A DNA stretch of 64,000 nt, taken from the NCBI GenBank assembly GCA_030435675.1, contig CM059622.1:9300001-9364000 (forward strand). Reading direction: 5' to 3'. The translations under genes were made by a program, and so were the position numbers. This DNA comes from Steinernema hermaphroditum (Eukaryota; Nematoda; Chromadorea; Rhabditida; Steinernematidae). Below the pieces are notes generated by a model. That model saw nothing but the letters and a program-made list of their open reading frames with translations. It was not told the origin of the DNA and searched no databases. Shown here piece after piece: positions 1 to 64,000 of this stretch. Within the stretch, counting starts at the first letter, position 1. Every line of letters begins with the position of its first letter.

Positions 1-840
1 TCTTCCTGAAAGTGTCCGATAAATTATCGCATTTCGCACGTATCGCATACGTCAGTGACAGCCGTCTTCCTCCTCTTCACCTTGTCGATCAGCTCGCTGT
101 TCTTAATCACCATCTGATTTAAAGCTTCCTTGCGCTCTGAAACAACAAGGTGCTCGACTAACAGGTACAAACCAATGCACCTACTTGCACATGTTACCGT
201 AACCCATCCATCGTCATCCGGCTGGTTGGCCTTCTGTCTGGCCTCGGTCTTTTGCTGAGCGACCTTCGCATCGTAATCTGACATGTAGGTCTCGACTTCC
301 TTCTCGAGCTCGTCCACCGTCTTCAATTTGCTGGCATAATCCGCGATATATTCTGAAGCGACGTGGAACGGCCAGAATCACCGAAAAGGAGCCTACTTCT
401 CATTCCAACATTCGGCAGCGGATGGCCGAGAGCATGCAGGTTGACGACGGGAAGGGATTCGACGGTCTTCAGTACGGTCAGAACGCTCCGAGGAGAGCCG
501 ACGTCGACAGACGCCGTACGATATCCCTAAAGTTGCACTGTGATGGTGGTGGCCAAGCCAGTTCCGAACCTTCGACAAATCTCCATCACTTGACGTTGTG
601 GATTTTAGAGCAGCGAAGAAGATGTCAGCATTGGGGTCGGCCAGCAGAATCATCGCTTTCACGGCTTCCTAGCGGTGCTTCTTGAGGGTGATGCCGAATG
701 AAGGGACTTACCAGGCTCACGAAAGGTGGAATATTGCCGACGATTAGGGAAGACTCGTTCGCTTTGTCCTCCTTCAGGAATACTTGGCGCAGCGATCCGA
801 ATTCGTCGGAAAGAGAGTAGGTCAACGCCCAAACGCTCAT
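1..840 (-). CDS. rrp7a: RRP7A-like ribosomal RNA-processing protein (3' end off the window)
   Basis: Ribosome biogenesis factor of the RRP7 family, known from the small-subunit processome. Exons on the minus strand: 840-712, 668-570, 526-397, 352-185, 136-51, then about 5-1 and beyond. Exon 1 carries the start of an RNA-binding fold (residues SSLIVGNIPPF). Exon 4 carries the family signature: a GMR-KYIADYA join across the intron, then ELEKEVETYMSDYD and PDDDGWVTVT. The ATG at 840 is chosen because the acceptor ctttcag ends one base before it and no good upstream exon joins in frame; this suggests SL trans-splicing. The gene lies 410 bp downstream of the alpha-tubulin stop on the same strand, so shared transcription is possible. 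The basic C-terminal tail (exon 5) is less certain than exons 1-4. Confidence 0.75.
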
Positions 841-1250
841 TCTGAAAGTACAAACTGCAAAAGCCCACTCCGTCTAACACGGCGACACTCGAGGGCTCAC
901 GACACTCCAGAGCCCAAGAAGGCGCCATACATGAAGGAAAGCAAAGTCCAACACGAAGGAAAGCAAGACCCGAGCACCTGTTTCCCCGGATTTGTTTTCT
1001 CTTCACTTGCGGGAAAATACATTCCACCACAGGCATATTATCGCACCACAGGGATGTCGTGGTGAGACCGACCGGGATACTATTGAGGTTGGACATAAAA
1101 GACGTTAGATACTTTACCTAAGAAGTGCCACCCCTTCTCGTCGATGAGACCAAGTTGTATTCTTGGCGGAGCCTTTATTGACAGAACAACGTGTATAGTA
1201 CAAAATAACTGCGCGGGAGGGTCAAGGAACGGCGAGAACAAAGGATCCGC
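841..1250. other. Intergenic gap between tubulin stop and RRP7A start
   Basis: No coding exon that I can support. It should hold the tubulin 3' UTR (minus strand) and the outron or promoter of the RRP7A-like gene. A minus-strand open stretch at 1096-1007 does not splice in frame to the RRP7 exons, so I left it out. Confidence 0.5.
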
Positions 1251-3255
<2,005 letters not shown>

Positions 3256-4651
3256 CTTGCCGTGGGGAGAGGGCATCGTGACTTGTTTTCCGAGAGCGAG
3301 AGAGGCGACCGAGCGGAGGGAAACCTTCGAGGCGAATGGGGAGCGCGAAAGGTTCGTTAGGCACTCCTAATCAACGTCGTCATGCCAACGGAGAGGTATT
3401 AATAACAGCCTCCCCACCCAGTTTGCAGCTGCTTTCCCCTTCAGGACTCGGGAGCCGGGAGCCGGGGGTAGCCGTTGGATGGAGGCGCTGGCGAGGGGTG
3501 CATGCGTTTGCGCAGCGAAGAGGGACGAAAGGGGGCTGAAAGGGGTCGGGGAGTTCGGAGGAACGCAGAACTTCAGAAATAAACAGTTCTATATTTAGAA
3601 GTGCGCGTTTTACGACTTTGCAGTGCAGCCCCTGGAAGGACGTTCCGCGTGGTATCCCTGATTTCGAGCGGAAACCACTCAAATCGATTCACCTGCATTG
3701 AGGGAAAGGGCTACAGTAACCCTCCAAGCGAGCTTCACCGGAGCTAGTATCTGGGCACTGAGAAAAGAAGACAACCTCTGCTTCGGTCATCTTCGGAATC
3801 CGAGGTGCGTCTTCTGCGTCATCAGGCGGCGTCCCCGTCACAATAAGGTCATAAGCCTGTTTGTCGTCAATCGGCGTGCGCGGCTTCCCCAACCGATCGA
3901 ACATCTTCGCCGTTTCTTTGTCCGTTTTCGGCGTCTTCCCTGTCGGTCTCCGGAGGAATCGGCTTTAAGGCGCCGCGACGGCTTCTCAAGCGGTTTCGGG
4001 CCGCGCGGCGGCTCTCCCTCGACCGATTCGCGGCGATTGCATCACTCGGCGATCGATCGCCCCGTCGTCTTCGCCTCCGTTCGGCGCTCTCTTAACCCAT
4101 CTTCCACCGATTCGATTGGATTGGGCCTCCCCGCGACCCGGCTTTTCCTCGCCGGGAATCGATCGCCTCGCTCCTTCTCCTTCTTCTTCGGATTTCGCAC
4201 GTGCCAGCTGAGTTCGCCGATTTCTCCCGAAATTCGGCGTCCCTCTTGCGTCACTTTTGATTGTTTTCGCGCGCCGAGACGCCCTCCGAGGGGACCGTCG
4301 GGCGCCTTCCCGGGGAACCGGTCGCTCCGAAGCGCGAATTCCGAGGCATCCGGCCACGTATCCGAAGTCTTGCAAAAAGCGGTCGTTGGACAGCTTCTTG
4401 TCCTTCACGACGTTGCCTGTGGAGGCGCGGGTTTTTCCAAAACACTCTCCCGTCCCAGGGAACCCTCCGAGGCACGTGATGTGGCCGATCGATCAAAAAG
4501 CGTGGGACCGCCGTCAGCTTCCCCGGCGCTGTAACGGGAGTCCGTGGATGTTTTCGCTCCTTTTGCACCACTGTCAAAGCCTTTGTAAATCACGCGATCC
4601 CGTCCTTGATCCTACCGTAACCTACACAGTTGCAGGGCAACCGTCGGAGCC
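3256..4651. promoter_or_regulatory. Divergent upstream region of alpha-tubulin and hexokinase isoform a
   Basis: This 1.4 kb separates the two start codons and must carry both promoters. I see no TATA or named operator. It also holds a long protein-like minus-strand frame, described separately. Confidence 0.5.
3689..4593 (-). other. Unrecognised protein-like frame, possible decayed or unresolved gene
   Basis: One minus-strand frame reads through 905 bp with only two stops (near 4405 and 4042). The stretch at 4041-3760 looks like protein: low in cysteine, charged and proline-rich, ending AYDLIVTGTPPDDAEDAPRIP and MTEAEVVFFSQ before a possible acceptor-like ttttctcag. I do not recognise a family. 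The opposite strand also has a long open frame here, so GC-rich composition may explain the openness. It could be a pseudogene, a small gene with unresolved introns, or chance. Confidence 0.2.
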
Positions 4652-7600
4652 ATGTCGCTGACTCGCGAGCGTACGGTGGACGACGCCGTCTCCTCGGCCA
4701 TCGAGCAGATCAAGGCAGCGGCGCTCCGCGATCCCCACGACTTCAACAAAGTGGAGAAGGTGAGTGAGTGCGGATGGACGGACGGAGCCGTCGGAGGCAT
4801 CGGGTTACGCGCTGGATGTTCGATGCTCCAAGTCGGCCCGGACCAACGCTTCCGCTTTTGGAAACTCCGAGAGTGAACCTTTTTGTACTGGAGGGGTAGA
4901 CGCTAGCCTCAAGATGGACCCCAACGGGTTCTGTGTCTGCAGACAGGTTTCGGTCTGCGCCTTAGACAGTCCTGCAGAATAGAACGGTCTTAGAAAGACG
5001 CCAGAAAACTAGCTTTGTTCGACTCCTAAAATGGAGGCAGGTATCCTGGCTCATCCTCTCCTTTCCGAAGTGACTTCTGAGTCTCTCTCGTTGAATATCT
5101 CTTGCCCGCAATCTCAACTAGAAATGCACTTTTTGCGGTTTGTTCCTTTTTGTGTCTCCTTTTTACGTAAACTACGATCAGGCGACGGTCTGTGCCCTGA
5201 CTGTATAGAAGGTATCGTTTTTCGCCTGGGTGCATCGTCTCTTTTGTATATAAACCGACCGGAGGGGGCCATGCCCCCACCTCCGAAGTTCCACTGTCGA
5301 GGTGATGACGTCCCGAGTTGGCCGAAGAGGCGCCGGAAGACGTGACGAACGGCCAGTTCGTCACGTTCGTGGCGGGGATGTCCGCGTCAGCAGCTGTTTG
5401 CCGACGATCTCCGAGGCGTGAGCAGATTCCACGTGACTCTGGAACCGCCCCTCCACGATCCGGGGATATCCGTCAAGGAGACGGCAGACGCGGCTGATAA
5501 CGCCCGCGGCGACTTTACTTGCGCACCGACGCACTGATGGAGTGGTCGTTCCTGAAGCTGCTTGCCCGGTGGTTCTCCCTTCGCTACAGGCGCCCCAGGG
5601 TCGGCACTTTCCCCCTTCTCTCCTCGGGTACTGTATCTGGGCTGGCACACACTCTGTTTGTGAGTCGTCTGTCGGGTGACTCATTCCCACGTCGGACTGT
5701 GTCACGTGGCAGGCGGCCCACCTCCAGGGATATCCGTCGAGGAGGGCCCACCTATTTTCGAGTGTTTCCTTTAGGGTGGCTCGAGAGATCATTTGCCGAG
5801 ATCGGAGGGCGCGCGCGGCGCGCGTGTACCAAGCGATGCGACGGCTGTTATCCGTGAGCCGTGACCTTTGATTGCATCGATCTGGTAGTCATTATTCTTC
5901 CCCTTCACATCGCCGCCTCTTTACACCGTTCGCCACTGATGGGCAGAACCGGGCGCTTCACGTGCATTCCCCTCCCATCTCGATTATCAAAGTGTTTTCC
6001 TTTCAGTTCAATAGTCTGTCCCGTCTTCTTTGCCCCTCGCTCGCTTTCGAACGCCACCAAAATGGTTTTCGACACTTACGTTAATGTCATCAACCAAAAC
6101 TTTAACGATCTGTTCAGCGAAAAGAGCTTTTCCAACGTAAACAACGTCGATAAGGTACTTACGGGGGTAATTTCGGCATTTTTTCTGACATTTCTTTGGC
6201 GTGTGCACTCTCTCTACCTCCTCTATTTAGATTCACGAGATCTGTCAATGTTTCAAACTCTCCGACCCCACTCTGAAGCGATTGATGGACGCGATGTTGG
6301 CGAGCATGGAGAAGGGCCTCGAACCCGAAACAGGTAAGCGCTCTTCCAGTGGGCGTTCTCTGATGGATGCTTGCAGCGAGCACGGCCGCCGTCAAGATGC
6401 TCCCGTCGTACGTGCGCGCGGTGCCCAACGGCACGGAACAAGGCGATTTCCTGGCGCTGGACCTCGGAGGAACCAACTTCCGGGTGCTCCTTATTCGACT
6501 TGTCGGCGGAGAGTGCAAGATGGAGGGACGGATCTTCCGTGTGCCCGACCGCATCATGAAGGGAACTGGCGAGCAGCTCTTCGACCACATCGCGCAGTGC
6601 CTGGCCGACTTCATGAAGGACCATGACCTCATGGACCGCGAGAAACTGCCGCTCGGCTTCACCTTCTCCTTCCCCTGCAAACAGGAAGGCCTCACATGCG
6701 CGAAGCTCGTCAACTGGACAAAGGGCTTCAACGCGTCGGGCGTCGAGGGCGAAGACGTCGTCAACCTCCTCCGCGAGGCTTGTCACCGTAGAAAGGTAAT
6801 GTGTTTCTGAATCCCTTGATCACACCGCCATTCAGGACATCGATATCGACGTCGTGGCGGTGCTGAACGACACGACAGGCACTCTGATGGCGTGCGCCTA
6901 CTTGGAGAACTCGTGCCAGATCGGAGTCATCGTGGGGACGGGCTCCAACGCCTGCTACATGGAGAAGATCGACCGTATTAAGAAGATCAAGGGCGAGATG
7001 GACCACGAGGCGGACGGACTTCCTGACGAGATGATTGTGAACACCGAGTGGGGAGGTTTCGGCGACGACGGCGCCATGGACTTCATCCGGACGAAATTCG
7101 ACGAGGGCGTCGACGCCTGCACCATCAACCCCGGCAAACAGCTGTACGTTCCCCTCGATAAGCGGTGCCTTCACGACGTACATTTCAGCTACGAGAAGAT
7201 GATCTCGGGAATGTACATGGGCGAGAATGTGCGCGTTGTCCTGGAGCATCTGGCGCGCGCGAATCTCATCTTCGGTGGGGACTTCGAGGCTATCTCGGTG
7301 CCGCACTCATTCCCTACGAAGTTCGTGTCTGAAATCGAGCGCGATCTCATCGAGGACGAGGAGAAGAGCTTTTCCAAAACGATGACTATCCTCGAGGAAA
7401 TAGGAATCGAAAACGTGACGCCGACTGACTGCGCCAACGTCGCCTACGTCTGCTCCATCATCAGCACCAGGCATGCGCCCATGACACCAGAACACACACC
7501 TAATATGCTCTCTGCAGGGCTGCTCACATCTCCGCCGCTGGCATCGCCGTTCTCCTGAACAGAATGCAGAAGCGTTTCGTGACCGTGGGCGTCGACGGGT

Positions 7601-7824
7601 CCGTCTACAGATTCCACCCAACGTTTTCGAAGCTGCTCGACGAGAAGATCGACGACTTGATCGAAGGCGATATTGAGGTAACTCCGAGAAGGCTCTGTCC
7701 CGTTAATGCCTGCAATCTTCAGTACCAGCTCATGCTCTCCGAGGACGGCAGCGGACGCGGGGCGGCTCTTGTCGCAGCAGTTGCAACTAGAATGGCACAT
7801 GAGAAGGCGTCGAAGTCTTCCTGA
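4652..7824 (+). CDS. Hexokinase (two alternative first exons)
   Basis: ATP-dependent hexose kinase, first step of glycolysis, about 450 residues, single-domain invertebrate form. Exons: 1a 4652-4759 or 1b 6062-6154, then 6231-6333, 6377-6795, 6836-7470, 7518-7677, 7733-7824. Hallmarks: the phosphate-binding [13 protein letters not shown], the sugar-binding [22 protein letters not shown] with the catalytic Asp, and [15 protein letters not shown]. Exons 1a (ending FNKVEK) and 1b (ending VNNVDK) both stop in phase 0 at an AAG|gt donor, so either can join the common exon IHEICQCF. The intron after ISTR has a GC donor (7471) and acceptor ctctgcag; the join gives [12 protein letters not shown]. Exon 1b has an acceptor 57 nt upstream of its ATG. 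Confidence 0.96.
5976..6062 (+). promoter_or_regulatory. Internal start region for hexokinase exon 1b
   Basis: A polypyrimidine tract and acceptor (gttttcctttcag, ending 6005) precede the exon 1b ATG at 6062 by 57 nt, with no in-frame coding between. It could be a trans-splice site of an internally initiated transcript or the 3' splice site of a non-coding exon. Confidence 0.45.
7471..7517 (+). promoter_or_regulatory. GC-AG intron in hexokinase
   Basis: Donor AG|gcatgc, acceptor ctctgcag|GGCT. Only this join restores the conserved STRAAH segment of hexokinases. Confidence 0.8.
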
Positions 7825-9533
7825 ACGAAGTCGGGTCTCCTGTAAATGCGTATTTATTCCCCTCCGCGTTCTCAGTCATCTCATCGCCAGCTGTTTCTTC
7901 GGATCGCGATGGAACGTCCTCCCCTTCGTCATAATTAAAACTCCGCCACGCACTTCGCTCATGTTGTTACGTTTCCCGCTGTATGATAGCTTTTATGTTG
8001 ACGACCGGGCCTCTGCACTCAGAAGTCGCCCGCACTTAGGAACTTACTGAAGAGTTGGTAAAAGTATATCTCGAACGTTCTTCCCGCGATCACGCGGCGT
8101 TTCACGTGATGGGGAAACCAGTGCCACGGGCAGTCTTATCGGAAGCAGAAGAAACAGATTGAGTGGAGTCAGTCGCAAACAGAATCGCGAGGATGACCGT
8201 AAACGGAGACCGAGCGGCTCGGTATCGTAACATTCGCAGAACACACTGACGAGGTACTCTTGAAACGAAGTGCATGAGCTTTGTCACCGGGATACGGTAT
8301 CCTCGCAAGGTTAAACTCGGTGGTGGCTGCGAACGACGACAAACGTCGTCATTCGAGGCAGCACGAAGCAGCACCAGCAGCAAAATCAGGCAAATCGCTG
8401 TGGGACCCCAGGAAGCAGTGTCGTCGTTCGAAGCACCATAAGCAGCGAGCAGTGAAGCCAACTGTCTACTGCTTATGTTGGACACATGGTAACTCATCCC
8501 CCACCAGCTCATACCACAAACATACCGTAGGTAACTTATGCCATGGACACCGACACTGTACATTTCATAGGATTTTTTGGTTTTTTTTTGTAAAAATTGA
8601 CATCCATGTTCCGTTGAACGTAATTATATCTTCGGTCCATCAGGTGCTCAAGGTGTGCTCATTTGGGCTAGAAGCTTTATGCAATTTTCGGAAGTGGCTC
8701 TACACATTTCCCTTCCATTCGTAATTTTGCAGATGCTGTGGGTGAGACATAACATACAGGTATGCAAGGGGTCAGTCTTCCATGCACGCCTAAGGCTTAT
8801 AAATAGTGTATTAGGGAAAAAGGTTGTATCTATCCTGGGGTAGAAGGTAAAGGCCGAAATCTACAAACACTTCAAGGGCGCAATCAGACATCACATTCGT
8901 GTTCGACTTTTACATACCAAAAATGTCACAGAATGTGCTTTAGTGTAGTCTCAAGCATTATTCTCAATACGTTCGACCTTCTAATAATCCCAGCCTTCAC
9001 AAACGATCAACACGGGTCTTTAATTACTGCGAGACACCCATAGACAGATTTACCCTTCAGATAATTGGTTCACTACAAAGAAACAAATTAACCTTAGGGA
9101 CTGTTTCTGAAGTTTAGAGTGTCCCACAACGGCAGAACTGTCATGACTACAGTGTGTCCGTTTGGCTACGCAGAACATATCTCCAGAAATTCTTGTTTCT
9201 TGTTTGACCATCTTCCCTTTAATACGTCTTACCGTGGCTAAGAGTTTGATACAAAGTGACATATGAGGTCGTAGAGTCACACGCATAATTGTTGTTCTAG
9301 GAAGTTTAATTAGAATAAAGTTGTCCATCTGACTCAAACTCTGATTGTACACAGCATCGGTCGCGCTTGGGTTTGAAGCAGCTAGAAGCAGCAGACAGAC
9401 TGCTGACTGGGGTCTCACAACGCTTTGCCTGACCTCGCTGCTCGGAGCTTCGAACGGTGCGTCAAGGTTTGTTGAACAATATAGTTCGTACGCTCGCCAC
9501 ACGATGACTTCAGACTCCTTTCCACTTCTGTAC
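7825..9533. other. Hexokinase 3' flank and repeat-derived DNA
   Basis: No gene recognised. At 8320-8385 is a block (cgaacgacgacaaacg and gcagcacgaagcagcac) that recurs in inverted orientation at 11215-11280. At 9440-9500 the block gtttgttgaacaat recurs near 11190 (inverted) and 63405, marking a dispersed repeat. Confidence 0.5.
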
Positions 9534-9536
9534 TAA

Positions 9537-11002
9537 AGGCCGGGCCATACTTCTGAGACATGAGTCATGACTCATGTCTCAAATCCGTGAGACACAGGCG
9601 GCCATACTTCACTTTTGGCGTGCTGGGGTAAGACACAGGACCACACACGGCGTCTGTGTCTCAAAATGCCGTGCCCCATGAGACACAGAATGCTGTGTCT
9701 CAAACTGAACCGTCTGTGTCTCAAATTACTTTTACCAATTGTCTCGGTTCGAAGTGGTGGCGAATTTCATCATTGCCTACAGTACTAGCGTATCGTGGGC
9801 AAGGATGCTCCTTGTCGGCTGCGAGCACAGTGATCTTTTGCTCAGGTCTGCGCACAGAGTGATCCGCGCAAGTCGATTTAGAGTGAAAAGGCTGGTTTGA
9901 TGAGCTGCAGTCGACGGTAAGCTAGGAAAACTCATCAGTCACGACTCATTTGTGTTCCTTTCAGATCTACACGGGATAATAACAAGCCGAAACGCCCAGT
10001 TTATCAAGAATCGCTGCCAGCTGAAGCTCTGTTTGCCCATAATTTGTTTGAAACTGCGCAGGATCTTCTTTGTGCACACTCTAGTGCAAAGAATACGCAT
10101 TTCTGGAGCATAGTGTGCGATGAAGAGCTCGGAACACCCGCACAATTCGTCTTTCACAACAATTTGGCGCAATATTTCCGTCACCACTGAATATTCTGCC
10201 TGCGAAAGGGTGATTACTGGGATACTCCAAGCTCTTCTTCACACCATATGCTCCAGCGATGCGTATTCTTTGCTCCAGAATGTGTACAAGGAAGTCCTGC
10301 GTAGTTTCATGGATATTCCAGCGCAAACAGAGCTTCATTTGACAGCGCTTCTTCATGAACTGGGCGGCCATCGTTTTCTTGTTCTGCATATATCTGAAAC
10401 GAATGCAAATGAGTCATGAATGATGAGTTGCTCTAGCTTACCGTTGACCGTAGTCCGATCAAAGCAGCCTTCTCACTCTAAATTGGACGCGCAGTCCTCA
10501 ATGCTGGAAAAACGCGCACGAATACCGGCGAAAACTATTGAAACAGGCCAAATAGACATGTGAAGCTACTCGCGCACATCAAAGCCCTGCGCGGCATAGG
10601 GAGCGATCTGGAGCAGATCCAAATGCTTCAAAACATGTCAATTCAGGAAAAAAAAATCAGATCAGCACGAGCATTTTGGCAAAAAAGGGCCTTTCAAGCA
10701 ACTTCGAAACAGCTTGAATAAATAAAACAACGTGAAACGCCTGACGTGGCAAGAAAATGTAGATTGTTCCGAAAAACCCTCTAGAATTGAACACCGATGC
10801 CGGCGCCGTCGACAGTTCACATTGAAACGGCGCCCGTTCATGTTCACATTGAAACGGCGCCGGCGACAGCGACGAAAGTAGCGACGCATGTCCGTGCGTA
10901 TCCACCGAATTTTGGGTGTCCATACTTTGAGTCACGACTCACGGCGCATATCCTGCGTCTCACGTGAGACATGAGTCATGACTCAGAAGTATGGCCCGGC
11001 CT
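9537..11002. mobile_element. PIF/Harbinger-like non-autonomous DNA transposon
   Basis: Perfect terminal inverted repeats begin AGGCCGGGCCATACTTCTGA at both ends, flanked by a direct TAA (9534-9536 and 11003-11005). A 3-bp TAA-type duplication is typical of PIF/Harbinger elements. Inside are short ctgtgtctcaaa repeats near the left end and a diverged inverted duplication of about 200 bp (roughly 9985-10140 against 10215-10370). Both copies encode similar protein-like stretches (IHETTQDFLVHILEQRIRI on the minus strand). No intact transposase is present. Confidence 0.75.
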
Positions 11003-11005
11003 TAA

Positions 11006-11414
11006 GTCGGCGTACTAACTGGTACAGCGTGAGGTATTCCTGAACCAATACCCCTGCGGTTACTAAGTCAGTATGCTGTACTGTGCAAAGTGGTTCGGCG
11101 TATGACATTTACTAGACTATCTCGGTCCTGAACCGATTCCCCTGCGGTGTACTAGGTCGGTATACGGTACTGTACTAAGTCGTTCAACAAACCAGGCAAC
11201 ACCTGATGCTGCTTCTGCTGCTTCGTGCTGCCTCGAACGACGACAAACCTCGAACGACGACAAACGTCGTCGTTCGAAATACCCACCTTAAACTCCGGGT
11301 AGAGGAGTTTTCTGTTTCCCCCAATTCCGCAAATTGATTCCTTTTCTGTTATTCTAGTCGAGTCGTGGCTTCTTTCCAGATTCTCTTGAACTTTTTTCTT
11401 TCAGGAAACTCACG
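11006..11414. other. Gap between the Harbinger-like element and NAT10
   Basis: Contains two imperfect copies of a short module (ctgaacc..ccctgcggt..actaagtc, near 11040 and 11130), the inverted copy of the cgaacgacgac block (11225-11275), and the NAT10 upstream region. The NAT10 trans-splice acceptor ends at 11404. Confidence 0.45.
11390..11405 (+). promoter_or_regulatory. Candidate SL trans-splice acceptor of NAT10
   Basis: The tract cttttttctttcag has no upstream exon to pair with and precedes the ATG by about ten bases, the usual placement of a nematode SL1 site. Confidence 0.55.
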
Positions 11415-14400
11415 ATGGTGAGGACCAAGTTGGATAATCGCATTCGGACGCTCATCGAGAATGGCGTGGCCGCGGGTCATCGCTCGATGTTCGCCGTCGT
11501 GGGTGACAAGGGACGCGATCAGGTACGCTGTAGGATGACGACTCCTAGGAACGTTCTCTTCAGATTGTCATTCTCCACCACATTTTATCCAAAGCCGTCG
11601 TGGCGGCCCGCCCGTCTATCCTGTGGTGCTACAAGAAGGACCTTGGGTTCAGCTCTCACCGCAAGAAGCGCATGAAGGAAGTGCAGAAGAAGCTTGCGCT
11701 GGGAAAGATAAACGTCCGCGTATGTTCTCCTCATTCCGATCGGTCTCCTCATCTCCTGATGTTTTAGGAGGATGACCCGTTCGAGCTGTTCGTTTCCTCA
11801 ACAGAAATTCGCTACTGCTACTATTCTGAGTCACATAAGATTCTCGGCAACACTTACGGAATGCTAGTCCTGCAGGTGCGTCACCGTTTAAATTAATTCG
11901 CGGCAAGTGATTTTGCAGGACTTCGAGGCTATCACTCCTAACCTCCTGGCGCGCACTATCGAAACGGTCGAGGGTGGCGGCATTGTTGTGTTCCTGCTGC
12001 GAAGTGTGAACTCCTTGAGGCAGCTTTATGCTATGACCATGGATGTACACAGTCGGTACCGTACCGAAGCGCACACCGAAATCGTCGCCCGCTTCAACGA
12101 ACGCTTCATTCTCTCCCTGGCCAGCTGTAAAATGTGCGCTGTCATTGATGATCAACTCAATGTTCTTCCGATTTCGTCGCACATCAAAAAGATTGAGGCA
12201 GTTCCCCCCTCTGAAAAGAAGAAGTTGTCGAAGGAGGAAGAGGTGCTTCGAGAACTGAAGGCTGCGATGGCTGACTCGAAGCCCATAGGACAACTCCTGG
12301 CGAAGTGCAGAACTAACTGTCAGGGAAAAGTTCTACTTCAGTTGCTGGACGTCATCACGGAGAAAACCCTAAAGGCGACATGTTCTATCACGGCTGCTCG
12401 CGGGCGTGGCAAATCCGCAGCACTTGGACTTGCTATTGCCGGAGCTGTGGGATTCGGTTACACTAGCATATTCGTGACAAGTCCCAGCCCAGAAAACTTG
12501 AAGACTCTTTTTGAATTCATTGTGAAAGGGTTCGAGGCCATGGATTATCTGGTCCGAGAAGTCTCAATGCGGCGGAACTGATATATTTTTTAGGAGCACA
12601 CTGATTACGAGCTTATCCAATCGACAGACCCAGAGTTCAACAAGGCGACCGTGAGAATCAACATCACTCGCGAGCACCGCCAAACAATTCAATACATCCA
12701 TCCTTCGGAAGCTGGTAAACTGGGCCAAGCCGAGTTGGTTGTTGTCGACGAGGCTGCTGCCATTCCCCTTCCTCTTGTCAAAGAGCTCATCAGCGGTAAT
12801 GTTGAATTAGTGGGCACGCTGTAGAACACTCTTCTTTAGGCCCTTACCTGGTTTTCCTTGCCTCGACTATCAATGGGTATGAAGGAACCGGAAGATCGTT
12901 GTCTCTGAAGCTTCTCCAACAACTCCGGGAGCAGTCATCTGGCGCAGCGAAAAAGAACGAGAAAGGCCAGCAGCAGATCGCCACGGCCAACGGTACCTTT
13001 CACAGCAGAAGCATTTGCGTTCATCTGGAGCCGTTTTAGTTCGGACTCTTCATGAACTCTCCTTGGAAGAGAGTATCCGTTACAAGCCCGGAGATCATAT
13101 CGAACAGTGGCTGAACAGGGTGCTGTGCCTTGATGCCACGAATATCCACCGCCTCATTTCCGGGACTCCACCACCCAAGGACTGCGAGCTGCAAGTGTCG
13201 TGCTCTAGTGGCAAGGGATCATAATCATATTTAGGTATTACGTTAATCGAGACACTTTGTTCTCATTCCATAAAGGGTCGGAACAGTTCCTAAGAAATAT
13301 GATGTCCATCTATGCCTCCGCACACTATAAGAACACTCCTAACGATCTACAGTTGCTTTCCGACGCCCCGGCACATCATCTCTTTGTGCTCATGGGCCCG
13401 GTTCGTGACGAGCAAACTCACCTGCCAGAGGTATCATCTCGTATCACATAGTTTTGTCCATACCCTCTCTTTTAGATTCTGGCTGTTGTTCAAATTTGCC
13501 TGGAAGGCTCTCTTGCCAAGAGCTCCGTGTCAAGTAACTTGGAACGCGGAAGGCGTGCAGCTGGTGACCTCCTTCCATGGACCATTTCGCAGCAGTTTTT
13601 GGTAACTTTTGCATTGCACGAAATTGAGAACACTTATCACCGCTTTAGGATAGCGATTTCCCGACGTTGAGTGGCGCCCGTGTGGTGCGTATTGCCGTTC
13701 ACCCCGATTATCAATGTAAGGAGTCTTCGTACTTCAGGATAACCTAGCATTGAAATGTTTCAGCTATGGGTTACGGTTCACGCGCCTTAGAACTCTTGAT
13801 CCAGTACTACAGCGGTGAAATCTCGTCGTTGAGCGAGACGCCAGTGGTTCCTTCGACTTCCAAGATCCGCAACGTGGAAGACGACAAGATCGGTTTGTTG
13901 GAGGAGCAAGTCGCTCCTCGACCGCGAGAAGATCTGCCCCCGCTTCTTCACCGCCTGACAGAGCATCCGGCTGAGCGCCTCGACTATATTGGAACCTCGT
14001 TCGGGTTGACCCTGAATCTGCTCAAGTTCTGGAAGCGGGCCTCATTTGTTCCGGTGTACCTTCGGCAAACAACGAACGAGCTGACGGGAGAATACACCTG
14101 CATTATGCTCCGTAGTCTCGCCTCGGACGACGACGACGAATGCCTCCCATCGGAGAGTCGCTGGCTTGCATCCTACTGGAAGGAGTTCCGAACCCGTCTT
14201 ATTTCGCTTCTCGGGTTCGAATTCTCGAAGTTCTCACCTCATCTGGCGATCAGCCTGATGCAGTTGAAAAACCCCCAAGTCGAGAAGCAGCTTGTAAGAC
14301 AAGGTCAGTTCTGAGTGTTGTCCGTCAGGGTGCATGCCTTGTGTTTCAGTTTACAACCGCGAGGAGTTGGAGATGTTCCTTTCAAACACCGACTTGAAGC

Positions 14401-15135
14401 GCATGGCCCAGTACGCCAGAAACATGATTGACCACCACCTCGTAACAGACCTTCTTCCGGTCGTTTCCAAATTGTATTTCAACGATAAAGTTTCTGAAGA
14501 GGTGAGACGTCGAGGTTCATCTCCTCCTAATCATCTACTTTCCAGGTGAGGATCAACATCGTGCAGTCGGCAATTCTGCTCGGTTTGGGTCTGCAGCATA
14601 AGACGGTCGATCATTTGGTCAAAGAACTGGAGATGCCCGCGAATCAGATCCTCGCGTTGTTCAGCAAGACCATGCGGCGATTGAGTGATTACTTCGATTC
14701 GCTGTGTATGAACGCTTTGGAAAGACAAATCGGAAGGAAGAAGGAGAAAGTGGCTGACACGCCTGTAGGTAACGGTGTGGAGATGGAGGCGATGCCGATC
14801 TCCCTGGAGGAGGACCTCAGGGACGCCGAAGAGGACATCAAGCGCCGCCAAAAACGCGATAGAGCCAAGCTAGAAGCGGAGCTCGGAAAGTCGTTCAAGG
14901 AGTATGCCATCAAGGGCACCGACGAGCAGTGGGCAAATGCACTGTCGACTGTGAAGTTGGACCACGCCAAGTCGACGATTGTCACCGTACAGAGTCATTC
15001 GTAAGTTGCCAGCACCGTCTGCATGTACCAATTGCTCTCTCTAGGACGCCGAGCAAGAGCACTGACTACGAAGCGCAGTCACCTTCCACGAAGAAAAATT
15101 TGAAGAGGAAGCGGAAGAGCGGCGGCAAGAAGTGA
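11415..15135 (+). CDS. nath-10: RNA cytidine acetyltransferase NAT10
   Basis: Helicase-linked acetyltransferase of the NAT10/Kre33/TmcA family, which makes N4-acetylcytidine in 18S rRNA and tRNA in the nucleolus. Fourteen exons: 11415-11522, 11564-11719, 11768-11875, 11919-12551, 12594-12795, 12840-12992, 13040-13196, 13235-13430, 13476-13601, 13649-13715, 13764-14303, 14350-14501, 14546-15000, 15045-15135. Visible: the Walker A-like TAARGRGKSAALG, the DEAA box VVVDEAAAIPLPL, STINGYEGTGRSLSLKL, the GNAT acetyl-CoA loop QSMGYGSRALELL, and the C-terminal Lys-rich nucleolar tail ending KRKRKSGGKK. An acceptor (ctttttctttcag) ends ten bases before the ATG. The gene converges on PRIM2 with 116 bp between stops. 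Confidence 0.96.
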
Positions 15136-15251
15136 GCGCGTTGTTGAAGTTGTTTCCTGTTGTCATTGTTGTTCAATCTTGTTGATTTTAAGTTGTTGTT
15201 GTTGGCATCGATAAACCATTAGAGATTCACAAAATGAAATTCACAAAGACC

Positions 15252-17002
15252 TCAACCCTCGACGTCCATTGCCTCCCGGTCGTCGGCGGCTGGAGGCGCT
15301 TGGGGGGGTACCTGGGAAGAGGCGCGCGGGTGGATAACAACCTGTGACGTCGCGACGACCTCCGTGGAGCGCTTTCCGCTCGTGATGCTCTGCGAGAGTT
15401 CGAAGTACTGGTTGGGGTGGGTGATGACGGTGACCAGCGCCCCTTCGGCTACCCCGTGGGTGCACTCCAGGAAACGCGCACAAGCCTTGTCGAACTTCGA
15501 TAGTTTCACGTTCTCCATTATCTGAAGAAGACGGTTAAGGGAGGCTCGGAGACGGACACCAACCGATTCGATCTGCTCCTTCTTCAGGCCGTTGGCTTCT
15601 AGCTTCTGGATGAGCATCTTGTGGTCGCTGTGACGATAGGGACAGCCGTGACAGTCGCTCGCCGTTGGCACGGGACCGAGGATAATCTTCGGGCATGGGA
15701 ACGCCTGGGACTCCGTGTGAGATCCTTCTTTGCCGTAGTGATGGCGGATGTTGTACGCGTACTCCTTATTGAACTGAAAGCGAAGTCCCCAACTGAACAG
15801 GCTTCCTGCTCCGGGACTTACCTTGTCAAGGTCGATCTTCTTGGTGAATTCATTGCGGAAGAAGGCGAGCGAGTTCTCCAGGGACATTCCAAGACCCTTC
15901 AAAAAGAGGCCGTATTGGCGACGCGCGTGGTGCCGGAGGTGGTGGTCCGTCTTGAGGCGCTGGTGAATCTGTCGCATGCACAGGGGGAACGCCTTCTTCG
16001 CCAGGCTGTCGATCATGTCCGGGGTGATGGCTTCGTCACTCTTTTCGCCCTTGTACTCCTTTCCGAGATACGCGTTGCTCGTCATCGTTTTAAGCAACGG
16101 CAGGAGGCGGTCCTCTTCTTGAACGATGCTCATCTGCTTCGAAGCTCTCTGAACAACTGCCTAGTAGGTACTCGTACACGAGAGGAAGACACTTACCGCC
16201 ATCGCATTGGCCATGTTGGCGCGCAGTTTTGTGCAGAAGATGGAGATGAGGTCTTCGTTGGGGACGTGAGCGAACCCGGCGCGCACAAACACTTTTCGGT
16301 TCTTCACGAGCTCAGGGCATTCGGTGAAGTACACCTTCCAGTACCTGCTGGAAGTGACGTCCCGTTCGGAGGGCCCGCAGTCCTTGAGATACGGTAGGAG
16401 CTCCTGTGCCTCCGAAACTTTCAGCTGGAAATTCGGATGAAACTAGTATTCAAGCAAACGACCTACTTCTCTCATTTTGAACTTATTGTTGGCGATGAAG
16501 TCGCGAGCCTCGTCCTGGGCGATATTTCTGAAGCGGAAACGGAAGAGGTCCAGCTCGTGCTGGATGAACCAGCGCATCTGGTCCGGCGACTGGCAGAAGG
16601 CGAGGCGTAGGATGAAGTGGGACGTCGTGTCCGCAGTGTACTTCTCGAAAGTTGACTTCTGGCTCGCGCCGGCCACCATGATCGGCATCGCTGTACGGAT
16701 TTCCTGGAAACGCAGCAGTAGAGTCAGGGGTGGTTAATGCTTACCTTGGAGAGAAAGTCGTCCCATTCCTGCGATCCCCTGGCGAGCGACCCGTTCGCCT
16801 CTTCCACCCTCTTGAGTACCTTCAGGCGACTCCGTGCGGCGTCTTCGAACTCGTAGAGAGAGATTGTTCCGGTGGGGGGATCGGCGTAAAGGGACAACAC
16901 CGAGCGGCCCGTGAAATTTGCGGCCTTCTTGGACGCGGTCAGCCGTCCAAGGCGGCTCTCCTTGTACACCTTTCGTCCCGGCGTCGTCGATCCGAGCAGC
17001 AT
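15252..17002 (-). CDS. prim2: DNA primase large subunit (PRIM2)
   Basis: Regulatory Fe-S subunit of the DNA polymerase alpha-primase complex; it helps make and hand over RNA primers. The minus-strand exons start at the first in-frame ATG after upstream noise (17002, MLLGSTTPGRKVYKE). Later ATG-distal landmarks are DPPTGTISLYEFEDAARSRL, HFILRLAFCQSPDQMRWFI, the FVRAGFAHVP segment, CMRQIHQRLKTDHHLRHHAR and YGLFLKGLGMSLE. The C-terminal iron-sulfur domain shows all expected cysteine contexts: FPCPKI, DCHGCPYRHSD and CARFLECTH. Length, near 500 residues, suits the family. An alternative start at 17137 is open but the added residues are not family-like. The 229-bp space to the lipocalin ATG acts as a bidirectional promoter. 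Confidence 0.93.
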
Positions 17003-17231
17003 TTCGAGGACACGAATATCTCGAGGATTCGAGTGACTAGACTTCCAAACTCCCCGTTTTCCGCCAAAATTTCGCGCTTTCTTGGGAAGCATCAGGGCAT
17101 TCGTGTCAGGAGCCCGCCACGCATATGCTCGGCCCATCTGATCTGGGTCACAAGGTCAATGGCATCGGTCGCCTTAGGGCTGCGCGTTCCGAAACCGCTG
17201 CCAGTCCGTCCGCCGATCGCCGCGCGCCAAC
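17003..17231. promoter_or_regulatory. Bidirectional promoter region PRIM2 / lipocalin-related gene
   Basis: Only 229 bp separate the two divergent start codons. No named motif recognised. Confidence 0.45.
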
Positions 17232-18213
17232 ATGAAGATCCGACCGTGGGCATCGATTCTCCTAGTGATCCCCCTCGGCAAGTTCCCTCCAGAAGCCCCT
17301 TAATGCGAGTCCTCTTCAGGCATGGCCTCCGGCTTCATCACCGGGGGAATCCCCGTTCCCGGCAGGACCGTCTCCGCCGTCAGTTTCTTCCAGATGTACG
17401 GCGCCTCCTGCGCCCCCTCCACAAAGCGCTCCTACACCCTCGACCAGATCAACGGAGTGAGTTCCCTCTTCCCGGCTACAGTAATCCTCTCACAAAGGTG
17501 CTCGCAAACATCGACGCCGAGAACATCGCCGCGAAACTTTTCCGGAATCTCTGTGAGTCGTCGACTCTCTCCACTCCTAACCATCCCTTCAGATTTCGCG
17601 ATCGGAGATGTCGAAGTCGAAAGACTCATGGGCAAGTGGTATATGGTAGTGGATTCGCCTACTGTGCACTCCGAGCAGTGCAGTGTATCCTACTGTAAAT
17701 CCCCGCAGTCCTTCTTAGCGCTATCCCCGCTCCATCGTTTCAGATTCCCTCGTCGACAACGACGTCTACACGGCGACCTTCTCCACACGCCAGTACTCCC
17801 TCGCCGGCAACTCTACCGTAAACTATAACGGGTACGGTATAAAGATAGGCCCCGACCCCGGCCAGGTGCTCATCAACACGGGGCACCCGGCGGACCCGTG
17901 TCCCTGTGAGTCCCGCGGCGACTCCGACCCGTAGCAGTCTAGATGTCTTTCAGACTTCCCGATCCGTCTGGGGAGCGTCGACGAGCGCGGCCAGTACTCG
18001 TACATGATCCTGACGCAGCCTCTGAAGCATCCTACGGTGGTGCTCGCGAGGGATCCTCTCGACTTCGAGCTCAGCCACCGCGCCGAAGTCGAGGACTTCC
18101 TCTCGCGCTACGGATTCACGAAACCGCTCGCGCTCCTCAACGTCAACACGACCGTCCACTTCACAAACGCCTCCGCCTGTCTCGATGCCTATCTCTTCTA
18201 CAAAAACCTATAA
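17232..18213 (+). CDS. Secreted lipocalin-related protein
   Basis: Likely extracellular lipid-binding or apical-matrix protein of the lipocalin superfamily. Exons: 17232-17277, 17320-17456, 17498-17552, 17593-17694, 17744-17905, 17954-18213. The N-terminus [16 protein letters not shown] is a hydrophobic signal peptide. The lipocalin signature is [10 protein letters not shown]; paired cysteines follow (QCSVSYY, DPCPYF, and C of [11 protein letters not shown]). The order resembles nematode LPR proteins, which shape the cuticle and excretory tubes; that link is by analogy. The first intron has a perfect GC donor (G|gcaagt). It ends 24 bp before a poly(A) signal. Confidence 0.75.
17278..17319 (+). 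promoter_or_regulatory. GC-AG intron in the lipocalin-related gene
   Basis: Donor G|gcaagt matches the GC-donor consensus; acceptor cctcttcag. The join keeps the signal-peptide exon in frame with the rest of the gene. Confidence 0.65.
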
Positions 18214-18236
18214 CCATTTCTGTCCCTGTGCGTAGT

Positions 18237-18242
18237 AATAAA
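18237..18242 (+). terminator. Poly(A) signal of the lipocalin-related gene
   Basis: AATAAA, 24 bp after the stop codon. Confidence 0.65.
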
Positions 18243-18256
18243 CTGATCTGCCAACA

Positions 18257-18306
18257 AGTGAGGTAAAGGGTAAAGGGGGGTAAAGGTAAAGGGGATAAAG
18301 GGGGAC
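18257..18306. repeat. Purine-rich low-complexity tract
   Basis: Repeats of ggtaaagg / gggataaaggg, about 50 bp, between the lipocalin poly(A) signal and the IFT88 promoter. G-runs could form a G-quadruplex; untested. Confidence 0.7.
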
Positions 18307-18358
18307 AACAGCCTGCAGGGCTGCTCGCAGTCGATCGAATCTCGTCCGTTTGTCGAGG

Positions 18359-18372
18359 TCGCCATGGAAACG
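18359..18372 (+). promoter_or_regulatory. X-box (RFX/DAF-19 site) of IFT88
   Basis: GTCGCCATGGAAAC fits the X-box consensus RYYNYY-AT-RRNRAC at every position. It lies 66 bp upstream of the IFT88 ATG, inside the window typical for ciliary genes driven by the RFX factor DAF-19. Confidence 0.8.
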
Positions 18373-18437
18373 GCGGCGCGCTTTCGAAATCGGGCCTGTT
18401 CTCCGCTGTCGTCACTTCAGCATCGCCATTCGACGAT

Positions 18438-21264
18438 ATGGGGGACCCATACGAAGGATTCAACGACTACGATCCGGCCTACGACACGCAGGTGAGCGAA
18501 CCTCCCGCCAACCATCGATTTCTGCCCACTGCAGCATGTCCTCGAGGACAAGTCGTTTCTGCACGCGGTGGCGCGCTCGAGCCACGGCAGGAGACCGGTA
18601 AGTCGACGATTCGCCCTCCCCTCAAAATTTCCTTCAGACGACTTCGGGGCTCCGCTCGGTGGTCGGCGGGCGGATGCCGACCGCTTCCGGAGGTCGCATC
18701 CCTTCGGCGATGGGTCGCTTCGGCGTCGGCGCGGCCTTCGGCCTCCGGAGCTCGATGGCCTCGCAGAGGAACGTCGGTACGGCGAATCGCGACGCTGCCA
18801 ATCGGCCGATGACTGCCGTTCGTGCGGCCGGCTACACGTCTAGCGGCAGAAGTAGGCAAGACTACAGTAAGGGTACGGTAGACGTTGCAGCGACGACGTT
18901 CGAGATGGCAAGGCCGCAGCGGCCTCAGGACGCGGAGGGCGGCAACAACGAGAAATGTCGCGAGATGGAGCGACAGATCAACGAGCTCCTCAAGGAGAGC
19001 ATCTTCGCGAGTGAGCGGAAGGACTTCAAGGCGGTAGGCGTGGACCACGGGGAGGGGACTGAAGACGGCTTCAGGCACTGGAGAAGGCGAAGGAGGCGGG
19101 ACGGAAGGAGCGCGCGGTGGTAAAGCTCCGCGAGCAGCTGCAGATGATCGACTCGCTGAACGTGGACCTCACCTACAGCGTGCTTTTCAACCTGGCGCAG
19201 CAGTACATGGCGAATAATATGTTGACGGAGGCGATGAACTCCTACCAGGTGATCGTGAAGAACAAGCTCTACCAGAACGCTGGACGCCTCAAGATCAACA
19301 TCGGCAACATCTACTTCCGCAAGAAGGACTACCACAAGGCCATCAAGCACTACCGCATGGCCCTTGACCAAGTGCCGCAGGTTCAGAAGGAGGTGCGCGT
19401 GAAGATGATGAACAACATCGGCGTCGCCTTCATCAAGCTCGGCAACTACGCCGAGGCTCTGGACACGTTCGAGCATTCGCTAAACGACCGCGCGGACTAC
19501 ACGACGTCGCTGAACCTCATCCTGACGGCCTACTGCCTGGACAACGTAGAGAAGATGCGCGAAGCGTTCCAGAAGCTGCTGGACGTGCCGTTGATGATCG
19601 ACGACGAGCCAAAGTTCGGCGAGCAGGACGTGTTGCTGGCGCAGGCGATCAGCAACGACGCCCTCCGGCAGTGGGAACGCCAGCGGAAACAATACGCCGA
19701 GCGGACGATCCTCACGGCGGCGCGCATAATCTCGCCGGCGATCGCACCCTCGTTCTCCGAGGGCTACGCCTGGTGCGTCGAGGCGATCAAGCAGAGCATC
19801 TACGCGCCCCTGGCCACCGAGCTCGAGATGAACAAGGCCGTAGAACTGCTGCGTCACGGCGATGTCGCCGCCGCCTCCGACGTCCTCCTCGTCTTCAACA
19901 ACAAGGAGAGCAAGGTGGCCAGCGCCGCGGCCAACAATCTTGCCTTCTTGAGCCTCTTGCAAGGCGCCGCGCGCCTCGACGAGGCCGCTCAGTTCGCCGA
20001 TCAAGCCCTCGCCGTCGATCGCTACAACGCCAGCGCCCTCGTAAACCGCGGTAACATCTTCTACGTGCAGGGTGACCTCGATCGCGCCCTCCAGCACTAC
20101 AAGTGAGTCTCACCCTCACTACCGTACCCCGTCTGTTTCAGGGAAGCACTCTCCGTGGATTCCTCATGCGTACAAGCCCTCTACAACATGGGGCTCGTCT
20201 CGCGACACCAGGGGAACGTAGAGAAGGCCCTCGATGCGTTCTACAAACTCCACCACATGCTCCTCAACAACGTCCAAGTCCTCTGCCAACTCGCAGCCAT
20301 GTGAGTACCGTAACCCCCTCCATGACCGGCGTCCTTCAGCTACGAGTCTCTCGAGGACACAGCGCAGGCGATCGAACTCTACACGCAGGCAAACTCGTTG
20401 GCGCCGACGGACCCCGGCATCCTCGCGAAGCTGGCCACTATCTACGACAACGAGGGCGACAAGCCCCAGGCGTTCGAGTGGCGCGTCCAGAGCTACCGCT
20501 ACTACCCCTCCAACATCGACGTCATCGAGTGGCTCGGCGCCTACTACATCGAGGCGCAGTTCGCTGAGCGCGCCGCGAAGTACTTTGAGAAGGCCTCTCT
20601 CATGCAGTAAGCAGTCCTAACTCCCCTGAGCAGCACAGAAATGTGTTCAGACCCAGCGAGATCAAGTGGCAGCTGATGATGGCCACCTGTCTTCGGCGCT
20701 CAGGAAACTACCAGAAGGCACTCGAGCTCTACCGACAGATTCACAAGAAATTCCCCGAGAATATCGAGTGCATCAAGTTCCTCGTTAGGATCTGCACGGA
20801 CCTCGGAATGCCCGAAGCCAAGGAATACGTGGAGAAGCTCTCGCGCACCGAGAAGATCCAGATGCTCCGCCAGCAGAGAGAGACCGACTCCAGCCAGGGG
20901 AAGCGACGAAGTGCCCAGGCCTCCTCCGCCCATAGCCTGCCGCCACAGACGTCTCGTAGGTCTCTGCAGACAGACTGTCTCCACCAAGCTCACTTTAGTG
21001 GGTCGACCTAACTCGCTCACGATGCGAACCTCGTCGGCCAGGATCAACTTCGATGACAGTGAACCGTTCCAAGTGGCACAACGTAAAATGAGTAAGAATG
21101 CCAGGAATGTGCGTGATAACCCCGCTCCAGATTCGGCTGACCTCTCCTACAAGGACCCCTTGGGCCCAGGCCCAGTCAGACCGAAAACGGGTTTGCGATC
21201 GGCCGGCTTCGGCCACGACGACTTCGATGGCGAACACATCGACGACAGCTTACTACCCGAATGA
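18438..21264 (+). CDS. osm-5: Intraflagellar transport protein IFT88 (osm-5 orthologue)
   Basis: Core IFT-B subunit needed to build cilia; in nematodes it acts in ciliated sensory neurons. Exons: 18438-18491, 18535-18597, 18638-19033, 19075-20102, 20142-20300, 20340-20606, 20651-20955, 20999-21091, 21131-21264. The N-terminus (DPYEGFNDYDPAYDTQ) and the Arg/Ser-rich linker (SGGRIPSAMGRFG) are typical. The body is a chain of tetratricopeptide repeats, for example KINIGNIYFRKKDYHKAIKHYRMAL, NNIGVAFIKLGNYAEALDTFEHSL and NRGNIFYVQGDLDRALQHY. The acidic tail ends DDSLLPE. A possible 24-nt intron at 18855-18878 is in frame and I treat it as coding. The X-box upstream supports the call independently. 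Confidence 0.96.
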
Positions 21265-21351
21265 AACGCACTCTTGAGGCAGCACAACAATGTGTATGTA
21301 CATAACAATCTGTTAACGAAAACAGTTCCTACAGCAGCAATGGAAGACTTC

Positions 21352-22648
21352 TCAACTCTTGACAACGGGTTTCCCACGTCCAGCCTTCTTGAACCTTTGC
21401 GCATCTTGCTCCTTGATTTTAGAAAGTGACGGCTGAGCGGACTTGCTCTGGCGCCATTTATCCATGACTTCGGCAAATGCGTTCTTCTGCTGCGCGACAA
21501 CAGGGTGCTTCACTACGGGAGGAATGCTGAACAGTTTGCGAATTGCTTCGTTCTTGAACGCTCCAGCGTAAATCAACGACATCAGGTTACTTGTGCACCA
21601 GTAAACACATAGCGCCTAAAGCTAAGCAGTTATTGGTTGAAAATGAAATCTGGAACGAACCGATGAGAACTGACTGCTGACGACGAAAATAATCACGGGT
21701 AAACCGTAGAGCATGCCAAGCCTCATGGTAGGAGGCATCTGATCGGTACTGGTTCCGACTTCAATTCCGACTCTGGTCACAATGGCCATAGTGGCCGCAG
21801 AGATCAACGGTAGGGCATAGTATGGGTCGGCCAAGGTGAGGTCCTGGAACCACAAAGCACCTCCGGTAGAGAGACCCGGATAGCTGGCTTCGACCATCTT
21901 CTTGATGGCAAAAAACTGCGTAGCGAATACACCTCCGTTGGCCAGGAGGATAAAGAACTGTCGTCCAAGGCGAATGTCCTTCGACTTCATGAAGTCCCTT
22001 TGCTCCAGGAAGACTTGTTGGACTAGAACGCACTCTCTAGATGCTACTTGGAATGAGAATAACGTACCCAAAAGGTTGTTTCCTTCACGACGTGCGTCGT
22101 CAATGCGATCTCTGAATTCTGAAATTTCCTTCTTGTACATGCTCTGTTTGGCTTGAAGTTTCTGGGACATGATGGGCACATGAATCAAAAGCAATCTAAG
22201 TGCGACGGTGGCTGAAATGGCGGTATTCAACAGAGATGTTTGCTGTTAAGTCAAACCCATCACAATCGACGCCCACCAGGGAACGTCAAGGTGAACGTGA
22301 ACGGCTTCCAGACCGATTCTGAAGTAACTGGAGGGCTTCCACCAGCTAAGAAGACCGAGCTCCCCGAGAACGCTCTCTCCGGCTGCCGCGAGTTCGTCGA
22401 TGGAGAGTGTCGGTTCCGGTGCTGCCGGTAACGAGGGAAGATCCTTGGCATTCTGAAAATAACGAAATGGAGAATAAAAAGGGTGAGGAGCTTACGGCTA
22501 AATCCTGAAGGTTGAAAATCTGTTGAGAGGAGATAGCGCGGTACTGGAAGACAGTCTTCGGTAGCAACGCTCTTTTGGCGAGAGGGGCCGAGGAGGAGGC
22601 GTTGACGAGGTATCGACGGACGCCGAGACGGGCATGTACCGACAGCAT
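21352..22648 (-). CDS. oxa1l: Mitochondrial inner-membrane insertase OXA1L
   Basis: YidC/Oxa1-family insertase that places mitochondrially made proteins into the inner membrane. Minus-strand exons: 22648-22496, 22452 to about 22246, 22211-21661 and 21615-21352. The first exon is an Arg-rich presequence (LGVRRYLVNASSSAPLAKR). The family core starts VHVHLDVPWWASIVMATVALRLLLIHVPI, followed by GGALWFQDLTLADPYYALPLISA and VYWCTSNLMSLIYAGAF. Exon 3 holds 33 in-frame bases (about 22035-22067) flanked by gtacgt and tctagag. Removing them restores the spacing seen in human OXA1L, so a very short intron is likely there. It converges on IFT88, with 87 bp between stops. Confidence 0.92.
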
Positions 22649-24445
22649 TGTGGCCAGCGGATTCGGCGATGAGTATGACTCCTCCCCGGAGGGCAGAATC
22701 TCGCTGATCCCGGCTACAGTTGCGTTCTCGCGGACCTCAGGGCGAACGTGGTGGGAGTCAGCCTGCACTCAAGTGTGTTTACTCGATCTCGTCAAAGGTC
22801 CAGGGGGCGAAGAACATCTATTTATCCAATTTACGACGCCGCGCACATATTTGCCGATGCGTCCCATCGGACACACAGGTGGCCCTTCTTGTATTTGCAT
22901 AATCGCGAAGCGCGAAATCTCCAACACTCCCATGTCGTCCTCTTCCGGTTGCACCGTGGGGTTGCACCGTCTTCTGGGTCCTTTTTACGGTGCGCCGCCT
23001 TATCGCTGACGAAATCGCGGCGGTCGGCGCCACTCGTGACTTCTCGAAAACGGTCCACCCTTTTTGGCGCCTTCCTCTCCTCGGGCCGCACAGTAAAGCG
23101 CGTCTTCGAAGTTCGATCGGAGGGGCGAAACGACTTTCTATCAGTTAGTTTTTGCGTCCTCGCTTTGAAAAACAGCGACCGGCAGCCGATTCCGCTCGAA
23201 CGGCGTCCGTTTTTTCGCCTTCCAGATCGAACACTTTGAAACGCGGCGCGAGGAGATCGAACGTCCGATAGCGACAACGATCCATCGGCCTCCAACTCCT
23301 CAGTCTTTCTGGAACCCCGCCTGGACACGCTAATTAGATCTCCCCTGTTGTACTGTAATCCTCGCGGCTCGTTCGGATTGCACCTGACTCCACGGAGCAA
23401 TCGTAGCAATTGCACCTGACTCCACGGAGCAATGGGGTGCGACAACATGTAATATGTTTGATATCGCAAATAAATTCGTGAGTTTACGAGGCGTCGACCG
23501 GTTTTTGGTTCCAATCAAATCTAAGCAGCTGCGGACTCCATTCCGAAGCCGCCCCCGGAGAGCGTCGCTTCGTGTTTCAAACGTTTGTTTCGCGGGGATT
23601 AGGACTGATAATGATGCGACGGCACTTCCGCTAATGCCCGAGAATCGGCGATCGATCCCTGGCTACAGGCACTGCTACTTCCATGATCCCGGGGGCGTCA
23701 CTCCCGGCACATCTTCCCCGACGCCAATCAGCTGTTTTGCACCCTGAACGATCTCTCGCCGGCGGTGTTTTCGTTTGTGCATCGCCGGCGATTAGGCACC
23801 TCGCTCGCGCGTCTCCGTTTCTTGGTCGTCCGATGACCTTGCGGTTTCGCGTGACAAATTGGCAACATTTTTTCGTTTCTAAAAGGGTCACCCGATCGAC
23901 GACCACCCAAGGAAGACAAAAACGGTGCTAATGGAGGATTACCCCTGCGTGATCCCCCGAAGCCTTGTGGAAGGCGTTCGCCCGTCTTCGCGAGCCTCTT
24001 GACGCGGTTGCCGACAGTAGTCTGCCGCGATAGGCGCGCAATATAATGCTCTAATCCACTTACTCTCTCCTTTCCGCTATACTGCTCCGCAGGGACGTCC
24101 ACCAGATCTCTTTATGCCTGTTAGGGAGAAACTCGCCCAAAGTTGTTTTTTAAGTGGAACCCAGCGGTTATCAGAAATTGAGAACCCTTCCCGAAAGGTC
24201 CCTTTCCCAGAACAAGAACTCCAAAAGGCGTTTTCCCTGCTGACTCATCCTTGTCCACAGCCCTCACCTTCTTCGGCGCCCCTTCTCGTCAAGCAGGTGT
24301 TTGTCCTCGGCGCCTTCTTCGCCCGACTCGTTTCTCCTCACGCTAATCGTCTGAAATCGCTTCGATTTATGTAAATTCGCGCGATTATTCAGAGAACCGC
24401 GACTAGTCGCTTCCGCCTGATTTCGCCTTCGGTGCTCCGCCGACG
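22649..24445. promoter_or_regulatory. Divergent upstream region of OXA1L and the LIM gene, with a LINE tail
   Basis: No coding exon recognised in 1.8 kb. It contains two tandem copies of a 24-bp unit (ttgcacctgactccacggag..., 23377-23432) and an RTE LINE 3' tail (see next entry). Several open frames exist on both strands but none looks like protein. Confidence 0.5.
23431..23480 (+). mobile_element. 3' tail of an RTE-type LINE
   Basis: The segment atggggtgcgacaacatgta..atatcgcaaataaattcgt matches, with small changes, the 3' ends of the LINE fragments at 41190-41240 and 45690-45738. Only the tail is present, typical of extreme 5' truncation. Confidence 0.7.
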
Positions 24446-26319
24446 ATGACGGACCTCGTGGACCTGGAGACGCACTCCTACCTCCGCGAGCTCGACTCAT
24501 TCGGACGTCCACCGCCGCAGCAGAGGATCCTCGAGAGGGAGCCAATGGTCACCAGAGAGTTCACCCAGAAACTCCACAACATCAACATCACCCACCAGAA
24601 GGTACGGTAGGCTTCTTGAGGGGAACAAGCAGTTCTGACAAATCCTAAAAGAATTGCCCCGATTCCGTTTGTTTGGTTTCATTAGTAAGCTGAGCTGCCA
24701 GCGCGATTCTCCGACCCTGACAGCTTCGCTTCGAAGTGCCGTCAAAGCGTCGATTTCAGAAAGTAAGCGCTTCTTCGGCGATGGTCCCCTCTTCTCCTCC
24801 GACGAATTCGCTGACGAAGCTCGGAGAACGCCGGCAGATGACAAGGGACGAAATCGACGACCTTCGGAATATGGTGAGTCGATGTTTTCGCCCTCCTCGG
24901 CAGCTGTTTTTCGGAACAAAAAAATTACTGTCACTCGCGGCGACAGATGTAAGGAAGTGGAAACACTCAGAGGGAACAAAACATCGCTGAAATGAATGTT
25001 TTCCCTTCAGGTGCTGAAGGCCACACGTCCCAAGAATCCGTGGATGAGCTCGCAGGGCCACTCTCCCGAGGAGTCGCGCCGTTACGCGCGCCAGATGTCT
25101 TCGTCTGGCGACTTGCAAACCCCTCTCAACGTGAGCACGACGTCCTCGGCCTCGAAGGCGTCGCTCAGTCCCGTGAGTCCGCTCTCGAACACGGGCACCA
25201 CCTCCTCGCTCACCTCGAACTCCTCGGGGCGGTTGCCAACTCCCAACGGCGTCTTCCACGCACGCCTAACTCAGGTGAACGACGACGACGGCAGCGGCGG
25301 TCGGCCCACGTCCCCGCTGAAGACCTCGAAGACGTACTACCACAGCTCGGCGCTCGTAGGGAGGTCGCCGCGCGCAGAGTCGCCCTCCTCGAAGATCACG
25401 ACGAAGGCGAACGGCACCACGAGCATCCAGTTCCCTTCATCCGACAAACCCTCCAACTCTGGAACTCGGTGGCGCATCCGCACCGTCGACGAGGCCCCCG
25501 AGGCGCCGCCACCGACAGAGGCCCTCCGGAAGGTCATCGGGACGTGCTGCGAGTGCCAGAAGGCCGTCTTCGACGACAACAGCGTCACCTACGCCCTCGA
25601 CAGCATCTTCCACGACCTCTGTTTCGTCTGCAGCCTCTGCGGAAGGACCCTCCGAGGCAGGAAGTTCTACCGGGTAAGCGTTCCATACCGTATTCCACGT
25701 ACCGCGCTCTAGGTGAAGGACAAAAACTACTGCCAGGAGGACTACGAGTACGTCGGAATGCACGAAAACGCCGAGAAGTGCGAGGAGTGTGGCCACCCAA
25801 TTCTTGATATGGTGGGTAGTGCTAAGAGAACTGGGATACCGTAACCCTCCAGGTTCTGCAAGCGCTGGGGAAGTCGTTCCACCCGTCATGCTTCCGCTGC
25901 AAGCAGTGCCGCACGAAACTCGACGGGATCCCGTTCGCACTGGACGACGAAGGAAACGTCTTCTGCATGGACGACTACCAGAAGAAGACGCTGCCGAGGT
26001 GCGCCGCCTGCCTCCACTCGATTCTGCCCCACGCGGTGAGTCTTCCCCCCCCTTTCCCGACGATTCCTCGCCCTTCCAGGAGTCCGGGAAGGTCGTCCGC
26101 GTCGTCGCCCTCAACAAGGAGTTCCACATAGCCTGCTACGTCTGCGAGGTTCGGCTTTCCATCTCTGTCTTCATCTCGGCGCTTTAGGGCTGCGGAGTGC
26201 AGCTGACCAACGAGGTCGGAGGACGCTGCTACCCGCTCAACGAGCACCTCCTCTGCCGGAACTGCCACGTCCACTGGGAACGCACCGGTGGAGACCGTAA
26301 CCCGATCACGGACCTCTGA
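24446..26319 (+). CDS. Ajuba/LIMD1/WTIP-type protein with three LIM domains
   Basis: Adaptor at cell junctions and in the nucleus; the family links actin, Hippo signalling and mRNA silencing. Exons: 24446-24601, 24760-24873, 25011-25673, 25713-25811, 25853-26035, 26080-26148, 26188-26319. The N-terminal half is Ser/Thr/Pro-rich and disordered (TTSSASKASLSPVSPLSNTG). Three LIM domains fill the C-terminus: LIM1 from CCECQKAVF, LIM2 from CEECGHPILDM through HPSCFRCKQC, and LIM3 from CAACLHSILP through HIACYVCEGCGVQL to CRNCH. Each has the C-x2-C...H-x2-C double zinc pattern. LIM3 has the IRVV-like insert (KVVRVVALNKEFH) seen in Ajuba/LIMD1, which separates it from zyxin. Introns 3-5 carry taccgta motifs. 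Confidence 0.88.
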
Positions 26320-27883
26320 GGGCGCCATATCAACCTCGCTCCATTCCAAATACTCAAAGAATTCTTTTCGAAGAACGCCCCGGCCACCGAATTCTCTGCC
26401 TTGAACTCCCACCGCTCCGTTTTGCCACTTATTTGCACAAGATGAATATATAGAGCTTTATGTACTGAGGATCCAGTGAATGTTCGAACCGTGATAGAGA
26501 AGAAAATAAATACCGTACTCTCACCGAAACTGTTTCCGTGAGAGGAGCGCAACATTCCGAAAACCGTATCGTTCTGATCTTCAAAAGGATATCGCATTGT
26601 GTGGCGCGACTAAAGAAGAAATTGAGGACCTCTTCGATATACAAGATGACACAAAAGTTCTATAATGCTGATTTCAATTGTTCATTTTTTGTCATTTTGT
26701 GAATCGGTCGGGTCTTCTCTTTGTTATATTCGAATTCAGCATCTATTTCTACTTACTACCTCACTCTTAGATTTTTCGTAACTTTAGAACGCGGTTTTGA
26801 AAACGGTTCTCTTTAAAATGCATTTTTCGGTCACAGTGACCGTTTCGCACAGTGACCACAGTGACCAAAGATCCAAAAACGCAGAACCACGGCCAATACG
26901 TGAAAAGGGGCTCTTAGAAGACTGTGCAATTGGAAAGCAACCACTTTCCTGCTTCTGAAGTAATTTTGAGAGAGATTTATGAAACTGCAGAGAATTCACT
27001 GGGTTTTGTGCACAAAACAGTTAATAGCAAGTTCTCCCTCTGTCAAAAGCTGATTCTGAGAGGCGTTTTGTGAAAGAACACTTCGAAAACAGGCGGTGGA
27101 TGCTGGTGCAGAACCGGACACCTGCCCATGGAGCCAAAGGAGCAATGGGCTCCTGCCGGCAGCGGATCCCAGACTTCTAGACCATAGAAGATCGACCCTC
27201 GAACAGCCCCGATTTTAATCCCATGGATTTTGCGGTGTGAAGCATCTTGGAGAAGAAGGCCTGCCGACTTCGCCACGCAACAAGCGACTCTCCGTAAGCC
27301 GCTCTCCAGAAGGCATGGGACGAAATATCAATTATAAGTCTAGCGGCAACAGTGAAAAATTTTCCATAGCGTTTGGAAGCCAGAAAGTGGTCACTACGAA
27401 ATGAATCTATGATATCCCAAGTAGTTTTTGTTGCTCTTTCTTATGATATATGTTGTTTGTTTTACTTCGTTCACCGCTTCGACATATGATCGATTTTCGG
27501 TGTCACCCTGTATAGTTAATCACAATAGTATTGCGTTGATCCACAGGAAATGGCGGATTCTGTAAACATCCTTTAATGTCACAATATTTGCTATCATGAC
27601 CAAACCAATGGGTACGTTGCTCAGTACAGTTAATTCTCTCCTCACACTATATGATTGGCGACTTGTACATTACATTTCTCCTGATGTTGGAAGCCTATTC
27701 TGCCGTGATGACCATTTTTCTGGCACCTCGAGATGGCGAAATGCGAAATGATGTGCGGGCTTCTTATGATATTCATTGTGTGATGTACAACGACTGCCTT
27801 CAACGACTGCCTGGGTCTAGTCTACCGGATGCATTTATCGATGTATTGGTCATATATCAGTTTACGAGTTACGAGTTTATTTC
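26320..27883. other. Intergenic region downstream of the LIM gene
   Basis: AT-rich DNA with no gene recognised. A short tandem motif cagtgacc appears three times at 26832-26864. The tract at 27075-27310 looks like diverged repeat DNA. Confidence 0.45.
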
Positions 27884-28235
27884 GTGAGTCAAAAGCTTAC
27901 GCCTTGCACGACACCGAATAATCGACAAACAGAGGATGTCTCGTTACAGCCGTCTTCATCCCTGGAGCGGCGTGGATGTCGAACCGGTCGGAGACGGCGC
28001 GCATCACGGGGCATCTGGGACTCGACAATATTTCGGATCCGGCAGCCGAACATCCTCTTCGCGGGCGTTTGCGGCACAGTGGAGGCTTCTGAGCTAACAT
28101 CTGCTTCGAAGAGACGGTTCCTTGCTCCGAAAATTGTGTCTTCACCGGTGGTGGTGTCCTTGGAGCGTCGTCGACCTTCAGAGTGACTTCTCATGTAGCG
28201 GGATTCCTGGCGTCGGACATCTTGTTGTCATATAT
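27884..28235 (+). repeat. Dispersed repeat family R1, copy 1
   Basis: Shares ordered blocks with copies at 31740-32095 (inverted) and 33950-34237/37003-37160: ggggcatctggga, gcttctgagct and attcctggcgtcggacatct. It is the most diverged of the three. Function and superfamily unknown; no intact frame. Confidence 0.65.
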
Positions 28236-28966
28236 CAGAACATGAGCAAAGCGCAAAAATATGGCCTTGTCGGATCACCATGTTCTGTTAGCTCCAATGG
28301 TTCCAAATGGTTAAGTAACATAACAGATAATAGAGACATGTGGCAGGTAGCGATCACTCACAGCTACCATGCCCATAAATGACTCCACGAGGTCATTTGA
28401 ACTTTGAGGGAACAGAGGCCAAATGTCGAGAAAATGATCTCCACGACGATCCACAAAAAGTACGACTACCCGAGACCTCACATTTTCAAGAGAAGTGCTC
28501 TCGCTGACCTCCCTCTGTCCTACGACCCTTGATACGAATGAGTGGCGCTTTAGGCAGTTCCAGTTGGATGTTGAATTTGAGGAAACCGGTGAGCAACGAA
28601 AAGCAAGGGTAGGCTCGTGGTGCATACTTATCCTTCCTCTGTTATATGTTTAGTAGTGTTTTTTGTCGCCCAAAATCGATCCGTTTTGGGGGGCTTTTGT
28701 GCCGGGGGAGGGTTAATTTTATTGCACCGTGTTGCAATGGGTAGCATAATTATGGTGGTAAAAAATTTTTTCGCTCGTCGTGGGACCATCAGGGATAAAT
28801 GGGCTCTTTTTGCTGATGATTTATTTTTTGATACAGGAAGGTGGTGACGATGGGGGTAGGTTCATTCGAGAGGAGATGAAAAGTTATGCCGTAATGGGCA
28901 AAAACATATTCGGCGAAATTGCTAAATTGGGGGCAAACTGTAGAAAAAGTGCCAAAAATGGGTATC
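28236..28966. other. Repeat-derived gap left of the MULE-like relic
   Basis: No gene. The module ttgcaccgtgttgcaatggg at 28721 recurs in the same orientation at 31718, and the tcgtsgtgggacc-type motif near 28775 recurs at 31362, so these 3-kb-apart flanks are diverged direct repeats. Confidence 0.45.
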
Positions 28967-29199
28967 GGGAAAATTCCGCGGATGGGTAAATTCCGCGGAT
29001 GGTAAGTTCCGTGGAGTGGATAAATTCCGCGGACGAATTCACCGAAATTCTATTCTGGATTGTCTCCATTGTCGTGTTTCGGTCACGTTTCTCGACTGTT
29101 TTGATTGTGTTTTCAGATCAAACTCGATGAATCAAATTGTTAACTGGGGAATCTCGGAGAAGCAGCGCCGTATTGCACTCAACGATCTCCGATTACATT

Positions 29200-31114
29200 A
29201 AGGTGTTCGAGAATTTACGGGACGCTTCCACAAGGGGATGCAGGTTCCACTTCAGCCAAGCCATACGCAAGAAAGTGAAGTCTTTCTGCCACACTTAAGA
29301 ACAATCGGAATCTGGCCAACTTTGTGAAAGGAGTTTGTGGTAGCGTCTGTCTTCCCCGGGATTTGCAAGAAGAATACATTTTGCAAGATCCATCAACTTC
29401 AACAAGACCAAGAACTTTGGCAAGATGTGAAAGTATTGTATTGCTCACGAAACTCTTCCGAAATTCGGAAAGGTCCCGCCACGAAAAATTGGCGCGCCAT
29501 TTCCTGCCATCGGCAGGTTTACAATGGAAATTGGTGATTATCACAGTTTTCTCGCGAGCTGCGCGATTCGCTAGAATTTCTGAGCGTAACTTTGTTCAGC
29601 GTAACTTTCTGCATCGAATGAACCCGGGTTTGTATCGATCTGAGCGAAATCCACAGAGAAATAAGCTTTACATTAATTTGCCTTATCAACATCCCGGGTT
29701 CTGGCCCATTTCTGGCATAGGACAGGGAACTTTTAAGTGATTTACACAGAACAGCGAACCAGCAAGCATCAAACTATCAACAATAACATCAAGCAAGTAC
29801 AGTTAAGACGACTCAGAGCTCGACTCTGAGTATTCTCCACTTTTGGAATCCGATGGCCGATGATGCAAGCCAGCGAAAGAGGAACACCGTAGCTGCATGT
29901 GCTTCTCCTCTGCATATGTGCTTATGGTTGATAGTTTGATGCTTGCTGGTTCGCCGTTCTGTGTAAATCACTTAAAAGTTCCCTGTCCTATGCCAGAAAT
30001 GGGCCAAAACCCGGGATGTTGATAAGGCAAATTAATGTAAAGCTTATTTCTCTGTGGATTTCGCTCAGATCGATACAAACCCGGGTTCATCCGATGCAAA
30101 AAGTTACGCTGAACAAAGTTACGCTCAGAAATTCTAGCGAAATCGCGCAGTTCGCAAGAAAACTGTGATAATCACCAATTTCCATTGTAAACCTGCCGAA
30201 GGCGAGAAATGGCGCGCCAATTTTTCGTGGTGGGAGCTTTTGAAGAGTTTCGTGAGCAATACAATATGTGAGTTCGTTGGCTACATAACGTAAGCGCGTG
30301 TTAAATTACCTGATACAGACGGTCATTTCAGGTCGTACTGGATGCCTCTCATTCCATACATAAACTACGGACCAAGTTACAATGGGCCGACCACCACCAA
30401 CCACGTTGAAGGTTTCCATCGGCGTTTTCATGAGATTTTCGGATCATAGCACCCACCGCTTAACGTATTTCTCCACCAATTCCGTCTATTCGCCTTGGAA
30501 AACAACACGGAAGCGCAGCAGCTTCACGAAGGACACCGACTTATAGCGCGTCGTCGCAAAATAGATATCGACAAGAGCATCAAAGGAGGGCATGCTGCAA
30601 TGGCATTAGAAGCTCACTTAATGGATTCACCGTCTGCATCGTCTGTGGTAAGACTAATCGTGTATTTGTAAATCCGCTTGTTTAGTTTGTTGATAGGTTC
30701 TATCGCTATCAAGCTTATCTCGCTTTACCGAAGCGACGTTTGGAACAGATGCATGAAGGCGTTCTAGAGTTACATGGTTTCACTGACGAAAACGAACGTC
30801 ATATCCATTTTGAGAATGAAGCAGGTGATTCCGATGAGGACGAAGGCTTCAATGGGAGGGTTTTATCAAAACGACTTACATACGACACATTTTCAGAAGG
30901 ACCTTTAGAAGATGAAATCTTAAAGGCTGTCGCTGTCGACAGTGCTCCAGCTCCTGTACAGGTCAAACAGTCATCTTCGAGCATCGCGCCGTATCTGGAG
31001 GAGGCCGCTCTGAGCTGGAATATTTCCGTCAGCTCGTTCCCCGAGTTATTCATATCGCCTTCTGATCTGTTTTTCGATGCTGCAATTCCAGATGATTCGC
31101 TCTTTCATGGCTGA
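29200..31114 (+). pseudogene. MULE-type transposase pseudogene, split
   Basis: Fragments in order: FHFSQAIRKKV near 29270, then a stop at 29295; YINYGPSYNGPTTTNHVEG at 30355-30435 with a stop after EIFGS; FLHQFRLFALENNTEAQQLHEGHRL; donor at about 30648 (gtaaga). A final open exon of 125 codons from about 30740 is acidic (SDEDEGF) and ends at a TGA at 31112-31114. The 833-bp foldback interrupts the fragment order. I assign it to MULE transposases by the FHFSQ and TTTN-EGFH motifs only. Confidence 0.5.
29434..30266. mobile_element. Large foldback element
   Basis: Arms of about 345 bp (29434-29780 and 29920-30266) are near-perfect inverted copies, beginning tattgtattgctcacgaaac and ending in its complement, around a loop of about 140 bp. 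Both arms contain gcgcgccat and aacccgggtt landmarks. No transposase. A possible imperfect 9-bp flank duplication starts tgtga on each side. Confidence 0.75.
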
Positions 31115-31231
31115 CAACTTCCACTGTTTTCACTGTTACTTGATAAATCTCACTTCCACTGTTTAATTGCGAAATTTTTGAAGTTTATCTGATAATCCGC
31201 GGAATTTACCCACTCCGCGGAATTTTCCCAT

Positions 31232-31739
31232 AATCCAAAAAATGCATGTTTTACATTTTGGCCTTGGAAAACTTCAAAGTGGGGCATGATTTTTTCGGGA
31301 AGTGTTATGATCATGTTCAGCTTGGTTAGAAGTGCTAAAAAGTGAGGTCCAAATTTGTCGTGGTGGGAGCCTCAAGGGGTAGGGGCCTGTTTTTGGTGAC
31401 CGGTTATTTTCGCACGGTGAATGATGTGTTGGGGGGAGAGTAGGCTCATTCGATAGAGCTCAAAAAGTTGTCTCGAATGAGTGAAAAAAATATTTTTCAT
31501 TCAATTTTTAGCCTAAAATTGGCCAAAAGTGAAAAGCGACAGTTTTGGCGGGAAGGCTATTTTTCTTCCGTCGTTTGTTTGTTCCCGGCGAGCTTATACG
31601 CAAAAAATAGCCTGTCAACTGGGCACCAATCGTTACACCTTGAGATTGCGCATAAATGCACCCTCGCCGAGAAATTAATCATTCAAATTGTGACGGTATT
31701 GAGGGTAAATTTTTTTTTTGCACCGTGTTGCAATGGGTA
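31232..31739. other. Repeat-derived gap right of the MULE-like relic
   Basis: No gene. Carries the second copy of the tcgtggtgggagcctc and ttgcaccgtgttgcaatggg modules found at 28775 and 28721. Confidence 0.45.
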
Positions 31740-32095
31740 GCACTCTCACTCGTGTTGCGGTGGCGAGCGGTCGGTCCCTCCGGCCGCTCTCTGAGTGTCC
31801 GGTTGGCCAGATGGCAAACCTCGTGGCAGTTGTGACTGTTCCGGCTTCCAGAGGGAATTGGGACACCCGGAAGCCGTAGTCCCACCACTGCTGACAACAA
31901 GATGTCCGACGCCAGGAATCCAATGCCCGACGATGCGTGAGAAGTCATCCCAAAGGTCGCCGACGCTCTGAGGAACTGCGAAGACGCAACCAGGACCACG
32001 GACCATCAGATGCAAGCTCAGAAGCGCCCGCTCTGCCGCAAACGATATTCCGCTGCCTCAGCTGAAGATTTGCCGATTCCCAGATGCGTCAAAAA
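31740..32095 (-). repeat. Dispersed repeat family R1, copy 2 (uninterrupted)
   Basis: Inverted relative to the other copies. It preserves, without a break, the segment into which the LTR element inserted in copy 3 (ctttgggatgacttctcacg on the minus strand). It therefore serves as the empty-site reference. Confidence 0.8.
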
Positions 32096-32713
32096 AAAAG
32101 TCAAAGGTGACCGTATTTGGAGCAAAAGGAAGGTGGTCCCGCAACGATTTCCCTGATTTATCAGGAGATACGGTAATTTCGCCTGCATTTCACTGTTTTT
32201 CATGCAATTTCGGCGTGTTTTGCCATTTTTTACGTTTTTCGTTCTCTTTTGCTTCACTGTGCTCTTTGCGTCCACTTGCAAGGGAGGGAAAGAGCATGCC
32301 GGCCTAAGGCTTTTCAATCAACTTTGCATCCGCTATTACGTTTTCTGCCCTTGCGAACCGCTTCATTAATTAAAATCATCAAAAGCGGCAAACATCCTAC
32401 GGTAACCGTACCATCCTATCGTAACCGGACACCATTGAACAGTGACGAAATTATGCAGTTTTGACCAAATGTCATTGTTTAGTGACCTAATACTATTGTT
32501 CACTAACCAAATAGGAGATCGTAGTGACTAAAATATCCTCACCTCACACTAATGAACAGTGTAAAAACTGCTAAAAGATCTCACAAGGGAACCTTCCGAG
32601 GTGTCCGCCTCGGATCGAACTGAAAATTTATGCACAAGTAGGCCTTCATTAATGAACGTCAAGCCCAAAACGGCACCGGCTTATGCGCATACCAGGTCAT
32701 GTAAACACCCTCC
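32096..32713. other. AT-rich gap before the pogo-like relic
   Basis: No gene. Contains three taccgta/tacggta motifs (32170, 32398, 32405) and a diverged block of ttgttcagtgacc-type direct repeats (32435-32550). Confidence 0.45.
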
Positions 32714-33625
32714 TCAAGTTATGGTCAAACGACTATAGCGATGTTTGCCAACAAGTGTTTTGTGTGTGTATTGGGAAACTGTTGTGTAACAAGTATGTTC
32801 GATATCAACAAGATGCTTAACGCACAAGAATCGTTCACAATGAGCACAACGGAGAACAGGCATTTGGGAACACATACAATGCTGACCTTCGTCGAAATTG
32901 AAGCAAAAATGCTCTGGTGTTTCAAAAGGGGGAGGATGTTCGTCAATAAATCCAGCGTGGTGCCATGCGTACCGTATCATATTCCGGAATCGGTTGGCAC
33001 TTATCTGCATTGCTGTAATGTTGAGCAGTCGTGCCAAATTCTTTCGTACGTATACGATGTAGTCAGGCTTTTCACGCATCAGTAGCTCAATCAATCGGCG
33101 AAGAAACGCTTTGAACTGGCGATTGAAAAAGATGTCCAAGGGTTGCAGTTCTCCGGTCATCTTTTCGGGAATTGCCATGAATTCCACTTCTCGCCCGCTT
33201 TCTTCCATTGGTTTCTTATATTCTGTCCATGAATCGAGAAGTAGAACCGATTTCTTCCCTCCGTTGGGAATAAACACCCCATTCAGCCAGTCAATAAACA
33301 GCGCACTTGTCATCATTTCACATTTGGAGTGGACACATTTGAGATATTTAAATTCTGCCATTTCATAGGCAAACTTTTTCGGCGGCTTAGCTTCGCGAAA
33401 ACTAGCATTGGCAACTGAAGCTTGCCAGATGCAGTGATTGCAGGCTGGATTGTGAGCGAGTGAGTGGTGGAGCAAATGCGCTGCACGAGCGCCTCAACGT
33501 TCTTGATACCTTGGAAGATAAGAGTACGTCCCTCACGCAACTCGGATGGAGCGATAAAAGAAAATCCCTGCGATCCAGATCGGCAAGTACAGCATCCATA
33601 TCACGAAAGAGGAAACGACAGCGAC
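32714..33625 (-). pseudogene. Pogo/Tigger-like DDE transposase pseudogene
   Basis: The main frame (33475-32714) shows the DDE-1 pattern: KCEMMTSALFIDWLNGVF, then LLLDSWTEYKK with the second catalytic Asp, and MTGELQPLDIFFNRQFKAFLRR. It ends in a Cys/His zinc-binding tail (CSQMPVLRCAHCERFLCVKH). Upstream, EGRTLIFQGIKNVEALVQRI and SLTIQPAITASGKLQLPML lie in another frame (33540-33313), and the segment before it in a third. So at least two frame shifts break the gene. It belongs to the Tc1/mariner-pogo superfamily. Confidence 0.7.
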
Positions 33626-33949
33626 GAGGAGCACTGCGAGATACAACCAGACAAAAGTCATGATGTACCAGTTAAGATTGCTCGCCGTAAGCGAACAGCG
33701 CGCCGTGGTCTTATCGTGGCTCGCCTGCCACAGAACATTCATATAGGTCTACAGACAGAAAAAAGGCATACGATAGGCGATGGCCCGACGTGTAAGGGCA
33801 CATACCTCATGCGCACAGTAGATATGATGAGGGAATCCATCGTTGTGGTCGACTGTGTGGATAACGAAGACCGTCGGAGCGTGACCGAAATGATGTAGAA
33901 CATATCTTGGTGCCCAGAAGTAGTCCATATCACCAAACAAATAGGCGAC

Positions 33950-34237
33950 TTACGACTTTACGACTTTATTTCACGAATCAAAGGCATTATGCCCTGCGCG
34001 GCACCGAAAATAGACAAACAGTGGATGTCTGGCAGACGACTTCATCCCTGGTGCGGCGTAGATGTCGAACCGGTCGTAGACGGTGCACTTCACGGGGCAT
34101 CTGGGAATCGGCAAATCTTCAGCTGAGGCAGCGGAATATCGTTTGCGGTACAGCGGGCGCTTCTGAGCTTGCATCTGATGGTACGTGGTCCTGATTGCGT
34201 CTTCGCAGTTCCTCAGAGCATCGGCGACCTTTGGGAT
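33950..34237 (+). repeat. Dispersed repeat family R1, copy 3, left half
   Basis: Runs up to the 5' LTR; the right half resumes at 37003. It matches the minus strand of copy 2 closely (for example ggcagcggaatatcgtttgc). Confidence 0.8.
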
Positions 34238-34542
34238 TGTTGCGTGCTGACCACACGCATTGATTCTCTTGTTCAATGTTCGTCTGCGTCTCACCGCGAT
34301 TGGTCACCGTAGTTGTCTGCGTGTTGTCTATGCTGTCTAGGCTAGCGACCGCTCTCTGTCTCTTCCATTCATATCGCGCCAGCCTTATGTTTGTGTTGAC
34401 TAGCGCGTTCATGTGCTTACGTGTTCGCGCCTTTATTTGTTACGTGTTATTTGTACATAAAGGTTTAATTACCCAAGTTTGAGGTCTCCCACCAGGTAGA
34501 GCTCCTAGCTCCCTCAAACTATTGTTACGACAAGACGTAACA
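34238..34542 (+). repeat. 5' LTR
   Basis: Begins tgttgcgtgctgacc, ends cgacaagacgtaaca. The SL1 match is at 34462-34483, preceded by ttgtacataaa (a weak TATA- or poly(A)-like motif) and followed directly by GT. The right end holds a hairpin gttacg-acaaga-cgtaac. Confidence 0.93.
34462..34520 (+). promoter_or_regulatory. SL1 leader sequence with SL-RNA-like hairpin in the 5' LTR
   Basis: Bases 34462-34483 equal the 22-nt SL1 leader of nematodes (GGTTTAATTACCC...TTTGAG). The next bases are GT, as at the SL RNA donor. The end of SL1 (agtttgagg, 34476-34484) can pair with cctcaaact (34512-34520) as a 9-bp stem, with a smaller gagct/agctc stem inside. In true SL RNA the leader also folds back over its donor. 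No clear Sm site follows, so this is not an SL RNA gene. Confidence 0.85.
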
Positions 34543-34760
34543 AATTGGCGATCAGGATCTTCGAATTCTCGCGCTGAAGCCGGACGCCCCCGCCGCTGAA
34601 GCCCCGCTGCCACCGCCAATCGCTAACAAATTGGCGATCAGGAATTTCCGGACCCGCGCTTCCGCCTCCTGCCACCCGCCTGTTCGACGTCAACGCTCCC
34701 GACAGGCCGCGCCAAGTCGCCAACTCAACAAATTGGTGACCAGGACTTTTCACCGTTGCC
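34543..34760 (+). repeat. Primer-binding region with three similar modules
   Basis: Just after the 5' LTR, aacaaattggcgatcagga occurs, then again at about 34624, and as aacaaattggtgaccagga at 34727. The first TGG at the LTR edge is the likely primer-binding site; the tRNA cannot be named. Spacers are proline/cysteine-codon-like GC-rich tracts. Confidence 0.6.
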
Positions 34761-34930
34761 GAACCATCTGCACGGACGCCCCCGCTGCAGAATAAGCAAC
34801 AAGCCGCGATCCAAGAAACCAGCCGGTGTTAATTGCTCTGTGAAGAAGCTGTCTTGGTGACGATTCAAGAGCCTAAATCCTTGACAGTACAGACAATCTA
34901 ACCCAAGAGCCCTGGTGATCGCTCAACACG

Positions 34931-36520
34931 ATGGATCGCCTTTTCAATTTGCCGATTTTCGACCCCGATGTCGACGACTTCTCATTGTGGTTCCAAGCAG
35001 CCAAGAACCGCCTTATGCTCTTGCCCGCCGACACGCCGGAAAAGCAGAAAGCAGCGCTGCTCGTCTCCATGCTCAACATGACAGCATTTGGCCAACTCTG
35101 CACTCGCCTGCAAGCCAAGAACAAGGAACTCGATGAATGCTCGCTCGAAGACGTCAAGAACGAACTCACCGCCGCGTTTGAGAAAAAGAAGTTGCTGTTC
35201 ACTTACCGACGCGAATGCTGGTCCATGCAACAACCAGCGTACTCATCGCTCGATGACTGGTACAAGTCCGTCATGAAGGCCGTGCAACAGTTCGACTTCA
35301 AATCGTTCTCCGAAAAAGAATTGGCAGTGCTGATCTACGCCCAAGGTCTGCACAATCCGCAGCTGAAGGAACACCTTCTCCTGAAACTGGCCGCTCGCAA
35401 GCCAGATGAAGAAACTGACTTGGAAACCGTGCACCAAGAAGCACTCACGAAGACCCAAGTCCGCAGCGAAGTCAAGTCTCGACAAGACATCTTAGCCGTA
35501 AGAAGCCAGCATCGCCGCTCTACTCCTGCTCAGGAAGAACACTCTGCTTCTGAAGACGAAGACTATCCAACTCGTCGCCGTTCTCAGCAACGCCGTGTAC
35601 CACGCACGCCATGCTATGGTTGTGGAGAAATGCACTACCGCGACGACTGTCCGTTCTCCAATAAGACGTGCCCTGCATGCAACAAGATAGGACACAAGAC
35701 TGGATTCTGCAACTTCGCCAAGCCGAAGAAAGCTCCATTGGAAGTCAACCTCGTCTCTGCTCCCGCTTCAAGCACCATGAACTTCACCCGCATCTCAGTA
35801 CGCCGTGCTCACGACGCTCAATCAGCTGAGAAGACCATCAACATCAAGGTCGACACCGGTTCTGAAGTAACGATCATCAGCCATCGTACATGGTCCGCTC
35901 TCAAGAAGCCTCGCCTCAACCATGCGGCTCAAGCTATCGTCACCGCTGCCAAGCAGCCTCTCAAGCTTTTGGGATGGTTCAACGCTCAAGTTCACTGGAA
36001 AGGAACTTCTAGGACAACGAAGCTTTTCGTCTCTCCGTCCAACCTCCAGATCCTTGGCTATCCTACGTTCGAAGCCCTTGGAATGAACGCCAAGCCGTTC
36101 AAGGAAGTCTGCTGCTCAGCCAAGACCGATTCCTCCAAGCCGAAGACCGAACACCCACCTCGCAGCTCTGCAAGAACCAAGCCAAGATCGTCCGCTTCAA
36201 CTACCACAGCTGTTGCCCAACGGCCTGCTGCTTCCCGCGTTGCTCAACGTTCAACGAAGCCTCATTCGTTGGGGAAGGGAACCGTCAACGTGCTTTCGCT
36301 TGACGTTCAATTGAAGCCCACAAGCGTCTCCAGCTCCAAGAAGCCGAAGAAGACGCCACGCTCCATGTCTGGCTCTCTCTCTCTGCCGTCCGGAAGACCG
36401 CCGCGCTCTCCCGTGATGCCGCTCCACGCCAGCCGACCAGCTCTGGTCCCGACCAATCCGCTCCTGCGCTCAACAACGCCGAGGACAAGACCATCGAAGC
36501 TCTCGACCGCTCCAAGATGA
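34931..36520 (+). CDS. Gag-protease polyprotein of the LTR element
   Basis: 529 codons. Residues 1-190 form a helical Gag (DRLFNLPIFDPDVDDFSLWF onward). Two zinc knuckles follow (CYGCGEMHYRDDC and CPACNKIGHKTGFC, about residues 231-263). Next is a retroviral-type aspartic protease with the active-site loop VDTGSEVTIIS (about 311) and the LGYPTFEALG segment (about 375). After a Lys/Ser/Pro-rich linker the frame ends at TGA. Another frame, open to 36645, ends LAREELFWKRRAEAM and HWDVIRH, which looks like a separate polyprotein C-terminus joined out of frame by deletion. Gypsy-like Gag is my best guess for the clade. Confidence 0.85.
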   Translation: MDRLFNLPIFDPDVDDFSLWFQAAKNRLMLLPADTPEKQKAALLVSMLNMTAFGQLCTRLQAKNKELDECSLEDVKNELTAAFEKKKLLFTYRRECWSMQQPAYSSLDDWYKSVMKAVQQFDFKSFSEKELAVLIYAQGLHNPQLKEHLLLKLAARKPDEETDLETVHQEALTKTQVRSEVKSRQDILAVRSQHRRSTPAQEEHSASEDEDYPTRRRSQQRRVPRTPCYGCGEMHYRDDCPFSNKTCPACNKIGHKTGFCNFAKPKKAPLEVNLVSAPASSTMNFTRISVRRAHDAQSAEKTINIKVDTGSEVTIISHRTWSALKKPRLNHAAQAIVTAAKQPLKLLGWFNAQVHWKGTSRTTKLFVSPSNLQILGYPTFEALGMNAKPFKEVCCSAKTDSSKPKTEHPPRSSARTKPRSSASTTTAVAQRPAASRVAQRSTKPHSLGKGTVNVLSLDVQLKPTSVSSSKKPKKTPRSMSGSLSLPSGRPPRSPVMPLHASRPALVPTNPLLRSTTPRTRPSKLSTAPR

Positions 36521-36697
36521 CAAGCTCTGGATTAATCGCTCTCAGCCCCGAAGCTCTCGCCCGCGAAGAACTCTTCTGGAAACGCCGAGCCGAAGCGATG
36601 CGACACGCCAAGCTTCCAGAACACTGGGATGTCATCCGCCATTGATATGCATACTTATTCTTGTATTCGTGTCTTTCTTTCCTCTTGCGTTGGGAGG

Positions 36698-37002
36698 TGT
36701 TGCGTGCTGACCACACGCATTGATTCTCTTGTTCAATGTTCGTCTGCGTCTCACCGCGATTGGTCACCGTAGTTGTCTGCGTGTTGTCTATGCTGTCTAG
36801 GCTAGCGACCGCTCTCTGTCTCTTCCATTCATATCGCGCCAGCCTTATGTTTGTGTTGACTAGCGCGTTCATGTGCTTACGTGTTCGCGCCTTTATTTGT
36901 TACGTGTTATTTGTACATAAAGGTTTAATTACCCAAGTTTGAGGTCTCCCACCAGGTAGAGCTCCTAGCTCCCTCAAACTATTGTTACGACAAGACGTAA
37001 CA
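36698..37002 (+). repeat. 3' LTR
   Basis: Identical to the 5' LTR over 305 bp by direct reading, including the SL1 match at 36922-36943. Confidence 0.93.
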
Positions 37003-37160
37003 GGGATGACTTCTCACGCATCGTCGGGCATTGGATTCCTGGCGTCGGACATCTTGTTGTCAGCAGCGGTTGGACTACGGCTTCCGGGTGTCCCAATTCC
37101 CTCTGGAAGCCGGAATAGTCACAGCTGCCATAGGGTTTGCCATCTGACCGACCAGACACT
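37003..37160 (+). repeat. Dispersed repeat family R1, copy 3, right half
   Basis: Continues the repeat interrupted by the LTR element, starting with the duplicated gggat and running gacttctcacgcatcg, as in copy 2. Confidence 0.8.
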
Positions 37161-37554
37161 GTGTCTGGTCGTGTCAGCGATTTCCAAATCGTGTATGCTG
37201 AAAATCGCGAGCGCTGCCTTCAGCCAGACCATGTTTCTTGCAGTGTCTTTACAATTAAACACCTGCTGACTGCTCTAAGAACTATTGGTGGTTCCGGAGT
37301 GGTTCCAATTGCGAACTTTCCTCATGCACGACGGGATATAGCTGGGTACCGTGCGAGTTTTGCGAGTTATTTGGAGCGCATGCTCACTGAGAAACAGCAG
37401 CAGATTGCACCGCAAGGAGGAGTGCATGAGGTATATGACTATTATGTAAATGTTTCTTATGCTGTGTTCGCTTTAGGTTACAATTCATACCACTTCTGGA
37501 AGAAGGGCACCAGATCTCCGACAATACCTCTCACCAACTGCTCCAGATCAAGCT
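37161..37554. other. Unidentified repeat-associated DNA
   Basis: A plus-strand open stretch near 37290-37500 reads ERMLTEKQQQIAPQGGVHEV and VSYAVFALGYNSYHFWKKG. It looks protein-like but I do not recognise it. Probably a transposon remnant. Confidence 0.35.
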
Positions 37555-37757
37555 GTCGTGACTCTAGGTCGTGTCTAGGATTCGGAAGCTTAGATGTTTA
37601 TTGGGTGACATCAAATAGGATAGGAGCGACCGCCAACGGCGAGCGCTCCCGCACAAGTGATTAACCAACATTCGGCGGCGCCAATTCTGGCCCGCGCAAT
37701 TACATTATGCGCAGCTGTCGCTATTGCATTATGTATGTCTCAGCGCACCACGACACA
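37555..37757 (+). repeat. 200-bp direct repeat, copy A
   Basis: gtcgtgactctaggtcgtgt through cagcgcaccacgacaca. Nearly identical to 38371-38576, which forms the start of the Helitron-like frame. The sequences diverge right after cgacaca. Confidence 0.85.
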
Positions 37758-38370
37758 CTCCTCCTCTAATGTGCGAGGACCCTCGAGCATGTCGAAAATT
37801 TGAATAGTGCGATGAGACTCACTATATACTACATCAAGAGACAATGCGAACGTATTTGTTCTTTTCTTCTCTGGTCCTTGAGCAACGGGAATCCGAATCG
37901 CATCTTGTTCGGTTAGTCGTCGTGAGCCGTTCTAGTAACAGGTCTAATATCGAGATCGCTTCGTCGCCGTTTCATTTTGCCGCAGACGCCAATCGCCGGT
38001 TTGCTGGGAACATTGATCCAATCGGGGAAATTTCAGCCGCCATATCATCAGTACAGTAACCACTCTTTGGGTATCCAGAATTAACAGTATCAAATAAGAC
38101 CTAGTGCGAAGCTTTTACAGATTTCAGACGGCTTTCAGAATAAACTAGACGATATCAAAGTCGATACAAGATGACAAATAAGGGTGTAGCGGGAACAGGA
38201 TAGTTGGCTTCAACAAACAATGCCTCGTGCTGTCCATATCTGATACCACAGCACTCCAAAATCCTAACGACGGGTCATACCCAAGTTCTCCAGCTTCTAT
38301 AGTCCCCTGGGACAGAAGCTGTCTCCAGCTTCTATAGTCCCCTGGGACAGAAGCTGGAACAGCGGGGCCT
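37758..38370. other. Spacer between the two 200-bp direct repeats
   Basis: No gene recognised. A 38-bp unit (ctccagcttctatagtcccc...) is tandemly doubled at 38287-38358. Confidence 0.45.
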
Positions 38371-38576
38371 CCATGTCGTGACTCTAGGTCGTGTCTAGGA
38401 TTCGGAGGCTTAGATGTTTATTGGGTGGCATCAAATAGGATAGGAGCGACCGCCAACGGCGAGCGCTCCCGCACAAGTGATTAACCAACATTCGGCGGCG
38501 CCAATTCTGGCCCGCGCAATTACATTATGCGCAGCTGTCGCTATTGCATTATGCATGTCTCAGCGCACCACGACAC
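38371..38576 (+). repeat. 200-bp direct repeat, copy B
   Basis: Second copy; it overlaps the first 33 codons of the Helitron-like frame starting 38477. Confidence 0.85.
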
Positions 38577-39964
38577 AAGCTAATGAATATCGCACCCCCA
38601 GGCAGATTTCGGATAAAGAAAGACATAGACGAAATCAGAAGACCAAACAACGCGGAGAACAACGCGAAACTAAGAAGAAGTCGACTGTGTTGATTGGAGA
38701 CGTTCGGCTCCCACCTTTCAACTTAGCCAACTATGTGGAAGACCCAGATGCTCCTCGATCCTCGCATCTAAATCGGACTAAGCATCAGGCGATGGCGCAC
38801 GATCGCTACGATGAGAGCAAGTGCAGGCACTGTGTACATGTTCGAAATGTACCATGCCAGTACTGTTCTACATTACTGTTCGAGAATGAAACTCGAACGC
38901 TTTGTTGTAGCGGCGGCGCCATCACCAGTGACGAGGTGCAAGACCTGATGACCTTACCGCCACAGTATGTTGTCTATACTTTGTTATATACCTTAACAAC
39001 TGTGTTCAGAATCCTCCACTTCTTTGTCCGTGATGTCCAAGAGACTTTGGGATGGTCGAAAGACCTGCAATCGCAATCGATTGTACTGAATTCTCTGTTC
39101 CAAATTATCTGCATGAGAGCCAACGCGGAGGCTGGCCAGGGAAGGACATATCGCGGACACGGACCACCCGTCTTGATCCAGCAAGGGAGACTGGAATACG
39201 CCATAGGCAGTTTACTGCCACCTGGCGACCTCCCGCCAGTGTTTGCTCAGATTTACGCAGTTGATGGCAATTAAGCCCAAACAGAGCGCCGTATGGAACA
39301 TTTCGTTTTCTTTTTGGACGTTTTCTGGAGCGCAAGTGCCGGAGATGATAGTTGGCATGATAACATCGTAAGTGAATGCCCTTTTGAAACTTTTGGTCAA
39401 TTAAAATATAAAGGTATCTTAATGAGCACAACGAGCTGGCGCGAATGTTCAAGACGGCGATGACGATCTGCAGAGAAGCGATGGAAAGAAACGAACCCAT
39501 CGGTCATCGCAAGTTGGTCATCTTGAGCAGTGCGGAGGTTCGAAGAAGACAAGAAGAAGGGACCGACAAACAGCGGGATGAGAGCCGGAACGTGCAGGCG
39601 GCGGCTGCAGATCTCCACGCCAGGCAACTGAATGTCATCACTGATGTTGCGGAGATCTACCAGCCAGGCGACGATCATGAGGGACCGGATGCTCCACGTG
39701 GAACGTACTTATCCATTGACGGTACTGGTAGATTACGTTCATTGCCGTACTGGGATGAGAACGTCGCACCAATGGCGTTTCCACTTATTCATGTTGGAGG
39801 TATCACCTATGCGTCAGAAAAAAAAACTCTATGAACACCGATATAATTTCCGTCCCTAAATCCGGCTTCATCCCGACGTTCAATCGAGGAAAAAGCTAAA
39901 GCTGCCCAAGGTCAATCAGCGTGGGTGCCCTCTATGCGCACAGAAGCAGCTCAAAAAGTCGTTA

Positions 39965-40905
39965 ATGCTATCGTCGCCGAGCGCGATCTGACTGCGGACG
40001 AACCCGCGAGGAAAGGAAATTTGATCGGTCGATCGCGTCAAGACCAAGTGACCGATTGATACTCAGCGCGTCCGTTGTTTGATAACCTGTTTTAACCGAT
40101 TTTGTTCTTTGTGACGAGTTTGCAGTCGCGCCGCCAGAGAAGTCGAAGTCTCGCTGAAAGTCCGCGCAGCCAGTCTGATGGTTCCCGGTTCGTCCGTTGT
40201 GCTCCACCGACGCGTTTCATCCGGATGCCGTTCTTTGCGTGTTTTCCGCGGAAACTGCCGAACAAGCTCTTCAACTCCGACCTCCGCGCCGCCACCCGAG
40301 TTGAAGACAGATGCGCTGTGCTCCACCGTCATCGGAATCAGCTCTTCGCATCTCTGATCCCCGCGCACACTGATGGGATCGCTGTGTTCTACTCTGATGT
40401 GCCGAAGCCAGAAGAAGACCGGCGACTACGGAGTGACAATGCGACTACGGACATATGATGTCTCGCAAGGCGTAAGCCTTAGATACGAGAAATAAACTCG
40501 AAACTCGACGAGTTTAATTTGTGTTATAAACTAGCGCCCGTTATTCTCGTACATCAAGTCCCGCGTGGCAAAGACAACGGCGAGCCTCCACTTTATCGAC
40601 CGGGAGGCGATCGTTTCGCGCTCAGTTAGTGCAGTTGTCTGATTTTCGGATTTCGAAAAAACACGGAGGCTATTGTCTGTTAGGCCGATGCACCATAAAG
40701 CGGAGGCTCGCCGTTGTCTTTGCCATGCGGGACTTGATGTACGAGAATAACGGGCGTTAGCTTATAACACAAATTAAACTCGTCACAAAGAATAAAATCT
40801 GTTAAAAACAGGTTATCAAACAACGGGCGCGCTGAATATCAATCGTTCACTTGGTCTCAACGCGATTGACCGTTCACATTTCCCTTCCTCGTGCGTTCGT
40901 CAAAT
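39965..40905. repeat. Nested inverted repeats inside the Helitron remnant
   Basis: Outer arms: 39965-40130 and 40775-40905 are inverted copies (gtttgataacctgtttt, gaccaagtgaacgattga). Inner arms: 40515-40610 and 40690-40790 share gacgagtttaatttgtgtta and ggcaaagacaacggcgag in opposite orientation. The 40135-40450 segment is non-repeated here. Two foldback insertions, one in the other, would give this layout. Confidence 0.65.
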
Positions 40906-40917
40906 TAAACTCGTCCG

Positions 40918-41240
40918 TCTAATAGACAAGAGGACCAATGAGTGGCTCCGAGGCGTCACGAAGGTGAAGGACATCGACGAAGCGACAAGAAGAAGGAAGT
41001 GGAACTTCGCCTGGAAGATGGCGAACGGAAGCCCGGAAAAGTGGTACAACCGACTCGAAGAATGGCGCCCGCCTGTGAAGAGACCTCTCGGAAGACCTCG
41101 AACCCGATGGAGCGATGACTTAATGAAGACACTGGGCAGCAAAAGATGGAGGCACCGTGCGCGTCAAGATGCCAGAGGACGTTGGATAAATATGGGGTGC
41201 GACAACATGTAATATGTTAGATATCGCAATAAATTCGTAA
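40918..41240 (+). mobile_element. RTE-type LINE 3' fragment
   Basis: Encodes the C-terminal tail of the LINE polyprotein (TNEWLRGVTKVKDIDEATRR, RPLGRPRTRWSDDLMKTL) and the shared 3' tail ending in ataaattcgt. The same stretch occurs at 45440-45740 with about 25 bp less. 5'-truncated. Confidence 0.8.
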
Positions 41241-42187
41241 AATTCGTGCGTTCGTCCGAAGTCAGATCGCGCTCGGCGACGATAAATGCAGACGAAGACG
41301 ACTTATCGCAAGAGAAAGCTTCTCCTGCCGAAGCTGCTGACATCGAATATCGCAGTGACGGAGGAATCTTTGACGACTCCGTTCACAAGCAATCAGCAAG
41401 TGCAGAAGAAGCTCCACCTTCTGCGGAAGACTTTGACGACCCCGGATCAAATGTTAACGCCTCAGAGGTAGAATCTATGCGAACTGAGGCCGACTCCATG
41501 CAAGAGATGGGCCCCAAACTTGAATGACTATCGTCTCCCTCCGCGCGATATCGACATCATTCACGCGATCATAGCATGTCAAGGAGGCGATGACAATTGG
41601 AAAGCTATGTACGCGTTCGTTCTGGATGATGATTCAGACGACGATTTTGACGAACCAGATGACGAAGCTACTATTGGTGAGTATTCGAATTGTTCAAGTT
41701 ATAGTGTTCTCTTATACTTCACATTTAAGGTCGGCATAGAAAGTATGCTTCACATCGTCAATTGTGGCGATATCTCATGCGCAGATCGGATCTTAGACAG
41801 TGGAATAGGCAAATCCAGCAAATGAAGGACCACTTCAAGATGAGAGCAGACGCAGAACGGGCACTCCGGGTGGTACTTGAAAAGAGAGTTCAAGGCATTT
41901 TGGGTGTTCACGACAATGTGTCTCTCGGTGGCATAATGATCTTTCCTTTCAAGTACCCGGGAAGTCGTGCGTACATGCAAAAGAAGTTCCTAGACGCGAT
42001 GGCCATCGTCGCGAAAGTGGGCCATCCCACCTTCTTTATAATGTTCACGTGTAACAATTTTTTCTAGGCCGTGTTTTTAAGCACAATCATTTAAGGAAAC
42101 CCATTCGTGAACTTAAGCTAGGACAGCCGCACACGGAGGTCTTCGATCTCCAGTGCCGTGTATTCCTGCTCAAACTGAAGGAGCTTC

Positions 42188-42577
42188 TCAAGGATATTGA
42201 GCAAGGATTCGGCGAGATGGTGGGCTATTAGATGTCCATCGAACACCAACAACGTGGAATACCTCATGCTCATATCCTGCTGACGATCCACCCCGGGTCT
42301 TACCGAATTGGCGTCCGAGGAAACGGGAGATGGCTAGCGTCTGGCCGATATTCACGCCGTCGACTTCGAGCACGGGCACCTGATAGAGAGGCATAATAAG
42401 AAGAACACGGAGAACACGGAGGAGAGACCGAACTCACCGTCCTACTAGGAGGGCCATGACTCGTGGGTGAGCACAACGTCCTCGAACTCTTTTCCAGTCA
42501 GCTTGAAGATCTGGCGAATGTGCTCGGCGCGTCCACGGCCCTGGAAGTAGTAGAGCTTGTAGGTGGGCATGTCTTCT
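42188..42577 (-). pseudogene. Glutathione S-transferase (sigma-type) pseudogene fragment
   Basis: Minus-strand exon 1 (from the ATG at about 42570) reads MPTYKLYYFQGRGRAEHIRQ and continues to THESWPS, where two stops follow before the donor. Exon 2 reads VPVLEVDGVNIGQTLAISRF and GRQFG up to a donor at about 42302. The SNAIL/TRAIL-like glutathione-binding segment (QTLAISRFL) is present. The C-terminal domain is absent; Helitron-derived sequence begins at the intron boundary. Acceptor ttgtttcag lies 6 bp before the ATG. Confidence 0.75.
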
Positions 42578-43020
42578 GAAACAATGGACGAACTTGGGCG
42601 GTTAACGGTGAAGAAAGCGAAATAATGCGAAGAAAGGAAGAGAAAGTCGCGCTGCGTAAAGACCGATTATGCCTTCCATCGATGATTGCGGTCTCCACGG
42701 CACCGAGAAGGGAACTTCTACCCCCGATGCTTGCTAGAGGCTGGAGAGGCGTCGAAAGCGTTGCTATCGGCGGAACTGACAACAATAATGTGTGGGACGC
42801 GGGCAAAGACTAAAGCGGCGACCGAACGCCAAAAAGCGATCCCCGCGGTGACGACGCTTCAGCGAAATCGACGCGGGATTCGGCAAATGCGAACGGAATC
42901 TGGACCAGGAGGCCGATCTAAAAGGGTTGCATAGAAGTCTCGCAGCGAAGTGCCTGAAAGCCGCGGCGGCGAGGCTAGGGTCAAAGGGCGCGAAATCGGA
43001 AGGATGCTCGGAGGACCTGG
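42578..43020. other. Gap between GST fragment and the TIR element
   Basis: No gene. It may carry the original MPPE1 promoter, now separated from the MPPE1 ATG by the inserted element. Confidence 0.4.
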
Positions 43021-43409
43021 ATTAGGGTTGTCGAATCGTCGTGGGTGGTATTCGATGAATTTTTTCGAATACTGAAAAATAAACATGAATAACGAAGTTA
43101 TAATTAGAATCGCCAGTGCGCATCACATGGATCAACTCCATGGCTACCATTTGCTACCAAAAACTTCAGTCCGGTATTCGAACGAATTTATTCGATTTGA
43201 TTCGATCCGATGAAATTCGATCGAATATCGGATCGCGAACCTTGATTTTGTTCTACTTCTTTGTAGTTTTTGGTAGCAAATGGTAGCCCCGGAGTTGATC
43301 CATGTGATGCGTATTGGCGATTCTAATTAAAAGTTCGTTATTCTCGTTTATTTTTCAGTATTCGATGAAATTCGATCGAATACCACCCACGACGATTCGA
43401 CAACCCTAA
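43021..43409. mobile_element. Inverted-repeat MITE immediately upstream of MPPE1
   Basis: Long inverted arms (43021-43168 and about 43258-43409), starting attagggttgtcgaatcgtc and ending with its complement. It is flanked by the 5-bp direct repeat cctgg (43016-43020 and 43410-43414). The MPPE1 ATG is the next base (43415). No coding capacity. Confidence 0.85.
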
Positions 43410-43414
43410 CCTGG

Positions 43415-46400
43415 ATGGCACGACTTCTGAAGAGGCGCCTCGCTCGTCTCCTCTTCTTCGTCGCGGCAGTCTTCGTCTTCAACGAGTTCCTCGTCTACTT
43501 CCTCGTCGTCTTCTTCTCCTGTGGATGGCCGCCACTCTCTGAGTCGGCGACGCACGCCTTCGTCGTCGCCGACACACACCTCCTAGGACTCCGCAAGGGC
43601 CACTGGTTCGACAAGCTCCGGAGGTGCACACAGAATCATCGCTCCGATTACGTTCTTTTGTAGGGAATGGCAAATGCATCGGTCTTTCCAGTCGGCTGTA
43701 TCCATTCTCCAGCCCGACGCCGTCTTTTTCCTAGGTATTTCCCTTGAAAGCTGCTTTCGATTAATCTCATATAAGCGCGGTCTTCTCGATTTCCTTCTGC
43801 AGCTCGACGAGACGCGCCGTTGATCCCAGACGACGAATGTTGAGTGTTCCCAGCACAACGCGAGGAAACGGGGGGGGGGGGTGGAACATTACTAGACTCT
43901 GCGTTTCCAATGCTTCTGAGTCTATCCCCGCTGTCTAGATGAGAGCGACGGAGGGACCCGACCGCTCACCACCACGACAGACAGGGGGGAAAAATAGACG
44001 TCGAAATTGCTGAAGAACGTGTGCCGATCAATATCCAGCGAGGAGTCCGCCAGGGCGATACCATCAGCCCGAAACTCTTCACGGCGACGCTCGAAGAAAT
44101 CTTCAGAGAGCCCGACTGGGAAGACTTCGGGATCAACATCAACGGCCGGAAGCTCTCGAATCTATGCTTTGCAGACGACATCGCGCTGATCGCCAACACG
44201 GGAGAAGAGCTGCAACAGATGGTGACAGAACTCGATGAAGTGTCCCGAAGAAGCGGCCTCAAAATGAACAGGGAGAAGACGAAGATCCTGGCAACAGAAG
44301 AAGCGTCGATTCTCGTGAACGGAGAAGAAATCGAGCAAGTCGAAGCTTTCGTCTACCTGGGACAAGAAGTCAGGCTGAGAAGAGACCACTCCAAGGAGAT
44401 CACCAGAAGAATTCAAAGCGGATGGAACGTTTTCAGGAAGTACAAAGACTTTCTGACTTCCAGAAGCGTCCTGATCAGGGCTGTGCGAGTTTCGAGTTTC
44501 GTAGTTTCGAGGCTTTTTTTGAGTTTCGTAGTTTCGAGGCTTTTTTTGAGTTTCGAGTTTCGAGTTTTGGACGAAACTCAACTCGAAACTCGCCTTGGTC
44601 CTGTCACTATGATTTTGGGCCACCCAGAGTGATATTAACAGCTACGAGCCCCGCGGAAGGCAAATTTTCGACCTACCGCATACCAAATCAATGAAATCAG
44701 GGTATTCGTCGTGGGACCAAAATTGAAAATCACAACAGATCGTTTAGCAAAAGATTTCTGCTGATGGAATTTTGAAGGATTATGCGGTCTGCGTTAAAGT
44801 CGCACATGGCCTGGGTCTAAAGAGGTGTTTAAGTACCTCAAGAAATTACCATAAAGCTGTCCAGCAAACTCTGCTGCATAGAATAAGCCTCGGCTCCTCT
44901 GCTAGCATGCTTTCTTCATTGAGTTATTAGAAGAACCATTAGTTTGTAATTGAGAGTTGAACAGTTATCTTCAGATTCATATGTTGGAAAGCTATTGGAA
45001 CAGAGGATGGTTCATGTACAACGTCGTGACGGGCAGATAAGCCATTATATTCTTAAAAATCCACAGCTCACGATTCAAAGTGCCTTTGTACACCATTGAT
45101 TCCTAATAACTCAATGAAGACTCTCCTGAGCCACTGTCCGTTTAAGAAGTTAGGCGAAATCGCCCCAGAAGCGAGAAATATGCAAAAAAAAGCACTGATT
45201 TTCATTACAAAAAATACAACTTTCGAGTTTCGAGTTTTTGGGGGTAAGTTTCGAGTTTCGAGTTTCGACTTCCGAGTTTCGAGTTTCGCACAGCCCTGGT
45301 CCTGATGCGATGGAAACGAAAACTCTTCGATCAGTGCGTCCTTCCCGCCATGCTCTACGGTTCCGAAACTTGGTCGCTCACGAAATCAGCGCGGAAGAGG
45401 CTTGCGACCGCTCAGCGAAGGATGGAACGCCGAATGGCCGGAGTCCGCCTAATAGACAAGATGACCAATGAGTGGCTCCGAGGCGTCACGGAGGTGAAGG
45501 ACATCGACGAAGCGACAAGAAGAAGGAAGTGGAACTTCGCCTGGAAGATGGCGAACGGAAGCCCGGAAAAGTGGTACAACTGACTCGAAGAATGGCGCCC
45601 GCCTGTGAAGAGACCTCTCGGAAGACCTCGAACCCGATGGAGATGGAGGCACCGTGCGCGTCAAGATGCCAGAGGACGTTGGATAAATATGGGGTGCGAC
45701 AACATGTAATATGTTAGATATCGCAATAAATTCGTAAATTCATAAGCGCGGCTGCGCACGAATTCGCATGGTCTAGGTACTAAAAGCCAAGTAGCCCTGC
45801 GGGCGGCAAGATTGGTGCTCATGCAAATGGCTGAAATTAACCAAAAACTGTAAACACACGAAAGGCCTAGTGGCTTTTCGAATGGAGACACCGATAGTCC
45901 TGCGGGCAGCAAGAATGGCGCTCACAAAACAGGCTAAAAACGGCTAAAAATCACTAAAAAACTGCAAAGGAACGCACGTCTTCGCATCCAGAGACATAAT
46001 GGTACTACAGCGGTAGCATCTCAGTGTGGCTCATTGCGAACGGGCTTCGTTTGTAAGCGGGCGGTGCCGGGCTCGGTTCCCCTCGGGCTCCTTATTTTGT
46101 GTGGGTGTTTTCCCCGTGCTCACGAAAAACACACACACAGACCAACGGACCCATCGGTTCTCCGTTTATTATATATAGGGGATTTAGGTGACATCTTCGA
46201 TGAAGGGCAGTGGAGCACTCCGCAGGAGTTTAAGCGCTACTCCCAGCGGTTCGAATCGCTCTTCAGCGTTGCCGACTCCACAAAGCGCTTCGTTCTGGCC
46301 GGAAACCACGACATAGGCTTCCACTACGCGTACGTTATCTGCGTTAGATCTGCTGATGAGTTCATATGCTCTGTTACAGGATTTCTCCCCAGAGGGTTGC

Positions 46401-47165
46401 GTGGTTTTCGCGGGAGTTCAATCGGACGAGGTTTGTGGACCATGTAGAACTCAACGGGAATCACTTCGTGCTGCTCAACTCGATGTCGATGGAGCGCGAC
46501 GGGTGCCGCCTGTGCGCCGAAGCCGAGTACGAACTTCGGGAGCTCTCGAAAGCCTTTGAATGTTCCGAGAGAGGGAGTTCCTCCTGTGAAAACTCGATCG
46601 GGGCGCCTTACTCCAGGCCCATTTTAATGCAGCACTTCCCACTGTACAGGTACTGTCGTCATTGACTCTCAGGTGTTTTAAGTGTCTTCTTCAGGGAAAG
46701 TGATATTGAGTGCGCAGACGATCTCGATTTAGCACCTGAGAAGCTACGGAAAGAACCTTTCCGGGAGAAGTGGGAGTGCCTCTCCAAAGAGTCCACGAGC
46801 GACTTGATTCGGCTTCTGAAACCGCGAGCTGCTTTCGGAGGACACACCCACTTCGGGTGCCAAAAATGGTGAGCCTCGCCTGCGAACTGCTTCTTCATGC
46901 GCTACCTAGGTGGTCAGGACTGAGCTCCTTCTGGGAATACTCCGTCTCCTCTTTCTCGTGGCGAAACACTCCCCTGCCAGCGCTTCTTCTACTCTCCATC
47001 ACCCCAGAATCCGTCGAAGTCTCCAAATGTCTTCTTCCGAACGAAAACACTGTCATCGCCATCTATTGCCTCTCTGCCGTCTTCGGCATCTTCATGTTTT
47101 TGTTTCAACGTGCTCTTCGGCGCTGCCTAAGGCGCCTCTGTTCTGTTTTTAAATTAGTTGCGTAA
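43415..47165 (+). CDS. mppe1: MPPE1/PGAP5-like metallophosphoesterase
   Basis: Membrane-bound phosphoesterase that, in animals, trims a side ethanolamine-phosphate from GPI glycans so that GPI-anchored proteins leave the ER. Exons: 43415-43623, 43664-43734, 46188-46329, 46380-46649, 46695-46868, 46910-47165. An N-terminal anchor (LARLLFFVAAVFVFNEFLVY) precedes metal motifs in order: VVADTHLLG (D-x-H), FFLGDIFDEG (GD), LAGNHDIGFHY (GNHD), MQHFPLY (H) and FGGHTHFGC (GHTH). A second hydrophobic segment (VIAIYCLSAVFGIFMFLF) and a basic tail close the protein. The second intron is 2.45 kb and holds LINE and hAT sequence; the others are about 40-50 bp. Confidence 0.95.
43750..43870 (-). mobile_element. 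LINE endonuclease fragment
   Basis: On the minus strand this reads VVLGTLNIRRLGSTARLVEL then QKEIEKTALI and a stop, the N-terminal start of RTE-type apurinic endonuclease domains. It is antisense to the RT fragment that follows. Confidence 0.6.
43985..45738 (+). mobile_element. RTE-type LINE fragment, split by a hAT-like element
   Basis: Reverse transcriptase core in the left part: INIQRGVRQGDTISPKLF, LCFADDIALIANTGEEL (catalytic FADD) and GLKMNREKTKIL, up to SRSVL. After the insertion the frame resumes with FDQCVLPAMLYGSETWSL and the conserved tail (TNEWLRGVTEVKDIDEATRR), with one stop (WYN then TGA at 45581) and a 25-bp loss. The 3' tail ends ataaattcgt. The 5' region is missing. Confidence 0.85.
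44476..45298. mobile_element. hAT-like non-autonomous transposon
   Basis: Perfect 13-bp terminal inverted repeats (cagggctgtgcga / tcgcacagccctg) and an 8-bp target duplication gtcctgat (44468-44475, 45299-45306), both classic for hAT. Subterminal arrays of gagtttcga repeats sit at each end. 823 bp, no transposase. Removing it with one duplication copy puts the surrounding LINE frame back in register. Confidence 0.93.
45739..46187. other. Remaining intron 2 sequence of MPPE1
   Basis: Two diverged copies of a module ccctgcgggcggcaaga / tcctgcgggcagcaaga (45796 and 45898), about 100 bp apart. A tract at 46010-46090 has weak tRNA-like A- and B-box features (tagcatctcagtgtgg, gggctcggttcccc) and could be a SINE head. 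Confidence 0.35.
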
Positions 47166-47782
47166 TGTTGTGATAAGTACATTTCTTTGCATTGGTTCGG
47201 GCGTTTTGTGTTTCGCACAAATTTCTTCTTTTTTACATAATTCTTTGCTTTCTCGTGTAGTGTTCTGAGAAGTCATCGCATGTTATAGTCAAGATTTCTA
47301 GATGTCCAAAGGCCTACGAGACATTGGGGTATCAGTTAGTGCCAAATAATGCTGCAGTAAAAGCTCAGAAGTTTGTATACAATACAGTACGAAGAGAAAA
47401 AGATTCTGACCAATGTGTAGAGAAAAGTAGTACTCGAAATGGGAAAACAATGACGAGAACTTGCGTGGTCTTGTGTAACAAAACACTTTTGTGTCCCGGT
47501 TTCAATAGCGGTGGGACGCCCCATCCCGGACCTGAAGCGAAGAGACGGATCTGACATCTCTCTGACGTCCCGCCACGAAAACCGTTGGGACGTCTACGAG
47601 TGACGTGTAATGCGGCGAGCGATGCCACGCAGAGTCGGTCGATCGCCCCTTGATCGGCCGTAGTAGCAGAGTCGGTCGATCGCCCCTTGATCGGCCGAAA
47701 TTGGACGCGATCGTGCTGCGCGTCTTCATCGGTTTTGTTGTGACCACTTTCATCGATTGTGTTGGTTTCAGCCCTCCACATC
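47166..47782. other. MPPE1 3' flank and COPA upstream region
   Basis: No gene recognised. A 32-bp unit (gcagagtcggtcgatcgcccc...) is tandemly doubled at 47628-47697. At 47562-47594 gacgtcccgccacg...cgttgggacgtc is a short palindrome. The COPA acceptor gttggtttcag ends at 47770. Confidence 0.45.
47760..47770 (+). promoter_or_regulatory. Candidate SL trans-splice acceptor of COPA
   Basis: gttggtttcag ends 12 bases before the ATG and has no cis donor that would add coding sequence. Confidence 0.5.
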
Positions 47783-50700
47783 ATGGCTCTTCTCACAAAG
47801 TTTGAGTCGCAGTCGGCTCGAGTGAAAGGTTTGTCGGTACTCTTTGTTCTGGAAGGCTCATCTCTTTGTTGCAGGCATATCTTTCCATTCGACGCGGCCG
47901 TACGTCTTGGCCTCGCTGCACAGCGGAGTAATCGAGTTATGGGATTACCGTATGTGTGTCATGATCGACAAGTTCGACGAACACGATGGACCCGTTCGAG
48001 GCATTGACTTCCACAACCAGCAGCCGATATTCGTATCCGGAGGCGATGATTACAAGATTAAGGTGAGCAAAGCGGATTGCACTTGTCTTTCATTTTTCCC
48101 GTTAGGTGTGGAATTACAAACAGCGTCGTTGCCTTTTCACTTTGCTCGGACATCTGGACTATATTCGAGCAACGAATTTCCACAATAAGTATCCTTGGAT
48201 CATCAGTTCATCTGATGATCAGACCGTAAGAATTTGGAACTGGCAGTCGCGCAATTCGATTGCCATTTTAACTGGTAAGTCTTTTTCAATCCATATATGG
48301 ATTTAATGAGCAGAATGCTTTTAGGCCACAATCACTACGTAATGTGTGCACAGTTCCACCCAGCGGAAGACTTGGTGGTCAGTGCAAGTCTTGACCAGAC
48401 CATTCGAATTTGGGATATATCTGGTCTACGCAAAAAAAATGTTTCCCCCGGTGTTGGAGCGTCTACGGCTTCGCGATCAACGACAGGAAGTGGTATCGGT
48501 CAAGCTGATCTTTTCGGACAGCCAGATGTCGTCGTAAAATACGTTTTGGAAGGCCATGACCGAGGTGCGTTACCTGTGGAAGCTCGCGTACTTATCAGTT
48601 TCTTTAGGGGTGAACTGGGTGTCGTTCCATCCAAGCATGCCTCTCATTGTTTCGGGTGGCGATGACCGACAAGTGAAGCTATGGAGGTACAACGAAAGCA
48701 AAGCTTGGGAGGTTGATTCGTGCCGCGGTCACTACAACAACATCTCCTCTTGCCTGTTCCATCCTAAAGCTGAATTGATTTTGAGTAATTCGGAAGACAA
48801 GAGTATCCGTATCTGGGATATGCAAAAGCGCACGTGTATCCACACCTTCAGGTTTTGTGAACTGTTTATGATTTGTCTTATCGAGCAATTCTTGCAGACG
48901 TGAAAATGACCGGTTCTGGGTTCTTGCTGCCCACCCAACCCTCAATATGTTTGCCGCTGGTCACGATAAGGGAATGATCGTTTTTAAAATTGAACGCGAG
49001 CGACCGCCGTACTGCATTCACGAGAATCTTGTGTTTTATGTGAAAGAGCGTCAGCTACGACGTCTTGATTTGACCACTAAGTAAGCATGTTCTGAGAAAC
49101 GGGGACGCGACCAATATCATTTCAGCAAAGACGTTGGAATCATTCAGCTTCGGTCAAACAAGGTCATGCAGCCGTACCACTCTCTTCACTACAACCCTGC
49201 CGAAAATGCTTTCCTAGTGGTCACCCGTACACATAATGGTGAAAACAGCGCTTATGATTTGTACAAAGTTGGCAAAGAAGAAGGCAGTTCTGAGACCGAA
49301 GGAAAGCGGTCGCCCGGTTTGGCAGGTGTGTGGGTTGCAAGGAATCGTTTTGCCGTTCTCGACAAGAATCAACAGATTGTTATTCGTGATCTCATGAACC
49401 GCGATAACCGCAAACTGGAACAAAACACTCCAATTGACGATGTCTTCTATGCTGGAACTGGTCTTTTGATCCTGAAGAACTCGGAAGGCATTCAGCTTCT
49501 CGATGTTCAGCAGAAGCGTACTATTGCTTCTTTGAAAGTGAGTAAGGTCAAGTACATCGTCTGGTCAAAGAACATGGACTTCGCCGCGCTTCTGAGTAAA
49601 CATACTCTCACCTTAATCACTCGAAAGTTGGAGGTAGCTTGAAATGCAGTTATGTTTCCGCAATTAATGAAATTCTTTATAGGTTCTCTGCACTGTTCAG
49701 GAATCTACGCGCGTGAAGAGTGGTGCCTGGGACGAAAATGGAGTCTTCATTTACACCACAACGAATCATATTAAATACGCCCTCACTACTGGTGATCACG
49801 GTATTATCCGCACGCTTGATGTTCCTGTGTACATTGTCGCGGTTCGAGGAGAGCGACTGTATTGCTTGAATAGGTATCACTTTGATAACTGTTTCATATG
49901 CATTTAATATGCAAATTGTAGAGAAGCTGCGCCTATTGAGTTGACCGTCGACTCTACGGAATATCGCTTCAAGTTGGCTCTTATTAATCGACGTTACGAT
50001 GAGGTGAATGCAAATATTTTTGAATGTGTTGACAACTGCTGTACTTTATAGGTACTCAGCATGGTTCGTGGTGCGAATTTGGTTGGGCAATCCATAATTG
50101 CATACCTTCAAAAGAAGGGGTATCCAGAAGTTGCCCTTCACTTTGTCAAGGATGAGAAGACTCGTTTCGGATTGGCCCTCGAATGTGGAAACCTTCCAAT
50201 TGCCTTGGAAGCAGCTAAAGTTCTGGACGACCGTTCTGTCTGGGAGGCACTGGCCGATGCCGCTCGCGAACAGGGCAATCACCAAGTTCTTGAAATGGCG
50301 TACCAGAGAACCAAGGATTTCGAGAAACTGGCTTTCCTTTATTTGATTACGGGAAATACGAAAAAACTGGCTAAAATGATGCAAATTGCTCAAGTGAGAA
50401 AAGATATTCATGGCCAGTTCCAAACTGCATTGTCCCTCGGCGATGTCGAAGAAAGAATTAAGAGTAAGTAAACACCACGCAGTGTACTGTAACCACCAAA
50501 CTTTTTAGTCTTGAAGGAAACTGGACAAATTTCTCTGGCTTATCTGACTGCTGCCACTCATGGTTACGAAGATGAAGCTGAACGACTTAAGGCAGATTTG
50601 GAAGCCAAGGGTCAGCCTATTCCTACTGTCGATTCGAATGCCACTCTTCTGTGCCCCCCTCCTCCCGTTCACCAGGCTGAAGAAAATTGGCCGCATCTTA

Positions 50701-52122
50701 CTGTCACACGAGGCGCGTTCCATAACGAACTCTTGGCTAATGGAAGTGGAGCGCAGGCTAGTCGTGCGACCACTGGAGCCAAGGCAACGCGAGCTGCCTT
50801 TGTTGCTGCTGACCATGAAGATGTGGTATGCAGTTTTAACTGAATGGGTATGTGAGCATTTCCTATTTAGGACGAGGGAGATGCATGGGGAGCAGATGAA
50901 GGAGATATTTTGGGTGGAGATGATGACCTTATGCTTGATGACGGTGATGTCCTTGGCGAAGATGGTGCTGTTGAAGGTGATGAGGAAGGAGGATGGGATG
51001 TAAGTTGATTGTACATGTGCAACTCGCTAGTATCGTATGTTAACAGGTTGACGATGATCTTGCCCTCCCAGCCGATGTGAATGTTGGAGCTAATGTTAAT
51101 GCGGGTGAAGACTTTTATTCTCCTCCCAACCGGGGACATCCGCCATCCTTCCAATGGACGAACAATTCAAGATTGGTTGCAGACCACGTGACTGCCGGCT
51201 CGTTTGAGACCGCTGCGCGACTTTTGGCTGATCAGCTTGGCATTACAAACATTGAACCTTTTCGCGACGTGTTCATGATGTGCTACGCTCGCTCCAGAAC
51301 GGTGTTCAATGGTGTGACGTCTTCCACCCCGAATTACGCCTATCTCCAGCGTAACTGGAAGGATGCTGCTGTCAAGAACGGACTTCCAGCTGTCGGAATG
51401 AAGCTTGGTGCTCTTGCTGAACGCTTACAGCAGTGCTATCTTCAGACAACTAAAGGACTGTTCAAGGAGGCTATTATTCAGTTCCGCCAGCTACTTCTCA
51501 GTGTTCCTCTTCTCGTCGTTGAATCGAAACAAGAGGTTGCGGAAGCTTCTCAGCTCATCGAAATTTGCCGTGAATACCTCGTCGGACTCCTCCTGGAAAC
51601 TAGCCGCAAGGAGCTTCCCAAAGAGTCTGTAGATAATGCAAAGCGGAACGCGGAGATGGCCGTCTATTTTACGCACTGCAATCTGCAGCCTATGCACAAG
51701 ATTCTTACTCTCCGCACTGCCATCAATCTGATGTTCAAACTCAAGCAAATGAGAACATGTGCAGCTCTTTGTCGTCAATTGCTTGAATTGGGTATATTAA
51801 AATGCTACCAATTGTGCATGATCAATCTACTTTAGGCCCCAAACGCGAAGTAGCCGATCAAATAAGGAAGGTCCTGACGGTTGCTGAGAAAGACCCAACC
51901 GATGCCCATCAGCTGAAGTACGATGCGTTGAATCCGTTCGTCATTTGCTCCAAATCCTTTACTCCACTATACCGTGGGAAGCCGCAGGTGAAGTGCCCAT
52001 TCTGTGGAGCCTCGTATCGGCCAGATTGCGCAGGACAGATTTGCGATGTCTGTCAAGTTGCTGAGATCGCCAGGGATGCTATCGGTTTGAGGATTAGCTC
52101 GGTGCAGAGTGGAACACGTTAA
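47783..52122 (+). CDS. copa-1: Coatomer subunit alpha (COPA)
   Basis: Large COPI coat subunit for retrograde Golgi-to-ER transport. Fourteen exons: 47783-47828, 47874-48062, 48106-48274, 48325-48564, 48608-48851, 48898-49080, 49126-49633, 49683-49873, 49922-50003, 50052-50463, 50509-50825, 50871-51000, 51048-51791, 51836-52122. The N-terminus [20 protein letters not shown] is the family start. Six or more WD repeats follow ([62 protein letters not shown]), which read KKxx cargo tails. The middle is alpha-helical solenoid. An acidic linker ([18 protein letters not shown]) leads to the C-terminal domain that binds epsilon-COP, ending in a Cys-rich zinc-like motif ([12 protein letters not shown]). 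Full length, about 1,230 residues. Confidence 0.97.
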
Positions 52123-52514
52123 ATGTATTAAATAATTTATTTCGTGTTAATATAACTGTTATCGTCTAAGTAACAGGTTCTGTGGCTTTGAGATTTATTG
52201 CGGTGGTTGTGTTGTGTGTGATTCATGGTTGTCATGACTGTTGAAGTGATGGAACCTTTCGACGATTGCTCTGGACGATGTGATGTCTATTGTGGTGGCA
52301 AAGTCCTTAGAGGGTGAACGCTAGGAATTCAGACTTCTTATCCTTCGCGATCTGCTAGTATCCTTCACGGGGTTTTCTTGGTTGGTGTCAATCCGAGCTC
52401 GTCAGTTCTGCAAACTGTTTCTCTCATCCAACCATTTATTGTATCAACAACATAACAATGAGTACACGTAACGCATCGGTAGTACACCTTATCGAACGCC
52501 GCACAGCTAACCAT
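52123..52514. other. Convergent 3' flanks of COPA and LETMD1-like gene
   Basis: No coding sequence. 392 bp between the two stops hold both 3' UTRs. An AT-rich tract (tattaaataatttatttcg) just after the COPA stop may include its poly(A) signal. Confidence 0.5.
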
Positions 52515-54021
52515 CTACTTCTTTTGCGACTCGACAGCTTGGCAGAGAATGGGAGCGTGGATCATAAGGGACGTATCATTGGAAATGGCTGTTACAAGAC
52601 GAGCATCAGGAAAAGCAAATCAAATGAAAGTCTTACCTTTACTGGCGGCCAACCAGGTTTTTAGAAGTTGGCGCATTTCGGGAACACTTTTCCCTTCGTA
52701 CTGCAGACGCCGGATGAACAGGTGCTTCAAAGATGCAACGTGGGAGGGTAGGGCCGGGCCACTTACCATAAAAAGCTGCTGATCATCCATTTCGTCGACG
52801 AGGTGCAGCTCATTCAGCTGTCTGGAATCCAGTTCCCTGATCACTTCAGCTCGATGACTCAACCGCTTGGTGCCGGAAAACGGGAAACATCGATGGATCA
52901 GGCAAAGACGGACCTGGAAGGGAAGAGTATAACCCGTCTTCGCGAAAACTTACGATATGGCTCATGGGAAAATCGAGCAGCGGCGGAATCCTCAGCTGGT
53001 CGACATCTTCGAATCGAATAGGGACATTGAAATTCGTGCTGAAGACCTTCAGATTCTCAACGATAGGTTCGTAATGTCGATCAGCGGATTTCCTCAGAGA
53101 ATAGGCCCAAAACTCCTTTCGCTGCTCGTTGCTCCAGAAGTGCCTCGTCAGAATTAGGCGGGGGAAGAAGATTCTGAAATGAACGAGTGGAGACAAACGC
53201 ACCGAAGTTTGTCGAAGACATTGAAAGCATGTTCTTGCTTTGAAGTTAAATCACATAATAAAACTGACATGGCGAAACCGATCACGTAAATCGTCATAGG
53301 CATCACCGCGATGACCACAATGCCGACCAATTTGGAAATTTCTTCGCTGGTCTATAAAGCACACATTATAAAAGAGGTCCACAGTGCACAGAAGAAGAAG
53401 TCCCACAGAAGTTCACGGGTTTACGAGGAGCGACAAAGCGAGAACGCATCAAGCTAGCTTACTTACACAAATACAACAATCGTCTCGCCGACAATGGGGA
53501 TTTGAAGGAGCAGAAGGAGTACAGCAATGTACGCAAGTTCAGGAGGACACTGTGAAAGTAAAAAAGTTCTTCAAATCGTAGAAGTCGCGCAGTTCGGACA
53601 AGCGAGGCCTTCTAACTGACGACACCAACTGACCTGGACGTAGGACTCCAACTCGCTGGTCGACAGATCCGTCAGCGTTCGCTTTCCACGAAACAAATCG
53701 CGTCGAATACGGTAATACGACTTCATATCCGAAATGCACCACGTACATCCTAGAAACACAGTTTTTCTGGAAAACGGCAACACTGGGGAACTCACCGTCT
53801 TTGACCATTCTGTGCAATTTGTAGGCCCGGGGATACCGCGGTCCGACGTAAGCCTCGAACTTGGCCATTATCCCAGTTGGTTTCCGAGGGCCCGTGGAGA
53901 AGGATGCATTCTGGTGGCGAATAGCAAGCACCGCGGCGAGAGGAGTGACTCCGGAAGATCGGGCCAGGACGGCGCTCAGGGAGTGCGACGGGAAGAGAAG
54001 CGCCCTTAAGTTCGGAATCAT
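52515..54021 (-). CDS. LETM1-domain mitochondrial protein (LETMD1-like)
   Basis: Inner-membrane protein with a LETM1 ribosome-binding-like domain. Minus-strand exons: 54021-53796, 53749-53634, 53549-53467, 53173-52954, 52913-52767, 52724-52638, 52588-52515. The N-terminus is a presequence (RHQNASFSTGPRKPTG). Domain landmarks: YRIRRDLFRGKRTLTDLS, the membrane segment PPELAYIAVLLLLLQIPIVG, FPRLILTRHFWSNEQRKEF, the LPPLLDFPMSHI region and the final helix MRQLLKTWLAAS. No EF-hand or long coiled coil follows, so it is LETMD1 (about 330 residues) rather than LETM1. The acceptor ttgttttcag abuts the ATG, indicating trans-splicing. A hydrophobic open stretch in the third intron is treated under findings. 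Confidence 0.88.
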
Positions 54022-54032
54022 CTGAAAACAAC
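54022..54032 (-). promoter_or_regulatory. Candidate SL trans-splice acceptor of the LETMD1-like gene
   Basis: On the minus strand ttgttttcag runs directly into ATGATTCC; an acceptor touching the start codon cannot serve a cis coding exon. Confidence 0.6.
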
Positions 54033-54539
54033 ACGGTGGTCAAAACGGCGACGTGAAAAACCGGGTGATCGATGTCCCCGAGATAAGCGGAAACTGCCCG
54101 GTCGGGGTACGGTAGCCATCACCCCGCGTAAGAAACTTCCAGGCAAGACCGATTCACCGATTCCGAGCACAACTTGTAAGACAGAAGGTACTTGTCGAAG
54201 TCTTAGAACTTTGTTAAACTCCACTAGGAAAACAATAATTTGAATTAGCACCAATATTACAAACTTTACAATGTACAACTGAGCGTAAGACACCGTATAC
54301 ATAGATAGCAATAATCCGCCATACAGGGTTAACGCGTTAGAGAAGAGTAGTGCAAAGGAATTCTGAGAATCTATGAATCAGGCACAGAGTGAGTATTATG
54401 AGATGTCATTACTTCAACAGATACTGAGAAGATACCGGCAGAGATGAGATCGATCGAATCACAGAAGGGTCTCTAGGCTGGGAATCAGGTGATACTGGAG
54501 GAAGAGATTGAGCAAGTGGAAGAACGGCGGCCGGCTTGG
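54022..54539. other. Gap between the PDZ gene stop and LETMD1-like start
   Basis: No gene. Both neighbours are on the minus strand. 518 bp is long for a nematode operon spacer, so an independent promoter plus trans-splice site is more likely. One tacggta motif at 54107. Confidence 0.45.
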
Positions 54540-55809
54540 TCAAAGCCTTGTGATGTGAACCCCGTTGCTGTCGTCGTCCACTACTTGCAGAATGTGCTTG
54601 AATCCTACGGAGTCGAAGAGGGCATCCTTGACCGCAGTAGCTTCACGAGACACATCGGATGAGTTGAAACTATTACCGTCGGCAAGCAGGGAATCCACAT
54701 CCGTGACAGTGCCACTACTCTCTGGGCTTTCATAGGAACTGCCTAAATGTACCCATTCAGCAAAAGAATCACCGTATCGGACGGACGGGTGCAAACGGTA
54801 GCTGAGTAGTGCACCCTTTCTCCTCCTGGATCCACCATCACCATCGTTTACACCCGTCCTATCGCATCAACACTAACCATTGTTATCGGCAACTCCTGAG
54901 GAATTAGCTGTCTTGTCAAACACGTCATCTCCATTTCCCAGACCGAGTGAGCACAAATTTATGAAGTCGGCCAAACTTTCGCGTGACGAAAGTTCTAAAT
55001 TCACGATAAAGACTGAGAAAGCATCTAGTTCCTAACCTTCGTCCACTTCCAGCAAACACTTTTCTTGTTCTTCCAGAAAGCGTAATTGTTGGAGTTTCAA
55101 CTCCAGAAGCTTTTGAAGCTGCATCGACCTCGCCGCCAAATCGATTCGCTCGCGAATGTTCTGGAACATCACTATCATGCGCATCCACAGGCAAGAAGAG
55201 ATAAAGGAGATCAATTCCTCTGCAAAACACCACCTTCAGGAAACAGCTACCCTTTGCGCCGACAAACCATGGCTGTAGTCGGTGACAACTTTCCCGTTTA
55301 TCGAAATGATCACATCTCCTGCTCTTACTCCAGCTTTTGCAGCGTTGCTATCGATGTCCACGTAATCCACATATGTTATCCTTTCAGCTTCCGACGTATC
55401 ATCTCCCCGTGTTAGAAGATAGGACTAAACAACTGGCATAAGCTCATGGAGTAAATAGCGAAACAACCTGCACAGTGAATCCAAAATGTTCCGACTTTTT
55501 TCTGACCAAAAGCAACGTTCGTCTTCTCTCGTTATGAACAGGATTAGTCTTGACTTCATGGTCCTGTTTCACGGCTTCCAGAACTTTCTGAAACGATTAA
55601 GTGCACTATTACACAGAAAATACTCAGCGTTCAACAATATAGCAATGGACTAAAAAGAAACGGCAGCACCCTCATCGATTGTATTCAGAAGCTGTTGGAC
55701 GATCAGAACCGAATAATTTCGATCGCCCTTTAATTCCAGATGCATCACTTACACAGGGCTCACCAGCAAATTGGAGTGCATTTTCGTTTTTCTCTCCATC
55801 TAACTCCAT
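54540..55809 (-). CDS. Tamalin/CYTIP-like PDZ scaffold protein
   Basis: Small adaptor with one PDZ domain and a coiled coil; mammalian relatives link receptors to cytohesin Arf-GEFs. Minus-strand exons: 55809-55753, 55587-55468, 55424-55268, 55219-55037, 55012-54878, then about 54826-54540. The PDZ domain runs from RRTLLLVRKKSEHFGFTVQ through ITYVDYVDIDSNAAKAGVRA and GDVIISINGKVVTDYSHEEL. The coiled coil is NIRERIDLAARSMQLQKLLE onward. Exon 1 (MELDGEKNENALQFAGEPC) is chosen by a strong gtaagtga donor in the right phase. The join between the last two exons does not keep frame with any acceptor I can see, so the C-terminal 90 residues (SYESPESSGTVTDVDSLLAD) are less certain. Confidence 0.72.
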
Positions 55810-58246
55810 TTATCATCGAAATCTGGCAGAAAAACAAAGAATAGTGCAGCGGACGACGAACTCCGCTGGTAGAGTATTCTGAAACTGAGAGGAAAGTGAC
55901 GAGTGGAACGAGATTGCGCGAACACAGAACGGCAGCGACGGCACGGTTAATCTTCGTGTGGAAGGATAAGCGCTCCTAGCAGAAAACGCTCGGAGCAACT
56001 CGTTAATCTAAGTCATTTTTCACTCTCGGCACCTCCAAATTGTTGGAAGTGAGCGCGCAAATTATCTGAAGCCCTCACTTATCGGATCACGTGGCTGGAT
56101 GAGGGGAATCTGAAGATTTCACGAAAATCGACAGTTTTGGCGGCGAAACGCATCCACGTCCCACGATGGCGACGCACGGGGAGAACCTGATTCCAGTGGA
56201 GAAGAGGGCTTCATCAGAAATAGAGAGAGCAGAAACGAGAAGTTCCAAAGGTCCCCGGTGATTCATCCAGCGCTAATGAGAACGCCGTGGCGAAGCCGAA
56301 ACCACTTTTTCTCCGCATTTCCATACATCGGCTGATGACAGTAACCCAATGATTACAGAAGAGTAAACAGTTTACAGAGGGCCAGCGGACGGCAGCGGAG
56401 AACCCACTGTGGAATGGTTTTTACGGGAAGAAATCAAACGTCGCCGCAGGTTAATTTGTCATCGCCTGCCTTGTCAAGATCGCGAAAAAGGGTATATTTT
56501 ACGACTCTCACGGGACGGGGATGTACGGAGCGCGCGAAACACGTCCCCGATGGTCTAAAACAATCGAAGCGCCCGGTCACCTAATTTGTCGTTGCGTCGT
56601 CCTTTTGGAATGCGTCTTGAGGGGCCAGGGGATCTCGTTTGCACGGCTGAACGACTCGCCTCCCCTGACCTTGGTGTGACGTCAACGGATCTGAAGCGCT
56701 CGGAGCCGCAGATAAGAGCTCGAATTTGTTTTGCATCTCGATTGCGCGAGCAAATGGAAGCAGAATACAAGGAACGAAACCAGTCGGAGAGAACAAAACG
56801 GAGCAGAAGATCTGCTTCTTTCGTGCAACGATAAACATGCACAGCTGGGGAGTTGGGCTGGCACTGGTGATGAATGGAGCGAAAGCACTTACTAGCTCGG
56901 CTGCCCTAAGGCGAGGCTGTCATCGCGCAGCGCAGAGTTGATAGCGATCGGAAAGGGACGAAAATTTGTGTTTCTCGAGTGGTCACCGCAAAAACAGCTG
57001 AAACTCGACACTTTACCAAACAGTTCGCCGTGCGTAGGAGCGACTGTAAACAGAACGCGCAACCCTGCGGCGGACTCCCATGCAAATGCGGCGCTAATCG
57101 CATTAGCACGATTACCATATCGCACCCCGTCGGAAGACCGCAGATTCTATGCAAATGGAAGGGCGCGCGGGGCTTGTAGCGAGGCGCGCCGAAGGGCCTA
57201 CACTCGAACAAACAAAAATGCGCCATTCATCATATCGAGTGGGTGGCCAATTTCCACGACAATCGTCCGCTTTCCGCCTGATGAAACAAAAAAGGTCCAC
57301 TCCATACGCGCCTTTGACGTATGCGGGCAAGGAAGCGTGCAGGGTGTTTGGGGTGGATAGGTGTTTCCTGGCAACCACGCCGCCTGCGTCTTCAGAGGAC
57401 AAAAGCAGAGAACGAAGATCCGTTGTTTCTCTTTCGGGGAGATCAAATTCCGCGATACAAAAAACGTCACAATGCAGATCTTTGCACGTGTGCCCTCTAT
57501 CGGCCTTTTTGCAAAAAGTACGCTTGTGTGCAGAAGGATCGATTATGCCACAAGAAGTTCAGCTAGATCTCGGACTCTTTCGAAACAAAAATATTACAAA
57601 TACTCACTGGATACGTAATAAAAATCCAAAAACCGATTTCGGAGATCATATGAAAAATCATTTCGGGACTCAAGGAGGTCCGCATCAAAGCTCGAATACG
57701 GTCGGCACTCGAGCTCGAGTATCTTTCTTCGACTCAACTCGATGACTCGACGCTTCTTGACTTGAATGGGAATTCTATACTCGAATTTCCACTTCCACGG
57801 AAGGCTTCTCCTCATTTTGCTTCTCGGAAAAAGTGCAAATGAAGGGCGACCCTTCTACCGTAAACGTTAATGCAGATGGCTCTTTGGTGGGTCTCGCCGC
57901 GACGCCTAAATGATTTCAGACGTTCCTTCGCCCATTGCAGAAAAACTCTATTGTGGGAACGGGAGCGTTGTTTACGGGTAAATGCATATAAAATTGTCGC
58001 GAAATCGCTAAAATGTTTCTCGTATTGGGTGTCAAATAGTCGATGCCGTTTTTCCGTCAAATTTTTCAGATACACTAAAATGTTTTTTCGTCGTTTATTT
58101 CTTTTTTACGGACCTTAAATGTACCGTAGCACACTGTTTCTCTCTTTTTCTTCGCGACTTTATTTTGGTGTTTCTATGCTGTCACTGTGTTTGGTCTTTT
58201 GTGTGTTTTGGTAACATTACCGGTACATTTTAGGTGATAGTCCGCC
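55810..58246. promoter_or_regulatory. Divergent intergenic region, PDZ gene / HMG20-like gene
   Basis: No gene recognised in 2.4 kb. Frames at 56555-57360 on both strands are open but have no protein-like periodicity. A cluster of actcgaatt/tcgag words at 57690-57785 is simple-sequence. taccgta motifs at 57857 and 58120. Confidence 0.45.
58225..58234 (+). promoter_or_regulatory. Candidate SL trans-splice acceptor of the HMG20-like gene
   Basis: gtacattttag ends 13 bases before the ATG at 58247. Confidence 0.45.
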
Positions 58247-59315
58247 ATGCCTCGCCGCAAGAACAACTCTTCCAGCGCTGAATATGACCATAAAAATGGG
58301 AGCGCTGAAAAGCTCAAGAAAAAGAAGAAGAAGGTAAATCTCCACTTTTCATTATTGATTCATGATAGTATGATTATTTAAGAAAGCCCCAAAAGACAAG
58401 AACGCACCCAAACGTCCACCGACGGCCTTTGTTTCCTATAGCATGGAAAGAAAGGTTGATCTGGAGAAGCAGCATCCAAACATCAAGATGTCGGATATTC
58501 TGAAAATTGCCTCGCAAGAGTGGAAAGGGTTCAGCGATGAAATCAAGAAGGTAGCAAGACTGTTTCAAATGAGTTTTGACGGTTGATTAAGGCACACATA
58601 GAAAGGGCTACAAAGGAGATGGAGATCTACAACCAAGCCATGGCTGAGTACAAGAAAACCGATAACTACCGCGAGTTTCAAAAGAGCATGGAAGTCAGCG
58701 ACCCGGCGGTAAAAGGTGGCCAGAAAGAGCGCAAGCGTAAACTGAACGAAGAAAATGCGCCAAGGAAGCGCCAGATTCGTCTATCTGATTCTGACTTGGC
58801 GGTAAGCGCTTAATGATAAACTTAAACACTCGGCTTAATAACGAGTTTAGGACGCCATGATGACTGCGGGCACAAGTCAGATTAGAATTTTTAGTGACGA
58901 TTTCTTAATGTACAACAAAGGTATGTCACCTGTTAATGCTTTAACGGATTTCTTTTCAGAACAGGAAAAGGAGCTCCGACACCTTCGAAGAAATTTGAAA
59001 GTGAGCACCGAAGAGGAGAACACGCTTCAGAAACTGATTGCCGACGCAGAAGCTCGTTACAATGCCATACGAGCTGAAATCAGGGGAGAAGGTGATTCAC
59101 TGGAGAGCACTGAGAGAACCGTGGAACGCTGGGAAGCCGTACTCAAGAAAGCGTTGGAAAACATCTCGTTGCCCACGGATCTGAAGCAGCTTCTAAGTGA
59201 TGACTTCGATGCTTTCACGGCTACCCTGACAGAGTATCAAACGGGGAAGGGACACGAGCTGCAACAGGTGATCGCTTTCATTCGCGATGCGGTCGCCAAC
59301 GTTTCTTTCGACTGA
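58247..59315 (+). CDS. HMG20A/B-like HMG-box protein
   Basis: Chromatin protein of the HMG20 family, partner of LSD1-CoREST type complexes. Exons: 58247-58333, 58383-58550, 58592-58801, 58851-58920, 58960-59315. A lysine-rich N-terminus precedes one HMG box (DKNAPKRPPTAFVSYSMERK through ASQEWKGFSDEIKKAH). The box is followed by the family-specific QAMAEYKKTDNYREFQ. Further on, IRIFSDDFLMYNKEQEKEL aligns with the human IPIFTEEFL segment, and a coiled coil (LRRNLKVSTEEENTLQKLIA) runs to the end. The order box-linker-FSDDFL-coil argues for HMG20 over HMGB, TOX or SSRP1. It converges on CHMP1 with 84 bp between stops. Confidence 0.87.
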
Positions 59316-59399
59316 TGTGTCACTGTACAGAATTTATGCGGTTGCTCATCGTTTTTGCTCATAAACAGATCACATATAATGCCACAGTTACATCGGAAT

Positions 59400-60135
59400 T
59401 TAGCTGTGACGGAGGGCAGCAAGTCTTTGGGTGAGTTCGTCGTTCTCAGCGCTCGACGCCACGGCCGTCTTCCCCCCAATCGCTGTAGTTACGCCGGTGG
59501 GCAGCTCAGCAGTGAGCTCCAAACTGAAACAGAGAGATGTGACTGTTCCTGTATGGTCCAACGTACCCAGCTTGGTCGGCGGTTTCCTGGATGAGAGCAT
59601 CCACTTGGCTTTGTGGAGCGTTGAGAGTGGTGGTGGCCGACATGGCGCCTTCCATCGTCGAGGACTGCACGTCGAGATTTTCGAAATCCCGCTCGAAACG
59701 ATCCATAAGATTCTGCACTTGCTCGAGGTTCATGGAGCGCATGGCGGACTCCATCGCCTGAACGACTCCCTTCATCGACGACGTCACGCGCTTCTGAGTA
59801 GCAGCCGTTTGCACGCGGGAAGCCACAGCATCGATTCTCGCGGACATCCTCAAGTAGTTCAGCGACTCGTTCTTCTTACGAATAGCATTCTCGGCGTGCA
59901 CCTGAGCAACTTCACGATTTCCCTTCTAAAATCAGTGATATGCATAGAGGCTCGCTGCATGGGCATTACCTTGATAGCAGTGAGCAGTTTGGTTTTCTCT
60001 GCCTTCTCCTCTTTCTCACATCGTTTCGCGTTTCGCTGAAGCTCTTTCGAAGCGAACTTCAGATTGAACAAATGCTCTAAACACAAAAACATGACTCACA
60101 GGCATAGTGCGACCAAACTTACTGTCCAGCGACAT
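59400..60135 (-). CDS. did-2: ESCRT-III subunit CHMP1
   Basis: Charged multivesicular body protein; assembles on endosomal and cytokinetic membranes and recruits VPS4. Minus-strand exons: 60135-60123, 60076-59970, 59925-59567, 59523-59400. The 13-nt first exon (MSLD plus one base) joins KHLFNLKFASKELQRNAKRC. Then come HAENAIRKKNESLNYLRMSA, RVQTAATQKRVTSSMKGVV and DVQSSTMEGAMSATTTL. The C-terminal MIM helix DELTQRLAALRHS binds VPS4. At about 200 residues it is full length and closest to CHMP1B. An acceptor (cctcgtttcag) lies about 58 nt upstream of the ATG. Confidence 0.96.
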
Positions 60136-61011
60136 GGAGCTCTCTGCCAGACCTATCTTGACAGGCTTCAGAAGCAGAACTCGAGGTCCGAGCTGAAACG
60201 AGGAAACAATAAGAAGGCCGGACACGAAGAAGCAGCGTCGCCGCCGCAACAAATAGAATGTGGTGAAATCGCGCGGAGACCTCGAGCGAAGCGTCCGCTG
60301 TGCGTTGTTTCGCCGCGGGAGGTGACGTCACCGTCCCATGCCGTTGCGCCGCCCGGCTGTGAATCACCGAAGTCACCACAGAGCGCATGAGTAAAATTGA
60401 TAAGGGCACCTGCGAAAACCAAGGGTAAAAGAAGAAGCGCCGTGCGCTCTGACTCCGGATACGGTGAAAAGCGAAGAGAGAATCGGCGAAAATGCGTTTG
60501 GTTCTGACCAAAAGGAGTTCCAATCTGCCACTTCTCGGAAGAAGTTGGAAGAAGCACGAGAATAGAGAACATGTGCCAAAAGACGAGCATCCAGAAATTC
60601 CATCGAAACTTCAGAACCAGAGCGGGCAAGATCCAACGTGGTGCGGGGACCACCCACGTTGATTTTCGGGACGTCCCCGTGATGTTTCAAGTCCCCCAAA
60701 ATCGAAACGCTTCTTGTACACGAAGCGTTCGACGGTAACTCTCGGCTTTAACGTGGCTTCCTTTTGTTTTAATGTTGTTCAATCGCGGGCGCCGCTCTCA
60801 GGACTGCAGAATCCGCGATGGGAGCCAGTTCGCTCCTCTTCTTCATCCGCCCTAACCCGTCGCCTCTTCTTTTTATTTTGCGGAATCCACGTCGTTCGCG
60901 CTACGCTTTTTTTCCGCGATTCCACACCGTTTCTGTGGCTACTTATACGCACCAGAACTCTGCGTATTGTTAACTCGTTCTTTGTTCAGGTAATACCCGG
61001 ATCGCTCTGGA
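60136..61011. promoter_or_regulatory. Divergent upstream region CHMP1 / ZIP11
   Basis: No coding exon recognised. An acceptor-like ttctttgttcag ends at 60988, 23 bp before the ZIP11 ATG, and cctcgtttcag on the minus strand serves CHMP1. Confidence 0.45.
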
Positions 61012-62229
61012 ATGATCCGTGGCCAAGACCCGGTGGTGCAGGCCCTCCTGGCCTCCTTGTTCACCTGGGGCGTCACGGCGCTTGGCGCTGCAGTCGTCTT
61101 CGTGCTGCCCCACAACAGCAAGAAACTTCTAGGTAACCGTCTATGCCACAGCGTTGTAGCATACGAACTTCTTTCAGATGTGAGCCTTGGATTCGCCGCG
61201 GGGGTTATGACTGCTGCCTCGTTTTGGTCACTGCTCGCTCCGGCGATCGAAATTTCGGAGGCGATGATGGGCAAGTATGCGTTCCTCCCGGTAGCTGTGG
61301 GTTTCGCGTTCGGAGCTGCCTTTGTGTGCTTGTCAGATAGGCTGATACCAATGTTTGATAAGTCCATCAACGCCCAACATGTAATGAACATTTTCAGCTG
61401 TGTGAAGACCGAGTTCTCAGTAGTTGAATTCCTGGCAACCAGTGCAACGGCCGACACTCAAATTACCTCTCTCAAGGACGTAGAAGCTGACGAATCGCTC
61501 GCTGGCGCAGATAAACGGTACTCAAAGTGTGCTCCTTCTTCTCCCGCCGCATCTGCTTCTCTTTCCGAGGCGAGCGGCTACCCTCCACATTTCAATGAAG
61601 GTGTTCGAAAACGTAAATCTTCTAGGAAGTCGTCGCTGGACGGCTCTCTATCAACGACAGCCTTCCGGCAAACACCCAGTCCGGCGACGTCGTTACTCGA
61701 TGTAGAGAAGAAGACGCTAGATGAAGATTCTCAAATCTCAACCCATATGTCCGAAGAAATCCAGTTGTCCTGGAGAAGAATACTGCTGCTGATTCTTGCT
61801 GTCACAGTGCACAACATCCCCGAAGGGATGGCTGTCGGTGTAGGCTTCGGATCAGTTGGCAAGAGCCCTGCCGCCACATTTGAAGCCGCCTTCAACCTCG
61901 CTCTCGGAATCGGCCTACAGAATTTTCCAGAAGGCCTCGCTGTTAGCCTGCCTCTTGCCGGATTTGGCTACAGCAAAACAAAAGCATTCTTCTATGGACA
62001 ACTCTCCGGAATGGTGGAACCGATAGCGGCGTTAGCAGGAGCAGCTGCCGTGATTCTAATGGAGCCGGTGCTCCCCTACGCACTTAGCTTTGCCGCCGGA
62101 GCGATGATCTACGTCGTTGCGGATGATATCATCCCTGAAGCGCAGCGGAATGGTAACGGAAAGTTGGCCTCTATCTCAATGATTGGCGGTTTCTTGGTCA
62201 TGATGAGTTTGGACGTCGGCCTCGGCTAG
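61012..62229 (+). CDS. zipt-11: Zinc transporter ZIP11 (SLC39A11)
   Basis: ZIP-family importer of zinc into the cytosol from outside or from the Golgi/nuclear space. Two exons, 61012-61132 and 61178-62229, about 390 residues. Membrane segments: LASLFTWGVTALGAAVVFVL, LGFAAGVMTAASFWSLLAPA, FLPVAVGFAFGAAFV, then a long cytosolic Ser-rich loop (ASASLSEASGYPP). The paired metal-binding helices TVHNIPEGMAVGVGFG and LQNFPEGLAVSLPL are followed by GQLSGMVEPIAALAGAAAV. The C-terminus VMMSLDVGLG matches the mammalian ZIP11 end exactly in style. The HNIPEG and NFPEG motifs supply the binuclear zinc site ligands. Confidence 0.96.
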   Translation: MIRGQDPVVQALLASLFTWGVTALGAAVVFVLPHNSKKLLGNRLCHSVVAYELLSDVSLGFAAGVMTAASFWSLLAPAIEISEAMMGKYAFLPVAVGFAFGAAFVCLSDRLIPMFDKSINAQHVMNIFSCVKTEFSVVEFLATSATADTQITSLKDVEADESLAGADKRYSKCAPSSPAASASLSEASGYPPHFNEGVRKRKSSRKSSLDGSLSTTAFRQTPSPATSLLDVEKKTLDEDSQISTHMSEEIQLSWRRILLLILAVTVHNIPEGMAVGVGFGSVGKSPAATFEAAFNLALGIGLQNFPEGLAVSLPLAGFGYSKTKAFFYGQLSGMVEPIAALAGAAAVILMEPVLPYALSFAAGAMIYVVADDIIPEAQRNGNGKLASISMIGGFLVMMSLDVGLG

Positions 62230-62418
62230 TAGCGACGAGCTCAGATAACACCCTATGTTTCACTTGCATAATTTGCCATCTGTAAATACTGTGACCCTCT
62301 TGTCCCCCCTTTATGTATCAACTGTGATATTATATTTGATTTTCGCCACACAGGTTCTTCGATCTTTCAGAAAGCATTCTTCCCTTCCAGTCAGAACAGG
62401 ATTTCGTGAACTTTAAGC

Positions 62419-62424
62419 AATAAA
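62419..62424 (+). terminator. Poly(A) signal of ZIP11
   Basis: AATAAA about 190 bp after the stop, in an AT-rich tract. Confidence 0.6.
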
Positions 62425-62542
62425 TAAGTTGATAAGTTTATCTGGTTGTGCGGCGATGTTTATGCGTTGCATGTATACCTTGATCTCCTCACCGGATTTC
62501 TTCGTGTTTATCGACTGTGAAGTGCATTTTTGTTATGACGTA

Positions 62543-63370
62543 TACTCAGATTAAAAAATCTCTCGGCAAAACGGCGAGTCAGGTATGTTCGTGCAGCGCC
62601 GAAATTTCAATGGGATTTTTGAGTTTCTGGATGAATCGCTTGTTTCCTTTGCGTATGAGGTGTGATTTCGAAAAAAAACTCAACATTATGTTGTAGATCT
62701 ATCTCTGGCGGATCGTTTGCGCCATCATTGAGCGCCAGAGGTGGAATTTCCACGGGGGAGATAGCTTTTTTATCTCACCGACTTGTGTTTTTTCCTAGTT
62801 TCTCGCCTTCTACACTGCGCGTCTTGTTCAAACTGGCACAACAGATCGCGCCGCCCGTCCTTGTCATCACAGAATCCATTTGGACCGATATGAAAGCTAT
62901 TCAGCGCGGATCAGATCAATGCACTCAGAACATCGCATTTACACGCTGAGGTCCGTACCACGAATGTCCGCTTTTTATTCGCTTTCATTGTTCTTATTCA
63001 AATCGCTTTCATATCGGTCCAAGTGGATTCTGTGATGACAAGGACGGGCGGCGCGATCTGTTGTGCCAGTTTGAACAAGACGCGCAGTGTAGAAGGCGAG
63101 AAACTAGAGGAAAACAGAAGTCGGGGAGATAAAAAAGCTATCTCCTCCGTGGAAATTCCACCTCTGGCACTTAATGATGGCATAAACGATCCGCCAGAGA
63201 TAGATCTACAACATAATGTTGAGTTTTTTTTCGAAATCGCACCTCGTACGCAAAGAAAACAAGCGATTCATCCAGAAACTCAAAAATCCCATTGAAATTT
63301 CGGCGCTGCACGAACATACATCTTCATAAGTCGTGGCGGGAGCCTCCAAAGAGATTTTTTAATCTGAGTA
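62543..63370. mobile_element. Foldback element with TA target duplication
   Basis: Termini tactcagattaaaaaatctc and its complement, flanked by TA on both sides (62541-62542, 63371-63372), as for Tc1/mariner-type insertions. Arms are about 370 bp. Both arms hold the same short open frame in mirror orientation (SLSARGGISTGEIAFLS, QQIAPPVLVITES). No transposase. An asymmetric block near each end (gtcgtggcgggagcctcc only on the right) shows drift. Confidence 0.8.
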
Positions 63371-63372
63371 TA

Positions 63373-64000
63373 GCTGTTGTAACTGTGGGAGAGGGTGCGT
63401 CCTGGTTTGTTGAACAATGAAGCTCGTACCTTCGTGATTTGGTACACCACAGGGTAATCGTGCTAGGGTCATCCCCGCGAATTGGTACAGCGAATGCCGT
63501 ACGTTCGCTTTGAATTGGTACAGAGTGCGCGGTGCTGATCATTTTGCAGACAACACGAGCACCGTTACCGATCATAATCGGTCCGAATTTGAAGATACGG
63601 GTTACTGAAGAAACTTTCGACTTTTTTGAGCCGTATTTTGACAGTTTATCGAACTTTTCTCGACACACAGGACATTAAATAAAAATCCAACAGGTGAATC
63701 TATGGCAAATTCTCTGCTGAGCATTTTGCGTGGGCGACTTCATTGCGAATTGAGAAAGTTCATCCATTTCTATGGTGTGGCTTTCATGGACTTTCATGAA
63801 AATATCAGAAATTTGTTAAATTTCCGTTAAAAATTGATCGGTTTTGGCTTTCAATGGTGGAATGCGTCTCGCTGAACATCATGCGGGCAACAAGAACACT
63901 AGTGCCTATCATAATAGCTGCAAACAGTGCTGGCGGATCGGATTGAAACTTGCAAATCCGAATCCGAAATCCGAATCCGACTTTTCGGAAATCCGAAATC
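63373..64000. repeat. Repeat-derived terminal region
   Basis: Holds ttggtacagcga/ttggtacagagtg modules and gtttgttgaacaatg like that near 9470. It ends in a ccgaatccgaaat simple repeat (63955-64000). No gene. Confidence 0.5.

Follow-up and report, generated by a model that had tools for sequence, protein, structure and literature searches.

An exact SL1 spliced leader within the LTRs of gypsy and BEL retrotransposons of Steinernema hermaphroditum as a probable R region

Cassandra, Helenus and Ajax are short TRIMs that carry a host small-RNA sequence, 5S- or tRNA-derived, in both LTRs; the inserted sequence is a Pol III promoter, and in Cassandra the RNA both starts and ends inside the 5S part, so that its two ends show an 18-bp duplication (available parts of PMC10886601). 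The Ty3/gypsy element Cer1 of C. elegans gives rise to a spliced 2.4-kb mRNA that occurs with and without SL1 and to an 8-kb RNA that is not trans-spliced at that site, and the available parts of that account do not describe SL1 inside the LTR (PMC3315495). In dinoflagellate retrogenes, which are copies of host mRNAs, a relict spliced leader marks DNA copies that arose when trans-spliced RNA was reverse-transcribed (available parts of PMC6050394).

The Steinernema elements analyzed here share with Cer1 the nematode Ty3/gypsy background and a putative link to SL1 trans-splicing, and with the retrogenes the leader itself, but SL1 is found in both LTRs of elements at many insertions. In contrast to Cassandra, these LTRs hold only the 22-nt exon of SL RNA, behind a poly(A)-type hexamer, and are parts of gypsy and BEL elements that code for proteins. 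A leader within an LTR was not reported in the open-licence PMC titles and abstract beginnings searched, a range that does not establish absence in print.

The element that we started from lies in a window of 64,000 nt, the whole stretch of DNA analyzed (S. hermaphroditum GCA_030435675.1, CM059622.1:9,300,001-9,364,000, forward strand). Sequence comparison identified a young 2,765-bp insertion with identical 305-bp LTRs, delimited as a 300-nt repeat at 100% identity and extended by eye, and each LTR contains SL1 (GGTTTAATTACCCAAGTTTGAG) at 22/22 positions (Table 1). The first-pass annotation had noted an exact leader in two identical LTRs, followed by GT, and both observations hold at both sites. 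No further match with up to 3 mismatches was found in the window beyond the two LTR sites. Chance or artefact was rejected as the origin: shuffling the window 100 times yielded no match, and the 90.6-Mb genome contains 265 exact copies where the reversed-pattern control found none. The sites are not SL RNA genes, since they continue as GTCTCC, unlike SL RNA genes elsewhere (GYAAACAT, AATTTTG), and lack a GTAAAC-type donor and an Sm-like site; the window gave no Rfam match at the gathering score. With only the 22-nt leader present and no such match, identity with TRIMp3, of the Cassandra type, was also rejected, as was that with a spliced-leader retrogene, because the leader is internal to both LTRs instead of heading, at its 5' end, an intronless copy of a host gene.

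Table 1. Features of the window element (positions in the 64,000-nt window)
Feature	Position	Strand	Basis
Target-site duplication GGGAT, left	34233..34237	.	read from sequence
5' LTR, 305 bp, TG...CA	34238..34542	+	300 nt at 100%, ends by eye
U3	34238..34461	+	inferred from SL1 = R
CATAAA adjoining 5' SL1 upstream	34456..34461	+	hexamer scan
SL1 22-mer, exact, proposed R	34462..34483	+	pattern match
U5, 59 nt	34484..34542	+	inferred; common to other U3 types
U5-terminal hairpin TGTTACG-6 nt-CGTAACA	34523..34542	+	folding/complement survey
Primer-binding-site-like TGGCGATCAGGA	34546..34557	+	by eye; also in L072
529-aa ORF, gag-like and protease-like	34931..36520	+	ORF, Pfam, by eye
GGGAGG, polypurine tract candidate	36692..36697	+	by eye
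3' LTR, same sequence as 5' LTR	36698..37002	+	repeat comparison
CATAAA upstream of 3' SL1, putative polyadenylation signal for the element RNA	36916..36921	+	
SL1 22-mer, exact, proposed 3' R	36922..36943	+	pattern match
Target-site duplication GGGAT, right	37003..37007	.	read from sequence

The window element has the hallmarks of Ty3/gypsy (TG...CA LTRs, a 5-bp target-site duplication, and primer-binding- and polypurine-like sites) and a single gag/protease-like ORF, in which Pfam gives only DUF7083, below cut-off, and in which two CX2CX4HX4C knuckles and a DTG protease-like motif are recognizable by eye. Pfam found no RT or integrase in this ORF, and judged by its sequence the element is a non-autonomous relative of Ty3/gypsy elements. 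An autonomous relative is present in the same genome: L072 encodes RT, RNase H, H2C2 and rve integrase domains (Pfam, scanned as two pieces) in the protease-RT-RNase H-integrase order of Ty3/gypsy pol. The two are 97% identical over 100 nt of SL1, U5 and primer-binding site, 92% around the polypurine tract candidate (36672-36722) and 74% in gag (540 nt of the ORF, DNA identity), with no match in mid-U3. Gag-only non-autonomous LTR elements are known as the TR-GAG and BARE2 types, and the window element resembles them in its intact gag/protease-like ORF, its primer-binding site and polypurine tract, its lack of a polymerase and its autonomous relative. It differs in that its mid-U3 is unrelated to that of L072 and the shared LTR part starts only 3 nt upstream of SL1.

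Across the genome, 101 of the 265 exact copies have the AAA+SL1 form and most of the rest are of the SL RNA gene form. The 94 contexts outside SL RNA genes that we examined fell into 18 flank clusters, 4 of which are linked to Ty3/gypsy proteins and 2 to BEL/Pao proteins. The latter include DUF1759 (in L052) and DUF5641 (in L041), both from Pfam, and A17 peptidase domains between the SL1 pairs at C1:17737149-17746840 and C1:4909924-4917585, all of which we take to be markers of BEL/Pao. By their protein content, then, SL1-bearing LTRs span two superfamilies, gypsy and BEL, rather than one element. SL1 is not a property of all such elements, many pol hits having no exact copy within 12 kb among the sites listed: 7/30 gypsy and 4/53 BEL hits had one, counted against 100 of the 101 AAA sites and 9 others on C1 and C2, with degenerate SL1 uncounted. 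In the RT-RNase H tree, the gypsy SL1 elements form approximately one clade (7 of 8 rows in the group). No other spliced leader occupied the SL1 slot within the reach of the one pattern used (0, its reversed control 5), and SL1 was absent from prokaryote and viral contigs (0 in each).

The sequence directly upstream of SL1 is nearly constant. In 90 of 97 contexts NATAAA lies within 9 nt of the leader and in 88 ATAAA ends 0-1 nt from its start, compared with 4 occurrences in 13,774 nt elsewhere in -150..-9 and none in 5,335 nt at +1..+55. TATAAA is the commonest form (58/97), and of the 7 contexts without NATAAA, 3 have AGTAAA and 1 has AATACA. In the window LTR, CATAAA is the sole poly(A)-signal-like hexamer of 12 tested. 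The leader is followed immediately by G in 80% of 20 U5 types.

Pairwise comparison shows the LTRs also to be U3/U5 chimaeras with their breaks at SL1. Among 136 pairs from 31 loci with the same U5 and a different U3, identity to the left of SL1 breaks off at 3 nt in 117, at 5 nt in 18 and at 29 nt in 1, and thus 3-5 nt from it in 135. Of 22 pairs with the same U3 and a different U5, 20 lose identity at 0-2 nt to the right of SL1 and 18 diverge from the third base after it; 13 of the 22 involve the doubled-leader copy L118, and in the other 9 the corresponding counts are 7 and 6. Neighbouring windows were discordant across SL1, with U5 alike and U3 unlike, in 97/295 pairs, and inside U3 in 40/347, 2/207, 0/207, 0/203, 0/203 and 20/243; the pairs in all these counts are not mutually independent. 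The reverse pattern, with U3a alike and U5a unlike, is rare (8/243), which counts against our preferred explanation. When similarities between windows were rank-correlated (Mantel-type) for 50 gypsy-type contexts, the coefficient did not fall clearly at SL1, being 0.57 across it, 0.58 adjoining inside U3 and 0.80 in U5, which also speaks against that explanation. The truncated copies L095 and L028 were left out of the rank-correlation, breakpoint, hexamer and discordance counts.

These two copies were retained in the survey of a 9-bp stem (n = 99). The first-pass annotation had described pairing of AGUUUGAGG with CCUCAAACU and likened it to stem-loop I of SL RNA. The stem is real (z -3.82) and the likeness stands for one LTR family, to which it is confined: the exact 9-bp complement occurs in 24 of 99 SL1-LTR contexts and 8 or 9 bp in 34, while 42 have none of at least 5 bp. 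Being family-specific, stem-loop I likeness is no part of a general design.

A family survey within this genome, as that annotation had proposed, gave a divided answer, which partly bears out the refuting condition set there: exact SL1 is conserved between lineages, and resident copies decay at a neutral-looking rate. Changed positions in resident copies number 15/584 in SL1 and 112/4390 in distal U3, so that SL1 decays like the rest of the copy and selection on resident copies gives no sign. Shared variants among 25 LTRs, excluding L021 (SL1 deleted) and L003 (the query's own place), affect 1/22 sites in SL1, compared with 0-6 in 22-site stretches of U3 and 6 and 5 in those of U5, a low count inside SL1 that is weakly suggestive.

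The exactness and position of SL1, the hexamer and the chimaera breakpoints are read directly from the DNA. The hexamer before SL1 and the breaks at it make SL1 most likely R, the repeat at both RNA ends through which the first strand is transferred, as the first-pass annotation had suggested. We infer that SL1 would form the 5' start of the element RNA, that poly(A) would be added within or just past SL1, directed by the abutting NATAAA, and that the 22-nt leader would serve as the terminal redundancy for the jump of minus-strand strong-stop DNA. The favoured 5' source is host SL1: a pre-RNA would be initiated upstream and SL1 trans-spliced at the AG closing the encoded SL1, the LTR copy being rewritten from host SL1 RNA at every reverse-transcription cycle. 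Taken as a whole, we consider this explanation probable, its least certain element being the choice between trans-splicing and initiation at SL1. Trans-splicing of the element RNA is hinted at by four doubled SL1 leaders whose junction follows AG. ATAAA+SL1 contains three AGs, and the doubled leaders join after two of them, after the first in one place and after the second in three, in different LTR contexts. Such joints match a new trans-splicing product, and slippage on the same AG microhomology can also give them; 8 of 860 enumerated duplications yield the two forms found, and the number is again 8 among the 29 in which a full SL1 remains with its own tail. The leader ends in TTTGAG, which makes a poor acceptor in nematodes, and this counts against trans-splicing.

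SL1 could instead be an encoded R, captured once from a trans-spliced RNA, with transcription starting at its first G, perhaps because the SL1 DNA is itself an initiator, as it reportedly is in Ascaris SL RNA genes; an initiator would stay exact. The hexamer and the breaks would be equally expected, and the near-single gypsy clade fits one capture followed by descent. By eye, however, the 27 U3 types found beside exact SL1 have no common TATA-like box at about -30 and no evident upstream element in common with 9 SL RNA gene contexts, an encoded R could drift and yet SL1 is exact in both gypsy and BEL, and the AG-joined doubled leaders are not predicted, although slippage could make them. We regard this account as rather unlikely. 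Capture of an SL RNA gene or promoter at the DNA level is disfavoured because the block common to the LTR contexts ends at base 22, the splice junction.

It is considerably less probable that SL1 lies in U3 as a promoter spacer or factor site, flanked by a TATA box upstream and by the start site downstream, with R following farther on. The TATAAA forms might be TATA boxes, which counts against SL1 as R, and at the usual 29-31 nt spacing transcription would start just 3' of SL1, at the conserved G/A. Against this, the absence of NATAAA from +1..+55 leaves families with a 59-nt U5 without a signal to end a downstream R, AGTAAA and AATACA are poly(A) variants rather than TATA boxes, most different-U5 chimaeras diverge too close to SL1 to leave an R, and an exact 22-nt exon would be an odd spacer. 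A functionless relic of one ancestral capture, kept through the youth of the insertions, would suit the neutral-looking decay in resident copies and is very improbable: exact SL1 stands beside 27 U3 and 20 U5 types too different to cluster together, in contexts gathered by exact SL1 and so biased toward exactness; it is exact in gypsy elements as distant as L072 and L131, which branch lengths for RT-RNase H place about 1.1 changes per column from each other; and in a selection blind to SL1, 9 of 10 integrase hits at least 51% identical to L034 have it in cis within 6 kb.

With SL1 read as an R supplied by trans-splicing, we propose, more tentatively, that nematode LTR retrotransposons of two superfamilies may have lost their self-encoded R. 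The host SL RNA would supply the 5' repeat in trans every cycle and the LTR would hold a landing copy only; the shared R would let strong-stop DNA prime across elements, U5s would be traded between families, and a host-rewritten SL1 could not drift. We see this combined proposal as possible, short of probable.

An element normally encodes its own R and shares it with no other. The presence of the host mRNA leader in many elements of two unrelated kinds, at the place where their ends appear to be joined during copying, suggests that a host RNA tag may be used in replication. Programs that read genomic SL1 as SL RNA genes could err at the 101 AAA+SL1 sites. If R is borrowed from host trans-splicing, retroelement replication would depend directly on SL RNA, LTR parts would be exchangeable between families through the common R, and SL trans-splicing would carry an added cost that, to our knowledge, has not previously been considered.

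The element in the window is a recent, non-autonomous LTR insertion with two identical 305-bp LTRs that end in TG...CA, carry SL1 from base 225 and have a GGGAT repeat on either side. The exact leader that the first-pass annotation had reported in both LTRs was borne out by a search of the window, in which no further SL1 was present with 3 mismatches allowed. The sole Pfam match of the internal ORF, DUF7083, was below threshold. A 9-bp stem, also proposed earlier, does fold as claimed but is confined to one LTR family and therefore lies outside the common design. A separate hairpin at the U5 end differs by two compensatory pairs in relatives, where it reads TGTTGTG/CACAACA; its search pattern fits 44 of 99 contexts (SL1 plus flanks read at one genomic site), and pairing is perfect in 43 of those 44. 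CGTGT-type motifs were seen by eye to recur 5' of SL1 in both gypsy and BEL LTRs.

Features of the window element and of related sites on contigs C1 to C5 of the same genome
Feature	Position	Details
LTRs	34238-34542, 36698-37002	
SL1	34462-34483, 36922-36943	
Tandem repeat in U3	34403-34448, 36863-36908	24 bp, imperfect, with ACGTGTT
Hairpin at U5 end	34523-34542, 36983-37002	7 bp, TGTTACG/CGTAACA
PBS-like TGGCGATCAGGA		after the LTR
LTR-end plus PBS-like copies (TAACAAATTGGCGATCAGGA)	34538-34562, 34624-34648, 34726-34750	before gag; 100, 92 and 76% alike; spacing 86 and 102 nt
ORF		529 aa, between the two LTRs; two zinc knuckles and DTG motif, by eye
GGGAGG		before the 3' LTR
SL1 plus SL1 bases 2-22	C5:2675017 (L118)	one change in second copy
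SL1 plus TTTGAG	C1:3021740 (L035), C1:4041405 (L144), C4:2493561 (L145)	three different LTR contexts
SL RNA-type SL1, head-to-tail array	C4:13375647-13385810	spacing roughly 365-470 bp
SL RNA-type SL1, inverted pairs	C2:15.3-16.3 Mb	many; about 200-290 bp apart
Copy of window LTR (L005)	C2:15556920-15560222	SL1 RNA genes lie about 1 kb away
BEL/Pao matches in long open frames	C1:1752740, C2:12500367, C3:2858629	1,908-2,786 aa

Exact SL1 occurs 265 times in the 90.6-Mb assembly (177 on one strand, 88 on the other), against none for a reversed-pattern control. SL1 followed by GYAAACAT was found at 169 places with up to 2 mismatches, and 9 printed contexts of this kind carry an Sm-like AATTTTG and resemble SL RNA genes. 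Exact SL1 preceded by AAA occurs at 101 places. Among 102 distinct contexts read, 8 were SL RNA-like; the other 94 were grouped by flank words into 18 clusters. Nearly all of the 94 show an A-rich hexamer, SL1 and then mostly G/A and T; the 94 are of LTR form, LTR pairing being seen for some and the rest including solo LTRs.

A search with the window LTR that set no condition on SL1 returned 41 places. In the 27 near-complete LTRs aligned from the best 30 of these, SL1 was exact in 21, changed at one or more positions in 5 and deleted in 1. Resident copies decay much like their surroundings, as the substitution rates indicate: 15/584 in SL1, 112/4390 in distal U3, 60/1597 in the 60 nt before SL1 and 91/1584 in the 59 nt after it. 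Conservation is seen between lineages, not within resident copies: exact SL1 spans U3 and U5 types too diverged to cluster together, these types having been gathered by exact SL1, with the integrase survey described below as a check free of that condition.

In 90 of 97 contexts a NATAAA hexamer (TATAAA 58, CATAAA 22, AATAAA 9, GATAAA 1) falls within the 9 nt that precede SL1, and by hand count this holds for 23 of 27 printed U3 types; in 88 of the 97, ATAAA ends 0-1 nt before the leader. The 7 remaining contexts include AGTAAA (3) and AATACA (1), which, like the NATAAA variants, we take to be poly(A) signals. Elsewhere NATAAA occurred 4 times in 13,774 nt of positions -150 to -9 and was absent from 5,335 nt of +1 to +55. 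Of 12 poly(A)-signal hexamers tested, the window LTR has CATAAA alone. Since the U5 is 59 nt long and holds no such signal, cleavage would fall within or just after SL1, which in turn would place the RNA start at or before SL1. On these sequence grounds, R would be SL1.

Strong-stop DNA (U5 plus SL1) of one element could then land on the SL1 of another, which would yield U3/U5 chimaeras. Such chimaeras are present. U5 was at least 92% identical with U3 below 60% in 136 pairs from 31 loci; shuffled U3 gave a mean identity of 0.49 and a maximum of 0.62. In these pairs identity stops 3 nt (117), 5 nt (18) or 29 nt (1) to the left of SL1. Conversely, in 22 pairs U3 is similar and U5 differs, and identity runs out 0-2 nt to the right of SL1 in 20 of them; L118, a copy with a doubled leader, takes part in 13 of these 22 pairs, and 7 of the other 9 end in that interval. 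Discordance across SL1 (U5 alike, U3 unlike) was seen in 97/295 pairs and in the reverse sense in 8/243, compared with 40/347, 2/207, 0/207, 0/203, 0/203 and 20/243 between neighbouring U3 windows and 15/295 and 10/425 inside U5. The pairs in these counts are not independent, and a rank correlation of window similarities showed no special drop at SL1. BEL-type LTRs with the CCCGCGTGG motif show the same pattern (L054/L113, L031/L091, L075/L081). The window element and its autonomous relative L072 are 97% alike over SL1, U5 and PBS from 3 nt before SL1, with gag 74% alike and mid-U3 without a match; a U5 swap at SL1 accounts for this sharing better than constraint alone.

The SL1 predicted at the RNA 5' end could be trans-spliced or encoded. 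In Ascaris, the SL1 DNA of SL RNA genes is reported to act as a promoter element. Three AGs are present in ATAAA plus SL1; they end at bases 1, 16 and 22 of the leader. Were a new SL1 spliced after the last of these, the LTR would be restored unchanged; splicing after the first would give SL1 plus SL1 bases 2-22, and after the second SL1 plus TTTGAG. SL1 plus SL1 bases 2-22 was found once, the other match to its pattern being an ordinary U5, and SL1 plus TTTGAG three times. The exact SL1-TTTGAG pattern had no match at other offsets (1 to 9 nt tried). L145 lacks 14 nt, GTGAATTATCCAAG, present in relatives, so that it too is joined after an AG, and the first SL1 is imperfect at its 5' end in both L144 and L145. 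The leaders could also have been doubled by slippage at those AG repeats: 8 of 860 enumerated duplications give the two doubled forms, as do 8 of the 29 that keep a full SL1 and its own tail. The doubled leaders therefore offer only a hint of trans-splicing.

Among the papers listed by searches of open-licence PMC full text, we found no report of a leader inside an LTR. The nearest known systems are Cassandra, Helenus and Ajax, with a 5S or tRNA promoter within the LTR (PMC10886601), and Cer1, whose spliced mRNA can bear a trans-spliced SL1 (PMC3315495).

L072, which has SL1 in both LTRs and the target site duplication GATTC, encodes protease, RT, RNase H, H2C2 and rve integrase and is Ty3/gypsy, with L073, L033 and L034 in agreement. 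Together with a gypsy RNase H between cluster-4 LTRs on C3, these domains tie clusters 0, 2, 4 and 6 to gypsy, while DUF1759 in L052, DUF5641 in L041 and an A17 peptidase between their SL1 copies tie clusters 1 and 12 to BEL/Pao, so that protein ties cover these six of the 18 clusters. In a 22-row RT-RNase H tree, in which rows L126 and L127 are partly out of frame, the 7 SL1 gypsy rows and L128, which lacks SL1, form one group (support 99/97).

Among the 23 of 56 gypsy integrase matches checked, exact same-strand SL1 lay within 6 kb of 9 of 10 at least 51% identical to L034 (about 7 of 8 by element, as the 10 include pieces of one element) and near 1 of 13 weaker ones, 5.4 kb away and next to a different LTR. 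For BEL, where 23 of 60 integrase matches were checked, SL1 accompanied a 100% match and two at 37% and none of those at 96, 65 and 62%, a patchy distribution. Within 12 kb, exact same-strand SL1 accompanied 7 of 30 gypsy RNase H and 4 of 53 BEL A17 matches; these proximity counts are lower bounds, the SL1 set comprising 100 of the 101 AAA sites together with 9 further sites on C1 and C2 (8 in the integrase survey) and leaving out degenerate SL1 and non-AAA sites on C3-C5. Several BEL/Pao matches in very long open frames, the three tabulated among them, had no exact SL1 within 12 kb among the SL1 sites listed. SL1 use thus characterises some lineages within each of the two superfamilies.
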